Assembly (NCBI GenBank): GCA_009392005.1
Contig: VFHL01000002.1
Span: 62,001 to 126,000 of the forward strand
DNA length: 64,000 nt
From: SAR202 cluster bacterium
Lineage (GTDB): Bacteria > Chloroflexota > Dehalococcoidia > UBA6926 > VFHL01
Reading direction: 5' to 3'
Positions 1 to 64,000 of the stretch are shown here, piece by piece. The translations under genes and the position numbers were made by a program. Under the pieces are notes generated by a model. The model was not told the DNA's origin. It made no database searches and worked only from the letters and a program-made list of their open reading frames with translations. Numbering within the stretch: the stretch's first letter is position 1; the number at the start of each line of letters is the position of its first letter.

Positions 1-537
1 AGACACACCCGCTGGAATTACACCGCAACCCGCATGCGAATATGGGAAGAGTATGGAAGTCCAACCGATGCACAAGGAAAACGTATCTTCCCCGCAATAG
101 CAGGCGCGATAAGGTTTCCCGAAATCGATGAGGGTGCACATGAAGCTAATTTTTTGAATATTGTAAAAATCTATATGAAGTATTTTCCTGACCAAGCTCT
201 AGACGCCCTCAATAAGGTCTCACACCATTACACGATGCCGATTGTTCAGCTCCCTAACGCAGATGAATTCATCAAATGTGTTCTGTCGGCCGGCATGGCC
301 GATGCAAAGGAAGTAATCAACAGTGTTATGAATCCTTCACTTCAAAAAATGGGCCTAGAAAATCGCCGTGCCCTAAGAAAAGCAGTACAAAACTTCCGGA
401 AATTACCTGAGAACGCCGTTGTTCATATACAAAACAGGCCTCTAGACGGGATGGTTCCAGATGAGGAAACAGAAGTATACGAGATGCTCCCTTCAGGCGA
501 CTTCATACTAAAAACAAACCACGACCAGCCGAAATAG
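1..537 (+). CDS. Hypothetical protein, 3' part only
   Basis: The reading frame is open from base 1, before the first ATG at 34, so this is most likely the C-terminal 178 residues of a gene that begins outside the window. I do not recognise the family. The visible part is soluble and mixed alpha/beta, with no membrane segment and a polar, acidic end. A short segment (MRIWEEYGSPTDAQGKRIF) could look like a start, but no Shine-Dalgarno precedes it. The gene is followed by a 200-base spacer with a promoter for the next gene, so the two are probably separate transcription units. Confidence 0.5.
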   Translation, partial: RHTRWNYTATRMRIWEEYGSPTDAQGKRIFPAIAGAIRFPEIDEGAHEANFLNIVKIYMKYFPDQALDALNKVSHHYTMPIVQLPNADEFIKCVLSAGMADAKEVINSVMNPSLQKMGLENRRALRKAVQNFRKLPENAVVHIQNRPLDGMVPDEETEVYEMLPSGDFILKTNHDQPK

Positions 538-703
538 CCTGCTTCATGTTCGAAACGCTCCAATCCGTGATTAAAGTCAACTAGCGCAGCACATGATGCA
601 TTGTGTAAATTCACCAAGCGGACCGCTTATTACCTGATAGTGTGGACACCCCAAAACAGGCACTATATGCAGTAGGTGTATAGCGTGATGCGCCATATAT
701 AGT

Positions 704-732
704 TTGGGTTTTATACTTATTTATGGTAGAAT
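704..732 (+). promoter_or_regulatory. Promoter placed for a leaderless mRNA
   Basis: TTGGGT (704-709), a 17-bp spacer and TAGAAT (727-732). Transcription would begin about 6 bases after the -10, which is at the ATG at 739. No Shine-Dalgarno lies upstream of that ATG. The arrangement implies a leaderless transcript; it is inferred from sequence only. Confidence 0.55.
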
Positions 733-738
733 GTGGCC

Positions 739-4000
<3,262 letters not shown>

Positions 4001-4298
4001 CCCCCACCCCTCTTGGGTGACCAATAACGTCAAAAGTGCCTCTTTGTGTAGCGAAAGAAACGACCAAGAATAGCTCGTCGCAATATTTCTTCAAGACGCA
4101 ACTACCGTCTAGGAAATTTAGTTCGCCTCTCTGTCAATATACATTTAATTGAATTCTTTTCTTGATTTTCGGAAACATAAAATTCACCATTTTCACAACA
4201 TACATCCAATTAAAATCGTGATTTCAACACTTTATTAAATATATAAATATCCTTCTTTCTATTTATTAATTATCTTTTATACATGTCTTTTTACATGA

Positions 4299-4324
4299 CA
4301 AATATTCCTCCGAATATTTGTTTT
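4299..4324 (+). terminator. Possible weak intrinsic terminator
   Basis: CAAATATTC and GAATATTTG form a perfect 9-bp stem with a CTCC loop, followed by four T residues. A smaller hairpin (CATGT/ACATG, 4282-4297) sits just before it. The stem is AT-rich and the T-run short, and gyrB ends 300 bases upstream, so termination is only possible. Confidence 0.35.
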
Positions 4325-4439
4325 CATACCTAAGCCACATAACATAACGTATTTTTGGCGTCGTTTCATGCGAGTTTTACATATGGAAAATATCATCTTT
4401 TTAGGAAATACCATGAGTGGATACCCAAATTTTCTGATC

Positions 4440-4465
4440 AATTTGCAATAATATTATTGCAAATT
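4440..4465. promoter_or_regulatory. 26-bp perfect palindrome, candidate operator
   Basis: Each half is AATTTGCAATAAT and its complement, with no central spacer. The palindrome lies 54 bases upstream of the malic enzyme ATG and 38 bases before its Shine-Dalgarno. Perfect symmetry without a loop fits a dimeric repressor site better than an RNA hairpin. Confidence 0.5.
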
Positions 4466-4518
4466 ACATGTCATATGAATTAAGATCACACCGCGAATTA
4501 GCTAAAGGAGCAAGAATC

Positions 4519-5970
4519 ATGACAACAGAAGAGGGACAAGGCGGATACACTTTAACCTTTCGTTTGGAATATGCGAACCAAGTTGGAATGCTAGGAAAAG
4601 TAACAACCACCATTGGAAACATGGGGGGCGATATTAATGGGGTTGATCTCGTTTCCACTGGGCGGGGCAAGATCGTCAGAGACTTGACTGTCAATTGCCA
4701 AGACGCAGAACATGGTCAACAAATAATGCGCCGCTTAAGGCGCCAGGCCGGTATTTCAGTAACATATGTGCTTGATCCAACTTTCCTTGCTCATTCTGGA
4801 GGAAAAATTGCGTTAGAGTCTCGAATTCGCGTAGAAACCCGTCGAGATTTGTCAATGGTGTACACACCAGGAGTCGGACGAGTTTCGCAATATATTGCCG
4901 ATAATCCCGAAGGTGTCTGGAGGTTGACCGCGAAAGGAAATACGGTCGCCGTGGTTACAGATGGAACCGCTGTCCTCGGCTTAGGCGATATAGGACCTGG
5001 TGCTAGTTTACCCGTGATGGAGGGCAAAGCAATCTTATTCAAAGAGCTTGCAGGGGTAGACGCGTGGCCCATTGCTCTAGATACGAAAGATCCTGATCAA
5101 ATTGTGGATATTGTTAAAGCATCAAGTGTTGGATTTGGAGGTATCAACCTTGAAGATATTTCAGCTCCTCGATGTTTCTATATTGAAGAGCGGCTGCAAA
5201 ATGAATTGGACATACCTGTTTTCCATGATGACCAACACGGGACAGCCGTCGTTGTGCTAGCTGGTGTATATAATGCCCTAAAGGTTGTTGGTAAAGATAT
5301 CAGTGAAATCAAAGCAGTAATGGTTGGTGCAGGGGCGGGAGGCGTCGCAACAGCACGAATCCTTGTCGAAGCTGGATTGAAAAACCTCATAGCTTTTGAC
5401 CGAACCGGCCCCATACACACTGGACGTGATGTCGGAGACCATATAGGAAAACAATGGCTCGCAGAAAATAGCAACCCAGAAAACTTTCAAGGCACTCTCT
5501 TAGAGGCATTTGACGGCGCTGATCTTTTTGTCGGACTTTCCGGACCGAACCTTATTAATCAAGACCACATCAAGCGTATGAATTCCGATGCAATCGTGTT
5601 TGCGCTAGCTAACCCAGACCCCGAGATACGGCCCGAAGAAGCATTACCATTCGTCAGAGTCATGGCAACTGGCAGATCAGATTTCGCAAATCAAATCAAC
5701 AATGCGCTGTGCTTTCCCGGGCTATTCCGAGGCGTTTTAGATGTACGAGCGGATATCATCAATGAAGAAATGAAAATCGCGGCAGCCAATGCCATAGCGA
5801 ATACCGTTACCAAGCGAGCATTAAGCGAAGAGAATATTATCCCTAGCGTTTTCGATCGCAATGTAGTGCCAGCAGTCGCAAAAGCTGTTGCAGCCGCTGC
5901 TAGAAAAACTGGCGTCGCTAGACGTCCCCGACGTCGAACGATGGCAGCATCTTTGAGCGGAATTGTCTAA
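4519..5970 (+). CDS. NAD(P)-dependent malic enzyme with N-terminal ACT domain
   Basis: The enzyme oxidatively decarboxylates malate to pyruvate in the cytoplasm. Residues 10-90 form an ACT-type regulatory domain ([20 protein letters not shown]). The malic enzyme N-domain follows ([56 protein letters not shown]), then the NAD-binding domain ([21 protein letters not shown]). The 483-residue length fits the ACT-fused bacterial class. I chose ATG 4519 because AAAGGAG (4504-4510) lies 8 bases upstream; an in-frame ATG at 4468 has no Shine-Dalgarno and abuts the palindrome. The C-terminus is unusually basic (ARRPRRR). The ACT domain suggests allosteric control by a small ligand. Confidence 0.92.
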
Positions 5971-6043
5971 ACGATGCATTGGCAAACTTTAGATCTCACG
6001 AGCCTTAATACCCATAGTTTCTTAAACCGGAAAGCTACCTGCT

Positions 6044-6907
6044 ATGGAAGCTAAAAGCCTTTTCATTGAGACCGACGAAGTCGTTTTGCATGCTATGGAC
6101 TGGGGCAATAATGGCCCCCTATTAATTGTGATGCATGGTGGCCAGCGAACCAGTCGTAGTTGGGATGAAGTTGCACGCGGTCTCAGTAAGGATCATTGGG
6201 TGATAACTCTTGATTCTCGAGGGCAAGGGGAGAGCAGCGCACCAACTCGAGGGTACTCCCAAATAGATCGTGTCCGGGACTTATATAAATTCTGTGATGC
6301 CCTTGGCCTCCCCCCTGCAATCGCGCTGGGACACTCGGGAGGGGCGGCAACCGTATTACTCTCTTCTCTACAAAATCCTCATCGCTTTACAAAGGTTTTC
6401 GCTATAGAGCCAATGCTGCTCCAAACTCATGACCAAGGCAACATGCTTTCAGAACGAATGGCCCAAACACGACGTGTTTGGGCAAGCGAATCAGATCTCC
6501 GTGAAACCCTTGCAAATCATCCTGCGACGCGTAAATGGCATCCGAATGTATTAGAAGATGTGATCAACCATGAAACTTGGGATTTACCCGATGGTTCTAT
6601 CGAAATGAAATGGTCTCAAAATATATATAACCCGCAAGACCGAAGCCAAGATAATTACGACTTCATTGATATCGCACCAAAATTTGAGGTCCCCATTTTC
6701 CTCATGTACGGGACCGAAAGTGGGTATGACAAAGATAACGCCGCGAAATTTGTTTCACAGTTAAAGATGGGAGAGATACAAGAGGTCAAAGGTGCTTCAC
6801 ACAACGTTTATATGGACAACCCAGCAGTTGTAGAAGCCGCTGTAAGACGATTTGTTGGAGATGAAAATAAGCACATGGAACCTCTCACACCAATACCAAA
6901 AACCTAG
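6044..6907 (+). CDS. Alpha/beta hydrolase
   Basis: This 287-residue protein has the alpha/beta hydrolase core. Visible are an oxyanion segment (VMHGGQRTSRSWDEV), DSRGQGESS, the nucleophile elbow GHSGGAA with its serine near residue 100, a likely acid in LMYGTESGYDKDNA, and a terminal histidine in GASHNVYMD. The substrate cannot be told. The family includes esterases, haloalkane dehalogenases and C-C hydrolases. It stands alone between the malic enzyme and the CoA-transferase, with spacers of 73 and 118 bases, so it may be its own unit. Confidence 0.8.
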   Translation: MEAKSLFIETDEVVLHAMDWGNNGPLLIVMHGGQRTSRSWDEVARGLSKDHWVITLDSRGQGESSAPTRGYSQIDRVRDLYKFCDALGLPPAIALGHSGGAATVLLSSLQNPHRFTKVFAIEPMLLQTHDQGNMLSERMAQTRRVWASESDLRETLANHPATRKWHPNVLEDVINHETWDLPDGSIEMKWSQNIYNPQDRSQDNYDFIDIAPKFEVPIFLMYGTESGYDKDNAAKFVSQLKMGEIQEVKGASHNVYMDNPAVVEAAVRRFVGDENKHMEPLTPIPKT

Positions 6908-7025
6908 AAATCCCACAAAAAAGGAGCTACTATAACGCTGTTCCTGATGTGGCGTAACTCTTCATCAACCTAAGTCACCAATCAACCAAAAGATTAGAAA
7001 TCAGGCTAGAGTGCGGGAGGGGAAT

Positions 7026-9461
7026 ATGCCTCAGGTACTTGAAGACATTACAGTCCTTGACTTTTCAAGCGGTTGGGCTGGTTCAGTAGCAACGATGATT
7101 CTCGCTGATTTCGGCGCAGACGTGATTAAAGTAGAACCCCCAGAAGGTGACCCTTATCGAGAATGGCCTCAAAGTAAACTCTGGAACAGGGGGAAAAAAA
7201 GCCTATCTGTCGACCTGAAAAATGCCACTTCTCATGAAAAAGTAAGGGATCTTGTTTCGAAAGCAGATATCATCGTCGAAAGTTTCCTACCGGGTGATGC
7301 AGAGAAACTTGGCATAGGATACGAAACGATCTCCAAGAACAGGCCAGATATCGTTTACTGCTCAATCACTGCTTTTGGCCCCACAGGTCCTTACGCACGA
7401 TACAAACCTTATGAAGGCCTTGTCGCTGCCAAAGCAGGAAGATACGGGGCGTTCGTTCGGCAAACAAAAAGAGACGGCCCCCATTATGGCGCGGTCCAAG
7501 TTGGAAGTCATGGCGCTACAATGGCAGCAGTCCGTGGCATCTTGGCCGCTTTAATTGTTAGGGAAAAAACAGGCCAGGGACAAAAAGTTGAAACCAGCCT
7601 CCTGCAAGGATTAACCCCCTTTGATGTAAGTAACTGGATCACCTGGCAAATGATGGTGAAATACCCGGATAAGTATCCAGTTGATCCTCAATCAGATCCA
7701 GATCGCATGCCGGGAATTGGTTATACGCCAATTCGGACAAAAGATGGTCGATGGATCCAGGTAGCGAACCTAATAGTTCGATTATTTCATGCCGAATTAG
7801 AGGCAATGGGGCTTAAGCACACTCTGGACGAACAAAGATTTTCAAACGCTCCAACCCTTTTGCCCGAAGATCGAGAAGACTTACGCAAGTTGATACTTGA
7901 AAAAGGCCTCGAGAAGACATTAGACGAATGGATGGATATTTTCGCAAATCAAACCTCAAATGTTGCCGCTGAACCATTCATGACCACGCAAGAAGGCATG
8001 ACTCACCCACAGATTGTTCACAACGAGCACGTTGTGACGGTAAAGGACCCAGAGGTTGGTGAGATGAAACAAATTGGTGTACTAGTTCGCATGAATGACA
8101 CTCCTGGCAGCGTTAAGGGACCCGCACCCCATTTGGGAGCAAATAATGATGAAGTTTTTGCCCTTACCCCTGATAAAGCGCTCAACAAAAGCCAAGATTC
8201 ATCTGCAGAACTCCCGGAAAACCCCTTGCAAGGCATTACGGTGCTAGACCTGTCAACAGTGATAGCCGGCCCTCTCTCTACGTCACTCGTACACGAATTA
8301 GGAGCACGAGTTATCCGGATTGAAACCATGGAAGGCGACACTATGCGCCGAAATTGGGAAGGTTTGTCGGCCAACAGAGTACAGGCAGGCGCAGAAAACA
8401 TATCGATCAACCTACGGGAGCCAGAGGGGCTACAAATTTTCAACAAACTAGTTCAACAGGTTGACGTGTTGGTACACAACATGCGTCCGGGAGCACCAGA
8501 AAGACTTGGCATTGGATACGAACAGGTCAAGGAACTGAATCCAAATATTGTATATGTATATGCAGGGGGATATGGAGATTCAGGCCCTTCATCTCATCGA
8601 CCCGCTATGCATCCGATTGGTGGAGCCGTAACGGGTGGCGCTATCGCGCAAATAGGGGAAAATGCAATCCCTCCTAAAGAGAAACTTATGCCAATCGAAG
8701 AGCTCCAGGAAACGGTGAGAAAACTTGGAAGAGCCAATGAAGTTAACCCTGACCCTAACTCGGCAATGGTCATATCGACAGGCACGATGTTAGGGCTATA
8801 TGCTCGGGCTAAGCATGGAATCCCTCAATACATTCTATCTACCATGATAGGAGCGAATGGATATGCCAACGTAGATGATTTCTTTTCATATGAAAACAAA
8901 CCAGACCGAATGATACCTGACGCTAATGGATACGGAATACATGCCTTGTATCGATTATACCAAGCGAAAATTGGATGGGTATTCCTAGCATGCCCTTTTG
9001 AGAACGAATGGGTGGATTTATGTAATGCATTGGACAGGCAGGATCTGTTGAACGACAGCAGGTTCGAAACCAGTGAGGATCGTATGAAAAACGATTCTGA
9101 TCTCGCCACAATGTTGCAAGAGATATTCAGTAGCGCCACCGCCGCTGAATGGGAATCAACGCTCACCGCGGTTAATGTTGGTTGTGTCGAGGTTGAAGAG
9201 AGTGGCATGTACAATTTTTATGGTCAGGACTCACACGTGGCTGAAAATGGATTCGTCAGAACCGTTTCAACGGACAGGCTAGGTGAATTCTGGCGCTACG
9301 GTCCAATGGTAAATCTTTCCCGGACACCCGCTCGTGTCGGTGTCGGCCCAATAAGAGGTCAGCATACCCGCAGCATTTTGTCAGAAATTGGCTATTCTGA
9401 TTCAGACATTGATAATCTTTACACAAAGAAGGTTGTAGGCACTGAGACTTTCGATAATTAA
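7026..9461 (+). CDS. Double-domain CaiB/BaiF (family III) CoA-transferase
   Basis: Two family III CoA-transferase domains are fused head to tail in 811 residues. Domain 1 spans about 1-395 (VLDFSSGWAGSVATMILADFGADVIKVE begins it) and domain 2 about 402-811 (VLDLSTVIAGPLSTSLVHELGARVIRIE). Single-domain members are about 400 residues and transfer CoA between carboxylic acids through an aspartyl intermediate. By hand alignment, domain 2 keeps an Asp at the catalytic position (residue 576, in NPDPNSAMV) while domain 1 has Ser (residue 161, in QVGSHGATM). ATG 7026 was chosen because GGGAGGGG lies 3-10 bases upstream; GTG 7011 precedes that site. The acid substrate is unknown. Confidence 0.85.
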   Translation: MPQVLEDITVLDFSSGWAGSVATMILADFGADVIKVEPPEGDPYREWPQSKLWNRGKKSLSVDLKNATSHEKVRDLVSKADIIVESFLPGDAEKLGIGYETISKNRPDIVYCSITAFGPTGPYARYKPYEGLVAAKAGRYGAFVRQTKRDGPHYGAVQVGSHGATMAAVRGILAALIVREKTGQGQKVETSLLQGLTPFDVSNWITWQMMVKYPDKYPVDPQSDPDRMPGIGYTPIRTKDGRWIQVANLIVRLFHAELEAMGLKHTLDEQRFSNAPTLLPEDREDLRKLILEKGLEKTLDEWMDIFANQTSNVAAEPFMTTQEGMTHPQIVHNEHVVTVKDPEVGEMKQIGVLVRMNDTPGSVKGPAPHLGANNDEVFALTPDKALNKSQDSSAELPENPLQGITVLDLSTVIAGPLSTSLVHELGARVIRIETMEGDTMRRNWEGLSANRVQAGAENISINLREPEGLQIFNKLVQQVDVLVHNMRPGAPERLGIGYEQVKELNPNIVYVYAGGYGDSGPSSHRPAMHPIGGAVTGGAIAQIGENAIPPKEKLMPIEELQETVRKLGRANEVNPDPNSAMVISTGTMLGLYARAKHGIPQYILSTMIGANGYANVDDFFSYENKPDRMIPDANGYGIHALYRLYQAKIGWVFLACPFENEWVDLCNALDRQDLLNDSRFETSEDRMKNDSDLATMLQEIFSSATAAEWESTLTAVNVGCVEVEESGMYNFYGQDSHVAENGFVRTVSTDRLGEFWRYGPMVNLSRTPARVGVGPIRGQHTRSILSEIGYSDSDIDNLYTKKVVGTETFDN

Positions 9462-9523
9462 TCGTTCTTTTCAAACAGCTCGCTATAAATGAGGCGTAGC
9501 AGAAACAGGTCAAATAATGACCA

Positions 9524-9552
9524 TTGCAGCTAACAAAATGGAAGGCTATAAT
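9524..9552 (+). promoter_or_regulatory. Promoter for usp-trkA-trkA
   Basis: TTGCAG (9524-9529), a 17-bp spacer and a consensus TATAAT (9547-9552). A transcript would start near 9559 and carry a 35-base leader containing AGGGGG before the ATG at 9594. Confidence 0.65.
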
Positions 9553-9593
9553 TTGGCGGTCCAATTGAGCACTTAGGGGGATTTATACGTATT

Positions 9594-10106
9594 ATGCGAC
9601 GCGCTATGTCTCGATGGTTACCATCGTTACCTAGTACGTCTGCAGCATTAGAAACACCTCTTCTAAGAGCTAAGAAAATCCTTGTACCGATTCAGGGCTC
9701 TCCTATAGACCTAGAAACTGTTAAATTAGCAGGGGAAATTGCTCGACGTGATAATGGTACGGTTTATGCTGTACATGTGATTGAAGTAGATAGGTCGCTA
9801 CCACTTGAAGAACCAATAGAAGCTGCCTTAGATCGAAGTCTTCGGCTTTGTGATGAAGTGGAACGCATCGCGACTGAATTTAAATATCCTATTGAAACAG
9901 AGGTTTTACAAGCCCGAGACGCCGCGCCAGCAATAGTTGATGAAGCATTTGAGCGTGAAGTAGATCTAATCTTTATCGGATTAAAATATAAAGAAAAATT
10001 TGGGGAATACAGCATGGGTAAATTTGTGCCACACGTTCTTCAACATGCACCCTGTATGGTTTGTATTTATAGGGAAAGCGTGTCCGAAACTACGCATCCG
10101 TCATGA
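9594..10106 (+). CDS. Universal stress protein (UspA family)
   Basis: This 170-residue cytoplasmic protein has the Usp alpha/beta fold. Residues 28-50 read KILVPIQGSPIDLETVKLAGEI-like, followed by GTVYAVHVIEV and, near the end, a degenerate nucleotide-binding stretch (FIGLKYKEKFGEYSMGKFV) that lacks the full ATP motif. An extra, Ser/Arg-rich segment of about 25 residues precedes the domain. Its stop overlaps the start of the first TrkA gene by 4 bases (ATGA). Usp domains are often attached to ion transporters, which agrees with a role in modulating the two potassium-regulatory proteins that follow. Confidence 0.82.
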   Translation: MRRAMSRWLPSLPSTSAALETPLLRAKKILVPIQGSPIDLETVKLAGEIARRDNGTVYAVHVIEVDRSLPLEEPIEAALDRSLRLCDEVERIATEFKYPIETEVLQARDAAPAIVDEAFEREVDLIFIGLKYKEKFGEYSMGKFVPHVLQHAPCMVCIYRESVSETTHPS

Positions 10107-10519
10107 GAGTGATAATAATGGGATGTGGCCGCATGGGAGCTGCTCTCGCGGGCGAACTCGATGCACAAGGACATGATGTATCCGTTATCGATATCGATTC
10201 TGATGCATTCCAGAGACTGCCTTCAAATTTTGGTGGCTTAGCGATTAGGGGCAATGGAACAAACCAGGATACTCAAAAGAGGGCGGGCGTCGAAAAAGCC
10301 GATGTTTTCGTATCTGTAACGGCCGGAGACAACCGCAATGTAGTTGCAGCACAAATAGCCAAACATATTTTCATGGTACCTAAAATCGTCTCTAGGATAT
10401 ATGATCCTATACGCAACGAAATGTATAAAGATCTTGGTTTAGAAACAATGAGTCCCACCATCTTAGGAGCAATCGCTTTGAAAGAGTTAATTTTGGACAC
10501 TCCCGTCACATCGAGGTAA
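10103..10519 (+). CDS. trkA: TrkA-N (RCK N-lobe) NAD-binding protein
   Basis: This 138-residue protein consists of only a Rossmann RCK domain, with MGCGRMGAALAGELDAQGH as the dinucleotide-binding loop and the typical NRNVVAAQIAKH and SRIYDPIRNEMYKDLG motifs. The C-terminal RCK_C lobe is missing. It overlaps usp by 4 bases and precedes a longer TrkA by 3 bases. Such proteins gate potassium channels or Trk transporters through NAD(H) or ATP. The partner membrane subunit is not in the window. The pair may form a heteromeric gating ring; that is inference. Confidence 0.85.
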   Translation: MRVIIMGCGRMGAALAGELDAQGHDVSVIDIDSDAFQRLPSNFGGLAIRGNGTNQDTQKRAGVEKADVFVSVTAGDNRNVVAAQIAKHIFMVPKIVSRIYDPIRNEMYKDLGLETMSPTILGAIALKELILDTPVTSR

Positions 10520-10522
10520 GAC

Positions 10523-11185
10523 GTGTACATTATCGTAGTTGGTGGAGGAGAAGTCGGTTTTCATCTTGTACGTAGTTTATTGCAAAATGACCACGAAGTA
10601 CTGTGCATAGAAAAGGATCCTGAACGATGCGCTTTGATTGCAGAAGAACTTGGCAGTGTAATATCACGTGGAGACGGATGTGAAGCCGCGACTTTAGAAA
10701 AATTGGGGGCAGGACGAGCAGACATATTAGTAGCAGCCACCGGTGAAGATGAAGATAATTTGGTAGCATGCCAAGTCGCCAAACATAAATTCAACGTTTC
10801 ACGAACCATCGCTCGAATCCACAATCCTGAAAACAAGGTCATATTCGAGCTGTTAGGAGTTGATGCTACTGTTAGCAGCACAGAAGTGATATTGGCACAA
10901 ATCGAGCAAGAAATGCCAGCACACCCACTGATCTCCTTGCAAAGATTAAAAGGCAGCAATCTTGAGCTAGTGAACGTTGAAATACCTCCAAATTCACGTG
11001 TAGTAAATACCCAACTCAGCGAAATCGAATTGCCTACCGGTTCAATGATTGTTTTAATATATGATCGTGACAGAGGAATCCAGCTAATAGAAGATAACAC
11101 TGTGTTGCAAGAAGCAGATGAGGTCGTTGCCGTAGTTAGACCAGACCAAGAAGAGGAACTACGACAAATCTTAACGAACCCTTAA
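10523..11185 (+). CDS. trkA: TrkA potassium uptake regulator (RCK_N + RCK_C)
   Basis: This is a 220-residue full-length RCK protein. It has the Rossmann lobe (VGGGEVGFHLVRSLLQNDHE, DEDNLVACQVAKHKF, ARIHNPENKVIFELLGVD) followed by an RCK_C ligand lobe from about residue 140 (LVNVEIPPNSRVVNTQLSEI). The start is GTG with GAGGTAAG upstream, 3 bases after the previous stop. It is predicted to form the cytoplasmic gating ring of a Trk/Ktr potassium transporter together with its shorter neighbour. No TrkH/KtrB gene is adjacent, so the membrane partner must be elsewhere. Confidence 0.88.
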   Translation: MYIIVVGGGEVGFHLVRSLLQNDHEVLCIEKDPERCALIAEELGSVISRGDGCEAATLEKLGAGRADILVAATGEDEDNLVACQVAKHKFNVSRTIARIHNPENKVIFELLGVDATVSSTEVILAQIEQEMPAHPLISLQRLKGSNLELVNVEIPPNSRVVNTQLSEIELPTGSMIVLIYDRDRGIQLIEDNTVLQEADEVVAVVRPDQEEELRQILTNP

Positions 11186-11202
11186 CAGTTGGTGTAAGTA
11201 GA

Positions 11203-12030
11203 ATGTCAAAAACTATAGCGTACCTCGGCCCACCCGGTACTTTTACAGAAGAAGCTGCAAATCAATATGACCCAACCGCGACTAGGCATCCGATGCCCTC
11301 GATATCGGCGATCGCCGCTTCAGTAATTGCCAATACCGTAGACGAAGGAGTGGTACCAATTGAAAATAGCCGAGAGGGCTCGGTGAACGATACTCTTGAT
11401 TTGCTAATCCATGGATCGGGGCTAGCGATTAACAATGAATTGGTATTACCTGTCGTACACAGTTTGGTTGCAAAACCAGGAACTGACCTCAATAAAGTAG
11501 AGCTAATATACTCACACCCAAACGCGCTGGGGCAATGTCGTGAGTTCATAGAACAGGAATTAACTCAAGCGAAAACAACCCCATCGCTCAGCACTGTCGC
11601 TGCTGTGGAAGATATGCTTGCAAGCGACAAAGTGGCAGTCGCAATTGCTCGGCAACGAACTGCAGATCTCTACAATGTAGAAGTTCTGGTCAATGACATA
11701 TTGAGCGACCAAATAAATGCGACCAGATTCGTTGTACTGGGTAAGAATGATCACTTACCTACTGGAAACGACAAAACTTCTATATGTTTGGCTTTTAGCG
11801 GAGACAAACCTGGTTTGTTGCATACAGTCTTAGGAGAATTCGCTAAACACAAAATCAACCTCACGAAAGTAGAATCACGTCCTAGCAAAGAAAGTTTAGG
11901 CCGTTATATTTTCCTTATAGATCTTGAGGGACACCGCGATGTTGAGCCCATAGAAGCAGTTCTCCAGGAAGTAGCCAGTCACGCTTCAATATTCAAAATA
12001 TTTGGCTCCTATCCTCGTTTCCCGCTTTAG
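11203..12030 (+). CDS. pheA: Prephenate dehydratase
   Basis: The enzyme converts prephenate to phenylpyruvate in phenylalanine synthesis. This is the monofunctional 275-residue type, without a chorismate mutase domain. The catalytic PDT domain spans 1-180 (YLGPPGTFTEEAA, VPIENSREGSVNDTLDLL, NATRFVVL with the key Thr). A regulatory ACT domain spans 190-270 and has the phenylalanine-binding ESRP motif (LTKVESRPSKESLGRYIF). It starts 17 bases after trkA and may be read from the same transcript. The ESRP motif implies feedback inhibition by phenylalanine. Confidence 0.95.
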   Translation: MSKTIAYLGPPGTFTEEAANQYDPTATRHPMPSISAIAASVIANTVDEGVVPIENSREGSVNDTLDLLIHGSGLAINNELVLPVVHSLVAKPGTDLNKVELIYSHPNALGQCREFIEQELTQAKTTPSLSTVAAVEDMLASDKVAVAIARQRTADLYNVEVLVNDILSDQINATRFVVLGKNDHLPTGNDKTSICLAFSGDKPGLLHTVLGEFAKHKINLTKVESRPSKESLGRYIFLIDLEGHRDVEPIEAVLQEVASHASIFKIFGSYPRFPL

Positions 12031-12216
12031 GGAGCAAAAAACATACTTGATCGCGTCCAAAACTCTTGCTAATCATGAAGTAATGCCTACGAATATTCTT
12101 AAACAATGATTCAAAACAACTGTTTTATCTGAGGTTCGACAACATCTGTAATTTAAGCGTCGCTGGTAGTTAGCACATCTGTGTATCAATCCAATCCTCA
12201 TCCCGTGCGCATAATG

Positions 12217-12245
12217 TTGTATGGACTTAGATGTAGGTGTATAAT
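12217..12245 (+). promoter_or_regulatory. Promoter of the nusA-infB-rbfA-truB operon
   Basis: TTGTAT (12217-12222), a 17-bp spacer and consensus TATAAT (12240-12245). The predicted start near 12252 leaves a leader of about 60 bases that contains a hairpin with a T-run and then a 9-codon ORF. Confidence 0.65.
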
Positions 12246-12274
12246 GCTACGGCTGGCTGTTTTTAACTGAAGGA

Positions 12275-12296
12275 GTGGGTTTCAACCCACTTTTTT
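12275..12296 (+). terminator. Terminator-like hairpin in the nusA leader (attenuator candidate)
   Basis: GTGGGT and ACCCAC (12275-12290) form a 6-bp stem, or 7 bp with a two-base loop, followed directly by TTTTTT. It lies between the promoter and nusA, so it would stop most transcripts unless bypassed. A comparable leader hairpin precedes rimP-nusA in other bacteria, which suggests autoregulation by NusA. Confidence 0.6.
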
Positions 12297-12313
12297 CGTT
12301 ATAGGAGATATTA

Positions 12314-12343
12314 ATGCAGAGTCAGCGCGGGGCGACAATATGA
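12314..12343 (+). CDS. 9-codon leader ORF overlapping the nusA start
   Basis: ATG at 12314 follows TAGGAG (12302-12307) at 6 bases, a better ribosome binding site than any for nusA itself. It encodes MQSQRGATI and its TGA (12341-12343) overlaps the nusA ATG. It sits where rimP normally lies. It could serve only to couple translation into nusA. That a peptide is made is inference. Confidence 0.4.
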   Translation: MQSQRGATI

Positions 12344-13974
12344 TGAAAAATGACTTCGGGCTTGCTATAACTCAATTGTCCGCGGAAAGAAATTTGCCGC
12401 GGGATACAATTGTGGCTGCAATAGAGAGTGCCCTCGCATCCACTTTCCGGAAGGAACTCGAGGAAGGATTCCAAAACGTCTCCGTTCACATAGATCCGAG
12501 TTCAGGTGCAATACAAATCACAGTAGACAAAACCGTTGTCGAACAAATCAATGATCCAAGTATAGAGATTGATCTTCAATCAGCACAACAGATTAAATCC
12601 GATGTTCAGCTTAATGACGACGTAGCGGTAGAAATCCATGTAAAGGATGCCGGTCGTATCGCGGCGCAAACAACCAAGCAAGTTGTGTTGCAACGCCTGC
12701 GCGCAGCGCAAACAGATTTGGCATTCGAAGAGTTCACTTCAAAAAAATTCGAACTACAACACGCAACGGTACAAAAGATAGACGGCAAACAGGTAATCCT
12801 CGATCTTGGTGGAAAAGCCCAAGCATTACTAGTAGGTGAAGATCAGGTACCATCTGAACGGTACAGATCAAATCAAAGAATAAAGGTACTGATTGTCGAC
12901 GTACAAAAAACCACTAGAGGCCCACAAATTTTAGCGTCTCGCTCACACAAGGACTTACTCAAGCGGCTTTTCGAATTAGAGGTACCTGAAATTAGCAATG
13001 GTACAGTCGCAATAAGATCCGTAGCCCGTGAAGCAGGTGTACGGAGTAAAGTAGCCGTTGAAGCACGCCAAGAAGGTATTGATGCTGTTGGATCTTGCGT
13101 TGGACTCCGTGGAGTGCGCATCCAAAGTATCGTCAACGAACTACAAGGGGAGAAAATCGATGTCGTGCAGTGGTCTAATGACCCAACAGTCTACATCGCC
13201 AATGCTTTGAGCCCAGCACAATCGAATCAGGTCAGTATAAAAACCGTTGATTCGATTGAAACCGCCGAGGTAATTGTACCTGACAACCAACTATCCTTGG
13301 CAATCGGCCGGGAGGGACAAAACGCGCGTTTAGCAGCCAGATTAACTGGTTGGCGCATTGATCTTAAGAGCTATTCTGAAGCTATAGAACAGGAAGATGA
13401 AGAAGAAACGGACTCCTCTATAGAAAATGCAGCTATCGAAGTTTCAAAATCTGAAATTCCTGAAAACTTGGTAAATGAAGTTGAATATGCTATCAAAACG
13501 AGTGATGTTGAGATAAACCTCACGGAAACTCTTCCTCAACCGGGGACAGAGCAAACAGAACCTGATCCAAACGAACCCGATTTAGTGTTGACCAACGAAG
13601 ATGAACAGAAATCACCTGAAGTAACATTGGAAACTGCTGACACCTCAACAAGTAGTGATGATCTGAGTCTATCCGATGCAGAAATTGAAGCGGAAGTAGA
13701 AGCGGAAGTAGAAGAGGAAGAGGAAGAGGAAGCAGAAGCATTCGATTTCCAAGCTTGGGTCCGTTCGCAACAACCGAAAGACGAGCGTCCAACTTTACGT
13801 TTTGCGGAAGACATCCTCCCAGACCGTGGCGGAACTTCTGGAAGACGTGGCCGCGGGCGAAACAGTGGGAATAATCCAAGCAATAATCGTGGGCGAAGGT
13901 CTTCTACGCCGGAAAGCAACGCCGCTGACGACGAAAATGATTCACAACAGAGATCCAATGAGACAAGCGAATAA
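12340..13974 (+). CDS. nusA: Transcription termination/antitermination factor NusA
   Basis: NusA binds RNA polymerase and nascent RNA and controls pausing, termination and antitermination. The 544 residues hold the N-terminal polymerase-binding domain (1-125), an S1 domain (about 130-200), then two KH domains, with [20 protein letters not shown] in the first and [20 protein letters not shown] in the second. After about residue 345 comes a long non-conserved tail: an acidic stretch ([19 protein letters not shown], about 445-470) and then an Arg/Gly/Asn-rich end ([20 protein letters not shown]). This tail has no counterpart in compact NusA proteins. The first gene of the operon is normally rimP, which is absent. 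Confidence 0.95.
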
Positions 13975-14116
13975 AATATGCGTCGGAATTCAATAAAACA
14001 TATTGGAATAGTATATAAAAAAGTCCTCCCAACTTGTGTATCAGGTTTGCTACGGCAAGACCAGAACATGATTAATTCGTTGGCAACTACTGGCCTCGAT
14101 AAAAGGCAAAACAGAT

Positions 14117-15865
14117 ATGGCTGAGAAAAAACCACCGAGCGATGATGCTAGCTTGCAATTACCGCCTACGATAACTGTTGGAGATCTGGCTGAAAATTTA
14201 GATGTCTCACCAGTTGAAATCATCAAACAATTAATGCGAGCAGGAATCATGGCTGGAATCAATCAGTCAATTGACTACGAAGTCGCGTATGGATTGGCTA
14301 AAGCTTACGGTTTTGATCCTGAAGAAAAAACTGCTGAAGAAAAAATTTCCGCTCTAAAACTAGAAGAAGGGAAAACCGAAAATCAAGAACCTCGATCTCC
14401 GGTTATCGCTTTTTTGGGGCATGTTGATCATGGCAAAACAAGTTTACTCGATTACATCAGAAAATCACGTGTCGCAATGGGGGAAGTGGGCGGTATCACG
14501 CAGCGCATTGGCGCATACCAGGCAAATATAGCTGACCAAATAGTAACCTTTTTAGATACGCCTGGCCATGAAGCCTTTACGGCCCTGCGGGCGCGAGGCG
14601 CTCAGGTCACTGATATTGCTGTGTTAGTGGTAGCGGCCGACGACGGAGTGATGCCACAAACTATAGAAGCGATAAATCACATTCAGGCTGCCAACGTGCC
14701 AATGATCGTCGCGATAAACAAAATGGACCTACCTGGCGCCGACCCTGATCGGGTGAAAAACGAATTGTCACGACAAAATGTTCTTGTAGAGGATTGGGGA
14801 GGCGAAATACTCTCAACCCATGTATCAGCTGAAACTGGCGATGGGATTGATACTCTTCTTGAGAATATTTCTCTTGTCGCAGAAATTGAAGAACTACAAG
14901 GTGACGCCTCAACAACTTTTTCGGGAGTCGTAATTGAATCGAAGTTAGACTCAAATCGAGGATCCCTAGCCACGGTGCTGGTCCAAAGTGGCACTCTGCA
15001 AGTTGGTTCCCACGTCGCCGCAGGACCAGTTTGGGGACGCATTCGTGCAATGCTTGATCATCAAGGAGAGCGTATAAAGCAAGCTGGACCATCAGTACCG
15101 ATAGAGATTTTGGGTTTGAATGGTGTTCCTGATGCAGGGGAAATCATTCGCGCAATGCCCAACGAACGTGAAGCAAAAAGATTTGCAGAAACACAAAAGG
15201 ATTCAACAGATACGAGCAATACAACTGTAAGCCTCCTAGACCAAATATCTACACAAGTCCAGCAAGGGGAAATACCTGAGCTTGTAGTACTTGTTAAAGC
15301 CGACCTTCAAGGGAGCCTTGAAGCCGTATGTGGATCAATAGAAAAGCTAGGTTCAGATAGCGCGAGCGTGATGATCATTCACTCGGCAACGGGAAACATA
15401 TCTGAAAGCGACGTATTTCTCGCATCTGCTTCAAAAGGACTCATTATCGGATTTAACACACGCATAGAACCTGGGGCAAAGCGCTTAGCAGAAAACGAAA
15501 ACGTTGAGATTCGTTCCTACGACATCATCTATCGCTTGATCGAAGATATTGAAGAGGCGATCCACGGCCTTATTACACCAACTGTAAATAAAGTTCTTGC
15601 CGGAAAGCTTGAAGTTCGACAAATTTTCGATGCCCGCCGTGCGAAAATCGCCGGATGCCTTGTAACAGAAGGACAAGCGCTACAAAGCGCTGACGTCTCC
15701 GTTATCCGCAACGGCCAGACCTTACACGAATCCTCAATTCTGACCTTAAGACATTTCCAAGATAATGTTCCACAAGTCAATTCTGGACAAGAATGTGGCT
15801 TAACAATCGATGGCTTCAACGAATATGAAGAAGGCGATATCATTGAAGTCTATCGAGTGGAATAA
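14117..15865 (+). CDS. infB: Translation initiation factor IF-2
   Basis: This GTPase places initiator tRNA on the 30S subunit. At 582 residues it is among the shorter IF-2 proteins (B. subtilis about 716, E. coli 890), because the N-terminal region is reduced to one small IF2_N domain (about 15-65, TVGDLAENLDVSPVEIIKQL). G motifs are all present: GHVDHGKTSLLD, TQRIGAY, DTPGHEAF, NKMD and SAETG. Domains II-IV follow up to the tRNA-binding C2 domain (QECGLTIDGFNEYEEGDIIE). AAAAGG precedes the ATG. A 142-base spacer separates it from nusA, and ylxR is missing from that spacer. Confidence 0.96.
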   Translation: MAEKKPPSDDASLQLPPTITVGDLAENLDVSPVEIIKQLMRAGIMAGINQSIDYEVAYGLAKAYGFDPEEKTAEEKISALKLEEGKTENQEPRSPVIAFLGHVDHGKTSLLDYIRKSRVAMGEVGGITQRIGAYQANIADQIVTFLDTPGHEAFTALRARGAQVTDIAVLVVAADDGVMPQTIEAINHIQAANVPMIVAINKMDLPGADPDRVKNELSRQNVLVEDWGGEILSTHVSAETGDGIDTLLENISLVAEIEELQGDASTTFSGVVIESKLDSNRGSLATVLVQSGTLQVGSHVAAGPVWGRIRAMLDHQGERIKQAGPSVPIEILGLNGVPDAGEIIRAMPNEREAKRFAETQKDSTDTSNTTVSLLDQISTQVQQGEIPELVVLVKADLQGSLEAVCGSIEKLGSDSASVMIIHSATGNISESDVFLASASKGLIIGFNTRIEPGAKRLAENENVEIRSYDIIYRLIEDIEEAIHGLITPTVNKVLAGKLEVRQIFDARRAKIAGCLVTEGQALQSADVSVIRNGQTLHESSILTLRHFQDNVPQVNSGQECGLTIDGFNEYEEGDIIEVYRVE

Positions 15866-15919
15866 TTCAGGGAATCCACCCGTTATTAATACCTCTTTAA
15901 GAAACCGAGTAGAGCAGAC

Positions 15920-16258
15920 ATGTCTAGACGGAAACAAAAAATCAGTGACCTCTTAAGGGACCGTATAAGTGAAGTTTTGCAACAAGAAGTTAAAGATCCA
16001 CGAACTCGTGATGCAATCATATCTGTAACCTCAGTTGATATAGCTCCAAACCTCAGCCAAGCAAGGGTCTATGTAAGTATCTTGGGCTCAAAATCTCAAC
16101 AAGAAGACGCTCTGATTGGATGCAATGCTGCTGCATTATTCATCCGCCGTAAAGTTGGGGCAGACCTATCGTTACGCCGATTACCAGAGATAACTTTTAT
16201 CCAAGACACCACGATTGAAGACGCGGACAAGCTTAATAGGTTAATTCAAAACTCTTAA
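15920..16258 (+). CDS. rbfA: Ribosome-binding factor A
   Basis: This small KH-type protein (112 residues) helps mature 16S rRNA and the 30S subunit. Recognisable segments are the N-terminal KISDLLRDRISEVLQQEVKDP, SVDIAPNLSQARVYVSILG and the C-terminal RRKVGADLSLRRLPEITF followed by DTTIEDADKLNRLI. It lies 54 bases after infB and 8 bases before truB, the conserved order of this operon. Confidence 0.94.
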   Translation: MSRRKQKISDLLRDRISEVLQQEVKDPRTRDAIISVTSVDIAPNLSQARVYVSILGSKSQQEDALIGCNAAALFIRRKVGADLSLRRLPEITFIQDTTIEDADKLNRLIQNS

Positions 16259-16266
16259 AATTCCCA

Positions 16267-17214
16267 ATGCCTTTAAATGGAATATTGAATATTAATAAGC
16301 CTGAAGATGAAACTTCATTTTCAGCGGTACAAACTATACGCCATTTAGCAAGAGAAAAACGTGCTGGACATATGGGTACTCTTGATCCTTTTGCCCAAGG
16401 GGTATTGCCTATTTTCCTTGGCAAGGGTACTAGGATCATCTCATATTTAGAGACGACGGCTAAAACATATCGAGCCTCCATAGAATTGGGGATCACAACC
16501 GATACCTTTGATAAAACTGGCGAAGTCATCCAGCGGAAAGACCCCTCAGAAGTATCCTTCACCCAAGTACTAGATGGCTTGGCGAAATTTAAAGGGACAA
16601 TTCAACAGATCCCGCCTATGTATAGCGCAGTGCACCACAATGGTAAACGATTATATGAATATGCCCGAGCAGGTGAAGTAGTTGAGCGGGAACCAAGAGA
16701 AATCCAAGTTTATGAAATCGATTTAATAGATTGGAAAGCAAATGAAATATCTCTTGAAATCACGTGTGGCAAAGGTACATACGTACGAAGCATCGCACAT
16801 GATCTTGGTCAAGCCTTAGGCTGCGGAGCGACTATTCAAAACCTCGTTCGCACTCAAAACGGACCATTCAAACATCAAGACACTCAAACCATCGCTGAAC
16901 TCCGCCAAATCTTTCAAAATCAAAATGAACAAATGGTTTCCAGAGAGCTTGACTATCCTCTGCAGTCTCTACCTGCCTTATATACGTCAGAAAAAGGGCA
17001 GAAGCTTATAGGGAACGGCCAATCAATCTCAGAAAGTGAGATCCTTAAATTCGAAACTGCTTCCGTTGAACAATCCCTATTTTGGCCATCAGATCAGAAC
17101 AATTTAGCCCGATGCTACGGACCAGAAAACCAATTTATCGCAACCGTACTACATGAAAATAAACACAAGATTTGGAAACCCGACAAAGTACTAATGCCCA
17201 ACACTTCTGCTTAA
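16267..17214 (+). CDS. truB: tRNA pseudouridine(55) synthase
   Basis: TruB makes pseudouridine 55 in the T-loop of tRNAs. The catalytic Asp is residue 40 in GHMGTLDPFAQGVLPIFLG. Further family motifs are QIPPMYSAVHHNGKRLYEYAR and GKGTYVRSIAHDLGQALG. The length of 315 residues is usual. The last 70 residues are poorly conserved and may be a degenerate PUA-like domain. It is the last gene of the nusA operon; a promoter-bearing spacer follows. Confidence 0.95.
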   Translation: MPLNGILNINKPEDETSFSAVQTIRHLAREKRAGHMGTLDPFAQGVLPIFLGKGTRIISYLETTAKTYRASIELGITTDTFDKTGEVIQRKDPSEVSFTQVLDGLAKFKGTIQQIPPMYSAVHHNGKRLYEYARAGEVVEREPREIQVYEIDLIDWKANEISLEITCGKGTYVRSIAHDLGQALGCGATIQNLVRTQNGPFKHQDTQTIAELRQIFQNQNEQMVSRELDYPLQSLPALYTSEKGQKLIGNGQSISESEILKFETASVEQSLFWPSDQNNLARCYGPENQFIATVLHENKHKIWKPDKVLMPNTSA

Positions 17215-17288
17215 TCGAAGTAGCATTTTTCCCTAAATTTAATGTAAATAAGCGACTATTGTATTTTCTTTACGAAAATATTTCGCAA

Positions 17289-17319
17289 ATCAGGTACAAT
17301 TGTATCTGATCAGGTACAA
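17289..17319. repeat. Direct repeats and near-palindrome, candidate operator
   Basis: ATCAGGTACAA occurs twice, at 17289-17299 and 17309-17319, exactly 20 bp apart and so on the same helix face. GTATCTGATCAGGTAC (17302-17317) is a palindrome with one G/T mismatch pair. The element lies 60-90 bp upstream of the promoter for the small zinc-ribbon gene. Confidence 0.4.
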
Positions 17320-17377
17320 GAAAGGATCATCAGTAGATGAAAGTCAGCTTAGGTTTCAACTACGCGCTAACGAAAAG

Positions 17378-17406
17378 TTGACTTGACATGCAAACGTATC
17401 TAGTAT
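17378..17406 (+). promoter_or_regulatory. Promoter for the zinc-ribbon gene
   Basis: TTGACT (17378-17383), a 17-bp spacer and TAGTAT (17401-17406). A second TTGACA overlaps at 17383-17388 but has no matching -10. The leader of about 40 bases ends in a strong GGAGGTGA. Confidence 0.6.
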
Positions 17407-17451
17407 CACTATATCAGGTGCGATAAGTTGGTTTTTTACAGGAGGTGACAT

Positions 17452-17598
17452 ATGGCAGAGGCGTATTGCTTTAAGTGCAGGACCAAGCGCGAGATTGCAA
17501 ATGCAGCTCAGGTGACCTTGAAGAACGGAAGACCTGCAACTCGAGGCACATGCCCCCAATGCGGAACAAAGATTTTCCGGATTGGAAGTTCAAAGTAG
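17452..17598 (+). CDS. 48-residue zinc-ribbon protein (DUF5679-like)
   Basis: The protein is too short for usual length cut-offs but well supported. GGAGGTGA (17441-17448) lies 3 bases before the ATG, and it carries two CxxC pairs, C6-F-K-C9 and C34-P-Q-C37, joined by a segment containing NGRPATRG. It begins MAEAYCFKCRTK and ends FRIGSSK. The pattern matches a family of tiny zinc ribbons common in Actinobacteria, Chloroflexota and some phages. No function is established that I know of. It is monocistronic, with its own promoter. Confidence 0.85.
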   Translation: MAEAYCFKCRTKREIANAAQVTLKNGRPATRGTCPQCGTKIFRIGSSK

Positions 17599-18139
17599 AA
17601 AGGTACAGAGGAATTCCTCAGGCGAATTCCAAAGTAGAAATTAAATATATCGGCTAACACCAGTCTTCATCAAAACTTGGGCGTGTAGGTGTATATGCTC
17701 AATGAATGTGATGTCCTTTACAACCAGATGTGATTGTTGGTAATTGGCAAAGAATTTATAATTTGAGTTTCCATACTAGCATCGTGTTTGTGAAAAGCGA
17801 AGATGGCATGATTAATTTTTCGTTTGTTTCAGTCATCAAAGCGCGATTTCAAATGATGGGACAGAGGAATAGCAATTATCACCGCGATATAAAGGCTCTA
17901 TTTTCATTGCACAAGTAGGCTTCTAACATAGAGGCTAGCCTGAAAGACAGTGAAGAAAATGGAGGCTTCAAAGCCGGTTTCGCAAACTTCGAGTTGGGTA
18001 CGAATACTCAACTTAGTTCTGTTGAACCGTGCAAAAAGCATTCCTACATTTAGCTCCACAGGCGGCGCTATTGATATTGCTTTCTGAGGATTCGTTTTCG
18101 ACTGGTGGTTTAATTAGAGAAGATGGTTAGGAGATATTC
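17599..18139. other. 541-base spacer with a hairpin series
   Basis: No convincing gene is present; small open frames here lack ribosome binding sites. The spacer holds the 11-mer GTAGGTGTATA at 17685-17695, shared with two other spacers, and three consecutive small hairpins at 17964-18014 upstream of ino1. It could be a long, structured leader or carry a small RNA. Confidence 0.5.
17964..18014 (+). ncRNA. Three tandem hairpins, candidate structured leader
   Basis: GGCTTCAAAGCC (17964-17975), GGTTTCGCAAACT (17976-17988) and a 10-bp stem with a CGAA loop (17991-18014, including two G-T wobbles) follow each other almost without gaps. They lie 126 bases upstream of the ino1 start. I match no known riboswitch class. 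Confidence 0.3.
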
Positions 18140-19222
18140 TTGGGTAACATTAAGGTCGCTATTGTCGGGGTTGGAAACTGTGCATCATCCTTGGTTCAAG
18201 GCATCGAATTCTATAAAGATGCCCCCCAGGGGGAGTTCATTCCTGGGATTATGAATGTCCAGCTGGGCCCCTACCATATTGGAGACATAGAAATCGTTGC
18301 TGCATTTGATGTGGCAGAGAGTAAAGTAGGAAAAGATCTGGCTGATGCTATATTTAGTGAGCCAAATAACACCTACAAATTTTCGGAAGTACCTGAAACT
18401 GGCGTCATTGTCCAACAAGGCGTAGCTCTTGATGGTGTTGGACAATCCCTATCCAAAGTGGTTAATACCTCAGACGAAGAACCTGCCGACATTGTCAGCG
18501 TCCTGCGCGAAAAAGAAGTTGATGTCCTAATCAGCTACCTACCAGTAGGCAGTGAAGAAGCCACCAAATGGTATGTAGAGCAAGTTCTTGAGGCAGGAGT
18601 CGCATTTGTCAACTGCATGCCTGTATTCATCGCACGCGAAGCGGAGTGGGAACAAAAATTCAAAGATGCTGGAGTGCCAATCGTAGGGGATGATATTAAA
18701 TCACAAGTTGGAGCAACGATTACACACAGGGTTCTAACCCATTTGTTTCAACAAAGAGGTGTAAAACTAGAAAGAACCTACCAATTGAATTTTGGTGGCA
18801 ATACCGATTTTTATAACATGCTTGATCGTGACCGACTAGCATCAAAAAAGGAATCAAAGACCAATTCAGTGCTATCTCAATTGCAACACCCCATCGGTGA
18901 CGACGATATTCACGTCGGCCCCAGTGACTACGTCCCATGGTTAGAAGACAGGAAATGGGCGTATATAAGAATGGAAGGCGAAACCTTCGGTAACGTTCCT
19001 TTGAACATCGAACTTAAACTAGAGGTTTGGGATAGCCCTAACTCGGCGGGCGTTGTGATAGATGCCATTCGCTGCTGCAAAATAGCGTTAGACCGTGGCG
19101 TTTCAGGAGCCCTGAAAGGTCCATCTGCTTACTTTATGAAATCCCCTCCTGTCCAATATACCGATGAAGAAGCTCACCAAATGGTCGAAGGATTCGTCAT
19201 AGGTGAGGGGCCTTGGTCCTAA
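18140..19222 (+). CDS. ino1: Inositol-3-phosphate synthase
   Basis: The enzyme isomerises glucose 6-phosphate to 1D-myo-inositol 3-phosphate with NAD, the first step to phosphatidylinositol. The 360-residue length and the motif [12 protein letters not shown] (10-21) match the short actinobacterial/archaeal class. Other family stretches are [30 protein letters not shown] and [17 protein letters not shown]. The start is TTG, supported by AGGAGA 6 bases upstream and by the Rossmann start directly after it. It leads a tight five-gene cluster for inositol lipids; the next gene overlaps its stop by 10 bases. Confidence 0.93.
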
Positions 19223-20094
19223 CCGCCGGCTATTTGCTTTGGCGATTACTAACTCCCATAGTCTGCATCCTTCCGGTGAGCATCTCGTACCGTTTAGCTA
19301 GCTTAGCTGGCTTATTGGCTTATTATGTATGGCACGAGAAGAGGGAATACGCAAAGAATAATTTCACGAATGTCCTTGGGCTTACAGAATCAGATGAAGC
19401 CGCTTCACGATTGGCGAAGGAATCGTTTCGATACTACGCCAAATACTTGGTAGACTTTGCGCGAATCAAATCTGATGGCCACCTGAAGTGCTTGGAAAAA
19501 GTATCCTACACAAATTGGGATGCTATCGAAAAAGCGCACAGTCGCGGACACGGCACATTAATGATTGGGCTTCATCAAGGGAACTGGGACATTGGATTAG
19601 CTTTATTAACCCAACACAGATTTTCCGTGAAGGTATTAGTTGACGACTTGCCTACCCACAATATGGATCACATTTCTTTAAATTCCCGGAAAACATTGGG
19701 AGCAACAATTCAACCAATATCTGACAACATGCGTCCAGTAATCCGTGCTCTTAAACGGAATGAAATCGTAGCCATGCTAATTGATCAACCGCATGCTATC
19801 AAGAAGGTTCGCGTCTCCTTCCTTAATCAATGGATCTCGGTTCCTAGTGGGGCCGCGAACCTCGCATTAAGAACAGGCGCCACCATAATTACAGGAGGCA
19901 TCATTCGAAACGAAGACAATAACTCATTTCAGGCAATTATCAATGAGCCAATCTCCCCACAAATAACCGACCATTTAGATCGTGACATCCAACGTCTCAC
20001 ACAAAATGTTATGACTTCCTTAGAACAATTAGTCTTACGACATCCCGAACAATGGTTCGTTTTTCGCCCTTTATGGCAAGAAGAAGCCCAATGA
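19213..20094 (+). CDS. LpxL/PatA-family lysophospholipid acyltransferase
   Basis: This 293-residue membrane-associated acyltransferase has an N-terminal hydrophobic segment (10-40) and the H(X4)D catalytic motif at H121-D126 (HQGNWD). The family adds acyl chains to lipid A (LpxL/HtrB) or to phosphatidylinositol mannosides (mycobacterial PatA). The company of ino1, a PimA-like transferase and a CDP-alcohol phosphatidyltransferase argues for the second role. The start is TTG within the end of ino1, with GGTGAGGGG upstream, and its stop overlaps the PHP gene (ATGA). Acyl acceptor assignment is inference. Confidence 0.8.
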
Positions 20095-20858
20095 AGGTGC
20101 AATCTAATGAACTAGGAGTCGCAGACCTTCATACACATTCACGAGCAAGCGATGGGATCGGAACATTAGACACAATGCTAGAATATGCAGAGCAAATCGT
20201 ACACCTAGATGTAATGTGTATCACAGATCACGATAATTTATCATCTAGCCTCTATGCACGAGACCTTAGCTCCAAGAAAGGATACAAATGTGACATTGTA
20301 CCAGGTATGGAAATCACTACACTCAATGGTCATCTCATAGCAATTTTCATAGAGGAACCAGTGAAAAGCATGCGTTCATTACAATCAACTATCGAGGCTG
20401 TACACAAATTGGATGGGATATGCATTATCCCACACCCGTATAGTCGATTAACGTACAGTGTCGGAGAATCCGATTTACAACGACTTTACAAACAAGGCAT
20501 TAAAGAGGCCATGCCCGACGCAATAGAGTCACGAAATCCCACCCCTGCAGGACAAGCTGTCCGAAAGCACCCAAAACGGTTACTGTCGTGGGGGAACAAG
20601 GGCATCGCGGAAGTGGGAGGAAGTGACGCTCATTTCGTACAAACAATTGGCGAAGCATTCACACTTTTTCAAGGCAAAACTGCCGTTGAATTAAAAAAAG
20701 CGATACAATCAAGTCATACTATACCAGGCTTGATACCTTTGAAAGAAAGAAATCCAATTAGAAAAAAAGAGTTGCTTGAACAGACTTTTAGAGCGCTATT
20801 TTTGCACCCAAGCAAATTGATGACACGAAAATTTCAGCGCATGTTAAAGAATCAATGA
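20091..20858 (+). CDS. PHP-domain metal-dependent phosphoesterase
   Basis: This 255-residue PHP protein shows all four metal-binding motifs: DLHTHSRASDG (residues 12-22), CITDHDNL, IIPHPYSR and GGSDAHF. Proteins of this size hydrolyse small phosphate esters such as nucleoside bisphosphates or histidinol phosphate. I set the start at ATG 20091, which overlaps the previous stop by 4 bases and leaves the motif at the usual distance from the N-terminus; ATG 20052 lies deep in the upstream gene. Its place inside the inositol-lipid cluster suggests a phosphatase step there, for example on inositol phosphate, but the sequence cannot prove this. Confidence 0.82.
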   Translation: MKVQSNELGVADLHTHSRASDGIGTLDTMLEYAEQIVHLDVMCITDHDNLSSSLYARDLSSKKGYKCDIVPGMEITTLNGHLIAIFIEEPVKSMRSLQSTIEAVHKLDGICIIPHPYSRLTYSVGESDLQRLYKQGIKEAMPDAIESRNPTPAGQAVRKHPKRLLSWGNKGIAEVGGSDAHFVQTIGEAFTLFQGKTAVELKKAIQSSHTIPGLIPLKERNPIRKKELLEQTFRALFLHPSKLMTRKFQRMLKNQ

Positions 20859-20859
20859 T

Positions 20860-21999
20860 ATGAAAATAGGCATTGTTTCTCCATACGATTTCGCGTATCC
20901 AGGTGGCGTAGCTAATCATATTTCCAGGCTAGATGAACACATCCGCTCGCAAGGGCACGACGTTCAGATCCTAACTCCTTCGTCAGCCCCATCTGAAGCT
21001 CTAGGCCGACCCAACGTAACCATCATCGGCCGCCCCATACCAATCCCAACTAGTGGATCAATGGCGCGAATCGCTCTATCTCCGAGACTTTTCCTCAAAG
21101 TCAGAAGGGTTCTCGAAAACGAGAACTTTGATCTTCTGCACATACATGAACCCCTAATGCCAGGATTGCCACTAACGGTCCTTAGGCTAGCAAAGTGCCC
21201 AACTATAGGAACTTTCCATGCTTTCGCTAATAAGAAACGTGCCTACAGGTACTCGAAGTTTCTGCTTAATCGATGGACTGCGCGCTTAGACGCACGAATT
21301 GCCGTATCACCACCTGCGAAGCAGTTTGTAAGTTCTTATTTCCCTGGCCAATACGAAATAATCCCTAACGGGATTGATGTACATCATTTCTCCAAAACTG
21401 TTAGCCCCATATCCAAATACCAAGATGGGAAACTGAACATTTTGTTTGTGGGACGCATGGAAAAACGTAAAGGACTTCGCTATCTATTGAGGGCCTATTC
21501 TCACCTGAAATGGTCTTTCCCTGATTGTCGACTCATTGTCGTTGGGCCAGGTGAATTAGATGAGGAGAGTGCCCGATTGATCGCTGAGCGGGGATTGGAT
21601 GATGTATGTCTTGAAGGCATGGTCCCATATGATGAATTACCAACGTACTTCCAGACAGCCGACATATTTTGCAGCCCTGCAACAGGAGAAGAAAGCTTCG
21701 GCATTGTACTACTCGAAGCGATGGCAGCTGGAACGCCAATCGTCGCATCCAATATACCCGGCTATGCTAGTGTTGTTGATGACGGGATTCAAGGTCACCT
21801 GATCAATCCTAAAAATGAGGAAGACTTTGCAAGCATTCTCCACAACTTATTACTTGATCAGGAAAAGCGCCATGAATTGGGTGAAAATGGGCGGAAAAAA
21901 GCACGTGATTTTGACTGGAATATTGTAGCAAACAGAGTTTTGGATTTTTATAACACAGTAGTACCGGAAACCAAACAGAAAATAACGCAGCCTCTATAA
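20860..21999 (+). CDS. pimA: GT4 glycosyltransferase, PimA-like mannosyltransferase
   Basis: This 379-residue GT-B glycosyltransferase closely follows mycobacterial PimA at its N-terminus (MKIGIVSPYDFAYPGGVANH). The GT4 signature is clear: PNGIDVHHF, FVGRMEKRKGLRYLL and the E-x7-E motif EESFGIVLLE. PimA adds the first mannose from GDP-mannose to phosphatidylinositol on the inner membrane face. The neighbours (ino1, acyltransferase, CDP-alcohol phosphatidyltransferase) match the mycobacterial PIM gene set. The gene starts one base after the PHP stop. Donor and acceptor are inferred from context; the symbol is by resemblance. Confidence 0.78.
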   Translation: MKIGIVSPYDFAYPGGVANHISRLDEHIRSQGHDVQILTPSSAPSEALGRPNVTIIGRPIPIPTSGSMARIALSPRLFLKVRRVLENENFDLLHIHEPLMPGLPLTVLRLAKCPTIGTFHAFANKKRAYRYSKFLLNRWTARLDARIAVSPPAKQFVSSYFPGQYEIIPNGIDVHHFSKTVSPISKYQDGKLNILFVGRMEKRKGLRYLLRAYSHLKWSFPDCRLIVVGPGELDEESARLIAERGLDDVCLEGMVPYDELPTYFQTADIFCSPATGEESFGIVLLEAMAAGTPIVASNIPGYASVVDDGIQGHLINPKNEEDFASILHNLLLDQEKRHELGENGRKKARDFDWNIVANRVLDFYNTVVPETKQKITQPL

Positions 22000-22091
22000 G
22001 CCATAATTTTAGATACTTTGAATCATAAAGATTTCTCTTGAATGCGCCCTCTTAAAAGCGGTCCTAAGAACCTCGATATCACTCAGGAACA

Positions 22092-22733
22092 ATGAATTTG
22101 AAGTCTAACCAGAAAATCGGCAACGATTCAAAAATAGAACTAATGCTTAAGACGATCGCTCGTCCCTTTATAGATGCATTAACTGGCTTATTAATGCGTA
22201 CTCCAATCACACCAAATATGATAACAATATTCGGACTTGTGATTACACTCATTGCGTCTTATTTTGTGCTCCAAGAAAAACTGCTGATTGCAGGTATAGT
22301 CTTTATTGCAGGAAGTGGCCTAGATGGTCTAGATGGTGCGCTAGCCCGCAAAACCAATCGCCAATCTAAATTCGGTGCCTTCCTTGATTCAAATGTGGAC
22401 CGCGTACAAGAAGGTGCAATTTTCATGAGCTTGGCCCTCTACTATTTTAATCACGACAATATAAGCGGCGTAGCTTTAAGCTTTCTAGCAATGATTAACT
22501 CCTACCTAGTAAGCTACGCTAGAGCCCGTGCCGAAGGGTTAGGTTTCAAAGGAACATCAGGATTTATGACTCGGCCAATAAGAGTCGTCATTTTAGGAAC
22601 ATCCTTGATTTTAACGTGGGTCATACCGGCCCTCTTGATCATATCAATTTCGGGGTTTATAACTGCACTGCAACGAGGGCGGTCCGTATGGCGAGAAGGT
22701 ACAATACTTTCCAATACTGACTCGTCAAGATAA
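22092..22733 (+). CDS. pgsA: CDP-alcohol phosphatidyltransferase, probable phosphatidylinositol phosphate synthase
   Basis: This 213-residue integral membrane enzyme carries the complete CDP-OH-P signature D-x2-DG-x2-AR-x8-G-x3-D-x3-D (DGLDGALAR, then GAFLDSNVD) and about six membrane spans. Such enzymes join CDP-diacylglycerol to an alcohol. With inositol-3-phosphate synthase in the same cluster, the product is probably phosphatidylinositol phosphate rather than phosphatidylglycerol phosphate. A 92-base spacer follows the mannosyltransferase gene, and it ends the cluster. Confidence 0.85.
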   Translation: MNLKSNQKIGNDSKIELMLKTIARPFIDALTGLLMRTPITPNMITIFGLVITLIASYFVLQEKLLIAGIVFIAGSGLDGLDGALARKTNRQSKFGAFLDSNVDRVQEGAIFMSLALYYFNHDNISGVALSFLAMINSYLVSYARARAEGLGFKGTSGFMTRPIRVVILGTSLILTWVIPALLIISISGFITALQRGRSVWREGTILSNTDSSR

Positions 22734-22754
22734 TAGAACAAAAGCAATTGGCGT

Positions 22755-22784
22755 TTGACCCGAATCATCATTAAGCAATAGACT
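22755..22784 (+). promoter_or_regulatory. Promoter of ffh, positioned for a leaderless mRNA
   Basis: TTGACC (22755-22760), an 18-bp spacer and TAGACT (22779-22784). The ATG at 22790 is 5 bases after the -10, and there is no Shine-Dalgarno. Confidence 0.5.
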
Positions 22785-22789
22785 TAATT

Positions 22790-24127
22790 ATGTTTGAAAA
22801 TATATCTGAAAAACTAAATGCCACCTTCAAAAAGCTATCGGGTAGGGGGCGCCTTACAGAGCAGCATCTAGATGAAGGACTGAAAGAAGTTCGAAGGGCA
22901 TTACTTGAAGCAGATGTCCATTTCTCAGTAGTACGTGACTTCCTCGAAAATGTTCGTAGTCGCTCTTTGAACACAGAAGTTCTTCAAAGCCTTAGCCCCA
23001 CTCAACAAATAATCAAAATAGTTGACGAAGAGTTAACACAGATTCTTGGTGGTGATACCAAAGCTCTGGCCGTGGCATCCACTCAGGCAAATCACACTAA
23101 CGTAATCATGATCATAGGATTGCAAGGGGCAGGTAAAACTACTACTGCAGCTAAGTTAGCTCTTCACCTTAAAAAGCAGAATCTGCAAACCATGTTAGCG
23201 GCAGTAGATCTACAACGCCCAGCGGCCATTGAACAGTTAGTAACATTGGGAAATGAGATCCAAATCCCTGTTTACAAAGAAGGTGTGAAATCCACGCCTT
23301 TAATTACAGCAAAAAATGCATTAAACCATGCCCGAGACAATGACGTCGATTGTTTAATAATTGACACGGCAGGCCGTCTCACAATTGATGAGGCCCTCAT
23401 GGATGAACTTCTTGAGATTCAAAAGGAAGCGAACCCAATTGAAATCCTTCTGGTCATTGATGCAATGACGGGGCAAGACTCATTACGGACAGCAGAAGAA
23501 TTCAACGCAATCGTACCCGTTACTGGTCTGATTCTTTCAAAAATGGATGGGGATGCTCGTGGTGGTGCAGCGCTGTCAATCACGTCAATCACAAACATAC
23601 CTATAAAATTCATGGGAGTCGGGGAAAAACTTGATGGCCTAGAACAATATCACCCTGAACGTCTCGCTTCACGAATACTTGGTATGGGCGATGTTCTCAC
23701 CTTAATTGAAAAAGCAGAAGAAACAATCGACGAAAATAAGGCAGCAGAGCTACAAAAGAAAATGCAGCGCGCCGAATTCAACCTTGAAGATTTCCTTGAA
23801 CAAATGCAACAGATGAAGAAAATGGGCCCCCTATCACAAATTGTTGATATGGTCCCTGGCCTATCAAATCTATCAAAACAAATGCCGCAAGAAGCGTTCG
23901 ACGAAAATCAGTTAAATAAAACAGAAGCCATAATCCAAGGAATGACGCCAACAGAACGACAGAAACCTGACATTATTGGTGGCAGCCGGCGGAAACGTAT
24001 CGCGAACGGTAGTGGTGTGTCTCCTTCTGACGTAAACGCGTTAATCAACCAATTCAAAAAGAGTCAAAAGTTAATGAAGCAATTAGCATCAGGAAAAAGG
24101 GTTGATCCTAAAACCCTTTTTAGATAA
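22790..24127 (+). CDS. ffh: Signal recognition particle protein Ffh
   Basis: Ffh binds SRP RNA and signal sequences and delivers ribosomes to FtsY at the membrane. The 445 residues comprise the N domain (1-95), the GTPase G domain (GLQGAGKTTTAAKLA, DLQRPAAIEQL, DTAGRL, SKMDGDARGGAALS) and a methionine-rich M domain from about 325 (LEQMQQMKKMGPLSQIVDMVPG, then a basic GGSRRKRIANGSG RNA-binding stretch). The partner rpsP-rimM genes, often next to ffh, lie 3.7 kb away on the other strand. Confidence 0.96.
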   Translation: MFENISEKLNATFKKLSGRGRLTEQHLDEGLKEVRRALLEADVHFSVVRDFLENVRSRSLNTEVLQSLSPTQQIIKIVDEELTQILGGDTKALAVASTQANHTNVIMIIGLQGAGKTTTAAKLALHLKKQNLQTMLAAVDLQRPAAIEQLVTLGNEIQIPVYKEGVKSTPLITAKNALNHARDNDVDCLIIDTAGRLTIDEALMDELLEIQKEANPIEILLVIDAMTGQDSLRTAEEFNAIVPVTGLILSKMDGDARGGAALSITSITNIPIKFMGVGEKLDGLEQYHPERLASRILGMGDVLTLIEKAEETIDENKAAELQKKMQRAEFNLEDFLEQMQQMKKMGPLSQIVDMVPGLSNLSKQMPQEAFDENQLNKTEAIIQGMTPTERQKPDIIGGSRRKRIANGSGVSPSDVNALINQFKKSQKLMKQLASGKRVDPKTLFR

Positions 24128-24190
24128 ACAATCGACCAAGTGTTTGAAGAAGATTTAACTACACAGACCATTCATTACCAAAAAGTTATG

Positions 24191-24219
24191 TTGTTACGAT
24201 AGAAACGTCTTGGTAGAAT
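24191..24219 (+). promoter_or_regulatory. tRNA-Gln promoter
   Basis: TTGTTA (24191-24196), a 17-bp spacer and TAGAAT (24214-24219), which places the start about 6 bases before the tRNA. It is close in form to the promoter at 704-732. Confidence 0.6.
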
Positions 24220-24230
24220 GGTTGTTGCAC

Positions 24231-24304
24231 TGCGGAATCGTCTAATGGTAGGACACGCGGCTCTGGACCGCGGAGTCTAGGTTCGAATCCTAGTTCCGCA
24301 GCCA
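24231..24304 (+). tRNA. tRNA-Gln (anticodon CTG)
   Basis: A full cloverleaf can be folded by hand. Acceptor TGCGGAA pairs with TTCCGCA (24294-24300). The D-arm contains TAATGGTAGGA. The anticodon stem GCGG/CCGC holds loop CTCTGGA with anticodon CTG, and the T-arm is CTAGG TTCGAAT CCTAG. The discriminator is G, and CCA (24302-24304) is genomically encoded. Confidence 0.95.
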
Positions 24305-24367
24305 GAATACTTAGCTTAATTAATTAAATAAGAAGGCAATAAGAATTAGCCAGAGGGGAGACAGATC

Positions 24368-25381
24368 TTGAAAGCAGTCGTTTTTGAAGAATATGGAGGG
24401 TATGACGTCCTTCAATACAAGGAAATTCCGGATCCTGTTGCAGGGGCAAACGATGTCCTCGTTGAAGTTAAAGCTACAGCTGTGAATTACAATGACATAT
24501 GGGGCCGACGTGGTGCGCCAATGCAAGTGGAATTGCCTCATATTTCTGGCAGCGATGCTGCCGGCGTAATTAAAGAAATAGGATCTGAAGTGGATTCAGT
24601 CAAAGTTGGAGACGAGGTAGTTGTTCATTGTGGCCAACCAGCTTGGTTTAACAAGGAAGGACAAGAGTGCAATATCTGGGGTTATGATTGGCCCGCACTC
24701 GAGGGAGCACATAGTCAGATCGTCCGAGTACCAGCTGAAAATGTAGTGCCAAAGCCGACAAATGTTACATTTGAAGAAGCTGCGTCATTACCACTAGTAC
24801 TCGTAACTGCTTGGCGAAAATTAGTTCATAAAACAGGCATAAAACCGGGCGACCACGTTCTTATATGGGGTGCTGCAGGTGGACTAGGCGTCTTCGCTAT
24901 ACAAATTTGCAAGCTCTTCAATGCTCATGCTATCGCAGTCGCGTCAAGCGATGAGAAGCTTGAACTCTGCAAATCACTTGGGGCAGAGTACACCATCAAT
25001 CGACGCACCCAAGATGTCTCGCAAGAGGTCAGAAACATTGTCGGCAGAAAAGGCGTAGAAATCGTATTTGAGCATCCGGGTCAAGCAACAGCTGGCTTAA
25101 GCTTGCGATTAGCGGGGTGGGGAGGCAAGGTTGTAACTAGCGGCGCTACTTCTGGTTATGACGCGTCCATAGATTTACGGCACATATTTTTCCGCCAGGT
25201 CCAATTTATAGGTTCAACCTTAGGAACTGTCGGACATTTACAAGAAGCACTAGACATGGTCCAAGAAGGACACATCAAACCAGTCGTCCACGGAGTCTTC
25301 CCATTCTCAGAATCTGGAGAGGCGCAACGGATCGTTGAAGAAGATGAAGCGAATGGCAAGGTCGTACTCATTCCTGACTAG
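24368..25381 (+). CDS. Medium-chain dehydrogenase/reductase (zinc-independent type)
   Basis: This 337-residue oxidoreductase has a GroES-like N-domain (HISGSDAAGVIKEIGSEVDSVKVGDEVVVH) and a Rossmann domain (LIWGAAGGLGVFAIQICKLF). The sequence WGAAGGLG and the stretch ECNIWGYDWPALEGAHSQ recall the crotonyl-CoA reductase/quinone oxidoreductase branch, whose members reduce enoyl substrates with NADPH. The structural-zinc cysteine cluster is absent. The start is TTG with AGAGGGGAG upstream. It is a single gene ending in a strong terminator. The substrate is unknown. Confidence 0.82.
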   Translation: MKAVVFEEYGGYDVLQYKEIPDPVAGANDVLVEVKATAVNYNDIWGRRGAPMQVELPHISGSDAAGVIKEIGSEVDSVKVGDEVVVHCGQPAWFNKEGQECNIWGYDWPALEGAHSQIVRVPAENVVPKPTNVTFEEAASLPLVLVTAWRKLVHKTGIKPGDHVLIWGAAGGLGVFAIQICKLFNAHAIAVASSDEKLELCKSLGAEYTINRRTQDVSQEVRNIVGRKGVEIVFEHPGQATAGLSLRLAGWGGKVVTSGATSGYDASIDLRHIFFRQVQFIGSTLGTVGHLQEALDMVQEGHIKPVVHGVFPFSESGEAQRIVEEDEANGKVVLIPD

Positions 25382-25448
25382 TTAGCAAAGAGCATAGTTT
25401 CACTCATTGAAGTACTTCTATTCAATCGGACAATTACAAGAGCAGATT

Positions 25449-25497
25449 AAGAGCTCTAATCGGTTTATCAAGACCGCGATTAGAGCTCTTGTTTTTT
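25449..25497 (+). terminator. Strong intrinsic terminator
   Basis: AAGAGCTCTAATCG (25449-25462) pairs perfectly over 14 bp with 25477-25490, followed by GTTTTTT (25491-25497). It is the clearest terminator in the window and closes the oxidoreductase gene. Confidence 0.92.
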
Positions 25498-25576
25498 CGT
25501 AAACCTAAACTCTAATTTTGATGTTCCATCTATATTAGAATATACAGATCAAAATCGCTTCTCGTGGTAAAGTTTC

Positions 25577-25605
25577 TTGACAATTTTTATTCGAACCAAT
25601 AGCCT
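25577..25605 (+). promoter_or_regulatory. Possible promoter for the yihY-like gene
   Basis: A consensus TTGACA (25577-25582), a 17-bp spacer and a weak TAGCCT (25600-25605). The ATG at 25665 has no clear Shine-Dalgarno. Confidence 0.4.
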
Positions 25606-25664
25606 AAGTAGGATTTGTACCTGAATTTATCGCTATTGAACTATTATTTATTGAATCCAAAGAA

Positions 25665-26567
25665 ATGCTCGGACCAACAGCTCTCGCAAAATTAAATCCT
25701 AAGAATCCTGTGTTTGACATCGCTCGACAAGTCGGCCACGGCTTCTTTGGCATGAATTGCGCCCAATTGGCCGCAGCAATCTCCTATTACAGTCTGTTTT
25801 CCCTCTTTCCGCTAACACTCGCGTTAATATCCGTTTTTGGTTATATAATGCGATCGGATAACGTGGAGGCTTTTATCATTCAACAGATTGTTCAATTCCT
25901 ACCAGTCTCACAAGAACTTGTGGTTAACACGATTGAAAGCCTGATCCAAACAAGAAATACCGCTGGGGTACTAGCAACAATAGGATTGTTCTGGACTTCT
26001 ATGGCAGTGTTTTCAACTATTCGTAAGGCAATCAATGCGGCTTGGGGTATACATCAACCCCGCCCATTTCTTCATGATCGCTTCATTGACTTATTACTGA
26101 TGGCGGGAGCCGGCCTTCTATTCCTTTCATCAATTGCAGCAACTGCTTTTTTGAGCGTCGCGCATGATTTAAGCATTTTGTTCTACGGCCCAACAGTTAC
26201 AAACGGGTTGTTCCCTTGGGAACTGTTAGCGCGCATCGTATCTCCATTATTAGCATTTCTGACTTTTCTATTCATTTATCGTTTCATTCCAAATACGAGA
26301 GTCAGCTTTCAAGATGTATGGGTCGGCGCAATGATTGCGACAATTGGCTTGGAAATCGCGAAAACAGTCTTCGTAAATTACGCCCAAAATCTATCAAACC
26401 TAAACTTGGTTTATGGATCTTTCAGTGCAATCGTCGCTCTACTTTTATGGTCTTATATCTCAGCATTAATACTGCTTATCGGTGCTAGCATTTCTTCGAT
26501 CTGTCACCGTGCCTGGGGGCCAGGGGTCTCCCCTGACGCGGATGCGTTGTACTATTTGCGCCAATAA
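25665..26567 (+). CDS. YihY/BrkB-family inner membrane protein
   Basis: This 300-residue membrane protein of the YihY/UPF0761 family has about six spans. Family marks are QLAAAISYYSLFSLFPLTLALISVFG-type sequence at residues 38-60, TSMAVFSTIRKAINAAWGI and the late VYGSFSAIVALLLWSYISALILLIGA-type helix. Despite the old name ribonuclease BN, the family is membrane-embedded and its role (lipid or anion transport has been proposed) is not settled. It is separated from its neighbours by a terminator upstream and 50 bases downstream. Confidence 0.85.
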   Translation: MLGPTALAKLNPKNPVFDIARQVGHGFFGMNCAQLAAAISYYSLFSLFPLTLALISVFGYIMRSDNVEAFIIQQIVQFLPVSQELVVNTIESLIQTRNTAGVLATIGLFWTSMAVFSTIRKAINAAWGIHQPRPFLHDRFIDLLLMAGAGLLFLSSIAATAFLSVAHDLSILFYGPTVTNGLFPWELLARIVSPLLAFLTFLFIYRFIPNTRVSFQDVWVGAMIATIGLEIAKTVFVNYAQNLSNLNLVYGSFSAIVALLLWSYISALILLIGASISSICHRAWGPGVSPDADALYYLRQ

Positions 26568-26617
26568 ACATAAAACCAACGGATCATATCGACTGCATCT
26601 TGTGAAAATTTCTGATC

Positions 26618-27784
26618 ATGTTCTTTCTAGGTAATGTCATTCTACAAAAATGGTTCCGTTCAGTTTTTACAACCGTTATCGCAATGCTTCTATCTATCTC
26701 TATGCCGGGGTGCCAAATTGGGCCAATTGAAGAACTATCTCCTCTTGGTCTAGAAACACCTGTTTCTGATAAAAACTCAAATCAAACCGCCACTAGTACA
26801 AAATCACTAGAATCATCTAGCACTGATCATTCATACGAGAAATCATATAATCTTCCACCAATTTCCCAAGTAGCAAATAATGTAGCACCTGCAGTTGTAT
26901 CTATAACAACTGAAAGAATGACACTGGACTTTTTTTTCAGAGAACAAGTGGTTCCTGGGGGGCAAGGATCAGGCGTAATCTTTGACCAAAAAGGGTTGAT
27001 TATTACCAATAATCATGTGATTGAGAATTCGACAAACGTCCAGGTTACGCTTTTAGACGGACGGGTATTTGAAGGAATCATCATTGGCTCCGACCCGCCT
27101 ACCGATCTTGCCGTTATCAAAATTGATGCCTCAAATGTCCCCATCGCAAGATTAGGAACAACTGCAAAAACTATTGTGGGGGACTGGGTAGTAGCAATCG
27201 GGAATGCCTTGGGAGATGGGATTAGCGTAACACAAGGGATTGTTAGCGCGATGGAGCGGGAAGCAACCGTTCCTGGAAGCTGCCAAATTGAAAACGTAAT
27301 TCAAACAGATGCTGCCATAAATCCAGGTAACAGTGGTGGCCCTTTATTGAACTTAGAGGGCGAGGTAATCGGTATAAATACCGCAATCGCTCGGAATGCA
27401 GAGGGGATTGGCTACGCGATCTCAATTGATGAAGCTTACCCGATCGTGAATCAGCTTGTCGAACGCGGACGGGTACTCGGAGAACCATGGATAGGAATTC
27501 GTGTAGGGGAAGTCTCAGCAGCAGTGGCTCAACAATTTCAATTAAACACAAATGAGGGCCTTATTGTAAGTCCTATCAAGGATTCGCCTGCTTGGAAGGC
27601 AGGAATCAAAATTGGCGACGTAATCACCTACGTCAACAATAAGAAAATCAAGACCTCGATTGATTTAGACGCCATGCTTTCATCAAGCAAAGTGAATCAA
27701 GAAATCAAAATAAAGACTGACCGTTTTGGAGAAATCCTTGAGTTTGAATTAAAGCTGGGAGAAAAGCCTCGACTCTGTGAATAA
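26618..27784 (+). CDS. Secreted HtrA/DegP-type serine protease with PDZ domain
   Basis: This 388-residue trypsin-like protease begins with an N-terminal signal segment ending in a lipobox-like MPGC (residue 33 region), so it is probably a lipoprotein on the outer face of the membrane. The linker at 40-85 is Ser/Thr-rich. Catalytic residues are His in ITNNHVI, Asp in DLAVIKID and Ser in NPGNSGGPLL. One PDZ domain follows (GEPWIGIRVGEVSAAVAQQF to the end). Such proteases degrade misfolded envelope proteins. The catalytic triad is intact. Confidence 0.92.
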   Translation: MFFLGNVILQKWFRSVFTTVIAMLLSISMPGCQIGPIEELSPLGLETPVSDKNSNQTATSTKSLESSSTDHSYEKSYNLPPISQVANNVAPAVVSITTERMTLDFFFREQVVPGGQGSGVIFDQKGLIITNNHVIENSTNVQVTLLDGRVFEGIIIGSDPPTDLAVIKIDASNVPIARLGTTAKTIVGDWVVAIGNALGDGISVTQGIVSAMEREATVPGSCQIENVIQTDAAINPGNSGGPLLNLEGEVIGINTAIARNAEGIGYAISIDEAYPIVNQLVERGRVLGEPWIGIRVGEVSAAVAQQFQLNTNEGLIVSPIKDSPAWKAGIKIGDVITYVNNKKIKTSIDLDAMLSSSKVNQEIKIKTDRFGEILEFELKLGEKPRLCE

Positions 27785-27803
27785 GCGTGCAGACTGGCGA
27801 ATT

Positions 27804-27827
27804 GTGCCACAAATCTTACTGTGGCAT
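27804..27827. terminator. Hairpin between convergent genes
   Basis: TGCCACA (27805-27811) and TGTGGCA (27820-27826) form a 7-bp stem between the htrA and yebC ends. No T-run follows on either strand, so a terminator role is uncertain. Confidence 0.3.
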
Positions 27828-27835
27828 ACCTAAAG

Positions 27836-28573
27836 CTACTCCTCTATATCTTGTGGGAAATCCCCATTCGTAAAAACCTGTTGCACGTCATCAATATCTT
27901 CCAGTTCTTCCAACAACCTCAAAGCTTGCTTAACAACTTTCTGTTCAACTGGAACAGTCGATTTTGGCAACATAGATGCTTCCGAGCTTGTAATGTTTAC
28001 ACCCTCTCCCTCAATAGCAAAACGTACTTGCTCTAGATCTTCAGGAGAAGTATATACTTCAATTATCCCATCTTCTTCTTTAAAATCTTCTGCTCCTGCA
28101 TCAATAATTTTCAAAGTTAGTGTTTCAGTATCAAAATTACTGTCATCAACAACAACCACGCCTTTTCGCTCAAAGTTCCAGATGACACTACCCGCTTCAG
28201 CTAGGCTTCCATTATTGTGAGTGAACAGCGTCCTGACCTCAGATACTGTACGATTCTTATTGTCGGTCAATGCTTGGATGAGAACTGCAGCTCCCCCTGG
28301 TGCATACCCTTCATAAGTAACCTCAATAAGACTTTCTCCTCCATCCCCACCAGTTCCTCGCTTTACAGCTCGTTCAATATTGTCATTCGGCATATTGTTG
28401 TCCTTGGCATTTTGCACTGCCATACGCAACCGAACATTAGATGTTAAATCACCCCCACCTTCCCTGGCCGAAGCTGATATTTCGCGAGAAAGCTTCGTGA
28501 AAATCTTCCCTTTTTTCGCATCAGCAGCCCCTTTTTTGCGCTTTATAGTTGACCAGTGAGAGTGTCCTGACAT
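27836..28573 (-). CDS. yebC: YebC/TACO1-family protein
   Basis: This 245-residue protein starts with the diagnostic MSGHSHWSTIKRKKGAADAKKGKIFTKL-type N-terminus and continues with NMPNDNIERAVKRGTG and YEGYAPGGAAVLIQALTDN. Members were named as transcriptional regulators. More recent work links them to relief of ribosome stalling, for example at proline stretches. It is the last gene of the minus-strand rpsP operon, 39 bases after rimM. In many genomes yebC instead precedes ruvC. Confidence 0.95.
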   Translation of the reverse strand: MSGHSHWSTIKRKKGAADAKKGKIFTKLSREISASAREGGGDLTSNVRLRMAVQNAKDNNMPNDNIERAVKRGTGGDGGESLIEVTYEGYAPGGAAVLIQALTDNKNRTVSEVRTLFTHNNGSLAEAGSVIWNFERKGVVVVDDSNFDTETLTLKIIDAGAEDFKEEDGIIEVYTSPEDLEQVRFAIEGEGVNITSSEASMLPKSTVPVEQKVVKQALRLLEELEDIDDVQQVFTNGDFPQDIEE

Positions 28574-28612
28574 TATTCTTCTCCCAACATTTCCTTGCCG
28601 CTTCGACTTATT

Positions 28613-29128
28613 TTAAACTAACCCCGGAAGCAATTGAATAATCATCGTGTTATTCTCAAGATCCACCTTTTCGACAACATGTTGCAAGTCCGGGACAAGA
28701 ATTTCACTATCATCTTTATGAACAACAAAAACATCATTGCTTCCCGTCGAAATTATTTCGGTAATAGTCCCAAGAAGATCCCCATCAGATGACAAAACAG
28801 TTAATCCCATTAATTCAAATTGGTAGTATTCACCTTCAGCAAGTGGGAAGACATCAGTTTCATATATCTCTATTAATTCACCTTTAATTCGTTCCGCATG
28901 ATTCCTATTATCAAAGCCAAAGAACTTAACCACCAGAACATTTTTTTGTTGACGAATAGATTCAACAACAACTGCAGATTCACCTATTAACAATTTACTA
29001 TTAATTGAAAAACGCTCAGGGAAGTCAGTTAACGAATACACCTTAACCTCACCATACACACCCCAAGGTGACAGAACGCGCCCTACAGAAACACGATCAT
29101 TGTTCTGAATATCCCCTTCAGTTGCCAA
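28613..29128 (-). CDS. rimM: Ribosome maturation factor RimM
   Basis: RimM helps assemble the head of the 30S subunit by binding protein S19. The 171 residues hold the RimM N-domain (VGRVLSPWGVYGEVKVYSLTD) and a C-terminal PRC-barrel (EYYQFELMGLTVLSSDGDLLG, then ILVPDLQHVVEKVDLENNT). It starts 11 bases after khpA. In most bacteria trmD follows rimM; here yebC takes that place. Confidence 0.93.
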   Translation of the reverse strand: MATEGDIQNNDRVSVGRVLSPWGVYGEVKVYSLTDFPERFSINSKLLIGESAVVVESIRQQKNVLVVKFFGFDNRNHAERIKGELIEIYETDVFPLAEGEYYQFELMGLTVLSSDGDLLGTITEIISTGSNDVFVVHKDDSEILVPDLQHVVEKVDLENNTMIIQLLPGLV

Positions 29129-29139
29129 AGGACAGAAAC

Positions 29140-29373
29140 CTAAACGATTTCCAAGACCGCTCGCGTACCTTGTTTTGCAGCAGCAACTCGTAGCAACGTC
29201 CGCATAGCCTGAGCGACACGTCCCTCACGCCCTATGACCTTACCTTTGTCATCTTCAGCAACAAACAATCTGAAAACAATTCGGCCATCTTCCACATCTT
29301 CTTCTTCTTCAACTCTAACTTCATCCGGACTATCAGCAATATTCTTAGCTATGAATTCAATCAATTCTTTCAT
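29140..29373 (-). CDS. khpA: KH-domain RNA-binding protein KhpA
   Basis: This 77-residue protein is a single KH domain with the GxxG loop in [20 protein letters not shown]. KhpA proteins bind RNA, often with KhpB, and affect cell division and envelope regulation in Firmicutes. Its start overlaps the rpsP stop by 4 bases, which indicates translational coupling. The order rpsP-khpA-rimM is widely conserved. Confidence 0.93.
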
Positions 29374-29627
29374 TCTGTTGCGGCTCCTTCAAGCACTCCC
29401 TGCTTCTTTAGAAGATGTCCAACCGTATCAGTAGGTTGTGCTCCCTTTCCTAACCAGTAACGAGCCTTCTCCTCATCAATTACAACGATCGCAGGATCAA
29501 CCGTAGGATCATAGTGACCAAGTCGATCAACAAAGGCTCCATCTCTTGGTGCTCGGGCATCCGCAACAACGACGCGATACTGGGCTTTATTCTTTTTCCC
29601 TGTCCGCGCTAACCTAATCTTTAACAT
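29370..29627 (-). CDS. rpsP: 30S ribosomal protein S16
   Basis: This 85-residue S16 begins [23 protein letters not shown] and keeps the family features DRLGHYDP and [16 protein letters not shown]. It is the first gene of the minus-strand operon rpsP-khpA-rimM-yebC. GGGAGGA lies just upstream of its ATG, and a good promoter lies 64-93 bases upstream. Confidence 0.96.
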
Positions 29628-29690
29628 TCATTCCTCCCACACTGCTCCCATAACATAAAAACCAACTCATAATCTTCATACTAGTTCCGA

Positions 29691-29720
29691 ATTGTAGCCA
29701 TGACTTCGTATTTTGGTCAA
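29691..29720 (-). promoter_or_regulatory. Promoter of the rpsP operon
   Basis: On the minus strand, TTGACC (29720-29715), an 18-bp spacer and TACAAT (29696-29691). Transcription would begin near 29684 and give a leader of about 56 bases. Confidence 0.65.
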
Positions 29721-29849
29721 CAACATTGACGATTCTCTGCTTATAACATACTCAACATGCAATAGTCCATAATCTGACGAAACATAAATTGCTCTCGATA
29801 TTGACGTTCATAAATTGCAATCTTCAGCCTAATTATAATATCGATCCAC

Positions 29850-29893
29850 AAAAAAAGACCTGAAAGAGGCAGAAACATTACCCCTTTCAGGTC
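29850..29893 (-). terminator. Intrinsic terminator of the 71-aa gene
   Basis: CTTTCAGGTC and GACCTGAAAG (29857-29866 with 29884-29893) form a 10-bp stem, extendable past one mismatch by GG/CC. Seven A residues (29850-29856) on the plus strand read as a T-run on the minus strand. Confidence 0.85.
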
Positions 29894-29978
29894 AATCGTA
29901 ATAGAACAGACGAAAAACCTGATCCTAAGTATTCAAGTTAAAGATGATCTATATATAAACAGTAACGAAGGCTACTAT

Positions 29979-30194
29979 CTATTGACTCAGAAGGCGAACC
30001 CAACGCGTCGCGAGAGCTTCGGGAACCCCAGCAGAAACGAGCGCCGCTTCATCACCTGAGCTGGCCGCCGCAAGCTCTTCGGCTGTCAAATCATGACCCC
30101 TTGCAACTTCCTCAGGCTCTTTCTTGAACTTGTTTATCAAACCACCATACTTTACTGTCGTATTAACAAAATTCGTAAGTCCTTCAGCAGACAC
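29979..30194 (-). CDS. Small protein, 71 aa, unknown function
   Basis: I set the start at GTG 30194 because GGGAGG lies 6 bases upstream; the upstream ATG at 30212 precedes that site. The helical protein contains FVNTTVKYGGLINKFKKEP, then a segment LTAEELAAASSGDEAALVSAG. The LTxEELxAxxxGDxxAL pattern recalls the LigA-type extradiol dioxygenase small domain and Nif11-like leaders, but the match is weak and no partner enzyme is adjacent. The gene is a closed unit with its own promoter, an inverted repeat over the -10 and a strong terminator, so it is probably expressed and regulated by itself. Confidence 0.7.
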   Translation of the reverse strand: MSAEGLTNFVNTTVKYGGLINKFKKEPEEVARGHDLTAEELAAASSGDEAALVSAGVPEALATRWVRLLSQ

Positions 30195-30225
30195 ATCGCA
30201 CCTCCCTTTCAACGTATCAACGTCC

Positions 30226-30258
30226 CTGTAGTATTACACTACAGACGAATCAGTGCAA
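30226..30258 (-). promoter_or_regulatory. Promoter with operator-like inverted repeat
   Basis: On the minus strand, TTGCAC (30258-30253), a 16-bp spacer and TAATAC (30236-30231). CTGTAGT-N5-ACTACAG (30226-30244) is a perfect inverted repeat that covers the -10, the layout of a repressor operator for the 71-aa gene. Confidence 0.6.
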
Positions 30259-30433
30259 TCCCCCTCACTCAAAATATCGCGAAATTAACAATCAGATCCA
30301 AGCAGCAAGCCGCTCTGTTCATGAAAAAACTAAAGAATACGATTCAGACAATATAAAGAAAATCTCTCTTCAAAAAGGTATCGCCTAAATCAGCCAAACC
30401 GTCTCAATCACCATAAAAAAACTCAATCAGGGG

Positions 30434-30462
30434 GAGACAGGAAAAGTCACGGCAGGTATAAT
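30434..30462 (+). promoter_or_regulatory. Probable promoter of coaE
   Basis: A consensus TATAAT (30457-30462) with GAGACA 17 bp upstream (30434-30439), a weak -35. The predicted start near 30469 gives a short leader with GAAAGGAA before ATG 30495. Confidence 0.5.
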
Positions 30463-30494
30463 CATTTGATGTCTTCCGATTTCATGAAAGGAAT

Positions 30495-31106
30495 ATGAAT
30501 ATGTTCGTTGTAGGTTTAACGGGTGGTATTGCTTCTGGGAAAAGTACCGTATCTGAAATTCTACAGGAGAATGGCGCGACCCTCATCAATGGGGATGTTG
30601 TAGGACATGAAGCACAACAGGAAGGCACCGATTCCTGGAAAGATATCATTAAAGAGTGGGGTGAAGATCTGATTGATCCTGAAACCCGAGGCATAGACCG
30701 AACAAAATTGGGACCGATTGTGTTCTCCGATCCAGCAAATTTACAACGCCTTAATGAAATTATGTGGCCACGCATGTACTCCATGATGTACGAGCAACTT
30801 CAAAAACTGGAAAAGGATGGCGTAAAGGTTGTAATCCTTGAGGCAGCCCTGTTGATCGAAGCGGAGTGGACTCCTTTAGTAAATGAGGTATGGGTTACAG
30901 TGGTTGATGAAGCATCAGCTGTTGAGCGATTAAATAGCCGAAACGGCTTAGATGAAGAACAAGCTCTCGCTCGCATTCGCTCACAATTATCAAATGAGGA
31001 GCGGAGTGAACACGGTCACGTGATTCTGGACACAAACTGTACTTTAGACGAGGTCAAAGAAAAAACTCGCGATTTGTGGAACACTCGAATTGAAGGAAAG
31101 GTATAA
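30495..31106 (+). CDS. coaE: Dephospho-CoA kinase
   Basis: CoaE phosphorylates dephospho-CoA in the last step of coenzyme A synthesis. The 203-residue protein has the P-loop GGIASGKS (residues 10-17), the substrate-site NGDVVGHEAQ, and VVILEAALLIEAEW, where the family commonly has PLLFE. The start has a good Shine-Dalgarno (GAAAGGAA). Six bases separate it from the MoxR gene, so coaE, the MoxR/VWA pair and perhaps ruvC form one transcript. coaD, the previous pathway step, is at 48.1 kb. Confidence 0.94.
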   Translation: MNMFVVGLTGGIASGKSTVSEILQENGATLINGDVVGHEAQQEGTDSWKDIIKEWGEDLIDPETRGIDRTKLGPIVFSDPANLQRLNEIMWPRMYSMMYEQLQKLEKDGVKVVILEAALLIEAEWTPLVNEVWVTVVDEASAVERLNSRNGLDEEQALARIRSQLSNEERSEHGHVILDTNCTLDEVKEKTRDLWNTRIEGKV

Positions 31107-31112
31107 CAAAAC

Positions 31113-31997
31113 ATGACTAGTGATAAAACAAACATCAGTTATCAGGCACACATCGTAGAAGAATATCGATCTGAGGAATCTCCATACTACCTGCCTGTAA
31201 AAGACGAAATTGATATCTTTCACGCAGCCTACCAACAAAAAATCCCTGTCCTACTAAAAGGGCCAACGGGATGTGGTAAGACTCGATTTGTCGAATACAT
31301 GGCCCACAACATGAACCGTGCACTGATCGAAAAAGAGACGCCATCGGCAGACGAAGGCGCAGCGTTACCGCTGGTTACTATAGCCTGCCATGAAGACCTG
31401 ACTTCAAGCGATTTAGTAGGAAGATATCTTTTAGAAGGTGAAGAGACTGTTTGGATGGATGGCCCACTTACTAGGGCAGTCAAAGTTGGAGCAATCTGCT
31501 ATCTTGACGAGGTGGTAGAGGCAAGAAAAGACACGACAGTCCTGATTCACCCATTGACCGATCACCGCAGAATATTACCGATAGAAAAACGTGGCGAACT
31601 TATTGAGGCAGACGATAGTTTTCTCTTGGTTGTTTCATACAACCCCGGCTATCAAAGTGCACTGAAAGATATGAAACAAAGTACCCGTCAAAGGTTTATA
31701 TCAATGGAATTTGATTATCCACCCGTTGATCTTGAGGCAGACGTTATCGCCCATGAAAGTGGTGTGGATGATGCCACCGCAAACAAGCTCGCCACTTTGG
31801 GTGAAAAAGCTCGAAATTTGAAAGAGCACGGCCTGCAAGAAGGCGCGAGTACACGCCTGTTAATTTACGCGGGCAAGCTCATAGAAAAAGGGATCCCTGC
31901 ACGCCGAGCCTGTGAATCTGCGGTCGTCTACTCTTTAACCGATGATGCAGTAGTCCAGCGAAGTTTGAATGAAGTCGTAACAAGCATTTTTGAGTAA
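31113..31997 (+). CDS. MoxR-type AAA+ ATPase (CbbQ/NorQ subfamily)
   Basis: The 294 residues show Walker A GPTGCGKT (50-57), Walker [13 protein letters not shown], a sensor-1 region [10 protein letters not shown], and the CbbQ/NorQ-type features [11 protein letters not shown] and [16 protein letters not shown]. CbbQ/NorQ ATPases form hexamers and remodel client enzymes (Rubisco, nitric oxide reductase) with a VWA-domain partner. That partner is encoded 18 bases downstream. No Rubisco or nitric oxide reductase genes are nearby, so the client is unknown. Confidence 0.92.
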
Positions 31998-32015
31998 ACA
32001 TCAGGAGCGCTAATA

Positions 32016-35000
32016 ATGACTAACGAAGAGTCTTTCGCCAAAATTGAATCAGATGTGCTTAACCTGCCACCAGCGGTAGGAAAAGAATTCAATGCAGGCC
32101 ATGAAAAACTAAAGACTATATTGACCGAGGATGAAATAGTCCGATGGGCCGCTGCGGGTTACGCAATTGCCCAACAATCGTTTCGATCGTGGGAAGCAGC
32201 CGCTGAATTTTATAGAGTCAGCCCAAGTTTGCTTCAAGATCAATTACCAATAGATCACATGGATTCCTGGTCATCTTTTGGACGCGATCTGGCATCAGAC
32301 TCCGCAACCCTGGCAATCGCGTATTTTCGCACTACGCCAGATATACTAAAAATAATCTCACCTGATGACATACCAAGATGGGCAACGCAAGGGCAGCGCC
32401 TGTACCAAGGCACATGGAAATCTAGTGCTCTTTCATCTCATTTCTTCGAAAACAGCGCCTCTTTCCTAGCCTTGATGCCATTGGAGACCCTGGAAGATTT
32501 CGTAAGCTTCTTGGAGGTTTTATCACAGAAATCACATGATTTGGCGGAAGAATGCCTAAGTAATTCTCCCCAAGTTTTCTCAGAAATCGCTCGAGATGAC
32601 ATCCCACCATTAATATCATTGCTGCAAAAAGCGGCTGGAACAAATTGGAAATATGCGAAAGAATCTCTCGAGAGCGGAGCTGTAGCTTTACAAAGAATTG
32701 ACCCGCAATTCCGGATCCGTTTCCTTCAATACGCCGAGGAAATGATTCTTCTGGGTGGCAAACATTTTCTACCGCTACTAAACGACGGGTCGCGAGCACT
32801 CGCCGCGATTCCAACGACACTTCATGGCGAAATCTTGTTCATGTTTGACGAGCTTTCTCAGGTATCTAAACCGGCAGCCGTTGATTTCTTGATTAAAACC
32901 CCAAACGTACTAAGCCTCGCAAATATGGATGGATTGGACCAATGGTATCAACAGGGGTTAGAAACCTTAAACGAAAACGAAGATGCAGGCATCTCATACT
33001 TCAAACTGGAATCGAGTAAGGGAGATGAACTATTAGATGCCCTCTCTGCTCGCATCGAGCTAACATCCGTCCACTCAATCCTTCAGATGTATGGCCGGGC
33101 CTTAACAGGTGAAGAAATTGACATCGTTTCTACGAAAATTGCCACCCAAAGTCTGGGATGGCTCCCTCTGGACCAAGCTTCAACCGATGGACGTTCAATT
33201 AATTTGCCAACAGAAGTTTCCAGATTCAAAGATAAAGAGGAAAATTTCTCTTGGTATAAAGTGGTTTCAACCCATCAGGTGGGTCATTTGGAATTTGAAA
33301 GCTTCGCATTTTCGTTTGAGCGTGACGCAGCACATTTTCCACGATGGCGAGACGACATGAATTTTGAAACGTCCTCTCCGGAGATAGAACGTGAAGCACA
33401 AGTCACCACGATGGCTGATTTTCAAAAATACTTTGACCTATTTCCTGATCGGCAACTAGCATCAGACATCTTCGGAATTGTTGAAGCTGCACGGATTGAC
33501 CAGCGAATCATTGAAGAATATCCAGGTTTAAGAACTGCTTATGATTTTATACGGCAGGACGCTGTAGCAACTCGAAAATCCCCTGATGACATGCCACTTC
33601 AAGAAAGTATTCTAGAAATTCTCATCCGAATGACATTGTTGGAATCACCAGAAACGATTCGTGTACCAACGGTCGCTAAAGCTGCTGTGGATAGAATCGC
33701 CGCAGTATTGATCCACTTGCGTCAACCGGGCGCACAAGTTGAGGACTCGGCTGAAGCAACTTTACGAATATACCGTATTGTATCTGGGATACCAAATCTG
33801 GACGAACCAGAAACCGATTGGCAGGATATTGATATAGGGGAACTAGGCCAAGAGGGCTCTGCAGCAGACACCGTAAATACAACACCAGACGAAGCTGAAA
33901 CCGCTGATGAAGCCGGAAGCTCATTCCAAATGGTACCCAATAACGACGAGAACGCCGACAATGGTGAAGAATCAGAATATGAATCGCCTGAGACCGTTGA
34001 TTATCGAGGTGACTTCAAACCAGAGCTCGTACAAGTCATTGCTAATCTTAGAGAGACATCCGAGGGAGACGAAGACGCTGGAGCATCAATAGATCCAGAA
34101 GCACTTCGCCGCCTTGCCGAAGAGAGTACTGAAATCAACCTGGAAAACGTTGTTGATGGCGCAATCGATGAATCTGCTGGAATGTTTGTGTCAGAACTGA
34201 TGAGTGACATATTAAACCAAAGTGAAGAAAACTCAGACACCGACTCCGGGCGGCGCCCTGCGCAACGAAAACCCGAGCAAGAAGGGCCTTTGGAAGAAGA
34301 ACCAGGAAGTGTTCTTTACAGGGAATGGGACTTTAAAGCAAACGACTATAAGCCCCGCTGGGCCCGTGTCCGTGAAGTTCCGGTAACAGAAGGAACTTCA
34401 GAGTTCTATGATCGAACCCAAGAACATCACGCAATGTTGATCACGCAAATACGACGACAGTTCGAAATGATGGTACCTGAATTACATAGGAAAGAAAAAA
34501 AATTACCTGACGGAGAAGATATTGACATTGACTTGGCGGTCGAATCAATCATTGAGCGGAGAGCAGGCTCAATCCCAAGTGAGAAAATATACTGGAGGCG
34601 CAATAAAGTCCAACGAGATGTTGCGGTAATTTTCCTTCTCGACATGAGTGCATCGACCGCGGAAGCCATAGACGAAAAAGCTCGTGATGACGATGAATGG
34701 AAAGACATCCCCGATGATCCACGAGAATACTTATTTTGGTTACGCGCGAGGCGTGAAGCTGCGAAGAGAAATTATAAACGGATTATCGATATCGAGCGCG
34801 AAAGTACCGTGCTACTAATACGTGCCCTAGAAACAACAGGAGATATGTACGGAATACATGGATTTTCTGGATACGGTAGGGAAAACGTAGAATTTTATAC
34901 AATTAAAGACATTGATGAAACCTTTACGAATGCAGTACCACAACGAATAGATGGTATCTCACCGCTTCACGCAACTCGGATGGGCCCAGCCATTAGACAC

Positions 35001-35303
35001 GCAACGTCTAAGCTAAAAGATGTACCCGCAAAAACAAAACTTTTGTTCTTGATCAGTGATGGCCGGCCACAAGACCGAGGCTATAGCAGGGAAGGTGTTG
35101 ACAAGGAGTATGCAGTTCAAGATACCCACAAAGCATTACTTGAAGCCAAGACACTTGGTATTACACCTTTTTGCCTCACAGTTGACCGTTCGGGCCATGA
35201 TTACATGAAAGAAATGTGTGGAGATATGGCTTATGAGGTCTTAGAAGACGTAGCATCCCTTCCCGAACGATTACCCCAACTCTACAGAAGCTTAACGGTG
35301 TAA
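32016..35303 (+). CDS. VWA-domain partner of the MoxR ATPase (CbbO/NorD family), with N-terminal repeats
   Basis: This 1095-residue protein is longer than typical NorD (about 640) or CbbO (about 780). Residues 40-345 form roughly seven helical repeats of 37-42 residues with the pattern [ST]P-x-[IVL]-L-x4-x3-[DH]-x2-W-x3-G, the clearest being 43-84 and 85-121. The middle holds STHQVGHLEFESF, as in the CbbO/NorD core. A strongly acidic low-complexity stretch (about 600-760) precedes the C-terminal VWA domain, which has the MIDAS motif DMSAS and the later LISDGRP. It should recruit or recognise the ATPase's client through the MIDAS metal. Confidence 0.88.
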   Translation: MTNEESFAKIESDVLNLPPAVGKEFNAGHEKLKTILTEDEIVRWAAAGYAIAQQSFRSWEAAAEFYRVSPSLLQDQLPIDHMDSWSSFGRDLASDSATLAIAYFRTTPDILKIISPDDIPRWATQGQRLYQGTWKSSALSSHFFENSASFLALMPLETLEDFVSFLEVLSQKSHDLAEECLSNSPQVFSEIARDDIPPLISLLQKAAGTNWKYAKESLESGAVALQRIDPQFRIRFLQYAEEMILLGGKHFLPLLNDGSRALAAIPTTLHGEILFMFDELSQVSKPAAVDFLIKTPNVLSLANMDGLDQWYQQGLETLNENEDAGISYFKLESSKGDELLDALSARIELTSVHSILQMYGRALTGEEIDIVSTKIATQSLGWLPLDQASTDGRSINLPTEVSRFKDKEENFSWYKVVSTHQVGHLEFESFAFSFERDAAHFPRWRDDMNFETSSPEIEREAQVTTMADFQKYFDLFPDRQLASDIFGIVEAARIDQRIIEEYPGLRTAYDFIRQDAVATRKSPDDMPLQESILEILIRMTLLESPETIRVPTVAKAAVDRIAAVLIHLRQPGAQVEDSAEATLRIYRIVSGIPNLDEPETDWQDIDIGELGQEGSAADTVNTTPDEAETADEAGSSFQMVPNNDENADNGEESEYESPETVDYRGDFKPELVQVIANLRETSEGDEDAGASIDPEALRRLAEESTEINLENVVDGAIDESAGMFVSELMSDILNQSEENSDTDSGRRPAQRKPEQEGPLEEEPGSVLYREWDFKANDYKPRWARVREVPVTEGTSEFYDRTQEHHAMLITQIRRQFEMMVPELHRKEKKLPDGEDIDIDLAVESIIERRAGSIPSEKIYWRRNKVQRDVAVIFLLDMSASTAEAIDEKARDDDEWKDIPDDPREYLFWLRARREAAKRNYKRIIDIERESTVLLIRALETTGDMYGIHGFSGYGRENVEFYTIKDIDETFTNAVPQRIDGISPLHATRMGPAIRHATSKLKDVPAKTKLLFLISDGRPQDRGYSREGVDKEYAVQDTHKALLEAKTLGITPFCLTVDRSGHDYMKEMCGDMAYEVLEDVASLPERLPQLYRSLTV

Positions 35304-35328
35304 TAGGCGCTAGAAAAGGTTTTTGGAT

Positions 35329-35820
35329 ATGCGTGTCCTTGGTCTTGACCCCGGAACGATATCAATGGGCTACGGCGTTTTGGACTTCATTGACGATGAG
35401 ATCACGGTTATAGACTTCGGAACCTTTAAAGCACGACGGTCGGATACTAAAGCTAAACGCTTATTATCAATCCACAAAAAACTACTTGAATTACTACCCA
35501 GATGGAAACCCGATGAAATCTGTGTAGAAGATCCTTTTGTCGGGAAAAACGTGAAAAGTGCTTTGGCAATTGCCGAAGCTCGAGGAATCAGCTTGATCTC
35601 AGCCGCTGAATTCAATATCCCTATACACCAATACTCTCCAACTAAAATCAAAATGGCAGTCACCGGATACGGTAGAAGCAATAAGGACCAAATTCGGACG
35701 ATGGTTTCAATTGAATTACACCTGAATAATCAACCAACTTCTGATGACGCTTCTGATGCTTTAGGAATTGCGCTTTGCCACATAAATGAAGTTCGCCATA
35801 ACAAACTGACCAGCTTTTAA
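35329..35820 (+). CDS. ruvC: Holliday junction resolvase RuvC
   Basis: RuvC cuts Holliday junctions symmetrically, guided by RuvAB. The acidic active site is recognisable: Asp in VLGLDPGTISMGYG, Glu in ICVEDPFVGKN, and the C-terminal pair in TSDDASDALGIAL. The family's K-x-A-V-T-G-x-G segment is also present (KIKMAVTGYGRSNKDQ). Length is 163 residues. I chose ATG 35329, with AAAAGG 9 bases upstream, over TTG 35323, which is only 3 bases from it. ruvA lies 1.1 kb downstream, interrupted by a minus-strand gene; ruvB is not in the window. Confidence 0.93.
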   Translation: MRVLGLDPGTISMGYGVLDFIDDEITVIDFGTFKARRSDTKAKRLLSIHKKLLELLPRWKPDEICVEDPFVGKNVKSALAIAEARGISLISAAEFNIPIHQYSPTKIKMAVTGYGRSNKDQIRTMVSIELHLNNQPTSDDASDALGIALCHINEVRHNKLTSF

Positions 35821-35914
35821 TAGCTGAATCAGAATCTTGAATGACCCAGTTAGACACCCAAAAATGATATTCAGTTTTCCTGAAGTCTCGTAAATAAAAC
35901 CGCTGGCACCAGAA

Positions 35915-36712
35915 TTATTTCTTCCGCAATCTTAAGCGAGGCTTGAATTGTGGGCTCTTGTATAGCCTTGCCTTTTTCGGTAAACGAGGGTTTGGCGAGA
36001 TCGCGCTGGAAAGGTTTTGATATTCATCACCTGTCAACTCAAGAACCTTTCCTGATTTTAGGGAGCCCAGCAGAAGATTTCTGATGCGTACTCGTTGAAG
36101 ATTGTGTACTTCGCAGCCAACCGCACGGAACATATTACGAACTTGATGTTTACGACCTTCATGAATAATCAAACTGTACCAAGGGGCATCACGATTAACC
36201 ATTCTTTTTACTTTAGCCCGGGAAGTTTTAATACCCTGAACCATGACACCATCCTCCAGCGCGTGGAGTTGCCTATCAGTAAGTTCCGCATCGATTAGCG
36301 CATAATACTCTTTTTCAACTTCAAACCTTGGATGGGTTAAACGGTTAGCTAAATCACCATCATTGGTGAGCAAAACCAATCCAGAAGTATCCACATCCAA
36401 TCTTCCCACAGGGTATAACCGGAGCTTGCGAAAACGCTCCGGAACAAAATCAAGAACGATCGAACGTCCCACATCATCCGATGTGGTCGACACAACACCA
36501 ACCGGTTTATTTAATTTCATATACACCAATGGCTGAACATCATCAATCAATCGTCCATTGACTTCTACTTGATCTGAAGCAAAATCAATCAGAGTCGCTG
36601 CTGATAATTGCTCTCTACCATTCACTCGAACGTTACCGTTTTTAATTAGTTCAAAACAATATCTTCGAGAACCAACACCCGTCTTGGTTAAAAGTTGAAT
36701 TAAAGACGGCAT
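35915..36712 (-). CDS. RsuA/RluB-family pseudouridine synthase
   Basis: The protein isomerises a uridine in rRNA. The 265 residues hold an N-terminal S4 RNA-binding domain (VGSRRYCFELIKNGNVRVNG) and the catalytic domain with the Asp in YPVGRLDVDTSGLVLLTNDG. Also present are MKLNKPVGVVSTTSD and HEGRKHQVRNMFRAVG. The start is ATG 36712 with GGAAGG 7 bases upstream; a GTG further out precedes that site. It matches RluB (23S U2605) more than RsuA by general form, but the site cannot be fixed. It is transcribed against ruvC and ruvA. Confidence 0.92.
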   Translation of the reverse strand: MPSLIQLLTKTGVGSRRYCFELIKNGNVRVNGREQLSAATLIDFASDQVEVNGRLIDDVQPLVYMKLNKPVGVVSTTSDDVGRSIVLDFVPERFRKLRLYPVGRLDVDTSGLVLLTNDGDLANRLTHPRFEVEKEYYALIDAELTDRQLHALEDGVMVQGIKTSRAKVKRMVNRDAPWYSLIIHEGRKHQVRNMFRAVGCEVHNLQRVRIRNLLLGSLKSGKVLELTGDEYQNLSSAISPNPRLPKKARLYKSPQFKPRLRLRKK

Positions 36713-36901
36713 TATATCGCCTTCCACGGACTGAATTTATCGTACGCTAAAATGCTATAGTTGTCCGTGTTCATGATAGCAAAAACAAATCCACCTGAGG
36801 TCTATATAGCTTGAAAAAATGAGTCTGAGAAATCAAGATCATACCTAAGCGAGATTAATTGTCGATCACATAGGGAAAGTGTTATTCAAAAAAACAACAA
36901 T

Positions 36902-36931
36902 TTTAGATGATTACATTTTAGATGATTACAT
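36902..36931 (+). repeat. 15-bp tandem duplication over the ruvA start
   Basis: TTTAGATGATTACAT occurs twice head to tail (36902-36916, 36917-36931). Each copy contains ATGATTACAT. The first ATG (36907) meets a TAG after four codons, immediately followed by the second ATG (36922), the functional start. Confidence 0.95.
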
Positions 36932-37512
36932 TAATAGAAGGCGTCATTAGAAATAAAGGGGAAGATTGGCTGGAGGTCCAGATACCAGCTGGGGTGAGTT
37001 TACGTGTTGCTGTTCCAAGTAACTTAGCGGAGAAAAACTCGCCAATAGGACAGAATACCGCTCTTCATACCCACCTATACACCAGAGATGGTATCCTTTC
37101 ACTTTATGGCTTTAACACCACCGATGATAGAGATGTCTTTACTCTATTGTTGAGTATTTCTGGTATAGGACCTAAGGCAGCGTTGTCATTAATTTCGACG
37201 CTTGGTCTGGAAACACTCGTGCAAGCGATTCAAGAAGATAATCAAACAGTGCTCAAGGAAGCACCGGGCATTGGAGCACGGGCAGCAGAACGCGTGATCG
37301 TTGAATTAAGAGGTAAGTTCGACGTGTACACGGGATCCACTGGAATAAACGGCAAAAACCAAACGGAACGGCAAGATCTATTTGATGCTCTTACAAACCT
37401 CGGATATTCTTCCGACGAAGCCCGGAAAGCTATAGATTCTCTGGTGAATCCAAATGATTTACCATTTGAGGAACAATTAAGAGATGCTCTAAAAATCCTA
37501 AGTGATATATGA
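36922..37512 (+). CDS. ruvA: Holliday junction DNA helicase subunit RuvA
   Basis: RuvA binds four-way junctions and loads RuvB. The 196 residues hold the OB-fold N-domain (MITLIEGVIRNKGEDWLEVQ), two helix-hairpin-helix motifs (ISGIGPKAALSLIS and APGIGARAAERVIVEL) and the C-terminal RuvB-contact domain (DALTNLGYSSDEARKAI). No Shine-Dalgarno precedes ATG 36922. Instead a four-codon ORF (MITF) created by the tandem duplication ends directly at the start, so initiation may depend on re-initiation. The gene is followed 12 bases later by a methyltransferase. Confidence 0.95.
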   Translation: MITLIEGVIRNKGEDWLEVQIPAGVSLRVAVPSNLAEKNSPIGQNTALHTHLYTRDGILSLYGFNTTDDRDVFTLLLSISGIGPKAALSLISTLGLETLVQAIQEDNQTVLKEAPGIGARAAERVIVELRGKFDVYTGSTGINGKNQTERQDLFDALTNLGYSSDEARKAIDSLVNPNDLPFEEQLRDALKILSDI

Positions 37513-37524
37513 TGAACGACATTA

Positions 37525-38367
37525 ATGCCCAAAAGAGCTGTCGACCCATGTCCGAGAGAATTATTTAAGTTAATGCAAGATCATGATTTCACAGAAGGCA
37601 ATGATTGGTCCAAGTGGGCCGAATTCTATGACATTTTATACGCTAATGGCAGTCCGGATATAGCTTTCTACATTGAAGAGATCAACCGAGTTGGTCGTTC
37701 AGTCCTTGAATTGGGCTGCGGAACAGGTCGCGTTACAATCGCCTTAGCCAAACATGGCTTTGATGTCACCGGTATCGACAATTCACCTGATATGCTACGA
37801 GAATTACGTAAGAACAGAGAACAGGCAGGCAGCTTACGGGGACCACTGCGACTAGTTCAGGGAGATATGAGAGATTTTTCTTTAGAGAGAAAGTTTGATG
37901 CTGTTATTATCCCTGCGCGAACTTTTCAGTTGCTTTTATCTCCCCAAGAGCAGCGATCGTGTTTAAGATCAATCCACAACAACCTTAAGATAGACGGTTT
38001 GTTAATCTTTGATACAGCCAATGAAGATGGCACTATCGGAGTAATACAAAGGGGCGAACAAAGAAACGATTCGAACTCAAATAGTGCTCATTTGAATATA
38101 ATCAGCCATAAGAAAATCAAAGGGAAGCGACAAATTTATGAAACAACGGTAGCGATTAGTGAGCATTTTTCTGAAGGAAATGAGAGAGAGCCCAGACAAC
38201 AAAGTGTATTTGTCCACTATATTTATCCAGAACAAATTAGAGCACTTTTTCGGTTTGCGGGATTTGAGGAAGAAACGTGCTACGGAGAATTTGATCGTTC
38301 GCCATTTGATGCTCGAAGCAAACAAATGATTTGGGTAGCAAGGCGCAAATTGACGTTACGCGACTAG
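37525..38367 (+). CDS. Class I SAM-dependent methyltransferase
   Basis: This is a 280-residue cytoplasmic methyltransferase. Motif I is VLELGCGTGRVTIALA (about 60-75), with the acidic motif II in FDVTGIDNSPDMLREL and RLVQGDMRDF after it. The C-terminal part has the FAGFEEETCYGEFDRSPFD pattern seen in uncharacterised small-molecule methyltransferases. The substrate cannot be inferred. It starts 12 bases after ruvA and is probably co-transcribed, without an evident functional link. Confidence 0.82.
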   Translation: MPKRAVDPCPRELFKLMQDHDFTEGNDWSKWAEFYDILYANGSPDIAFYIEEINRVGRSVLELGCGTGRVTIALAKHGFDVTGIDNSPDMLRELRKNREQAGSLRGPLRLVQGDMRDFSLERKFDAVIIPARTFQLLLSPQEQRSCLRSIHNNLKIDGLLIFDTANEDGTIGVIQRGEQRNDSNSNSAHLNIISHKKIKGKRQIYETTVAISEHFSEGNEREPRQQSVFVHYIYPEQIRALFRFAGFEEETCYGEFDRSPFDARSKQMIWVARRKLTLRD

Positions 38368-38401
38368 TATTCTATTCAAAACCTAATAAATCATTAAGTT
38401 T

Positions 38402-39817
38402 TTAGACCGCTTGGCTCTTAAAGCTATGATAACTAACCATCTTGTTAATAGCTTTCGCTGCACGATCAGGATCAGGAAAACTTGGGAATCCCTTTTGCTG
38501 AAGGATTATATCTAATTCGTTTAAAGCATCGCCTTCTTCATAAGGGTTAGCTGCCTGATATATTACAAACGCGGGCTTGCCGGATTTGTCTCGCACAGAT
38601 TCATACAGTTCTATTTGTCCTAAACCATCCTCACGATCACCCTGCAGCAATCCTGATCCCATTTGAATCCCGACACTACCAATCTGAGGATCACCAAATA
38701 AAGTCTCTACAATGGTTGACAACATGGGGCGATTCAATCCCCCTATATCGATTGGATTATAGTAGGCTGCCCCAACCAACTGAAAAAAACCAGCGAGACT
38801 TGCCAATGAATCGTGGGAAAGACGTGGCACTGGCATATTGTTTTTCGCAAACGCGTCAGCCATTGAAACTGACTGCCCTCCAGTACCACCTATAATGCCA
38901 ATATTCCTATTTGTTGTTGGTGCAAGATAAACGAAGGCCTTGGTAATATCAATCGCTTCAGTAAGCGAATCAGCGCGAATTGCGCCGCTCTGCCTAATCA
39001 CCGTATCCCAAACCTCAGATGAACCAGTTAAAGAACCTGTATGTGATGCTGACGCACGCTTCCCATCTTCGGTCTGGCCACCTTTCCAAAGAACTACGGG
39101 CTTAATTTTGCAAACATCCTTCAAAACTTCAAAAAATCGTCGCGGATCACGAGGCCCTTCAACATACATAGTGATTATTTCTGTCAGTTGATCTTGCGCA
39201 AAATACTCAAGTAAATCCGGGCTATCTAAAACTGCAGCATTGCCAAAACTAATTGTTTTGTTAATCCCAATTCCGTTAGCTTGAGCAGCCTCAACTAGAG
39301 TTCCTGCATGGCCGCCGCTTTGAGAAAGAAACGTTACATTCCCTGGTTCGTTAATCTTTTGACCTTGATTGAAGCGCATCCCCACAGAAGGATTGAAAAT
39401 ACCCATACAATTGGGGCCGACTAAAACAACATCCGCGTCATAGGCCATATTTGCAATTTTTGTTTGTAGTTCTATGGCTTCTGTTTCACCAGACTCAGCG
39501 AAGCCAGAAGAAAAGACATGTATGTTTTTCACCCCTTTATTCAATGCATCACTTAATACAATTGGTACCACATTCCGTGGCACGGCAATCACTACGAAAT
39601 CTATTTCATCTGGAATCTCGCTAATCGTTTTATAATTCGGAATACCAAGTTCTTCAATACCGGGAATCTCATCAGGATCAACTTGTACGGAATACACCCG
39701 CCCTTTAAATGTGTCCATATTACGTAACCAGCTATAATTGGCTGATTTCTTTGCACCAACGATCGCTATAGTCTTGGGATTAAATGCAGCGTCCAATTTA
39801 CTGGCGGTAATAACCAT
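38402..39817 (-). CDS. NDP-forming acyl-CoA ligase, alpha-type subunit
   Basis: This 471-residue protein has a CoA-binding Rossmann domain (TIAIVGAKKSANYSWLRNM, VLVGPNCMGIFNP) followed by succinyl-CoA-ligase-like domains. It contains SQSGGHAGTLVEAA and KRASASHTGSLTGSSEVWD, the latter carrying the phospho-histidine region of acetate-CoA ligases (ADP-forming). The ATP-grasp beta part, usually fused or adjacent, is missing here, so a partner must be elsewhere or the protein works differently. I favour ATG 39817; TTG 39832 is possible, and neither has a strong Shine-Dalgarno at ideal spacing. Confidence 0.82.
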   Translation of the reverse strand: MVITASKLDAAFNPKTIAIVGAKKSANYSWLRNMDTFKGRVYSVQVDPDEIPGIEELGIPNYKTISEIPDEIDFVVIAVPRNVVPIVLSDALNKGVKNIHVFSSGFAESGETEAIELQTKIANMAYDADVVLVGPNCMGIFNPSVGMRFNQGQKINEPGNVTFLSQSGGHAGTLVEAAQANGIGINKTISFGNAAVLDSPDLLEYFAQDQLTEIITMYVEGPRDPRRFFEVLKDVCKIKPVVLWKGGQTEDGKRASASHTGSLTGSSEVWDTVIRQSGAIRADSLTEAIDITKAFVYLAPTTNRNIGIIGGTGGQSVSMADAFAKNNMPVPRLSHDSLASLAGFFQLVGAAYYNPIDIGGLNRPMLSTIVETLFGDPQIGSVGIQMGSGLLQGDREDGLGQIELYESVRDKSGKPAFVIYQAANPYEEGDALNELDIILQQKGFPSFPDPDRAAKAINKMVSYHSFKSQAV

Positions 39818-40112
39818 ATCCTCAACCCCCAATCACATTAGGTGAAAACTTTAGAGTATTTAAAATTCCAACATTAATTAACCATATAGGGTATTGAACC
39901 ATCAAACTTATAGTGATACCTCAAAACTCATCCGTGGTCATTATATATAGATATTTCCAATCAAATCCATTTCTAAAGAGTGCACCAAACAAGAGTGGAT
40001 TGAATATTTATTGTGAAAGATCGTACTTTTATGTTGACGGCGCATTTATGGGTTTTTATAATCAAACTGATAAAAACTCGCGGGCGGACAAGTAAAAGGA
40101 AAAAAGCTAGGT

Positions 40113-41585
40113 ATGACCAACCCGAATAACCCTAACGTAATCTCACGCCAATCAAAGATAGATGATCAAGAGTACAAATGGGGATTTACTATCGATGTTG
40201 ATTCAGATGTCGCTCCTAAAGGCCTGAATGAAGACATTGTACGGCTAATCTCTGAAAAGAAAAGTGAGCCCCCATGGATGCTGGAATGGCGGCTACGCGC
40301 ATTTCGTCTATGGGAAAAAATGCGAGATGAGGAGCCAGAGTGGGCTAATGTTGAATACCCATCAATAGATTATCAAGACATAATTTATTACGCGTCTCCC
40401 CTAACTAAAGACAACGACCGACCTAAAAGCCTCGATGAAGTAGACCCAGAAATGCTGCAAGCATTTGAAAAATTGGGTATCCCATTGAATGAAAGAGAGG
40501 CACTAGCGGGGGTCGCGGTAGACGCAGTGATGGATAGTAGTTCAGTAACCACCACATTCAAAGAAAAACTTGAAGAATTAGGGATCATTTTTTGCTCATT
40601 TTCAGAAGCTATTCAAAATCACCCTGAATTGATAAAGAAATACTTAGGAACTGTTGTCCCGTACAGTGACAACTTTTTTGCTACTTTGAATTCAGCAGTA
40701 TTTAGTGATGGCTCGTTTGCATACATTCCACCAGGCGTTCGTTGTCCAATGGAATTAATGACCTATTTTCGAATTAATGAGGCGGACTCGGGACAATTCG
40801 AAAGAACTTTGATTATCGCAGACAAAGGAAGCTATGTCAGTTACCTTGAAGGCTGCACCGCACCCATCCGGAAGAAAAGCCAGTTACATGCTGCGGTTGT
40901 TGAACTTGTGGCACTTGATGACGCGGAAATTAAATACTCTACACTGCAAAATTGGTACCCGGGCGACAAGGATGGCCAAGGCGGCGTGTATAACTTCGTA
41001 ACAAAAAGAGGTAAAGCCCAAGGAATAAATTCAAAAATCTCTTGGACTCAAGTGGAAACTGGCTCAGCAATTACGTGGAAATATCCAAGCGTGATCTTAC
41101 AAGGAGACAACTCATCAGGTGAGTTCTATTCGGTTGCTTTGGTAAATAACCACCAACAAGCTGACACAGGAACAAAGATGACGCATATTGGTAAAAACAC
41201 TCGTAGCACAATTATCGCAAAGGGCATATCTGCCGGAAAGGCAGAAAATACGTACCGCGGTCTAGTCAAAATAATGCCCTCCGCCGAAGGAGCAAAAAAC
41301 TTTACCCAATGCGATTCACTTTTGATTGGAGACCAATGCGGTGCTCATACTGTTCCATACATTGAAGTCAAAAACCCCACCGCTCAAATTGAACATGAAG
41401 CTACCACTTCTAAGGTAAGCGACGATCAACTCTTTTACTGCATGCAACGCGGAGTCTCAGCTGAAGAATCAAATTACATGATCATCAACGGATTTTGCAG
41501 GGACATTTTTAAGGAATTACCATTTGAATTCGCTGTGGAGGCAGGTAATTTACTCAGAGTAAGTCTGGAAGGGACTGTAGGCTAG
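40113..41585 (+). CDS. sufB: Fe-S cluster assembly protein SufB
   Basis: SufB is the scaffold subunit of the SufBCD complex that builds Fe-S clusters in the cytoplasm. The 490-residue length is typical, and the sequence is highly conserved: [48 protein letters not shown], and the region around the conserved Cys ([18 protein letters not shown]). AAAAGGAA precedes the ATG. sufC follows after an unusually long 185-base spacer. Confidence 0.97.
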
Positions 41586-41658
41586 TTTCGCCATACCAAT
41601 TTATCACCCATTGACTGGTAAAACGAATACGTGACACAGCCAGGAATAGACTTCACGG

Positions 41659-41687
41659 TTGGGTAACAAAAAACAAATTCTTTATCT
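41659..41687 (+). promoter_or_regulatory. Possible internal promoter upstream of sufC
   Basis: TTGGGT (41659-41664), a 17-bp spacer and TTATCT (41682-41687) inside the sufB-sufC spacer. The -10 is weak. The spacer has no coding frame with a ribosome binding site. Confidence 0.3.
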
Positions 41688-41770
41688 GACACCATCAACC
41701 CATGGAAACGATATATGAAACCAAATGCCAAGAAACCTCTTTGTTTTTAGGTAAAAGGAGATAGTAAGAG

Positions 41771-42553
41771 ATGCTAGAAGTGCATGATCTGCACGCGTCA
41801 GTCGGTGAAATCAAAATACTGCGCGGTATTAATTTTACAGTTAAGAAGGGCGAAACACACGCCATAATGGGACCAAATGGTTCTGGAAAAAGTACCTTCG
41901 CGAATGTACTAGCAGGAAGGCCGGAGTACACGGTTACAAAGGGTGAGGTACTTCTTGATGGAAAAAACCTCTTGTCAATGGAGCCTGACGTAAGAGCGCG
42001 AGAAGGGGTTTTTCTCGCCATGCAATACCCCGTAGAACTACCAGGAGTCCGTTACAATCAATTTTTGAAAGCCGCACTTGACGCAATTCGCGAACATAAA
42101 GGTGAAGACCAGATAGATATTCGCGCATTCAACCAACTTCTAAAAGAAAAAGGGGACCTCGTAGAAATAAATCCTGATCTCATGCGTCGAAACGTCAACG
42201 AAGGATTTTCTGGTGGCGAAAAAAAACGCAGTGAGATTTTGCAAATGGCTCTACTAGAACCACATCTCGCGCTCCTTGATGAAACAGATTCGGGTCTGGA
42301 TATAGACGCTCTCAAAACCGTTGCTGATGGTGTAAATCGTCTACAAGATCCTGAGAAATCAGTGATACTGGTGACACATTATCAACGCCTTCTTAATTAC
42401 ATATCACCGGATTTTGTCCACGTATTAATCGATGGGAAAATAGCTAAATCAGGAGATCATAAACTGGCTCTAGAATTGGAGAACAAAGGATACGATTGGC
42501 TTCGTGAAACCATACCGCCCGTGAGTGAAACAAGTGGAGAAAGTGCAAGTTAA
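41771..42553 (+). CDS. sufC: Fe-S cluster assembly ATPase SufC
   Basis: This is the ABC-type ATPase of the SufBCD complex. Its 260 residues have Walker A GPNGSGKST (34-42), signature FSGGEKKRSEI and Walker B LALLDETDSGLDIDAL. The Glu/Asp arrangement is typical of SufC. It is cytoplasmic and drives conformational change in SufB-SufD. AAAAGGAG lies upstream of the ATG, and sufD begins 2 bases after its stop. Confidence 0.97.
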   Translation: MLEVHDLHASVGEIKILRGINFTVKKGETHAIMGPNGSGKSTFANVLAGRPEYTVTKGEVLLDGKNLLSMEPDVRAREGVFLAMQYPVELPGVRYNQFLKAALDAIREHKGEDQIDIRAFNQLLKEKGDLVEINPDLMRRNVNEGFSGGEKKRSEILQMALLEPHLALLDETDSGLDIDALKTVADGVNRLQDPEKSVILVTHYQRLLNYISPDFVHVLIDGKIAKSGDHKLALELENKGYDWLRETIPPVSETSGESAS

Positions 42554-42555
42554 AA

Positions 42556-43908
42556 ATGAGTAAGATCGCCGCATCTGAAATTGCTTTTATCGAACATTTT
42601 GATTCTTTTAATAGCATGATGACAAGCACACAACCTAATTGGCTAAACCAGAAACGGGCTGATGCATTTACAAATTATCGCACTAATGGTTTACCCACCG
42701 GTCGACGTGGAAATGAGTCATGGAAATATACAGATGTCCGTGATATATCGAACACTGCTTTTGCAAATTCATCAGAAGATCTAATAACGTCAATCACGGA
42801 AAAAGACCTCCTTGATTCATCACACCTGAATAAAAATTGGTCCACACTCGTTTTCATAAACGGCGTCTATTCATCATCACTATCTACACAAAATCCAAAT
42901 GATGGAATTCAGATCACAAACATCAAAGACGCTCTCGGATCACACGGCCAAATTATCGAACGGCATTTAGGTAAATATATTGCCCCTGACGATGATCCGT
43001 TTGTCTTGTTAAATACAGCTTTTATCAATGACGGAGCCTTCATCTATATACCCAAAGGGATTGCTTCACAAGATCCAATCCACGTAATCTATTTTTCAAC
43101 GAGCGAAACGGACCCAACGATTTCTCACCCACGCACATTAATTGTCACAGAAGAATTCAGTGAAACGACACTGATCGAAAGCTACGTCGGAACACCTAAA
43201 GCCAAGTACTTCACAAATAATGTCACTGAAATCGTGATCGGTGAAGAATCCCGAGTTGACCATTACCGGCTGTTGCTAGACAACCCTGATTCTTTTCACA
43301 TAGGCACAACGGTAGTCCACCAAGAAAAAGCGTCGACATTCTCATCAACATCCTTGCAAAAAGGAGCAGCCTTGGGACGCCACAATTTAACCTCAACATT
43401 GGCAGCACCTCAATCAACCTGTAACCTCAATGGGCTTTACATGACCACCGGATCCCAACACATTGATAATTACATTAACATTGAGCACATTGAGCCACAT
43501 ACAACCAGTCGCTTGTATTACAAAGGGATTCTTGACGGGAGCTCGAGGGCAATCTTCGGTGGAACAGTGACAGTGCAAAGAGGTGCAATGAAAACAGATG
43601 CGCAACAAAAAGACAAAAACCTATTACTGTCACGAGAAGCAGAGGTAGACAGCAAACCAGCGCTCTTTATATATGCAGATGATGTGATATGTGGACATGG
43701 AGCAACGGCCGGACACATGGACGACAATTCTGTGTTCTATATGCAAAGTCGTGGCATCGATCTGCTCACTGCACGTCGAATGTTGATTAAAGCATTTGCA
43801 AGCGAAATAATTGAGGAAGTTAAGATAGATTCTCTGCGAGAATATCTCGAAGATCTATTCGTGTCTTTTGAAGATGAATTAACCCTTCTACAAGCCTCCA
43901 GCATATAA
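42556..43908 (+). CDS. sufD: Fe-S cluster assembly protein SufD
   Basis: SufD is the SufB paralogue that completes the assembly complex. The 450 residues include RRGNESWKYTDVRDI, DGAFIYIPKGI, GGTVTVQRGAMKTDAQQKDKN-type sequence near residue 335, and the C-terminal CGHGATAGHMDDNSVFYMQS. Two bases separate it from sufC. No cysteine desulfurase (SufS) or sulfur-transfer protein (SufU/SufE) gene follows in this window, although these usually complete the operon. Confidence 0.95.
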   Translation: MSKIAASEIAFIEHFDSFNSMMTSTQPNWLNQKRADAFTNYRTNGLPTGRRGNESWKYTDVRDISNTAFANSSEDLITSITEKDLLDSSHLNKNWSTLVFINGVYSSSLSTQNPNDGIQITNIKDALGSHGQIIERHLGKYIAPDDDPFVLLNTAFINDGAFIYIPKGIASQDPIHVIYFSTSETDPTISHPRTLIVTEEFSETTLIESYVGTPKAKYFTNNVTEIVIGEESRVDHYRLLLDNPDSFHIGTTVVHQEKASTFSSTSLQKGAALGRHNLTSTLAAPQSTCNLNGLYMTTGSQHIDNYINIEHIEPHTTSRLYYKGILDGSSRAIFGGTVTVQRGAMKTDAQQKDKNLLLSREAEVDSKPALFIYADDVICGHGATAGHMDDNSVFYMQSRGIDLLTARRMLIKAFASEIIEEVKIDSLREYLEDLFVSFEDELTLLQASSI

Positions 43909-43931
43909 CCAAATTTTTCACAAAAATGGTT
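43907..43931 (+). terminator. Hairpin after sufD, weak terminator candidate
   Basis: AACC-(AA)-ATTTTT pairs with AAAAAT-GGTT around a CAC loop, starting within the sufD stop codon. The stem is AT-rich and no T-run follows. Confidence 0.3.
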
Positions 43932-43987
43932 CTAGTGTCTATCTATATTTAGCAATCAATTGATACCGTGAGCAGAAGAGTAACAAT

Positions 43988-44767
43988 ATGCTCGAATCCG
44001 AAGTCACGTTCATCATTACATCAGGTAGCGATGATGATGTTTTAGCCAAAATCAAATCACTAAAAAGCATTGGGGAATATCTATTTTCTCCAATCCAGCA
44101 ACAAAATATAGAGGATATATATCTTGACACTGAGGAATCTTCACTCAATGCCCATCATTTCGCTCTTCGTATCAGGATCCTGAATGATCAAACATTCATC
44201 ACTCTTAAGGGATTGGATCAGCCAAATCAATGGGGTGGGATCAACCGCATGGAAATCGAAGAGCCATGGTCACAAGCATCTTTGGAAAACATACATTCTA
44301 AACTGAAGGATGAGGGAGTCATGATCCCATACGAAAAACATTTCTTCGTACAGGACAACCCTATTGCCACAATCACTAATATGCAGCTTCTGGTAATCCA
44401 GAAACGTGACACCCACCGCACAAAAAAAGACATTGCTATTGATACTATCGATGACTCTCCTGGGAAATTTGCCGAACTGGCAATTGATTCCTGCAAATAC
44501 TACGTCAGAAATAATACAATCAAGCACCTTGAAATAGAATTGGAAATGACCTCAAATTTGTACCAGGCCCACCAAGGCTCCCTTGTCAATAATTTCATGA
44601 ACAGATACAAATCAATCATGCAAATTTGGCCTCACAATAAACTTTCAACAGGTAAAGCGATAAACCACTTATATTCCACAGGGGAACTCTCAAGCCTTAT
44701 TCGCGACAACAAAAAACTTGACCCAAAGGCATACACACTGATTGACCAATATCTATCGATCACATGA
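43988..44767 (+). CDS. CYTH-fold (triphosphate tunnel) protein
   Basis: This 259-residue protein has the alternating charged strands of the CYTH superfamily: LESEVTF, YLDTEESSL, ALRIRILND, TFITLKG, RMEIEEP, LVIQKRDTH and KHLEIELEM. These residues line a tunnel that binds triphosphates in tripolyphosphatases, thiamine triphosphatase and class IV adenylate cyclases. The signature ExExK at the N-terminus is incomplete: E3-S-E5-V-T7, with Thr in place of Lys. The activity is therefore uncertain. It lies between sufD and a DXR-like gene with no clear operon link. Confidence 0.75.
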   Translation: MLESEVTFIITSGSDDDVLAKIKSLKSIGEYLFSPIQQQNIEDIYLDTEESSLNAHHFALRIRILNDQTFITLKGLDQPNQWGGINRMEIEEPWSQASLENIHSKLKDEGVMIPYEKHFFVQDNPIATITNMQLLVIQKRDTHRTKKDIAIDTIDDSPGKFAELAIDSCKYYVRNNTIKHLEIELEMTSNLYQAHQGSLVNNFMNRYKSIMQIWPHNKLSTGKAINHLYSTGELSSLIRDNKKLDPKAYTLIDQYLSIT

Positions 44768-44836
44768 CACGCACCATTTGCCACAAGACTAATTTTGCTG
44801 ATTTTTGGTTAGTGTTCTATCATTGGTAACAAGATC

Positions 44837-45979
44837 ATGACTGATAATTCTGTTCGTCTGGCCATTCTTGGATCCACCGGCGCGCTTGGGGAAACAGTGC
44901 TTAGTGTCGTGCGCTCGTTCCCAGATAAATTAAATGTTGTCGGCCTTGGAGCCGGTACCAATGTTGATTTGCTAGCTCAACAAATTCAAGAGTTTGAACC
45001 TTTCATGGCACATATAGGAAAAGGACGATGGCAAGACAGTAACATTGATCTTAAAGATTTCCGATTTGTTACTGATCAAGAAATGGTCAATCACCAGGAG
45101 GTCGACACTGTCGTCGTCGCATCAGTTGGTAAAGTCGGCCTCGAACCAACTCTTGGAGCTTTGCGTTCAGGTAAACGGGTCGCCCTTGGCAATCAGGAGA
45201 CCATGGCCATGGCTGGATCCCTGTTAACTGATGTCGCATCAAAACAAGGATCTGAGATACTTCCCCTTAACGCTGAAACCAGCGCCATATGGCAGTTATT
45301 AAAAGGAGAAACAAGCCCGATTTCGCGCTTAATTCTCACCTCCTCGTACGGTCCCGCGAGGCCCCGAGAAGCCGGCCAAGTTCCTTCTATGACTCCTGAG
45401 GAAATAGCTGTACACGTCGGCCGGAGAATGGGAAGGAAAAGATCTATTGATGCCACCACACTTATGAGCAAAGCAGTTCAAGTATTGGAGGCACACTATC
45501 TGTTCAATATCCCTCTTGATGCAATCACTGTTGTATACCACCCCGAAAACATCATAAGGGCTATCGTAGAGTTTGAAGATGGATCATCAAAAGCGCACTT
45601 CGCCCCTTCAGATCCACGTTTAGCAGTTCAAACTGTCCTCCTTTTTCCAGAACGCCTAGAGAATGAACTTGTTTTACGACTCAGCCTAACAACTGCTGGC
45701 CAACTAACTTTGCGCCCTTTAGACGAAAGTGACTTTCCCTTATTCGGATTAGCAATAGCAGCCGCCAGAGCAGGAAACACATATCCTGCTGTCATCTCAG
45801 CGGCAAATGAGTCCGCCGTGGATCTATTCTTGTCCCAATCAATTGGTTTCACAGATATCGCACCGCTCGTTGAACGCACACTCGCCGCACATCAAGCGAC
45901 ATCACATCCCGTCTTAGAAGACATCATGGATGCCGATCAATGGGCACGCGAGTTTGTATCTCGACAAGTTGCATATTAG
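44837..45979 (+). CDS. DXR-like protein with altered active site
   Basis: This 380-residue homologue of 1-deoxy-D-xylulose 5-phosphate reductoisomerase has the whole fold and is collinear with E. coli DXR: NADPH loop ILGSTGALGETVLSVVR, MGRKRSIDATTLMSKAVQVLEAHYLF, VVYHPENIIRAIVEFEDG. Key residues differ by hand alignment (E. coli numbers): K125 to Gln (120), metal ligand D150 to Asn (145), S151 to Ala (146), W212 to Arg (196), S222 to Ala (206), N227 to Ser (211), metal ligand E231 to Gln (215). E152, H209 and K228 remain. Normal DXR chemistry seems unlikely. It may act on another substrate or serve a non-enzymatic role. A canonical DXR is not in the window. Confidence 0.8.
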   Translation: MTDNSVRLAILGSTGALGETVLSVVRSFPDKLNVVGLGAGTNVDLLAQQIQEFEPFMAHIGKGRWQDSNIDLKDFRFVTDQEMVNHQEVDTVVVASVGKVGLEPTLGALRSGKRVALGNQETMAMAGSLLTDVASKQGSEILPLNAETSAIWQLLKGETSPISRLILTSSYGPARPREAGQVPSMTPEEIAVHVGRRMGRKRSIDATTLMSKAVQVLEAHYLFNIPLDAITVVYHPENIIRAIVEFEDGSSKAHFAPSDPRLAVQTVLLFPERLENELVLRLSLTTAGQLTLRPLDESDFPLFGLAIAAARAGNTYPAVISAANESAVDLFLSQSIGFTDIAPLVERTLAAHQATSHPVLEDIMDADQWAREFVSRQVAY

Positions 45980-46125
45980 ATTTCCGAGTCTCCTGTCAGA
46001 TTAACAAGCGTGCCCTAAATCGACGCGTAACGAAAAGTGGATTTACAGTCCTCGAATGGATCATATTATCGACCTTCCATTAAGCCCAAATGCCTTCACA
46101 TCGATATAACAAATGATTCTTTACG

Positions 46126-46154
46126 TTGACGATGGGAGCGTCATTTCCTAGGAT
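46126..46154 (+). promoter_or_regulatory. Promoter placed for a leaderless mRNA (DUF1461 gene)
   Basis: TTGACG (46126-46131), a 17-bp spacer and TAGGAT (46149-46154), with the ATG at 46161 exactly 6 bases after the -10. No Shine-Dalgarno fits, apart from GGAACG directly abutting the start. Confidence 0.6.
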
Positions 46155-46160
46155 GGAACG

Positions 46161-46862
46161 ATGCGGTTATATTTTTTAGCACTCAGCACTTTATTCATTC
46201 TATTCTCGCCAATCATGGTGGTCGCGAACAGCGCGGTTTTTGTCGTCAATAGTTCGGCTGTATATGACTATTCAATAAACCAGTACAATGCTGAAGATCG
46301 AACAGGGGTCCCAAAAAATCAATTATTTAATGCCAATAAAGAGATCATTAGATATTTTCAAGATTCAAATGAACACCTAGATATCAAAGTGACAAATCTA
46401 GAAAATAATTTGATCGAATTATTTAATGCTCGAGAAATCCACCATATGCGTGACGTGAAGACAATCATGCAATGGCTCTACCGCACACAAGCTGTACTCA
46501 TGGGATTGTGCGTAACTTACTTAGTTTTTGGCATCATGAGCGCGGCCGTTCGTAAAAAATGGTCCCTACCATATTTGGGGCGCACTTTAGCAACAAGCGG
46601 AATCCTATCTGGGGGTATAGTTCTTTTCCTCGGTGTGTTCGCTGCAATGGGTGGATTCCGTTACTTGTTCCTCCAATTTCATTTCATTAGTTTCTCAAAC
46701 GACTTATGGATACTTGACCCGAACCGTGACAAATTAATTCAAATGTTTCCTGAACCATTCTTTTTTGACGCAACAATGCTTATAGCAGGATTGACGCTTG
46801 GTCAAATTATTCTTTCGCTGGTAAGTGGTCTCTACGTATTGTTTTGGCACCCACAGCGCTAA
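46161..46862 (+). CDS. DUF1461-family integral membrane protein
   Basis: This 233-residue membrane protein has about four spans, at residues 3-24, 108-128, 143-168 and 205-227. The diagnostic stretches are FNAREIHHMRDVKTIM on the outside loop and FHFISFSNDLWILDP followed by DKLIQMFPEPFFFD. The function of DUF1461 is not known to me. It is monocistronic, with a promoter whose start should coincide with the ATG. Confidence 0.82.
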   Translation: MRLYFLALSTLFILFSPIMVVANSAVFVVNSSAVYDYSINQYNAEDRTGVPKNQLFNANKEIIRYFQDSNEHLDIKVTNLENNLIELFNAREIHHMRDVKTIMQWLYRTQAVLMGLCVTYLVFGIMSAAVRKKWSLPYLGRTLATSGILSGGIVLFLGVFAAMGGFRYLFLQFHFISFSNDLWILDPNRDKLIQMFPEPFFFDATMLIAGLTLGQIILSLVSGLYVLFWHPQR

Positions 46863-47022
46863 GCACACTCATACAAAACAGCTATCACCCCAATGTGACA
46901 ATAACGATCATTATATTAAGCCCGTTATTTCACACAGCTTTGACAGATAGCGATATCCTTACGTAATATTTATCACAATTGAACATCATTACATCAATTT
47001 TCAGGAGAGAGAAGGTATATAC

Positions 47023-47406
47023 ATGAACATTTTCTTTGACGTTGATTACACCCTCATATCATTTGAAGGTCGACTACGACCAAATGTCAAAGAAGTATTC
47101 CAACAACTCCTAGACGACGGGCACAAAATATACATATGGTCAGGCGTGGGCCTGCGACATGAAATTATCAAAAAGTTTGAACTCGAGCCATTTGTATCAG
47201 GCGTTTATTGGAAGCCAATCGAGCATTATGAAGAAAAATTAGTTGAACTGGGAGTAGATATACGACCCGACTTTATCATTGACGATGATTTTGGGATTGT
47301 TGAAGCACTGGGTGGTTATCTAATCAAAGCGTATAGTCTACCGAACCCGGACGATAAAGAACTATGGAAAGCATATGAGGCGATCCAAGCGCATTTTCAA
47401 GCCTAG
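47023..47406 (+). CDS. Small HAD-superfamily phosphatase-like protein
   Basis: This 127-residue protein has HAD motif I near its N-terminus (FFDVDYTLI, Asp nucleophile at residue 6 and second Asp at 8) and motif II in IYIWSGVG. A late acidic pair in FIIDDDFGIVEA fits motif IV. There is no cap domain, and the length is at the small end of the superfamily. A strong AGGAGAGAGAAGG precedes the ATG. The substrate is unknown and the neighbours give no hint. Confidence 0.75.
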   Translation: MNIFFDVDYTLISFEGRLRPNVKEVFQQLLDDGHKIYIWSGVGLRHEIIKKFELEPFVSGVYWKPIEHYEEKLVELGVDIRPDFIIDDDFGIVEALGGYLIKAYSLPNPDDKELWKAYEAIQAHFQA

Positions 47407-47550
47407 ATCTTTGGTCATAAACTCAACGTTTATCACCAGCACATAATTGCGTACGAACTATTTGAGTGTCGATCTGTTTTCCCTCCTTGACGCTGCATTG
47501 CGCTCAGCGTACACTTCGCGGCGAATAATAAAGGAGCATTAAGAACACTA

Positions 47551-48123
47551 ATGCGTGTTATTGCGGGTTCCGCCCGTGGAAGATCTTTACAAACGATTCG
47601 CTCAACCAAACTGAAACCAACAACCGACCGGGTCAAGGGTTCTCTTTTCTCAATGCTTGAATCACTTGATGTTTGCTTCCAGTCTGTACTAGATTTGTAC
47701 GCCGGAACGGGAGCATTGGGCATTGAAGCAATTAGCCGGGGTGCACATTCAGTCGTTTTTGTTGAAAATAATTACCAGCACTCAGAATTAATTAAAAAGA
47801 ACCTTCATACCCTAAGCATGTCTGACCAAGCAACTATCCTCACAATGGATGCTGAAAAATCACTACAGAGATTCAAATCACAAGACAAACCATTTACAGT
47901 TGTTTTCGCAGATCCTCCCTATGCAAACCAAGAAAGAGTTGCACATATCATGAAGTTTTTAGTAACATCGCCTGCAATGGTGGTTGGAGGTGTATTCGCT
48001 GTGGAACACGCGACACAAACGGATCCAATCGCAAATCTCGCCCCTGGATGGATGGAGTTGCGGAAGAGAAAGTATGGAAGCACAAGCATATCCATCTATC
48101 AGAAGGAAAGGAACGTGATTTGA
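47551..48123 (+). CDS. rsmD: 16S rRNA (guanine-N2-966) methyltransferase RsmD
   Basis: RsmD methylates G966 of 16S rRNA during 30S assembly. The 190 residues begin MRVIAGSARGRSLQTI and contain RPTTDRVKGSLF-type TTDRVKGSLFSML, motif I LDLYAGTGALGIEAISRGA and the catalytic DPPY (FADPPYANQERV). The order rsmD-coaD is widely conserved, and here the stop overlaps the coaD start (TTGA). Confidence 0.94.
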   Translation: MRVIAGSARGRSLQTIRSTKLKPTTDRVKGSLFSMLESLDVCFQSVLDLYAGTGALGIEAISRGAHSVVFVENNYQHSELIKKNLHTLSMSDQATILTMDAEKSLQRFKSQDKPFTVVFADPPYANQERVAHIMKFLVTSPAMVVGGVFAVEHATQTDPIANLAPGWMELRKRKYGSTSISIYQKERNVI

Positions 48124-48605
48124 CAAAAGCTTTGTATGCCGGCAGTTTTGATCCCGTTACTAACGGTCATGCTGACATTGCGATTAGAGCATCTAAGATT
48201 TTTGATGAAGTCGCGATTGGAGTTTATGCAACCCCATCAAAAAACTTAATGTTCAATACAGAAGAACGTGTAGATCTGTTTAAAAAAACGGTCGCACACA
48301 TACCTAACATAGAAGTCATCACCTACACCGGATTAACCGTATCATTTGCCCAGGAAATCGGGGCCAAGGCGCTTATCCGCGGGCTGCGAGCGAGTCCCGA
48401 TTTTCAAGCAGAATTTGAGCTTGCCTTAATGAATCGGGTGTTGACGACAGATATTGACACTGTTTGCATGATGACAGACCGTGCATTTCAATTCGTCAGT
48501 TCCAGTCTACTCAAAGAAGCGGCTCGACTCGGCGGTGATGTTGCTCAGTTAGTCCCAGATCATGTCTGGGAAGCACTGACCGTAAAACTGGCTATCGCGA
48601 CTTAG
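48120..48605 (+). CDS. coaD: Phosphopantetheine adenylyltransferase
   Basis: CoaD transfers AMP from ATP to 4'-phosphopantetheine, the penultimate step of CoA synthesis. The 161 residues begin [20 protein letters not shown], with the TxGH nucleotidyltransferase motif, and continue with [22 protein letters not shown] and [17 protein letters not shown]. I set the start at TTG 48120: it overlaps the rsmD stop, has AAAGGAA upstream and gives the usual length. An in-frame ATG 72 bases earlier adds residues foreign to the family. Confidence 0.94.
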   Translation: [161 protein letters not shown]

Positions 48606-48624
48606 TCTGTAGGAGGACATTATC

Positions 48625-49131
48625 ATTAAAACCCTTGAATTACTTGATGATCTTGATGAACTGCTTAAAGACCTCTCGCGAGTACCGCTCGTTGACAAGG
48701 TCTTGATGGATCCCGAAATAATTCAGGCTAAGTTAGACAACATCCGTTCCAGTCTTCCATCAGACCTAGAAGAGGCTAACGAAATACGCGAAAAAGGCGA
48801 TAAGATTCTAAGTGACGCCAGGTCAGCGGCGGAGCGGATTCGTGACACAGCAGAAAAAGAATCTCGCACCAGAATTGAGCAAAACGCAATTGTGCAATCA
48901 GCAGAGGCGCGTTCTAAAGAAATCAATCAGCAAGCGGAATTTAAAGCAAAATCTATCATCGAAGATGCTGAAAAAGCGGCTAATCAACGCCGCGAAGAGG
49001 CAGATAAATACTCTTTAAACACATTAGAAGAGCTACAAAAGAAGATTGATAACCTTCGCGGGCAAGTCGTAAGAGGTATCGAAGTTTTGCATGCGATGGA
49101 TCAGTCTAAGCCACAAAAACCCTCAAAATAA
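48625..49131 (+). CDS. Coiled-coil protein with apparent AUU/AUC start codon
   Basis: The frame runs open from 48613. A perfect AGGAGG (48611-48616) is followed by ATT, ATC, ATT (48619-48627) and no ATG, GTG or TTG until 48703. The intervening codons encode a conserved-looking N-terminus, LLDDLDELLKDLSRVPLVDK, typical of a family with RVPL-x-x-KVLVD near its start. The ATT at 48625 has 8-base spacing and gives 168 residues. Residues 50-150 are a charged helix (EIREKGDKILSDARSAAER), probably a coiled coil as in DivIVA or ATP-synthase b subunits. The function is unknown; gene order after rsmD-coaD suggests co-transcription. Confidence 0.7.
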   Translation: MKTLELLDDLDELLKDLSRVPLVDKVLMDPEIIQAKLDNIRSSLPSDLEEANEIREKGDKILSDARSAAERIRDTAEKESRTRIEQNAIVQSAEARSKEINQQAEFKAKSIIEDAEKAANQRREEADKYSLNTLEELQKKIDNLRGQVVRGIEVLHAMDQSKPQKPSK

Positions 49132-49170
49132 TTCCATATGCCGAATATAATTTTGAATAGGGCAATCAGA

Positions 49171-49680
49171 TCAAACCTTCAAGAAAAATGAAGCCAGTCC
49201 ACTTCCAAGGATGGTAATGCTGGTAACAATTACGCCTGCGATCAAAACACCAAGTGCAATCAAAGGTATTGCACGCCGAGGTTGGATTTGAAAAACCCAT
49301 GCCGCAAGTGCGCCAGTCCATGCACCGGTCCCGGGTAAGGGAATTGCAACAAGCGCAACAAGAGCCACGAATTGATATCTTTCGAATTTGGGCGTCTGTG
49401 CGGCTCTGAGTTTGTCCGCGCGCCAACGCAGTATTGACAGGAAGGGATTTGGAAACCGCTCTAAGACCCTTTCTATACGATCAAGGGTACCAACAAGGAA
49501 AAAAACAGGTATCATATTACCGCACACACCGAGGATAAAAGCCTCATACCATTGCATTTTATACACATAAACCGCTAGAGGAATGGCTAAACGAAGCTCT
49601 CCTACGGGCGTCGCAGCAGCGAGGATGGTACGGAAAATATCAGAAACTTCTATGGAAAAAACCTGCATATCGTCTGACAA
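49171..49680 (-). CDS. COG2426 small multidrug-export-like membrane protein
   Basis: This 169-residue protein has about four membrane spans and the family features ATPVGELRLAIPLAVYVY, GNMIPVFFLVGTLDRIERVL and ALVAIPLPGTGAWTGALAAW. The family is annotated as putative small multidrug export, but transport has hardly been tested. It runs convergently towards the coiled-coil gene and divergently from sppA. Confidence 0.85.
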   Translation of the reverse strand: MSDDMQVFSIEVSDIFRTILAAATPVGELRLAIPLAVYVYKMQWYEAFILGVCGNMIPVFFLVGTLDRIERVLERFPNPFLSILRWRADKLRAAQTPKFERYQFVALVALVAIPLPGTGAWTGALAAWVFQIQPRRAIPLIALGVLIAGVIVTSITILGSGLASFFLKV

Positions 49681-49772
49681 TCATATCAAACCCATTTAGT
49701 AAATTGTTGCCAAAATCTTGAAATAGATTCCTTCACAAAACATTAATAATTGAGAGAGAAGAAAGGGAAAAT

Positions 49773-50609
49773 ATGATCTTCCTCGAAAAAATCATCCCAC
49801 AGAAACCACGAGTAGCATTAGTTGATTTGACTGGTGTCATAGGTGGATCGTTAAAACCACAGCCCTACGTTGATCTCTTGCTTGGACTACGCGAAACAGA
49901 TTGGGCCCAATCTGTCATTTTAAACATCGATTCTCCTGGCGGTACAACATGGGGATCAGATCACCTCCGAATGGGTGTCCAGCGTCTCGCAGAAGAAAAG
50001 CCGGTGGTTGCTTTCATCCGTGGCCTAGGTGCTTCCGGAGGCTACATGGTAGCTGGAGCGGCTCAGAAAATAATTGCGTCTCCTTCAGCGCTAGTTGGGT
50101 CAATTGGCGTGATCTCATACCATCCATTAGCGCACGAGCTTTTTCAACGTATTGGAATTGACTTTGAGGTTACCAAAAGTACAAAACTAAAAGATATGGG
50201 AGCATTCTATCGAGAATCTACTGAAGAAGAACGCGAAAAGTCACAAGCTCTCGTCGATGAATACCATGAGAGTTTCGTCCAAACTGTTGCTAAAGATAGA
50301 TCACTCGAACTTGAAGACGCCCATAATTTAGCGACCGGGGAAGTGTTTACTGGGAATCGAGCAGTTGAACTCAAACTGGTTGATGAAGTAGGAGATTTTG
50401 AATACGCCAAAGAAATCGCTGCAAATCTTGGTAATGTTCCGCACGGCCAAGTTACAAGGAGCAATCCACCCCGCAGCCTGCGAGAGATGTTTGCCGGCTC
50501 ATTATCACAAAATTCCGCTCTTAGTGACGCTCAAGTGCTTCTGTCAAATCAAATCCTTTACTTGGCACCTAGCTTCGCACAGGGCTCTCTATTAAAACTA
50601 CTAAAGTGA
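49773..50609 (+). CDS. sppA: S49-family signal peptide peptidase-like protease
   Basis: This 278-residue protease of the SppA type cleaves membrane-bound leftover signal peptides. The nucleophile is Ser88 in GLGASGGYMVAG. The general-base Lys is probably K140 in KLKDMGAFYRE. INIDSPGG-type sequence (ILNIDSPGGTTWGSDH) and SALVGSIGVISYH are family marks. No N-terminal membrane anchor is visible, unlike most SppA proteins, so it may be cytoplasmic or peripheral. GAAGAAAGGGA precedes the ATG. Confidence 0.88.
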   Translation: MIFLEKIIPQKPRVALVDLTGVIGGSLKPQPYVDLLLGLRETDWAQSVILNIDSPGGTTWGSDHLRMGVQRLAEEKPVVAFIRGLGASGGYMVAGAAQKIIASPSALVGSIGVISYHPLAHELFQRIGIDFEVTKSTKLKDMGAFYRESTEEEREKSQALVDEYHESFVQTVAKDRSLELEDAHNLATGEVFTGNRAVELKLVDEVGDFEYAKEIAANLGNVPHGQVTRSNPPRSLREMFAGSLSQNSALSDAQVLLSNQILYLAPSFAQGSLLKLLK

Positions 50610-50616
50610 TATCAGG

Positions 50617-51393
50617 CTAGGCCTTGACCGCACGCACGACAAGGGCAGGCCAGCTAAAATTGATCAACCCACCATCATGGGGATCAATCATAAATGCCTT
50701 TTTAACCGCATCGGACGCGCCCAGAAAGTCTTGCCGTAAGCTTCCAACCTCATCATCCGCTGTTCCGGAACGCTCTACCCAATTATTGAATTCCAACTCT
50801 GCCCTCGTAATGGCAGAATCGGTCACCTTCAAGCCTCTGTTCTCGATCGCTTGAATCCACTCAGATGGTGCCCAGTCACGAATATGAGAAGAATCCCGCC
50901 GCAATTCAATGTCATTCATCCATGCGGCTATATCGTCTTCTTCAGGTGTTACAGTATCTGACATTACAAAAACCCCTCCAGTTTTTAACACGCGAGAAAT
51001 CTCATCTAAAAAGAGATCTACGTTTTCAAAATGGTGTGGGGCAGTCCGACATGAAACGATATCCAAGGAATTATCGGAAAAACCTAATGCCTCGGCAACG
51101 AAAAAACCTTGCCCAACATTTGCTAATCCACGCTGTTCACCGAGACGCCGTGTTTCTTCTAACATTGACGCCGTTATATCAGTTGCAAGTACATTTTGGC
51201 TCTGCTCCGCCAAAAGAAAAGATGTGAAACCCGCTCCGGTCGCAACATCGACAGCATACTCATAGGTCCCTTTTTGAATATACTCTTGAACTACATTTAG
51301 GTTATCGCCATGCCGATGAACTGGACTGATTGCATAATAAGACGCTTGCCGACCAAATTGTTCCTGTGATGCCCTACGTGAATCATAAGTCAC
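50617..51393 (-). CDS. Class I SAM-dependent methyltransferase (UbiE-like)
   Basis: This 258-residue methyltransferase begins MTYDSRRASQEQFGRQASYYAIS, a form common in the UbiE/YcgJ group. Motif I is AVDVATGAGFTSFLLAE (about 48-64), with LATDITASMLEETRR as the acidic motif and SCRTAPHHFENVDLFL later. Targets in this group are quinones, sterol-like or small hydrophobic compounds, and the sequence does not decide. It converges on sppA with 7 bases between the stops. Confidence 0.83.
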   Translation of the reverse strand: MTYDSRRASQEQFGRQASYYAISPVHRHGDNLNVVQEYIQKGTYEYAVDVATGAGFTSFLLAEQSQNVLATDITASMLEETRRLGEQRGLANVGQGFFVAEALGFSDNSLDIVSCRTAPHHFENVDLFLDEISRVLKTGGVFVMSDTVTPEEDDIAAWMNDIELRRDSSHIRDWAPSEWIQAIENRGLKVTDSAITRAELEFNNWVERSGTADDEVGSLRQDFLGASDAVKKAFMIDPHDGGLINFSWPALVVRAVKA

Positions 51394-51566
51394 GAGATCC
51401 TCCTATCGAGCCAGCAATAAAATACACCTGAATAACTCTATAATATCTGCTGGCCAATCAGCAATTAAACAATATAGATATTTAATTGTCTCAGACATAG
51501 AGTATGCCCATGCCTTAGAAATCCTATAGGAAATGCCGATTTTTCAACGCCCTGCTTAATATTCTG

Positions 51567-51572
51567 TATAAT
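51567..51572 (+). promoter_or_regulatory. -10 element for the small membrane-protein pair
   Basis: A consensus TATAAT preceded by TG, 31 bases upstream of ATG 51603. The -35 region is poor (TCAACG at 17 bp), so the element may rely on the upstream TG. Confidence 0.45.
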
Positions 51573-51602
51573 GAATCGATTTCCCGAAACACGGTGGTAA
51601 AA

Positions 51603-51980
51603 ATGGTACAAAAATTTGTTGGAATAGGACTATCGCTATCAATCTTGATCGCGATCGGCGCGTTATTCGCCATTACTCAACCTGCCCTTTCAACCATACG
51701 CGATATTGTGATCATCATCTGGGGAGGCTTCGGAACCCTCGTGCTCATCGTCATCCTACTCATTGTCGTCGCCATATACATCAAACTAGGTCCTGTTTTT
51801 GAAGCGCTCTATAAGTCCCTTGACACCATGCAAGGAACATTAGGTACAATCCAACGCACTGTGATCTTGGCATCTGATATCGTAATCCGCCCAGTTATTC
51901 GTGGAACTAGCTTGTTGGTTGGAATACGCCAAGGACTGCGGGTCACAAAACGTCTATTGAAGTGGAAAAGGAATTTATAA
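51603..51980 (+). CDS. Small membrane protein, two spans
   Basis: This 125-residue protein has two hydrophobic helices (about 5-27 and 35-62), followed by an amphipathic segment (FEALYKSLDTMQGTLGTIQRTV) and a basic tail (GLRVTKRLLKWKRNL). The layout resembles DUF948-type proteins, but I do not claim the family. I prefer ATG 51603 to GTG 51594, though neither has a strong Shine-Dalgarno. It is co-transcribed with the next small gene, 2 bases downstream. Confidence 0.65.
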   Translation: MVQKFVGIGLSLSILIAIGALFAITQPALSTIRDIVIIIWGGFGTLVLIVILLIVVAIYIKLGPVFEALYKSLDTMQGTLGTIQRTVILASDIVIRPVIRGTSLLVGIRQGLRVTKRLLKWKRNL

Positions 51981-51982
51981 CA

Positions 51983-52315
51983 ATGTCTCTAAAAAAAGGT
52001 AGCGGGTTCATTCTTGGAGTGCTATTCTCCACCGCTGCAATCTTTATCCTTAATGTGGTCAAGGAACGGGAACGGGACAAAAGATCAGACCCTGCAAATG
52101 ATCAAGAGGACACATTTATTTCATATTTTTCTGGCACCGTATTGGAACCGCTGATCGAACAAGGCCGTTCGTTCATATCATCCATAAACGATGTCATAAA
52201 AGAGGCCATACAAGAAGGCCAAGAAGCAGCTTCCACTAGTCAATATGATATGGAAGAAGCCCTACGGCACGCACACGGTACCAAATCTTCTGGAGCCAAA
52301 GACGACCAAGAATAA
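51983..52315 (+). CDS. Small single-span protein, YtxH-like
   Basis: This 110-residue protein starts MSLKKGSGFILGVLFSTAAIF, one membrane helix, followed by a charged and then helical soluble region ending in an acidic tail. The arrangement (glycine-rich helix first, then a charged helix) is like YtxH-family stress proteins, but sequence support is weak. ATG 51983 was chosen because AAAAGGAA lies 8 bases upstream. It forms a pair with the preceding membrane protein. Confidence 0.6.
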   Translation: MSLKKGSGFILGVLFSTAAIFILNVVKERERDKRSDPANDQEDTFISYFSGTVLEPLIEQGRSFISSINDVIKEAIQEGQEAASTSQYDMEEALRHAHGTKSSGAKDDQE

Positions 52316-52461
52316 CCTACACGCACATTCCCTTCTTACAAGACCTTTGGTAATCATCATGTTTGTTTGATGTGCATTTTTACTGAAACATCAACCCCAT
52401 AATTGACCCGATAACCCGTGAATCTTCATCTTGAACTAAAAATAGATCTCATTCAGATAGC

Positions 52462-54675
52462 ATGTTTACAAACTACATTCGCAAACTAATTCAATTCAGA
52501 TGGCCAATTTTGACCTTCTGGGTTGTATTGCTTATTTGCTCATCTATCTTCGCCCCACGTGTGTTTTCCGTGCTTAAGAGTGGTGGCTTTAACTTAGAGG
52601 GCACTGAATCACATACAGCGATCACTAAACTTGAGCACCTCGGACTAAACAAAACAACAATGGAAGTTGTGTTCCACCACAATGATCTCACTTATGATTC
52701 TGAAATTTATCAAGAAAAAGTATTCACTACTTTAAGGTCGATCAAGGACCAGTTCCCTCTAGTCAGTGCAGTCTCCTCGCCAAATCAATCCGGAGGCAAG
52801 GAACTTGTGTCCCCCAACGGGAAAACTGTCTATACAATTCTTTGGCTTGAAGCTGACTTGAATACAGCTGAACAGATGACCGTTGATGTGCGAAAATCTC
52901 TTGATCAATCTAACGGTTTCACCATTCATCTAACAGGATCACCAGCTCTTTTCTACGATATTGAGCACGCGAGTCAAAGTGATCTTGAACGTGCAGAACG
53001 AATCACCCTTCCAATTGTTCTCCTTCTTTTGTTATTTGTATTTGGAAGTCTAATCGCAGGATTGCTCCCTGTCGCCACCGGATTTTTTTCCGTTTTGATT
53101 ACTATGGCGATCCTCTTTTTTATTGGTTCAAGAGTCGAAATGTCAATCTTTACAGTGAATATCGCGAGCTTTCTCGGATTGGGAGTCGCAATTGATTATT
53201 CTCTTTTGTTAGTCAATCGTTTCCGGGAAGAACTCACACAGGGTGATACTACAGCAGCAATTCTTAAAACCATGAACACAGCTGGAAAAGCACTGCTATT
53301 TTCTGCTTTAACAACGATGATCGGCCTCTCTGGATTATTGATCTTTGATGTAACCCTTCTCCGATCAGTAGGAATAGGAGGAATAACTGTTATTTTAGTC
53401 AGCCTAATCACTTCGTTAACGTTAATCCCAATAATTTTGTTTCTCCTAGGTAGTCGCATCAATTCACTGGCAATATTTCCCAATTGGTTACCAAACACTC
53501 ATGCCCTTTGGGAAAATATCGCGTTGGCCGTGATGCGCCGACCTTGGCCATTGATTGCAGGAACATGTATTTTCTTGTTGTTGCTTGGAATCCCTTTCCT
53601 GCATGTCCGACTTGGAGCACCTCCCGCTGGAGTACTCCCCATGACATATGACTCACGCCAAGGATGGGAATTACTTCGGAACGAATTTGGCGCAGGGAAA
53701 ACTACACCGATTTTGATTGCCGTAGAATCTGAAACGTCTACATTCGATCCAGAAGTTCTCGAAAGATTGAAGAAACTCACAACCGAAATCTCTCGGCAAA
53801 AGCACATTGATCGGGTTGAAAGTATTGTAGATATCAATCCCGAATTGAATTTAGGCGATTACATCAGCTTATATGAAAACCGTGAGGCAATTACAAATCC
53901 ACAAATCACAAGAACTCTTGATCAACTTGTATTCGACAATATCACCTTGATCAGAGTCTTCACAGAATTGGATAGCGACAATCCAATGTCTGAGAAGCTC
54001 GTTAATGATATCCGTTCAATCCAACCCAACGACTCCGACATGCAAGCGTGGACAGGCGGCTACACGGCGGGCGTAATGGATTTGAGACACAATCTGTACA
54101 GCGAATTCCCCAAAGTCGTACTGCTCATATTTGCCAGCATTTATATCACGTTGTTAATTATGTTCCGCTCAATCATCCTACCGCTAAAGGCAATTCTCAT
54201 GAATGCAATGAGTATCTTTGCGAGCTTTGGTGCGTTGGTGTATATATTCCAAGATGGCCATTTTGAAGGCCCTCTAAACTTCAGCTCTGTGGGTCAAATT
54301 GAAGTGACAGCACCAATTATTTTATTTTGTATTCTGTTTGGACTCAGCATGGACTATGAAGTGTTCTTACTGGCCCGCATCAAAGAAACATACGATAAAA
54401 CCCATGATAATACTGTGAGCGTCGCAACTGGACTCGCCCACACCGGGAAAATCATCACTAGTGCGGCTCTAGTTGTTATTCTTGTTTTAGCTGGCTTCGG
54501 ATTTGGGGACCTTGTGTTAATAAAAGCAGTTGGCTTAAGTATGGCAATAGCGATCGCGCTTGATGCAAGCGTCGTTCGCATTATTCTGGTACCAGCTTTG
54601 ATGAAGGTAATGGGGGATTTCAATTGGTGGGCACCAAAATTTTTGCGTAGTTCGAATCGATCGAATGCAGAATAA
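52462..54675 (+). CDS. MMPL-family RND-type membrane transporter
   Basis: This 737-residue protein has two homologous halves, each with one membrane helix, a large outer loop and a five-helix bundle (twelve spans in all). Typical MMPL sequence includes GLGVAIDYSLLLVNRFREEL in the first half and CILFGLSMDYEVFLLARIKE in the second, with the Asp-Tyr pairs used in proton relay. MMPL proteins export lipids or act in the envelope; in mycobacteria they move mannosylated and other lipids. A link to the inositol-lipid operon at 18-22 kb is possible but speculative. It appears to be a single gene. Confidence 0.9.
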   Translation: MFTNYIRKLIQFRWPILTFWVVLLICSSIFAPRVFSVLKSGGFNLEGTESHTAITKLEHLGLNKTTMEVVFHHNDLTYDSEIYQEKVFTTLRSIKDQFPLVSAVSSPNQSGGKELVSPNGKTVYTILWLEADLNTAEQMTVDVRKSLDQSNGFTIHLTGSPALFYDIEHASQSDLERAERITLPIVLLLLLFVFGSLIAGLLPVATGFFSVLITMAILFFIGSRVEMSIFTVNIASFLGLGVAIDYSLLLVNRFREELTQGDTTAAILKTMNTAGKALLFSALTTMIGLSGLLIFDVTLLRSVGIGGITVILVSLITSLTLIPIILFLLGSRINSLAIFPNWLPNTHALWENIALAVMRRPWPLIAGTCIFLLLLGIPFLHVRLGAPPAGVLPMTYDSRQGWELLRNEFGAGKTTPILIAVESETSTFDPEVLERLKKLTTEISRQKHIDRVESIVDINPELNLGDYISLYENREAITNPQITRTLDQLVFDNITLIRVFTELDSDNPMSEKLVNDIRSIQPNDSDMQAWTGGYTAGVMDLRHNLYSEFPKVVLLIFASIYITLLIMFRSIILPLKAILMNAMSIFASFGALVYIFQDGHFEGPLNFSSVGQIEVTAPIILFCILFGLSMDYEVFLLARIKETYDKTHDNTVSVATGLAHTGKIITSAALVVILVLAGFGFGDLVLIKAVGLSMAIAIALDASVVRIILVPALMKVMGDFNWWAPKFLRSSNRSNAE

Positions 54676-54706
54676 GCCTTCTCAGTACCTAGCGAAATAG
54701 CTCAGT

Positions 54707-55507
54707 TCAGTTTGATATAAACGCACTGATCTCATCAAAATATTCGACCCGTCCGACCCAAAGAAGATCATTATGCCCAGCATTTGGTATAGTCACGAGT
54801 TTTTTCTGCGTAACCGTTAAAATATTATGGAATTCTTCAGCACGAGTAATTGGGATAAGATCATCATACGCTCCATGAATGATCAAAACAGGCAATTTGA
54901 TTGACTGGATTTTTGTTAAATGACGAGATGCTAACTCGACCCCCTCATCAGCACGCCCCATTTCTACTAAACGATCAGCGATCCTTTCCATACTGGATGC
55001 ACCACTTTCAACAATTAATCCTGCAAGGGATTCGGGATAATGAGCAGCCAACTCAACTGCAGAATGCGCACCTAGAGATCTGCCCATGACATAGATTTGC
55101 TCAGACAATTGCTGACTGGATAACAGGTCACGAAAAAACGTGTATATGGTATGGGAGTCCTGCATCATATCCGCAAACGTTGGTATGCCATCACTCACAC
55201 CATACCCACGAAAATCCGCCACAAAAAGATTCAGTCCAATTCCCGAATAAAAAAGACTAATTTCATCATAATCAAAAGTCGCAACTTCGCCATTTCCATG
55301 AAAGTAGAGTACCGTTGGCATTTGACGATCAGAGACATAAAAACGACACCCAATATTCACGCCATCACCCATTGGAATCGTTATATCTTCAGCATTCTGC
55401 GGTGGAGGCGACCAATCACGGCGCGGGTAAAACATCGTTCCGTCTAATCCAGCTTCGGTCACGATAGAATAGTCTGGAGCGCTAGGTGCTTGATCTTCTG
55501 ATGCCAT
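54707..55507 (-). CDS. Alpha/beta hydrolase (BAAT/DUF-type esterase-like)
   Basis: This 266-residue hydrolase has TVLYFHGNGEVATF as its oxyanion motif, the nucleophile in MGRSLGAHSAVELA, the acid in HGAYDDLIPITRAEEF and the base in IPNAGHNDLLW. No signal peptide is visible. Sequences of this kind resemble ABHD13/ABHD17-type and FrsA-like esterases. The substrate is unknown. It is convergent with the MMPL transporter gene. Confidence 0.85.
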   Translation of the reverse strand: MASEDQAPSAPDYSIVTEAGLDGTMFYPRRDWSPPPQNAEDITIPMGDGVNIGCRFYVSDRQMPTVLYFHGNGEVATFDYDEISLFYSGIGLNLFVADFRGYGVSDGIPTFADMMQDSHTIYTFFRDLLSSQQLSEQIYVMGRSLGAHSAVELAAHYPESLAGLIVESGASSMERIADRLVEMGRADEGVELASRHLTKIQSIKLPVLIIHGAYDDLIPITRAEEFHNILTVTQKKLVTIPNAGHNDLLWVGRVEYFDEISAFISN

Positions 55508-55566
55508 TTCACTCGCCTCTTTCTTGCTCTCTTAAATTAGCGTCCGTACTAGTGCCTCACACGTAT

Positions 55567-55818
55567 TTATGAGATGTTGAGCCCACGACGTAATCCTTCT
55601 TCGCTTCTCCATTCATCGAACTTTGCCACCACACTTGGATTTGCCCTACGAACATGACTCATTAATCTATTCATCAGAATCTTAAATGCTTTATCATTTG
55701 GGCTAACCTCAGCCTCCATCAAATCAAAAATATCGTTTTGCAAATGAACTAACTTTTCCATACCTTCAAACACTGTGCACAATCTACTGATTGCCCCAAA
55801 CGGAGACTGGAGGAGCAT
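55567..55818 (-). CDS. Hypothetical small helical protein
   Basis: This 83-residue frame overlaps the end of the metallo-hydrolase gene by 35 bases. The last 60 residues look like a real soluble helical protein (MEKLVHLQNDIFDLMEAEVS, later KILMNRLMSHVRR). The start is unsure: ATG 55818 has GGGAG only 3 bases away, and ATG 55761 has no good site. I recognise no family. Co-transcription with the metallo-hydrolase is likely. Confidence 0.5.
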   Translation of the reverse strand: MLLQSPFGAISRLCTVFEGMEKLVHLQNDIFDLMEAEVSPNDKAFKILMNRLMSHVRRANPSVVAKFDEWRSEEGLRRGLNIS

Positions 55819-56422
55819 TCACTCCCACAAATGGGTTCGTCTGGATCTCTTTCCCAATGTCACTCTGCGCTCCATGTCCGGGCAAAACAATCGTATTTTC
55901 GGGAAGCACAAAGAGTTTGTCCTTGATTGATGAATCCAATTCAGCAGCGGAACCACCCGGAAAATCAAACCTCCCAATCGATCCAGCAAACAACGTATCT
56001 CCTGTCATGACCCAGCCGTCAAAATAAAAACAGGTGCTGCCCGGCGTATGCCCTGGAGTTTCTATCACCTTGATATGTGATTCTCCAATAACGATGTCTT
56101 CTCCATCGGCAAGAAAGGCATCCGGTTTAGGAGACAACTCCCCACCCATCCAATTTGCAGACGTTAACATCGCTTCGTCTTCTGGATGAATCATTACCTT
56201 CGCCCCAGTTTCTTTTTGGAAAAGCGCATTGTTGTACGTATGATCCTGATGACCATGCGTGTTCACCACAAATCCCACATTCAGTGATTCTTGCCGAAGC
56301 CATTCCAAGACAAGGTCACTTTCCATCGATGGGTCGATAACCACAGCGTCTTTGGTATTTTCATCAAAGATAACCACTGTATTATTGTCCATTGGTCCAA
56401 CTTGAAAGCTACGAATAGGCAC
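55784..56422 (-). CDS. Metallo-beta-lactamase-fold hydrolase (glyoxalase II-like)
   Basis: This 212-residue protein has the complete MBL zinc site: NTHGHQDHTYN (HxHxDH at 56-61), a His in IETPGHTPGSTCFYF, an Asp in VMTGDTLFAGSIGR and a His in VLPGHGAQSDIG. This is the form of single-domain glyoxalase II-like thioesterases, which often hydrolyse thioesters of small thiols. It lacks the C-terminal domain of classical GloB. It is transcribed after queG on the minus strand, with an 83-base gap. Confidence 0.9.
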   Translation of the reverse strand: MPIRSFQVGPMDNNTVVIFDENTKDAVVIDPSMESDLVLEWLRQESLNVGFVVNTHGHQDHTYNNALFQKETGAKVMIHPEDEAMLTSANWMGGELSPKPDAFLADGEDIVIGESHIKVIETPGHTPGSTCFYFDGWVMTGDTLFAGSIGRFDFPGGSAAELDSSIKDKLFVLPENTIVLPGHGAQSDIGKEIQTNPFVGVNAPPVSVWGNQ

Positions 56423-56505
56423 GTTTTACTCCTCTTCATGCACAGAATTAATCAGAATAAGATTGTACTTGGTCTCAATTTTTTGGAATACCATACACAA
56501 AGCGT

Positions 56506-57657
56506 TCACTCTTCGTCGCCATCAAGTGCGCATTCAATTTCACCGATGACATTATGATCGTGTTCCTGTGCCAAAGCCTCCCGAAGAGATCGTATGGCTG
56601 CATCTCCGCCAATGCGTCCCAAAGCCCATGCTGCATGGCAACGAACAAGCGCAGATTCTTCCATCAACGCACGAGTCAAACCTGAAACTGCGCGTTCATC
56701 GCCAATGTTTCCCAAAGCAACACACACGTTGCGCTTCATCCCCTCATTTTTTGCACGCCGAATTGGACTGCCACGAAATTGGGCAGCAAATTCCTCATCT
56801 GAAAGCGTCAAAAGAGTCAACAGGCGCGGATTCGCTGTATCCATGTCTTTTGCGTAGAATCCGTATTCTTTTGTCAATTCTGCTTTCCGATTCACGGGAC
56901 AAACATCCTGACAAATATCACATCCAAAAATCCAATCTCCAACAAGTGGTCGTAATTCGCGGGGAATTGCCCCACGCAATTCGATCGTTAAATAAGAAAT
57001 GCATCGGTTGGAGTCAAGAACATATGGTGCAATCAGTGCGCCTGTCGGACAGGCCTCAATACACAATGTACATGCTCCACATGTTTTCTTCAGAGGAACA
57101 TCAGGCTGCAACTCCATATCAGTAATCACTTCAGCGAGGAAAACCCAAGAACCTTTTGAGGTCAAAATGTTGGTATTCTTGCCAAACCACCCAACCCCAG
57201 CCCTTTCCGCAATAGCACGATCTTGAACTGGACCAGTATCGTTATAAGCTTTTGCACGAACGGTTTCGCCAGCCATCTCTGAAAGACGGGTGATAAAAAC
57301 CTTCAACTTTTTCCTTAGCAACGCATGATAATCTTGCCCCCATGCATAGTTAGAAACACGTCCGTGAAGATCATCATCGGTTGGCGCATCCGGTGCGACC
57401 GAGTAATAACTCATCGCGAGAGAAATTATCGAACGACCCCCTGGCAAAATTGCTGCTGGATCGGATCCACGCTCAATTCGCTCTGGGGTATACCAAGAAA
57501 GCTCCCCCATCAAACCATCTTCTAATCTCGCTAGAGCAATTTCCTGATGTTTGGAAAATGGTTCTGCATCTGTAAATCCAATCCCATCAAAACCTAGCTC
57601 TTCCGCTAAATCTTTTATACGTTCTTCAATCGTTAGTTTATCCATCGTTCCTAGCAT
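56506..57657 (-). CDS. queG: Epoxyqueuosine reductase
   Basis: QueG performs the last step of queuosine formation in tRNA, reducing epoxyqueuosine with cobalamin and two 4Fe-4S clusters. The 383 residues contain the cobalamin-domain stretch DTGPVQDRAIAERAGVGWFG, two cluster motifs (CGACTLCIEACPTGAL and FGCDICQDVCPVN) and a C-terminal HEAT-like extension (NVCVALGNIGDERAVSGLT). ATG 57657 or the in-frame ATG 57645 may start it, as both have AGGA nearby. It is divergent from the Nmad3-like gene. Queuosine precursor genes are not in the window. Confidence 0.94.
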   Translation of the reverse strand: MLGTMDKLTIEERIKDLAEELGFDGIGFTDAEPFSKHQEIALARLEDGLMGELSWYTPERIERGSDPAAILPGGRSIISLAMSYYSVAPDAPTDDDLHGRVSNYAWGQDYHALLRKKLKVFITRLSEMAGETVRAKAYNDTGPVQDRAIAERAGVGWFGKNTNILTSKGSWVFLAEVITDMELQPDVPLKKTCGACTLCIEACPTGALIAPYVLDSNRCISYLTIELRGAIPRELRPLVGDWIFGCDICQDVCPVNRKAELTKEYGFYAKDMDTANPRLLTLLTLSDEEFAAQFRGSPIRRAKNEGMKRNVCVALGNIGDERAVSGLTRALMEESALVRCHAAWALGRIGGDAAIRSLREALAQEHDHNVIGEIECALDGDEE

Positions 57658-57846
57658 ACTTCCTATACCAAAGATGCCTCACGCTTTTGATGACATTCTG
57701 CCAAATGCTACTTCATAAAGGATAGCAAATTCACTGCGACCTGATGGACCCAGTAACTGAGTACAGGTGCAAACCGAGTACATTTCAACGTCAATTTCAC
57801 AACAAGCTCTTCATTCGTGAAACGACTTAAGCTAATCTAGTTTATT

Positions 57847-58614
57847 ATGTCGAACCGTATATTTTTGATCAACGTTGGAGTCAATGCCTCTCACAGTGCC
57901 CAAAGCCCGATTTTCCCAGATGGACGATTTGAATTCTTGCCTATACCAGAAGAACGAGAATGGTGGTCGCCGCCGCTTCCTACCTACGCCAAACTCGATT
58001 GTTTCAACCAACCTGGTGAACCATTAACCCGCTATACAACTGATCGGCATCGTGGAATACACGTTCACAACGACCCAGAATTCGAAACTTTCACATATGG
58101 AGACAATTGTGCGGAAAGCCCCAGAGCCGCTGCGTTAGCCCAAGTTGAACAAGGGGATTATCTTCTTTTCCTAGCTCGTCTTGTGGATCACGTAAACGGG
58201 AAATTCACCAAAAATGCCGGGTTTTATTTCATCGGATATATTCGTGTCGAAAATATTTTAAGGAACGTTCGCGCATTTCCATTCGGATCCGACTTCACTA
58301 TCTTTGGTGCCAACGCACACATTCGGCGAGCAATTTATCACAAGAAAACATTGAATGGTTTCTGTGTCTTTAAAGGCGACGCGTCATCACGCCGTTTTGA
58401 ATATGCAGTTCCCCTCGATAAAGTGACTGCGAACCGCCTTTTCCGAGACGCGCGCGGGCAACCATGGAGATGGGATACACGGCGCTCAGATTTACAAACT
58501 ATTGGCTCCTACACCCGTTCATGCCGGTGTGTGTTGGACCCAAACAATGCAGATGAGAGTGAACGCTCTCTCATGCTTTGGGAACACATTAGAGCAAATA
58601 ACCCCAAGGCCTAG
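57847..58614 (+). CDS. Nmad3-like protein (nucleotide-modification-associated domain)
   Basis: This 255-residue protein contains SPIFPDGRFEFLPIPE (20-35), then GDNCAESPRAAALAQVEQGDYLLFL and FYFIGYIRVENIL. The order SPI-x-PDG-x5-LPIP, then an alanine-rich helix, GD-x-LLFLA and IGYI, is what I recall for Nmad3, a domain predicted to act in DNA base modification systems. No DNA methylase or other modification enzyme is adjacent, but queG, a 7-deazaguanine enzyme, is divergent at 189 bases. I could not verify the family, and the molecular activity is unknown. There is no Shine-Dalgarno before ATG 57847. Confidence 0.55.
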   Translation: MSNRIFLINVGVNASHSAQSPIFPDGRFEFLPIPEEREWWSPPLPTYAKLDCFNQPGEPLTRYTTDRHRGIHVHNDPEFETFTYGDNCAESPRAAALAQVEQGDYLLFLARLVDHVNGKFTKNAGFYFIGYIRVENILRNVRAFPFGSDFTIFGANAHIRRAIYHKKTLNGFCVFKGDASSRRFEYAVPLDKVTANRLFRDARGQPWRWDTRRSDLQTIGSYTRSCRCVLDPNNADESERSLMLWEHIRANNPKA

Positions 58615-58629
58615 AGATACTTGGTTGCC

Positions 58630-59478
58630 CTAAAGAATTAGCGGAGTTTCCTCTCTATTCGCCCATTCGCCCATTGACCCATCATAAACACGTACTCTGC
58701 TATAGCCGAGCAGTGTCAAAATGAAAGCACCGTGCGCCGCACGGATTCCAGCTTGTCAATATGTAATGATTTGTTTATCAGGTGTTACACCATTTCTCTC
58801 GAACAATTCGTGGAGTTCACTCGCAGGTTTGATTATTCGATATCTATCTTGTTGAATGAAATTGAGCCATTCCAAATGAACAGCACCAGGAATCCGACCC
58901 GCTCTGTTATTACCACGAGTAGTGTCGCTTCCTTCCCATTCTCCATCTGACCGGACATCAAGAAAAATCGTGTCCGATTTCCCTACCTGCTCTAAAGCGT
59001 AATCTAATATACAAACGTTATCTGGATTATTTTCGGGAACAAACGTTTTCGCTACTATATCTGTCGGATCAATAGAAACTGCGCGCTGCTCATCAAACCA
59101 TTTTGCCCACCCACCATTCAATATTTTCACCTCTGTGTGACCATAATGATTTAACACCCACCACATGCGGGCAGCATACAATCCTCCCGAATGATCATAT
59201 GCGACCACAACTGTATCCTTATCAATCCCCATTCCGCTCATTAATGCTGCAATATAATCAGGGTCCGCCACAAGAGGATTGTTGAAACGATCATCCAAGT
59301 AATTAGGACCTTTAAGGTAATGATGCTCTGAAATTCCCACTGCATTTTTTATATGGGCGCGAACAAAATGTTCGTACTGATCACAGTCAATGATCCGGAG
59401 ATTCGCATCTTCTAAATGAGCCTCAAGCCAATCGGTTTCAACCAATAAATCTGGACGCGCATAACCGCCATGTGTCAT
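58630..59478 (-). CDS. Two-domain rhodanese sulfurtransferase with in-frame TGA at the catalytic Cys (selenoprotein candidate)
   Basis: Conventional translation stops after 240 residues at TGA 58758-58756. Readthrough gives 282 residues. The TGA sits exactly where two-domain thiosulfate/mercaptopyruvate sulfurtransferases have the active-site Cys (ITY-C-Q-x-G-x-R): here ITY-[TGA]-QAGIRAAHGAF. The following 41 codons (LLGYSRVRVYDGSMGEW, ending NREETPLIL, TAG at 58630) are a normal rhodanese end with no frameshift. Domain 1 (about 10-125) is the usual inactive half (VAYDHSGGLYAARMWWVL); domain 2 holds DVRSDGEW and GRIPGAVHLEW. AAGGGGTG precedes the ATG. A SECIS-like hairpin follows the TGA. Selenocysteine best explains this; a nonsense mutation is the alternative. 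Confidence 0.82.
58725..58754 (-). promoter_or_regulatory. SECIS-like hairpin just downstream of the in-frame TGA
   Basis: In the mRNA, CCGUGC-GGC-GCACGG (58744-58730) forms a perfect 6-bp upper stem with a GGC loop. A lower AAGC/GCUU stem (58754-58751 with 58728-58725) closes it across a 6x1 internal loop. Seventeen bases separate UGA from the apical loop, and the loop starts with G. These values agree with the bacterial SECIS rules as I remember them. Confidence 0.65.
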
Positions 59479-59498
59479 ATATCACCCCTTCTTCGTTC

Positions 59499-59504
59499 AT
59501 TATA
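59499..59504 (-). promoter_or_regulatory. -10 element for the rhodanese gene
   Basis: On the minus strand, a consensus TATAAT lies 20 bases upstream of the rhodanese ATG. No convincing -35 is found at 16-18 bp. The 99-base spacer is shared with the divergent cupin gene. Confidence 0.45.
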
Positions 59505-59577
59505 CTGGTCTGCAAAGAATGTAGGCTGTTAAACTGGATACGGTCTATTTTCTGATGCAAAAGCGAGGAGAATTTAT

Positions 59578-60174
59578 ATGACGATCGCTGAACTACTGGT
59601 CCACGACACAGAGCTAGATCAATTTATTGAAGTTATGGATCATAGATTGCCATCTATTGATGCCGTAGAAGAAAAAATCACAGCACTTCACGAATCGTTT
59701 TATTTTTTGTTATCCAAGGATTTCATTCCACGAGAATACAAAAAAGACATCCCGGGAATCTTTGCGCAATACCTTTTATATAGGAATGCAGAACGAAACT
59801 TGTCACTAATGGCGATGGTCGTTCCACCTAAAATTTCAACACCAATCCATAATCATCTTGCATGGGGATTAGTTGGAGTCTACCAAGGAACACAACGTGA
59901 AATAGTATATGAAACGATTGGAGAACCTGACCTCGAACATAACCAAGCACAACTTAGAACTATATCTGAAAACATTCTCGAAATTGGTGATATTACAACG
60001 CTGGAGCCTCCACATAATGACATTCATATGATTGAAACAATATCTGAAGAGCCATCGATCTCTTTACACTTACTTGGAAATGATATCGGCTGCCAAGCAC
60101 GCCATGCTTTCGATCAAGAGTCTAATTCTGTTAGGCAATTTACGTCTGGATATGTTAATGCCGAATGCAATTGA
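59578..60174 (+). CDS. Cysteine dioxygenase-like cupin
   Basis: This 198-residue cupin has an iron site typical of thiol dioxygenases: H91 and H93 in TPIHNHLAWGLVGVYQG and a third His, probably H150, in NDIHMIET. The C-terminal ISLHLLGNDIGCQARHAF is also like the cysteine/3-mercaptopropionate dioxygenase group and its COG5553 relatives. Such enzymes oxidise a thiol to a sulfinate with O2. AGGAG precedes the ATG. It is divergent from the rhodanese gene across 99 bases, which suggests a common role in thiol or sulfur compound breakdown. The exact thiol is unknown. Confidence 0.78.
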   Translation: MTIAELLVHDTELDQFIEVMDHRLPSIDAVEEKITALHESFYFLLSKDFIPREYKKDIPGIFAQYLLYRNAERNLSLMAMVVPPKISTPIHNHLAWGLVGVYQGTQREIVYETIGEPDLEHNQAQLRTISENILEIGDITTLEPPHNDIHMIETISEEPSISLHLLGNDIGCQARHAFDQESNSVRQFTSGYVNAECN

Positions 60175-60218
60175 ACCGCTTTACCAAATCCAATCCATAT
60201 TCAGCGTGACATGCTACT

Positions 60219-61346
60219 TTAGGTGACTTCTGACATTAGTCTTTGCACATGCACAAACAGCTTCATTATATCCCGCACAAAATCAAAAGACATCTGGAAA
60301 CCGGATGAGTTCACATGCTCGAAGATTGTAAATTCGCTGTATTGTGCAAGAACATTTTGGTCCAATGCTGTAAACATACGACGTGATTCAATGAATGGAA
60401 TCATCCTATCTCCTGTATCGTGCATCAGAAATACTTTTGTATTGAGATTATTGATGTGCTGGCTAGGAGAAATCGCGTTTAGACGTTTTCGAAGTTGATT
60501 TGGAAGTTTTGATCGAGCCACATCAAATTCTGCCAGATTCTCTGCCTGAAGCAACAAAAGAATCGCCTTCCCTTCTTCTGACAACCCGTTTCCATCAATC
60601 AATTGAAACTCTTCTGGATTGCGCAAAAAGGAGCCAAGGATTGGCTCGTCTTCGGGATCAGATAGAACATTAAGAACACCACGCATGAAAATATCTTTCG
60701 CGCGCGTTTCGGGCCACCACGAAACGATCGATTCATCGCCATGTAACTCGTTCGTAATAACCGCACTCAACACATCGAAAATATCATGATACGCACCAAA
60801 AGCATTTACAAAGGCCACCTTGTCACGAAGACGCGAATCAGCTGCTGCTAGAAGTGCCATGGAGCCACCAACAGAAAAACCAACAAAACCGACACGATTT
60901 GGATCAACGAAAGGTTGTTCAGAAAGATAGTTGAAAGCATCAACCAGAAGATCAACTTCTTCTGGTCCAACACGCACTTCAGCGAAATCATTCGAATTAG
61001 GCAATAAAAGTACTATGCCCGAACGAGCAATCGCTTCAGTCACCCGTATGACATCAGGATCTTGAAAATTGGCATCAACACCCAGGGTAAAAATCATGGC
61101 CCCGAATTCACCCGTACGGTTAGGGCGAAGCAATGTGGCAGAACGTACTTGGGATTCTTCAAGATAAGTCACGCTCTCAACAAGAGGAGTATCACTCAAA
61201 CTCAAAAGAGGCCTAATGGGCACCTCTTGAATAATTTCCGGTAGCATCAGAGTTGTTTTCCAAAATACCCGCCCACTATGCGTACCGCTCATCACGACGC
61301 TCACCGATACACCGATCAAAATAAAGACAGCTATGATTTTTTTCAT
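60219..61346 (-). CDS. Membrane-anchored or secreted alpha/beta hydrolase
   Basis: This 375-residue protein begins with a signal anchor (KKIIAVFILIGVSVSVVMSG). The hydrolase core shows the nucleophile in VGFVGFSVGGSMALLAAA, the acid in MHDTGDRMIPFIES and a possible base in IFEHVNSSG. It resembles dienelactone-hydrolase-like or acetyl-xylan-esterase-like proteins, but the substrate is unknown. It is convergent with the cupin gene (44 bases between ends), and 84 bases separate it from the CbiB-like gene upstream on the same strand. Confidence 0.78.
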   Translation of the reverse strand: MKKIIAVFILIGVSVSVVMSGTHSGRVFWKTTLMLPEIIQEVPIRPLLSLSDTPLVESVTYLEESQVRSATLLRPNRTGEFGAMIFTLGVDANFQDPDVIRVTEAIARSGIVLLLPNSNDFAEVRVGPEEVDLLVDAFNYLSEQPFVDPNRVGFVGFSVGGSMALLAAADSRLRDKVAFVNAFGAYHDIFDVLSAVITNELHGDESIVSWWPETRAKDIFMRGVLNVLSDPEDEPILGSFLRNPEEFQLIDGNGLSEEGKAILLLLQAENLAEFDVARSKLPNQLRKRLNAISPSQHINNLNTKVFLMHDTGDRMIPFIESRRMFTALDQNVLAQYSEFTIFEHVNSSGFQMSFDFVRDIMKLFVHVQRLMSEVT

Positions 61347-61430
61347 TACATCAAATCACAAAGTGGGAAAAAGTACTTCACCACTAGAAACGATCGATTT
61401 TTATGAAAGAAGCGAACCAACATATGAAGT

Positions 61431-62324
61431 CTACTTTCGGCGCGTGATACCCACGGAAAGAATAGACAACAGGAAGGTAGTAAGAAGCACTAAAACCGAA
61501 GCAACTTGGACGAGAGTTATTGTTCGTCCAACTTGCTCAGATGTGATGTCCTCTTTCGGGGGATTTTCAATCCGAACGTTATCTCGATTAGAATCCTTCC
61601 TTACGGGCCCAGTTGATGCGCTTGACCGTATTAAAATTTCTGGCCCACGCCCTGAAGACCTCTGTTGGTTTTCTGTACTCAGGTCTTCTTCAATCAACCA
61701 GCTTGAGATCGAAATAAAATACCGGCTAATGCGTCGTGGAATGAAATCAGCAGAACCACGGAGCAATTTAATCAACATTCCAACCTCGGTGGGCGTAGGC
61801 TGATTCATATTCTTATCCATGATCAGAATCGTCCGATATACGAAAACACCAGGTATACCAAAAAGGACGAAATAGAAGCAAGGTCCAACGCATTTGCTAA
61901 CCATTGCATCACCAAAAGTTTTGATTGCCTCTAAACGCAGTGCTGGTAACGTAATCTGATTACTTTGATCGCTACCTGATAAATCCGTCAACGCATGCTG
62001 GGCTGCACCCACATCCTCTTCTTGCAATGCCCTTTGGAACTTAATTAGGAGCCAATTGGCCTGAATGACTGGAATACTTGATATCAACAGCCATGGACAA
62101 ACGAACAGACGAGCAAACAAACCGCCCTTCCGCATCATCCACAGGAATAGAGAAGTAACCGAGCCCGCCAAAATTGGTATGGCAACTCCTACAAATGAGC
62201 CATAGACCAAACGATCCAACTTGCCTGTTGAAGGCGCTTCTTCTTTCGTGGTCTCAATCGCTCCCTCGATCCAAAGAAACGGGTCCACTTTTTTAAAGGA
62301 AGAATCCATAGAATCTTTGACCAT
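61431..62324 (-). CDS. CbiB/CobD-like membrane protein, divergent
   Basis: This 297-residue membrane protein follows the CbiB pattern in its central part. It has FQRALQEEDVGAAQHALTDL, a degenerate GRD-x3-L region (SGSDQSNQITL), RLEAIKTFGDAMVSKCVGP in place of the family's E-T-x-A-E-N-x-V-D-G segment, YFVLFGIPGVFVYRTILIMD, and GSADFIPRRIS where CbiB has an iPaRlt-like motif. CbiB attaches aminopropanol to cobyric acid in the membrane. The altered central motif makes the same activity doubtful. A Ser/Arg-rich loop of about 60 residues precedes the last helix. I set the start at ATG 62324, with GGCGGAG 5 bases upstream. Confidence 0.65.
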   Translation of the reverse strand: MVKDSMDSSFKKVDPFLWIEGAIETTKEEAPSTGKLDRLVYGSFVGVAIPILAGSVTSLFLWMMRKGGLFARLFVCPWLLISSIPVIQANWLLIKFQRALQEEDVGAAQHALTDLSGSDQSNQITLPALRLEAIKTFGDAMVSKCVGPCFYFVLFGIPGVFVYRTILIMDKNMNQPTPTEVGMLIKLLRGSADFIPRRISRYFISISSWLIEEDLSTENQQRSSGRGPEILIRSSASTGPVRKDSNRDNVRIENPPKEDITSEQVGRTITLVQVASVLVLLTTFLLSILSVGITRRK

Positions 62325-62461
62325 AGGTACTCCGCCTTCCAAACTTCGAGCCCATCAATGATTCTTGTCTCAAGATGTGAACTACGGGCAGTCTACAGCG
62401 AAAAAGTGACACCCACAATCCTCGCCAAGACATGGAAACCACTACTCATCAAAACTTTGAT

Positions 62462-63745
62462 TTAAATAATTTTGCGTGGTGGTAACGCGAGCAAAGCCGC
62501 AACAACGCAACTCAATGGCAACAACAGAAACAAGAGGATTGCTGTCGTATATGAACCTGTAATATCAAAAGTATATGCAAATGGTAGCGGCCCGATAGCA
62601 GCAAAACCGACCATGCTCGTAGTTGCTGCACCACGAATGCTCCCTATATAACGACGACCAAAGTAATTTGGCCAAATGACTGCACTTGTGGTCATGATTA
62701 CCCCCTGAGCAAAACCCATTATCGCTCCGTAAAGAAATGCATGCCAGACAGATGAAATACCAAATATTAATAACATCCCTATCACCATAAGCACTTGACC
62801 AGCCGCCAATACGAAACGATTGGGCACCTTGTCAGCGAGAAAACCTGCGACCAAACTGGCCGCGATCGCACAGGGCGCCATCACAGTAAAAACAGAAGCC
62901 GCTACCGATGCATCCAAACCTTTCCCAGTGAAAATAGAAACCTGATGAAACACTAAAGCTGTACCGATCAATGCTTGAGACGACCCAGCGAGCAACAACA
63001 GCCAAAGGGCTCTTGTCTTGGCAGCTTCACGAAGGGTCCAGTCTACTTCCTGTTCGATGTCTGAATCTTGATCTCCATCCGTCACGTCTGCAGAAACATC
63101 ATCTCCATCAGGATGCAATCCAACTGATTCTGGGCTCCGCCGAACAAAGGCTATTGTCGGAATCAGTAAAAGACTCCAAATGATAACTGCCAACGCAACC
63201 CACGCTCCTCGCCAGCCGAATTCAGCAATCAGAAAATGAATAACCGGAGGAAAAGTCGCTTGACTTATTGAGGTTCCCAGAAATGATATCGCAGTCGCAC
63301 GACCCCGTAACCGAATAAACCAAACAGCGATCAGTGACGTAGGGATCATGGTAAGAGAGCCTTGGCCCAATGTTCGTATTGCTGCAAACCCGAGGTACAG
63401 TTCAAAGGGACTGCCAATCCTACTCATCCACAAAGCCGCCAACCCAAAAAGAATAACGATTATTGAAATTAGGATTCGCGCGCCCCACCGATCAAATAAG
63501 CGCCCAATAAAAATCATCGCGCAGGCTGCCGTCAACGAACCTGCTGCATATAACGCGGCGATATCAGTCCGGGTCCAACCTGTTTCCCTAATCAGAGGAT
63601 CAACAAAAATAGATACCGAATAGGTTTGGCCTGGGCCTGAAGTGAACATCGCGAGACTTGCAATAGCAAGGACTGTCCAGCCGTGAAAGAAAGGGGAGCG
63701 ACTGGTCCAACTGCCAATCTCTGATGGCGATTTCGTCGAACGCAT
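62462..63745 (-). CDS. MFS transporter (OFA/monocarboxylate type)
   Basis: This 427-residue protein has twelve spans and a cytoplasmic loop rich in Asp (SADVTDGDQDSDIEQ, about 215-230) between the halves. The loop-2 motif GRLFDRWGARILI and its echo GFLADKVPNRFVL in the second half are standard for the MFS. The N-terminal YSVSIFVDPLIRETGWTRTDI is typical of the oxalate:formate antiporter/monocarboxylate group. The substrate is likely a small organic anion, but this is only a class-level guess. Confidence 0.88.
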   Translation of the reverse strand: MRSTKSPSEIGSWTSRSPFFHGWTVLAIASLAMFTSGPGQTYSVSIFVDPLIRETGWTRTDIAALYAAGSLTAACAMIFIGRLFDRWGARILISIIVILFGLAALWMSRIGSPFELYLGFAAIRTLGQGSLTMIPTSLIAVWFIRLRGRATAISFLGTSISQATFPPVIHFLIAEFGWRGAWVALAVIIWSLLLIPTIAFVRRSPESVGLHPDGDDVSADVTDGDQDSDIEQEVDWTLREAAKTRALWLLLLAGSSQALIGTALVFHQVSIFTGKGLDASVAASVFTVMAPCAIAASLVAGFLADKVPNRFVLAAGQVLMVIGMLLIFGISSVWHAFLYGAIMGFAQGVIMTTSAVIWPNYFGRRYIGSIRGAATTSMVGFAAIGPLPFAYTFDITGSYTTAILLFLLLPLSCVVAALLALPPRKII

Positions 63746-63788
63746 TAACTGATTATATCCATTATATCGGTCAGACGCTCAAACATTT

Positions 63789-63802
63789 GTGATAATCATC
63801 AC
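63789..63802. promoter_or_regulatory. Short inverted repeat upstream of tandem promoters
   Basis: GTGAT-AATC-ATCAC lies 8 bases upstream of the first -35 and also in the upstream region of the divergent MFS gene. It could be an activator or repressor site; the arms are only 5 bp. Confidence 0.3.
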
Positions 63803-63810
63803 TTTTCCCA

Positions 63811-63839
63811 TTGACCAATATAATTTATACTTTTAAAAT
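63811..63839 (+). promoter_or_regulatory. Upstream promoter of a tandem pair
   Basis: TTGACC (63811-63816), a 17-bp spacer and TAAAAT (63834-63839). It drives the gene that begins at 63940 and runs off the window. Confidence 0.65.
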
Positions 63840-63844
63840 GTGGC

Positions 63845-63873
63845 TTGACAGTTTCAGTTCACGGCTCTAACAT
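63845..63873 (+). promoter_or_regulatory. Downstream promoter of a tandem pair
   Basis: A consensus TTGACA (63845-63850), a 17-bp spacer and TAACAT (63868-63873). Its -35 lies at the predicted start site of the upstream promoter. Confidence 0.65.
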
Positions 63874-63939
63874 CTCATGACTTGAATTTGAATTTCTTAC
63901 GTCACGTGTATCCTGGCCGAAAATTAGAAAGGTTCAGTT

Positions 63940-64000
63940 ATGGCTGAACAGCAATCGGTAGAGTTAGACGAAACAACCTGGGTTCGCCCACAACGAAGTG
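63940..64000 (+). CDS. Start of an unidentified gene, cut by the window end
   Basis: ATG 63940 follows AGAAAGG at 7 bases and two good promoters. Twenty codons are visible (MAEQQSVELDETTWVRP, then QRS). They are too few for a family call. Confidence 0.6.
   Translation, partial: MAEQQSVELDETTWVRPQRS

Follow-up and report, generated by a model that had tools for sequence, protein, structure and literature searches.

DXR, the metal-dependent reductoisomerase that converts DXP to MEP, is a drug target. Among the steps of the MEP pathway it has been counted as a rigid one (PMC10663253), and the locus described here raises the question of what a full-length DXR homologue does once metal ligands and substrate contacts have been replaced. 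The gene, here termed DXRL, lies in a 64,000-nucleotide stretch of a SAR202 cluster bacterium genome (the window; genome G000). Our analysis indicates that a group of uncultured, SAR202-like Chloroflexota carries a second DXR with a dismantled metal site, which probably serves a new function.

Residues of DXRL and its canonical partner

The open frame runs undamaged from ATG to TAG (Table 1), and the Pfam domains DXP_reductoisom, DXP_redisom_C, and DXPR_C span the protein, all above their gathering scores. Aligned by MAFFT with the DXR of E. coli K-12 and some 55 canonical DXRs, the protein shows, in E. coli numbering, K125Q, D150N, S151A, W212R, S222A, N227S (S211), and E231Q, with E152, H209, and K228 retained. 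An earlier note on the window had read these seven substitutions and three retained residues by hand, together with an intact full-length frame and NADPH loop, and the alignments bear out all of them. Further changes, absent from that list, are H153T, G185S, G187Y, I218R, H257R, and S258A. The metal ligands D150, E152, and E231 are hence Asn, Glu, and Gln, where a functional DXR-I has three carboxylates, and among the substrate contacts (K125, S222, N227, K228, W212, and H257) K228 alone is kept. A loop of the GxTGxxG type is present as GSTGALG and is predicted to bind NADPH.

Table 1. Features of the DXRL gene and the suf run in the window (residue equivalences in E. coli DXR numbering)
Feature	Position	Strand	Basis or remark
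Promoter-like site before sufB, 11/12 matches	40034-40062	+	such sites no commoner here than in shuffles
sufB, first gene of the suf run ending with DXRL	40113..41585	+	SUFBD_core
sufC (ABC ATPase)	41771..42553	+	ABC_tran; name by context
sufD; relatives have DXRL beside sufD	42556..43908	+	Pfam and neighbour comparison
CYTH-domain protein separating sufD from DXRL; not seen there in relatives	43988..44767	+	Pfam
DXR-like paralogue (DXRL), 380 aa	44837 (ATG)..45979 (TAG), stop codon included	+	open frame, Pfam, alignment
Rossmann NADP(H) loop LGSTGALG, residues 11-18, retained	44867..44890	+	alignment
Q120 at substrate lysine K125	45194..45196	+	alignment
N145-A146-E147 at metal loop D150-S151-E152; ligand retained by E147 only	45269..45277	+	alignment
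R196 at lid tryptophan W212; Arg in 7/7 core members	45422..45424	+	alignment
A206 at phosphate-binding S222; Ala in 7/7 core members	45452..45454	+	alignment
Q215 at metal ligand E231; Gln in 7/7 core members and the G092 copy	45479..45481	+	alignment
R241 at pocket histidine H257; Arg in 7/7 core members and the G092 copy	45557..45559	+	alignment

As K125, W212, E231, and H257 are kept in all 56 canonical DXRs compared, the changes in the window protein are not chance variation. Local misalignment was considered as their source and rejected, since alignments of 10 and of 64 sequences are free of gaps next to the metal and phosphate motifs. Against the NCBI equivalog TIGR00243 (Dxr) the window protein scores 307.6 bits, below the cut-off of 315.7. 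All five DXRL proteins scored (window, G002, G001, SAR202-VII-2, and G381) fall under that cut-off, at 238 to 308 bits; the four canonical partner DXRs scored reach 431 to 443 bits, the window genome's own being at 431.2.

An AlphaFold model built from 54 sequences (pLDDT 92.6, pTM 0.92) replaced a five-row model that was poor in the lid (pLDDT 70); the lid, at about residues 170-199, is among the least certain parts of the model. The DXR fold spans its whole length, and the top VIA-align match is A. baumannii IspC with FR900098 and NADPH (Z 50.7, 1.8 Å over 375 residues). The overlay on DXR that the earlier note had proposed is therefore an end-to-end superposition, and neither the alignment nor the predicted fold gives any sign of a shift that would restore Asp or Glu to the metal site.

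A second dxr, which the note had suggested looking for, is present in the window's genome at G000:C1:232905-234005. Its product has K125, D150, S151, E152, H209, W212, S222, N227, K228, E231, and H257, and the gene sits in the usual cluster, in the order uppS-cdsA-dxr-rseP-ispG (names from sequence and context). IspH is encoded in the genome as well. DXRL is thus not the organism's sole DXR, and neither of the two refuting conditions set in the note applies. Canonical dxr is likewise found in the DXRL carriers searched as whole genomes, in G004 as just a 5' part at a contig end. As a separate observation, the sole DXR of G019 is highly divergent, with 30% identity to the window protein and the longest branch in the tree, and keeps its catalytic residues.

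Distribution, shared signature, and descent

Within the window's order, DXRL is full length in five of the seven genomes, which represent three families; in a sixth, a contig end truncates the gene to a fragment, and the seventh genome is 69% complete. The gene is also found in SAR202-VII-2 and in G381, a genome of another order. The latter emerged when 393 genomes of the class were searched by pattern, and SAR202-VII-2 came from a scan of GTDB genome contigs with diagnostic motifs, which also returned four Chloroflexota/Dehalococcoidia MAGs that are most likely the G001-G004 records and were counted once. In a lenient profile search, very few genomes have two matches, namely the carriers plus G092, G078, G010, G207, and G360; for G010, G207, and G360 the best scores of the second matches are weak, a pattern expected for pieces of one gene. 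Because the SAR202-VII-2 protein scores 439 bits with A2, level with the canonical DXRs of G033, G035, and G063 (432-452), profile score was abandoned as a membership criterion and members were assigned by residues. A Salipaludibacillus match (L090) proved to be a chance pattern match to a canonical DXR, and a plasmid search returned ordinary DXRs only, at less than 60% identity.

The seven full-length core members share a new conserved set around the former active site, consisting of an aromatic residue at 187, R212, R218, A222, Q231, and R257, and all seven retain E152 and K228. Other positions vary, with Lys, Gln, Asn, Ile, or Thr at 125, Asp, Asn, or Glu at 150, and Ser, Ala, or Asp at 151. 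D150N occurs in the window protein only; four relatives in the order retain Asp150 and have gained Asp151, and SAR202-VII-2 retains K125, D150, and S151. The earlier note's loss of two of three metal ligands therefore holds for the window protein, whereas in the family as a whole the common ligand loss is E231 alone (E231Q, accompanied by H257R), the remaining metal and substrate residues being lost differently from member to member. Canonical DXRs have 120 columns with conservation of at least 90%; six or all of the seven DXRL members keep 57 of these columns, and 24 are altered, mostly in active-site segments (125, 185-190, 202-223, 231, and 254-258). Some members also vary in the Rossmann loop (T10G in SAR202-VII-2, S12I in G381). 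Identity of DXRL to the DXRs of the same class is 42-51%.

The second copy in G092 (L102) shares E231Q and H257R but also has E152A, N227R, and K228E and lacks R212, R218, and A222; by its residues it is a distant relative only. This copy (L102:9633-10748) passes the Dxr equivalog cut-off, at 348.8 bits, and would be named dxr despite the loss of two of three metal ligands. DXRL genes, too, may carry a dxr annotation in metagenomes despite scores below the curated cut-off.

In the protein tree from the full alignment, the phylogeny that the note had called for, the seven core members form one branch (99/87), also when the G092 copy is included (99/92). The branch adjoins canonical DXRs that mostly have Pro at 153 and stands apart from the order's own canonical copies; an AU test that used the full alignment mildly rejects a recent duplication of the order's own dxr (p 0.022). 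Once the active-site columns are taken out, the eight still group, without support and in a quick search that did not converge, and a six-member core keeps 99 (SH-aLRT). A single origin of the branch is likely on these sequence grounds. The G381 branch is long, and DXRL branches in general are longer than those of the canonical copies.

Lost catalytic residues and long branches are what a decaying duplicate on its way to loss would show, a reading that we consider very improbable. Among G001, G003, and G004, NG86 dN/dS of DXRL is 0.056-0.10 and that of sufD 0.096-0.12; in the G001/G003 pair, DXRL has 0.056 against 0.114 for canonical dxr. These values are rough, as most pairs have a dS close to 1 or higher and YN00 ratios are lower or not obtained. 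DXRL is maintained under purifying selection in these genomes, the window lineage having no close relative for dN/dS. Moreover, the open frames are full length in all seven core members, and both the new residues and the gene position are conserved. For the G001-G004 lineage, decay is largely refuted by dN/dS and the shared signature. The note's description of a paralogue rather than a decaying copy agrees with this, with the canonical dxr in the genome, and with recurrent shared substitutions on one branch.

The suf neighbourhood and candidate functions

In the window, sufB, sufC, sufD, the CYTH-domain gene, and DXRL follow one another on one strand, and the ABC ATPase encoded ahead of sufD in G002 shares 56.7% identity with the window sufC. 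In all six genomes of the order in which it was found, DXRL closes the suf genes at their 3' end. It directly follows sufD in G001, G003, G004, and G005, with 28 to about 80 bases between them, and in G002 a small Rieske [2Fe-2S] protein gene (L036:3957-4277) separates the two. The SAR202-VII-2 contig ends just upstream of DXRL, and the G381 gene is not linked to suf and adjoins a VIT1-family transporter gene. Promoter and terminator scans of the DXRL region stay at chance level, and we therefore infer co-transcription with suf from spacing and strand. The next gene downstream of DXRL in the window (46161-46862, plus strand) matches Pfam Lit (lipoprotein intramolecular transacylase).

From its residues, DXRL is strongly expected to be incapable of the metal-dependent reductoisomerase reaction. 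Conversion of DXP to MEP would be lost because the Mg or Mn that holds the hydroxyketone could not be properly bound. DXRL belongs to a rare and old DXR-I paralogue branch that coexists with canonical DXR; at about even chances, it is now a metal-independent NADP(H) enzyme with a changed substrate. The protein would still bind NADP(H), its lid would close on an anionic ligand of another kind, gripped by K228 and the new arginines, and it would serve as a reductase or dehydrogenase using NADP(H) in a process co-expressed with Fe-S cluster assembly. Counting for this are the substitutions that seven members, drawn from at least two orders, have in common, along with the separate canonical dxr, the single branch in the tree, purifying selection, the changes concentrated in active-site segments, the match of the model to DXR with bound NADPH, the scores under the Dxr cut-off, the counterpart mutant 2jcx, and the suf linkage. 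Counting against it are the small family, the long G381 branch, the G381 gene away from suf, the residues kept in SAR202-VII-2, the Rossmann positions that vary in some members, and the grouping of eight that is unsupported once active-site columns are removed.

IspG and IspH require Fe-S clusters, and for this reason a second function can be envisaged near suf, one that we regard as a tentative possibility. DXRL would be a regulatory pseudoenzyme, a DXR fold with a ligand pocket and no catalysis, that acts as a sensor of NADPH or of a pathway metabolite, or as a partner of canonical DXR, and so tunes isoprenoid synthesis or SUF activity. Catalytic residues lost in various ways, as at 125 and 150, with fold and Rossmann loop kept, would fit such a role, as would the proximity to sufD in the order and the canonical DXR that is always alongside. 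The new pocket residues are, however, more strictly conserved than a bare scaffold needs, the G381 copy lies away from suf, and any partner of DXRL is hypothetical. As we judge that the pocket and not just the scaffold is conserved, we prefer the reading of an enzyme that uses NADP(H) on a changed substrate to that of a regulator. The earlier note's term "neofunctionalised" stands as far as a maintained paralogue is meant; a new catalytic activity is a further step, and a conserved pseudoenzyme would leave the same sequence traces.

The residues also speak to the idea that DXRL is still a DXR, a divergent isoenzyme, perhaps tolerant of inhibitors, whose metal site has been rebuilt and which still makes MEP. 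E152 and K228 persist in every core member on a DXR fold, K125 and D150 are kept in SAR202-VII-2, and Asp151 is gained in four members; SAR202-VII-2 may have a residual metal site, and members with D150-D151-E152 might be rebuilding one. Yet E231 is gone in all, H257 and W212 are replaced, and the window protein also lacks K125, D150, S151, S222, and N227. The T. gondii enzyme retains 5-6% activity when Ala replaces the equivalent of H209 or of N227 (PMC11346426). With a canonical DXR present, such activity in DXRL is not needed, and no phosphonate genes stood out among the neighbours that were read. On balance this reading is unlikely.

A DXS above the family cut-off is absent from all seven genomes of the order and from G381, G393, and G092, though dxr is present; in G000, only a two-gene transketolase (G000:C4:59723-61512, L132) scores in the DXS search. 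MEP pathways without DXS are known (PMC10663253). As every carrier tested lacks DXS and has canonical DXR, DXRL could conceivably be the NADPH-dependent enzyme of a DXS-independent entry to the MEP pathway, making or conditioning a DXP precursor, and its position by suf would then reflect the Fe-S demand of IspG and IspH. We hold this to be improbable. DXS is found in 18 of 33 relatives from other orders and absent from 15, and since its absence is much wider than DXRL, DXS was rejected as a linked partner. Over three independent lineages the association is not significant (about 0.09, calculated by hand).

DXRL beside known DXR systems

Searches of an open-access library turned up no account of a DXR-I paralogue whose metal site is dismantled. 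If confirmed, DXRL would be a natural experiment in which a metal-dependent reductoisomerase became something else, and its intermediates allow the order of changes to be tested, as SAR202-VII-2 keeps K125 and D150 and the window protein has lost both.

DXRL resembles DXR-I (TIGR00243; PF02670, PF08436, and PF13288) in full-length homology, three domains, fold, Rossmann loop, E152, and K228. It differs in that every member has E231 replaced, with W212, S222, H257, and G187 replaced too; the window protein additionally lacks K125, D150, S151, and N227. DXRL also scores below the curated Dxr cut-off and shares its genome with a canonical DXR, and in the order it lies by suf genes. To relate these positions to PfDXR, we take its residue numbers to match E. 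coli D150, E152, E231, S222, N227, K228, W212, and H257. By this matching, Mn is bound in PfDXR by the counterparts of D150, E152, and E231 and the phosphonate by the residues corresponding to S222, N227, and K228, with the W212 and H257 equivalents forming part of the pocket lining (PMC11721986).

Among PDB chains, 2jcx, which belongs to an M. tuberculosis DXR titled "mutant", comes closest to the window protein. This mutant (2jcx/2jcy/2jd0) has Asn and Gln at the positions of window N145 and Q215 and is an engineered counterpart of the two ligand changes. It is, however, a single laboratory mutant of an ordinary DXR and lacks the other pocket changes of DXRL.

DXR-II (DRL) and its sister oxidoreductases DLO1 and DLO2 provide a precedent for DXR-type enzymes beside uncharacterised NAD(P)-dependent oxidoreductases in one family, and DXR-II is reported to have no significant similarity to DXR-I outside the Rossmann region (PMC3847144). 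The Pfam and NCBIfam matches of the window protein are to DXR-I families only, and its structure match list is filled by DXR-I. Relative to the DXR-II/DLO family, DXRL would represent the opposite direction, a true DXR-I homologue departing from DXR function.

Follow-up and report, generated by a model that had tools for sequence, protein, structure and literature searches.

A two-domain rhodanese with a predicted selenocysteine at its catalytic site in SAR202 and related Dehalococcoidia

Introduction

Few sulfur enzymes have been studied as thoroughly as rhodanese, which works well with cysteine. A gene on the minus strand of a SAR202 genome nevertheless has an in-frame TGA where a two-domain rhodanese carries its catalytic cysteine. 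It lies in the window, the 64,000-nucleotide stretch of DNA analyzed here. Does this TGA mark a damaged or truncated gene, or does it encode selenocysteine (Sec)? A preliminary description made from the letters of this DNA favored the latter.

Enzymes of this kind are already known as predicted selenoproteins. A "rhodanese-related sulfurtransferase" of COG2897 was described in 2005 as a new selenoprotein family, on the basis of three Sargasso Sea sequences with a predicted SECIS (PMC1088965). Eight sequences of this selenoprotein were reported from the GOS data (PMC2398784), and reviews list it, lately as form 4 with the motif UxxG (PMC13188914). The preliminary description had mentioned rhodanese selenoproteins from marine metagenomes, correctly in light of the first two of these studies. 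Our literature search found no papers on rhodanese selenoproteins of SAR202 or Dehalococcoidia, and the library searched held no biochemistry of the rhodanese-related sulfurtransferase selenoprotein.

Results

The reading frame and its TGA codon

The frame encodes 240 residues up to ...KQIITY, followed by TGA, QAGIRAAHGAFILTLLGYSRVRVYDGSMGEWANREETPLIL and TAG (Table 1). Translation thus agrees with the earlier reading of 41 intact codons between TGA and TAG; this tail runs QAGIRAAHGAF...ETPLIL. Residues Q242, G244, R246, G258, Y265, D266 and S268, all downstream of the UGA, are invariant, and conservation at the protein level extends over the 41 codons. A standard gene caller stops one residue short of the active site. 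Elsewhere in the window UGA is an ordinary stop, terminating 13 of 51 long ORFs, and a global reassignment of UGA was therefore ruled out.

Table 1. Positions of the features discussed, in the window or on contig 7 of the same genome
Feature	Position	Strand	Details
Two-domain rhodanese (sulfurtransferase) gene	58630..59478	-	ATG start, TAG stop, 282 residues with predicted Sec at 241; from translation, Pfam and predicted fold
In-frame TGA, predicted selenocysteine codon, residue 241	58756..58758	-	Alignment to catalytic Cys of 1uar/3hwi; TGA column in relatives
Post-UGA C-terminal coding region, 41 codons	58633..58755	-	Rest of active-site loop, helix 245-256, strand 262-265, helix 268-272
Core of putative SECIS-type hairpin	58730..58744	-	6-bp stem CCGUGC/GCACGG, loop GGC
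Extended fold from UGA, including lower stem round core hairpin	58714..58758	-	Minimum-energy fold
Second TGA rhodanese (L013 8555..7742)	contig 7, 103745-104548	-	44% identity to window protein
selD (L021)	contig 7, 83770-84687	-	In-frame TGA before AGKLGP

The read-through protein is a two-domain rhodanese

The Pfam Rhodanese model (PF00581) matches two stretches of the read-through protein, with 129 bits against a cut-off of 22. An AlphaFold2 model of this protein has a pLDDT of 95.8, and its best matches among solved structures are the sulfurtransferases 1uar and 1e0c (TM 0.87-0.89). A profile of 42 relatives pairs residue 241 with the Cys in the catalytic loop of two known enzymes, Thermus rhodanese 1uar and M. 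tuberculosis CysA2 (3hwi). In the model this residue sits between strand 236-240 and helix 245-256, in the strand-helix active-site loop. The protein has the two rhodanese domains and the fold of the thiosulfate/mercaptopyruvate sulfurtransferases. It lacks their catalytic Cys, in place of which a predicted Sec codon stands in an otherwise intact loop, and it is therefore classed as a Sec variant and not as an ordinary Cys member. The resulting U-Q-A-G fits the UxxG motif of the PF00581 selenoprotein form 4. Neither the window protein nor its paralogue reached the threshold of any NCBIfam model. The 3-mercaptopyruvate sulfurtransferase equivalog NF008557 gave 121.6 bits, far under its curated cut-off of 250, and rhodanese_LYCAU gave 42 against 115.

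Thermus 1uar, Azotobacter 1e0c and Mycobacterium CysA2, CysA3 and SseA resemble the window protein in fold (TM 0.83-0.89) and in the position of the active site, but these thiosulfate sulfurtransferases use Cys, and identity to them is about 28-34%. Cys relatives from the same class (L110, L112, L133 and others) are ~47-51% identical and share the CQGGIRAAH loop; they differ in having a TGC codon and in lacking the hairpin-forming codons described below.

Distribution of the TGA and Cys forms

A scan of GTDB genomes yielded 80 loci, mostly from Chloroflexi, SAR202 and Dehalococcoidia; four are titled Binatia or Deltaproteobacteria, and two come from Bacteroidota. With the window gene and its paralogue included, the aligned codon was typed in 86 genes. 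It is TGA in 78/86 and TGC or TGT in the other 8/86, a ratio that is not a prevalence because the scan used query peptides. The claim that the TGA falls exactly at the rhodanese catalytic Cys is borne out by this column, where the agreement goes far beyond chance, as it is by the alignment with Cys homologues. The tail following the TGA or Cys codon measures 40-48 codons in every one of the 86 genes. Four loci (L062, L069, L078 and L082) carry a tandem pair of TGA rhodaneses on a single strand.

A set of 294 genomes, drawn evenly from the same class, was searched for rhodanese and for SelA. Matches with one internal TGA occurred in at least 62 of the 294 genomes. The position of this TGA was checked in the source genome of the window and in seven others, and it was the catalytic codon in all. 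By hand count among the matches listed, every TGA-form genome that is at least 90% complete has SelA (42/42). In comparable genomes whose strongest matches include the Cys form alone, SelA is present in 17/25 and absent in 8/25 (Fisher p 1.7e-4 for 42/42 versus 17/25, with kinship ignored). Completeness is 71-81% in the four TGA genomes in which SelA is missing.

Sec machinery and a second copy in the source genome

The source genome (1.6 Mb, 13 contigs, 94.9% complete) has selA, selB, selC (tRNA-Sec) and selD, the set for which a search had been proposed. SelA was found with an E of 5e-140, SelB with 378 bits against a cut-off of 242 and SelD with 377 bits against 125. The tRNA-Sec scores 73.9 bits against a gathering score of 47, and ARAGORN calls it tRNA-SeC with anticodon tca (UCA). 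SelD has a single in-frame TGA just before AGKLGP, and because of this TGA it is probably itself a selenoprotein. This TGA occupies what we take to be the position of Cys17 of E. coli SelD.

A paralogue on contig 7 has its TGA at the same codon (EVLTY-TGA-QGGMRAAHA) and carries a hairpin as in the window gene, with a G-C replacing a C-G pair. SelB, SelD and this paralogue share one contig, about 19-39 kb apart.

A SECIS-type hairpin downstream of the TGA

One mark of a bacterial SECIS is a guanosine in its small apical loop (PMC1088965). The window gene has a hairpin just downstream of its UGA with a G in the small apical loop: the stem starts 11 nt past the UGA and the loop 17 nt past it, with G first. 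Taken alone, this hairpin is modest (z -1.11 versus dinucleotide shuffles; p 0.03 versus synonymous shuffles). An Rfam search around it gave no match, even at E up to 5, and the case for a SECIS therefore rests on comparison of relatives, which gives strong evidence.

When the 48 nt from the UGA were folded, the core stem-loop CCGUGC-GGC-GCACGG appeared in most Sec genes, while the lower stem varies among relatives. Synonymous z averages -1.25 in 75 Sec genes, against +0.37 in 8 Cys genes and -0.19 in windows taken upstream. Codon choice follows the same division. Inside the hairpin 147 of 150 Ala codons are GCG, versus 400 of 1427 elsewhere (upstream) in the same genes. Among genes encoding the peptide [IV]RAAH, the codons CGTGCGGCGCA[C/T] are used in 60/60 Sec and 0/21 Cys genes (p 7e-20), and all five inner pairs form in 60/60 and 0/21, respectively. 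These counts come from related sequences and not from independent events, and the Cys genes with the matched peptide are a direct control for protein constraint. Since the peptide is identical and only the Sec genes carry the hairpin codons, the comparison argues that RNA structure, not protein, is under selection in this region.

Changes on both sides of the stem keep its pairing. Column pair 15:29 changes from C-G to G-C or A-U, and 19:25 from G-C to U-A; L063 and L065 show paired stem changes (CGUUC..GAACG). One subclade (L064, L066, L070-L073, L075-L077, L080 and L081) has His-Gly replaced by Asn-Ser in the active-site loop, and here the core stem is disrupted. About 8 nt further 3' these genes form another stem, GGCGAACA/UGUUCGUC, whose loop begins with G. 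The SECIS-type hairpin thus appears to have moved ~8 nt 3' along with the His-Gly to Asn-Ser change.

Gene surroundings

An Nmad3 gene (nucleotide modification associated domain, PF18754; 57847-58614, plus strand) is convergent with the rhodanese, their ends lying about 16 bases apart. A divergent gene (59578-60174, plus strand) encodes 198 residues that look cupin-like by eye and gave no significant Pfam match. Neither neighbor was found near other Sec rhodaneses or gives a functional clue, and for the second gene, given this and its missing Pfam match, no functional link is drawn. A cluster of luciferase-like monooxygenase neighbors was discarded as evidence, as it consists mostly of distant paralogues in different orientations. 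About 18 loci from other lineages (L027, L028, L032, L037, L044-L055, L058, L059 and L103) have an arylsulfotransferase-like gene (PF05935) closely behind the Sec rhodanese, in most cases no more than ~90 bases away. This neighbor is a lead toward organosulfur metabolism.

Evolutionary history

We built a quick maximum-likelihood tree from 115 proteins (85 Sec, 30 Cys); it needs at least four changes between Sec and Cys. The Sec proteins of family f27 are the sister group of the f35 family's Cys clade, and SelA is kept in some f35 genomes and absent from others. This suits a change from Sec to Cys that preceded loss of the Sec machinery, with the direction inferred on an unrooted tree. L105 comes from a genome of the same order as the window and is identical in the tree to L030, a Chloroflexi sequence, and this sets the order within Chloroflexota. 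The Binatota/Deltaproteobacteria sequences nest inside the Chloroflexota Sec proteins, which suggests a probable gene transfer from Chloroflexota to Binatota.

Discussion

An in-frame UGA that aligns with the Cys of homologues, with flanks conserved on both sides, is a criterion for a selenoprotein, and this is what the locus presents. We put the probability that the gene encodes a genuine selenoprotein, with Sec inserted at the catalytic site of a rhodanese-type enzyme, at about 0.94. The UGA would be decoded by SelB and Sec-tRNA(UCA), owing to the downstream hairpin, a reading that the comparison of relatives supports. As the fold and the intact CQxGxR loop suggest, the Sec selenolate would most likely attack sulfane sulfur in thiosulfate or a similar donor. 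An enzyme Se-S intermediate would form in the usual rhodanese anion pocket, and the sulfur would then be passed on to a thiol or a thioredoxin-like acceptor. It is reasonable to expect that selenium changes the chemistry through such a selenium-sulfur intermediate. That thiosulfate-type sulfur transfer is the main job of the enzyme we consider somewhat probable.

A lone premature stop usually points to a pseudogene or to a one-base sequencing or assembly error, but here either origin is scarcely conceivable. The same TGA recurs in the paralogue of the same genome and in scores of independently assembled genomes, which excludes a misread base. The relatives show this one TGA without random stops or frameshifts, their frame is intact to the end everywhere, and the TGA and the hairpin codons are conserved; the pseudogene that the preliminary description had asked to be checked is thereby refuted. 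The UGA might instead be a real stop, as it is for other long ORFs of the window, and leave a 240-residue product that functions alone. Such a product would lack the catalytic residue and would end before the final strand and helices of domain 2, and the protein-level conservation of the 41 codons beyond it makes this reading extremely unlikely. Decoding of the UGA mainly as cysteine, or as another near-cognate amino acid, would at least give a working site, since Cys is functional there in relatives. The hairpin codons are nonetheless specific to the TGA genes, and SelA is always kept with TGA forms in near-complete genomes, so that we judge this very unlikely.

A different question is what the predicted selenoprotein does. 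It might serve mainly as a selenium carrier or trap, delivering selenium to SelD, or as a peroxide-sensitive redox enzyme. Selenium transport by rhodanese is discussed in the literature (PMC9369223), and the shared contig of SelB, SelD and the paralogue also fits a carrier. Against this, thiosulfate sulfurtransferases have just this Sec/Cys site and C/U-Q-x-G-x-R loop, and the Cys form persists in genomes without detected SelA, where selenium delivery makes little sense. We therefore regard a main job other than sulfur transfer as unlikely.

The protein resembles the published COG2897/cd01449 selenoprotein (PMC1088965, PMC2398784; form 4 in PMC13188914) in its two domains, Sec in place of the catalytic Cys, UxxG motif and SECIS just downstream. 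Kinship with it (AACY01016424, MQG53192.1, MCY3690685.1) was judged by architecture, motif and site only. Forms 1, 2, 3 and 5 of PMC13188914, single-domain or other rhodanese selenoproteins, likewise have a rhodanese domain with Sec but are separate forms; forms 1, 3 and 5 have the other motifs UxxS, CxU and UxxxxU, respectively. The COG2897 selenoprotein was published from few environmental sequences, in a study whose selenoproteins were mostly sporadic. Here, by contrast, whole genomes show that a single bacterial class contains a large clade in which the Sec form dominates and paralogues occur. What is new is this scale and pattern: a large, long-conserved Sec clade in Chloroflexota (SAR202/Dehalococcoidia) with paralogy, a probable passage to Binatota, several switches between Sec and Cys, and a hairpin that appears to have moved in one subclade. 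More tentatively, Sec-rhodanese may have been ancestral and widespread in Dehalococcoidia/SAR202, with later conversion to Cys, as in f35, before loss of the machinery, and may serve a dedicated selenium-dependent organosulfur step; we hold this full scenario to be possible but rather doubtful.

Sec kept over long evolutionary spans beside close Cys sisters amounts to a natural experiment on what selenium gains in sulfur transfer. In this lineage, known from marine, lake, sponge and groundwater samples, gene calls for the Sec rhodanese would be truncated at the active site, and its sulfur metabolism is therefore probably under-annotated.

Follow-up and report, generated by a model that had tools for sequence, protein, structure and literature searches.

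The window, by which we mean the whole 64,000-nucleotide stretch of SAR202 cluster bacterium DNA that was analysed, carries on its minus strand a rhodanese gene with an in-frame TGA near its 3' end and a hairpin just beyond that codon. The features at this locus are as follows.

58630 to 59478, minus strand: two-domain rhodanese (sulfurtransferase) gene, 282 amino acids with predicted selenocysteine (Sec) at 241, from PF00581 and phmmer
58756 to 58758, minus strand: in-frame TGA, the predicted Sec codon, at the catalytic Cys position in the motif U-Q-A-G-I-R, from TGA versus TGC/TGT in homologues
58730 to 58744, minus strand: predicted SECIS hairpin CCGUGC-GGC-GCACGG, with its loop after 17 nt from the UGA, from folding and homologue comparison
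58736 to 58738, minus strand: apical loop GGC, whose first G is the wobble base of Ala codon +6 (GCG)
58725 to 58754, minus strand: span of the initial annotation, with an AAGC/GCUU lower helix; the outer helix is not conserved

The rhodanese frame runs from an ATG at 59478 through 240 codons to the TGA at 58758-58756, and continues for 41 sense codons to a TAG at 58632-58630. Read through, the frame matches PF00581 at 9e-38 (129.3 bits, cut-off 22.2), and by phmmer its residues 5-279 align with the solved rhodanese 1uar, as well as with 3hzu and other solved two-domain sulfurtransferases; the catalytic Cys of these enzymes stands opposite the TGA residue, which lies in the C-terminal domain of the rhodanese. 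Sec and Cys are exchanged at a functional Cys position that is flanked on both sides by conserved coding, the pattern used to recognise a selenoprotein. The closest NCBIfam model, NF008557 (3-mercaptopyruvate sulfurtransferase SseA), gives 121.6 bits, well under the curated 250-bit cut-off, and so offers no basis for assigning a substrate class. Standard annotation would truncate the rhodanese at Tyr240 and lose the active site, and would do likewise for dozens of related genes, mostly in Dehalococcoidia/SAR202 genomes.

After the TGA the minus strand reads CAAGCTGGAAT, then the 5' arm CCGTGC (58744-58739), the GGC loop (58738-58736) and the 3' arm GCACGG (58735-58730), bearing out the perfect CCGUGC/GCACGG stem with a GGC loop 17 nt from the UGA that the initial annotation had described. 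The distance falls within the rule for bacterial SECIS elements of 16-37 nt from UGA to apical loop (PMC13188914); the loop is 3 nt long with G at positions 1 and 2, as the rule asks; and the stem, 6 bp without a bulge and with an MFE of -13.6 kcal/mol, lies within the limits of 4-16 bp and at most -7.5 kcal/mol. Set against the consensus bacterial SECIS (bSECISearch model; PMC13188914 Fig. 2A), the window hairpin is wholly inside, with its distance near the 16 nt lower limit. The SECIS limits that the initial annotation had given are near the published values, except that the loop is given there as 3-9 nt and not 3-14. A search of the whole window against Rfam at the gathering threshold matched nothing except a tRNA.

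Taken by itself, the window sequence provides modest evidence for a SECIS, evidence that is only suggestive. The dinucleotide-shuffle energy of the whole hairpin stretch is unremarkable (z -0.59), a measure that is not informative for a single sequence; a synonymous-codon shuffle gives a moderate z of -2.2, and 654 of 20,000 synonymous recodings (3.3%) yield an equal or longer stem conforming to the SECIS model. The caution raised earlier, that the conserved R-A-A-H-G codons could produce pairing by chance, was thus justified for one sequence. Because the window sequence alone is weak, comparison with homologues is needed.

We collected 147 distinct homologous genes, of which 123 were non-redundant after removal of near-copies: 78 have TGA and 45 a Cys codon (TGC or TGT) at the catalytic position, and no other codon was found there. 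All six stem pairs are kept in 63 of the 78 TGA genes and in 0 of the 45 Cys genes, so that the comparison proposed initially as a way to refute the SECIS, equal pairing in Cys-encoding homologues, did not do so. The mean best model-conforming stem, with G-U pairs counted as half, is 6.7 bp in TGA genes versus 3.4 bp in Cys genes; the structure is selected in the Sec genes and lacking from the Cys homologues, as expected of a SECIS.

The clearest result of the comparison is that the wobble positions of the hairpin are frozen in the TGA genes alone. Arg+5 is CGT in 64/78 TGA genes and 8/45 Cys genes, Ala+6 is GCG in 72/73 and 15/33, and Ala+7 is GCG in 71/72 and 10/39; elsewhere in the same TGA genes the frequency is 9% for CGT and 29% for GCG. 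In genomes at 32-43% GC, TGA genes with the canonical hairpin keep CGT GCG GCG CAC (CAT in one), and Cys genes at 29-30% GC have CGT GCA GCA CAT or AGG GCA GCT CAT; the low-GC TGA relatives L074 and L080 have five of the six pairs only. The first loop G is invariant in all 56 aligned canonical Sec-type elements, and as the Ala+6 wobble base it is under neither protein nor pairing constraint. The stem does not form in Cys homologues whose peptide is identical or almost so (L150, at 30% GC, L154 and L163 are examples), and of the sister genes L031 (TGA) and L032 (Cys), separated by about 0.2 changes per column, the latter has neither the loop G nor the stem bases. Across homologues the evidence for a SECIS hairpin is overwhelming. 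Within the set, the closely similar Sec rhodaneses L063-L066 have this hairpin too but come from records that carry the label Deltaproteobacteria or Candidatus Binatia, which suggests either movement of the gene across phyla or mislabelled bins.

Covariation was assessed in 56 canonical Sec elements, in which the upper stem shows 99.4% pairing. Three of the six pairs have changed on both sides: pair 1 (C-G/G-C/A-U), pair 4 (U-A to G-U) and pair 5 (G-C to U-A), with most of the cells (13) at pair 1 and pairs 4 and 5 resting on one and two sequences, respectively. The covariation score was reached by 0 of 500 shuffles, and slid registers score lower; some of the covarying changes alter residues, from R-A-A-H-G to R-S-A-N-G and from H to L. 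A lack of compensatory changes among Sec relatives had been named as a second possible refutation; these changes are present, and some groups have their hairpin elsewhere. The AAGC/GCUU closing helix fared differently. Its bases are present (58754-58751 and 58728-58725), but ViennaRNA folds that region into other pairs, only 60.3% of its cells are paired in 56 relatives as against the figure for the upper stem, and its inner pair is unpaired in 40 of the 56; we reject this lower helix.

The host genome (1.6 Mb, 13 contigs, 95% complete) encodes the set expected of a selenoprotein host, namely tRNA-Sec (SelC; 73.9 bits, anticodon UCA), SelA (542 bits), SelB (378 bits, with C-terminal SelB winged-helix domains) and SelD (377 bits, with an in-frame TGA in C-A-G-U-A-G). 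SelB over cut-off is found in 29 of 31 listed TGA-rhodanese genomes versus 44 of 88 others (Fisher p ~9e-6), and the TGA-rhodanese genomes without it, G002 and G062, are 78% and 63% complete. SelD itself (L168; G000:C7:83770-84687, minus strand) is a predicted selenoprotein with a hairpin GCGCAG-GUU-CUGCGU whose loop lies ~33 nt after the UGA. The same genome has a second TGA rhodanese (L130; G000:C7:103745-104548, minus strand), 44% identical and with the hairpin TGCGTGC-GGC-GCACGCG; the 11-mer GTGCGGCGCAC has two occurrences in the 1.6-Mb genome, only in its two TGA rhodanese genes.

With the Sec/Cys contrast and the covariation both in agreement, the bacterial SECIS reading of the initial annotation is supported: judged by sequence comparison, the window hairpin is almost certainly a bacterial SECIS that would direct Sec insertion at the UGA of the rhodanese. 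The opposing reading, that the pairing is a by-product of the R-A-A-H-G residues and GC-rich codons and that the TGA truly ends translation or the gene is truncated, draws on the position of the stem in conserved codons, on the roughly 3% of recodings that pair equally well and on the weak single-sequence z. We consider it very improbable, since the stem is missing from Cys homologues whose peptide is identical or almost so, the wobble freezing is confined to TGA genes, including those in genomes of 32-43% GC, and TGA recurs at this codon in 78 non-redundant homologues, in which the coding beyond it is conserved. More improbable still is that near-cognate suppression or an altered genetic code lets TGA be read as some other residue, the hairpin doing no more than stimulate read-through. 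Hairpins downstream of stop codons can do this, but TGA is an ordinary stop in the window, where it terminates 7 of the 40 ORFs of at least 200 amino acids; the codon sits exactly at the catalytic Cys position, where relatives have TGA or Cys codons only; and the full Sec machinery is in the genome.

A refinement of the SECIS reading, that SelB of this lineage recognises the exact sequence GUGC-GGC-GCAC and not a generic G-containing loop, is consistent with a core that is near-identical over a wide GC range and with the 11-mer that marks both Sec rhodaneses of the genome. We regard it as unlikely, since the identity is mostly explained by protein sequence and pairing, TGA relatives have versions with UUC-GGC-GAA stems, GUC, GUN, GUUC and bulged GGU, and SelD of the same genome carries a different hairpin.

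For the SECIS as we read it, comparison at the sequence level shows that TGA and Cys codons exchange, that the RNA is under selection and that the genome encodes the machinery; we infer that SelB binds and that Sec is in fact inserted, as well as the chemistry and substrate of the enzyme. The hairpin would form in the mRNA 11 nt after the UGA and present the GGC loop, to which, by the established bacterial pathway, SelB with Sec-tRNA-Sec and GTP would bind during UGA decoding. The UGA would then be decoded as selenocysteine and the last 41 residues made. In the C-terminal rhodanese domain Sec241 would stand in for the catalytic Cys; as the nucleophile of the loop UQAGIR it would carry sulfane sulfur (or selenium) as a selenenyl-sulfide-type intermediate.

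The hairpin is found at other sites in parts of the family. The RAANS group is without the 17-nt stem and has a stem GGCGAACA-GUN-UGUUCGUC whose loop lies at 25 nt; here the 25-nt stem is invariant, and the Ile and Arg codons of the other register are free to vary at their wobble bases. Two further kinds both place the loop at 20 nt: in RAAVA/RAAFA genes (L111, L112) the stem closes a loop of four bases, and in RSSV genes (L140, L141) the loop is GGU and the stem spans 8 bp with a single bulged U; codon-shuffle tests on single genes of these two kinds were mostly not significant. The SECIS of E. coli fdhF has a GGU-type loop and a bulged U, and L140 and L141 resemble it in the GGU loop and the single bulged base, with the bulge on the 3' arm; the window hairpin, with no bulge and a GGC loop, does not. 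At L140 (G014:C52:27300-29900) two TGA rhodaneses adjoin, with the GGU-loop hairpin and its one bulged U.

A quick tree (LG+G4, SH-aLRT support only), built without the hairpin residues, requires at least 10 Sec/Cys changes and 14 among hairpin classes as labelled by the analyst, and interleaves the 17-nt and 25-nt forms within one well-supported clade. Well-supported branches hold 6 independent Sec/Cys contrasts, of which 4 are as expected and 0 opposite (p 0.125), too few for significance. We think it probable that the SECIS was re-sited more than once within the family, at 17, 20 and 25 nt and with differing stems and loops over aligned codons, the synonymous constraint moving along with it. 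If this is so, the family is a natural experiment in SECIS loss, regain and shift, and in what SelB requires.

Sec rhodaneses have been predicted as selenoproteins since 2005, so the window gene adds to a known kind. The Sargasso Sea survey (PMC1088965) listed the rhodanese-related sulfurtransferase COG2897 as a new family of selenoproteins and drew a SECIS for it; the family was listed again in the GOS survey of 2008 (PMC2398784) and has a selenoprotein entry in a 2022 review (PMC9312934). The published Sec rhodaneses (COG2897/SseA, cd01449) resemble ours: Sec takes the place of the catalytic Cys, a SECIS is predicted shortly after it, and the hosts are marine bacteria. The window gene probably matches 'rhodanese form 4, UxxG' of a 2026 review (PMC13188914), with whose table it has the U-x-x-G motif in common. 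The surveys include 3 and 8 sequences, compared with 78 TGA and 45 Cys non-redundant genes here, which are likened to the published members by description; new relative to them are the codon freezing, the covariation and the hairpins at differing sites. A partial literature search found no paper joining SAR202 with selenoproteins, and the Chloroflexi/Chloroflexota papers that it found (including PMC1794560) are, by title or abstract, not about the window gene; nor did the search, partial and not specifically aimed there, find among the records retrieved a paper describing shifted hairpins within the Sec rhodanese family. The comparative evidence for the window hairpin is unusually clean, and the family offers a large, clean comparative set for bacterial SECIS elements, combining codon freezing, covariation, matched Sec/Cys sisters and variable hairpin sites, that could be used for training SECIS finders and for testing the loop features read by SelB.

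Five neighbours of the rhodanese in the window were searched by tblastn against the flanks of 80 relatives (at most 1.5 kb per side), and 0 of the 5 were found, with the rhodanese positive control recovered. One of the window's neighbouring genes, divergent from the rhodanese at 59578-60174 (plus strand), resembles 3-mercaptopropionate/cysteine dioxygenase (phmmer 1.8e-17; nothing over cut-off in Pfam); a sulfur-metabolism link between this thiol-dioxygenase-like neighbour, absent from the relatives' flanks searched, and the rhodanese is possible. The gene at 57847-58614 (plus strand), which adjoins the rhodanese, encodes an Nmad3 (nucleotide modification associated domain 3) protein.
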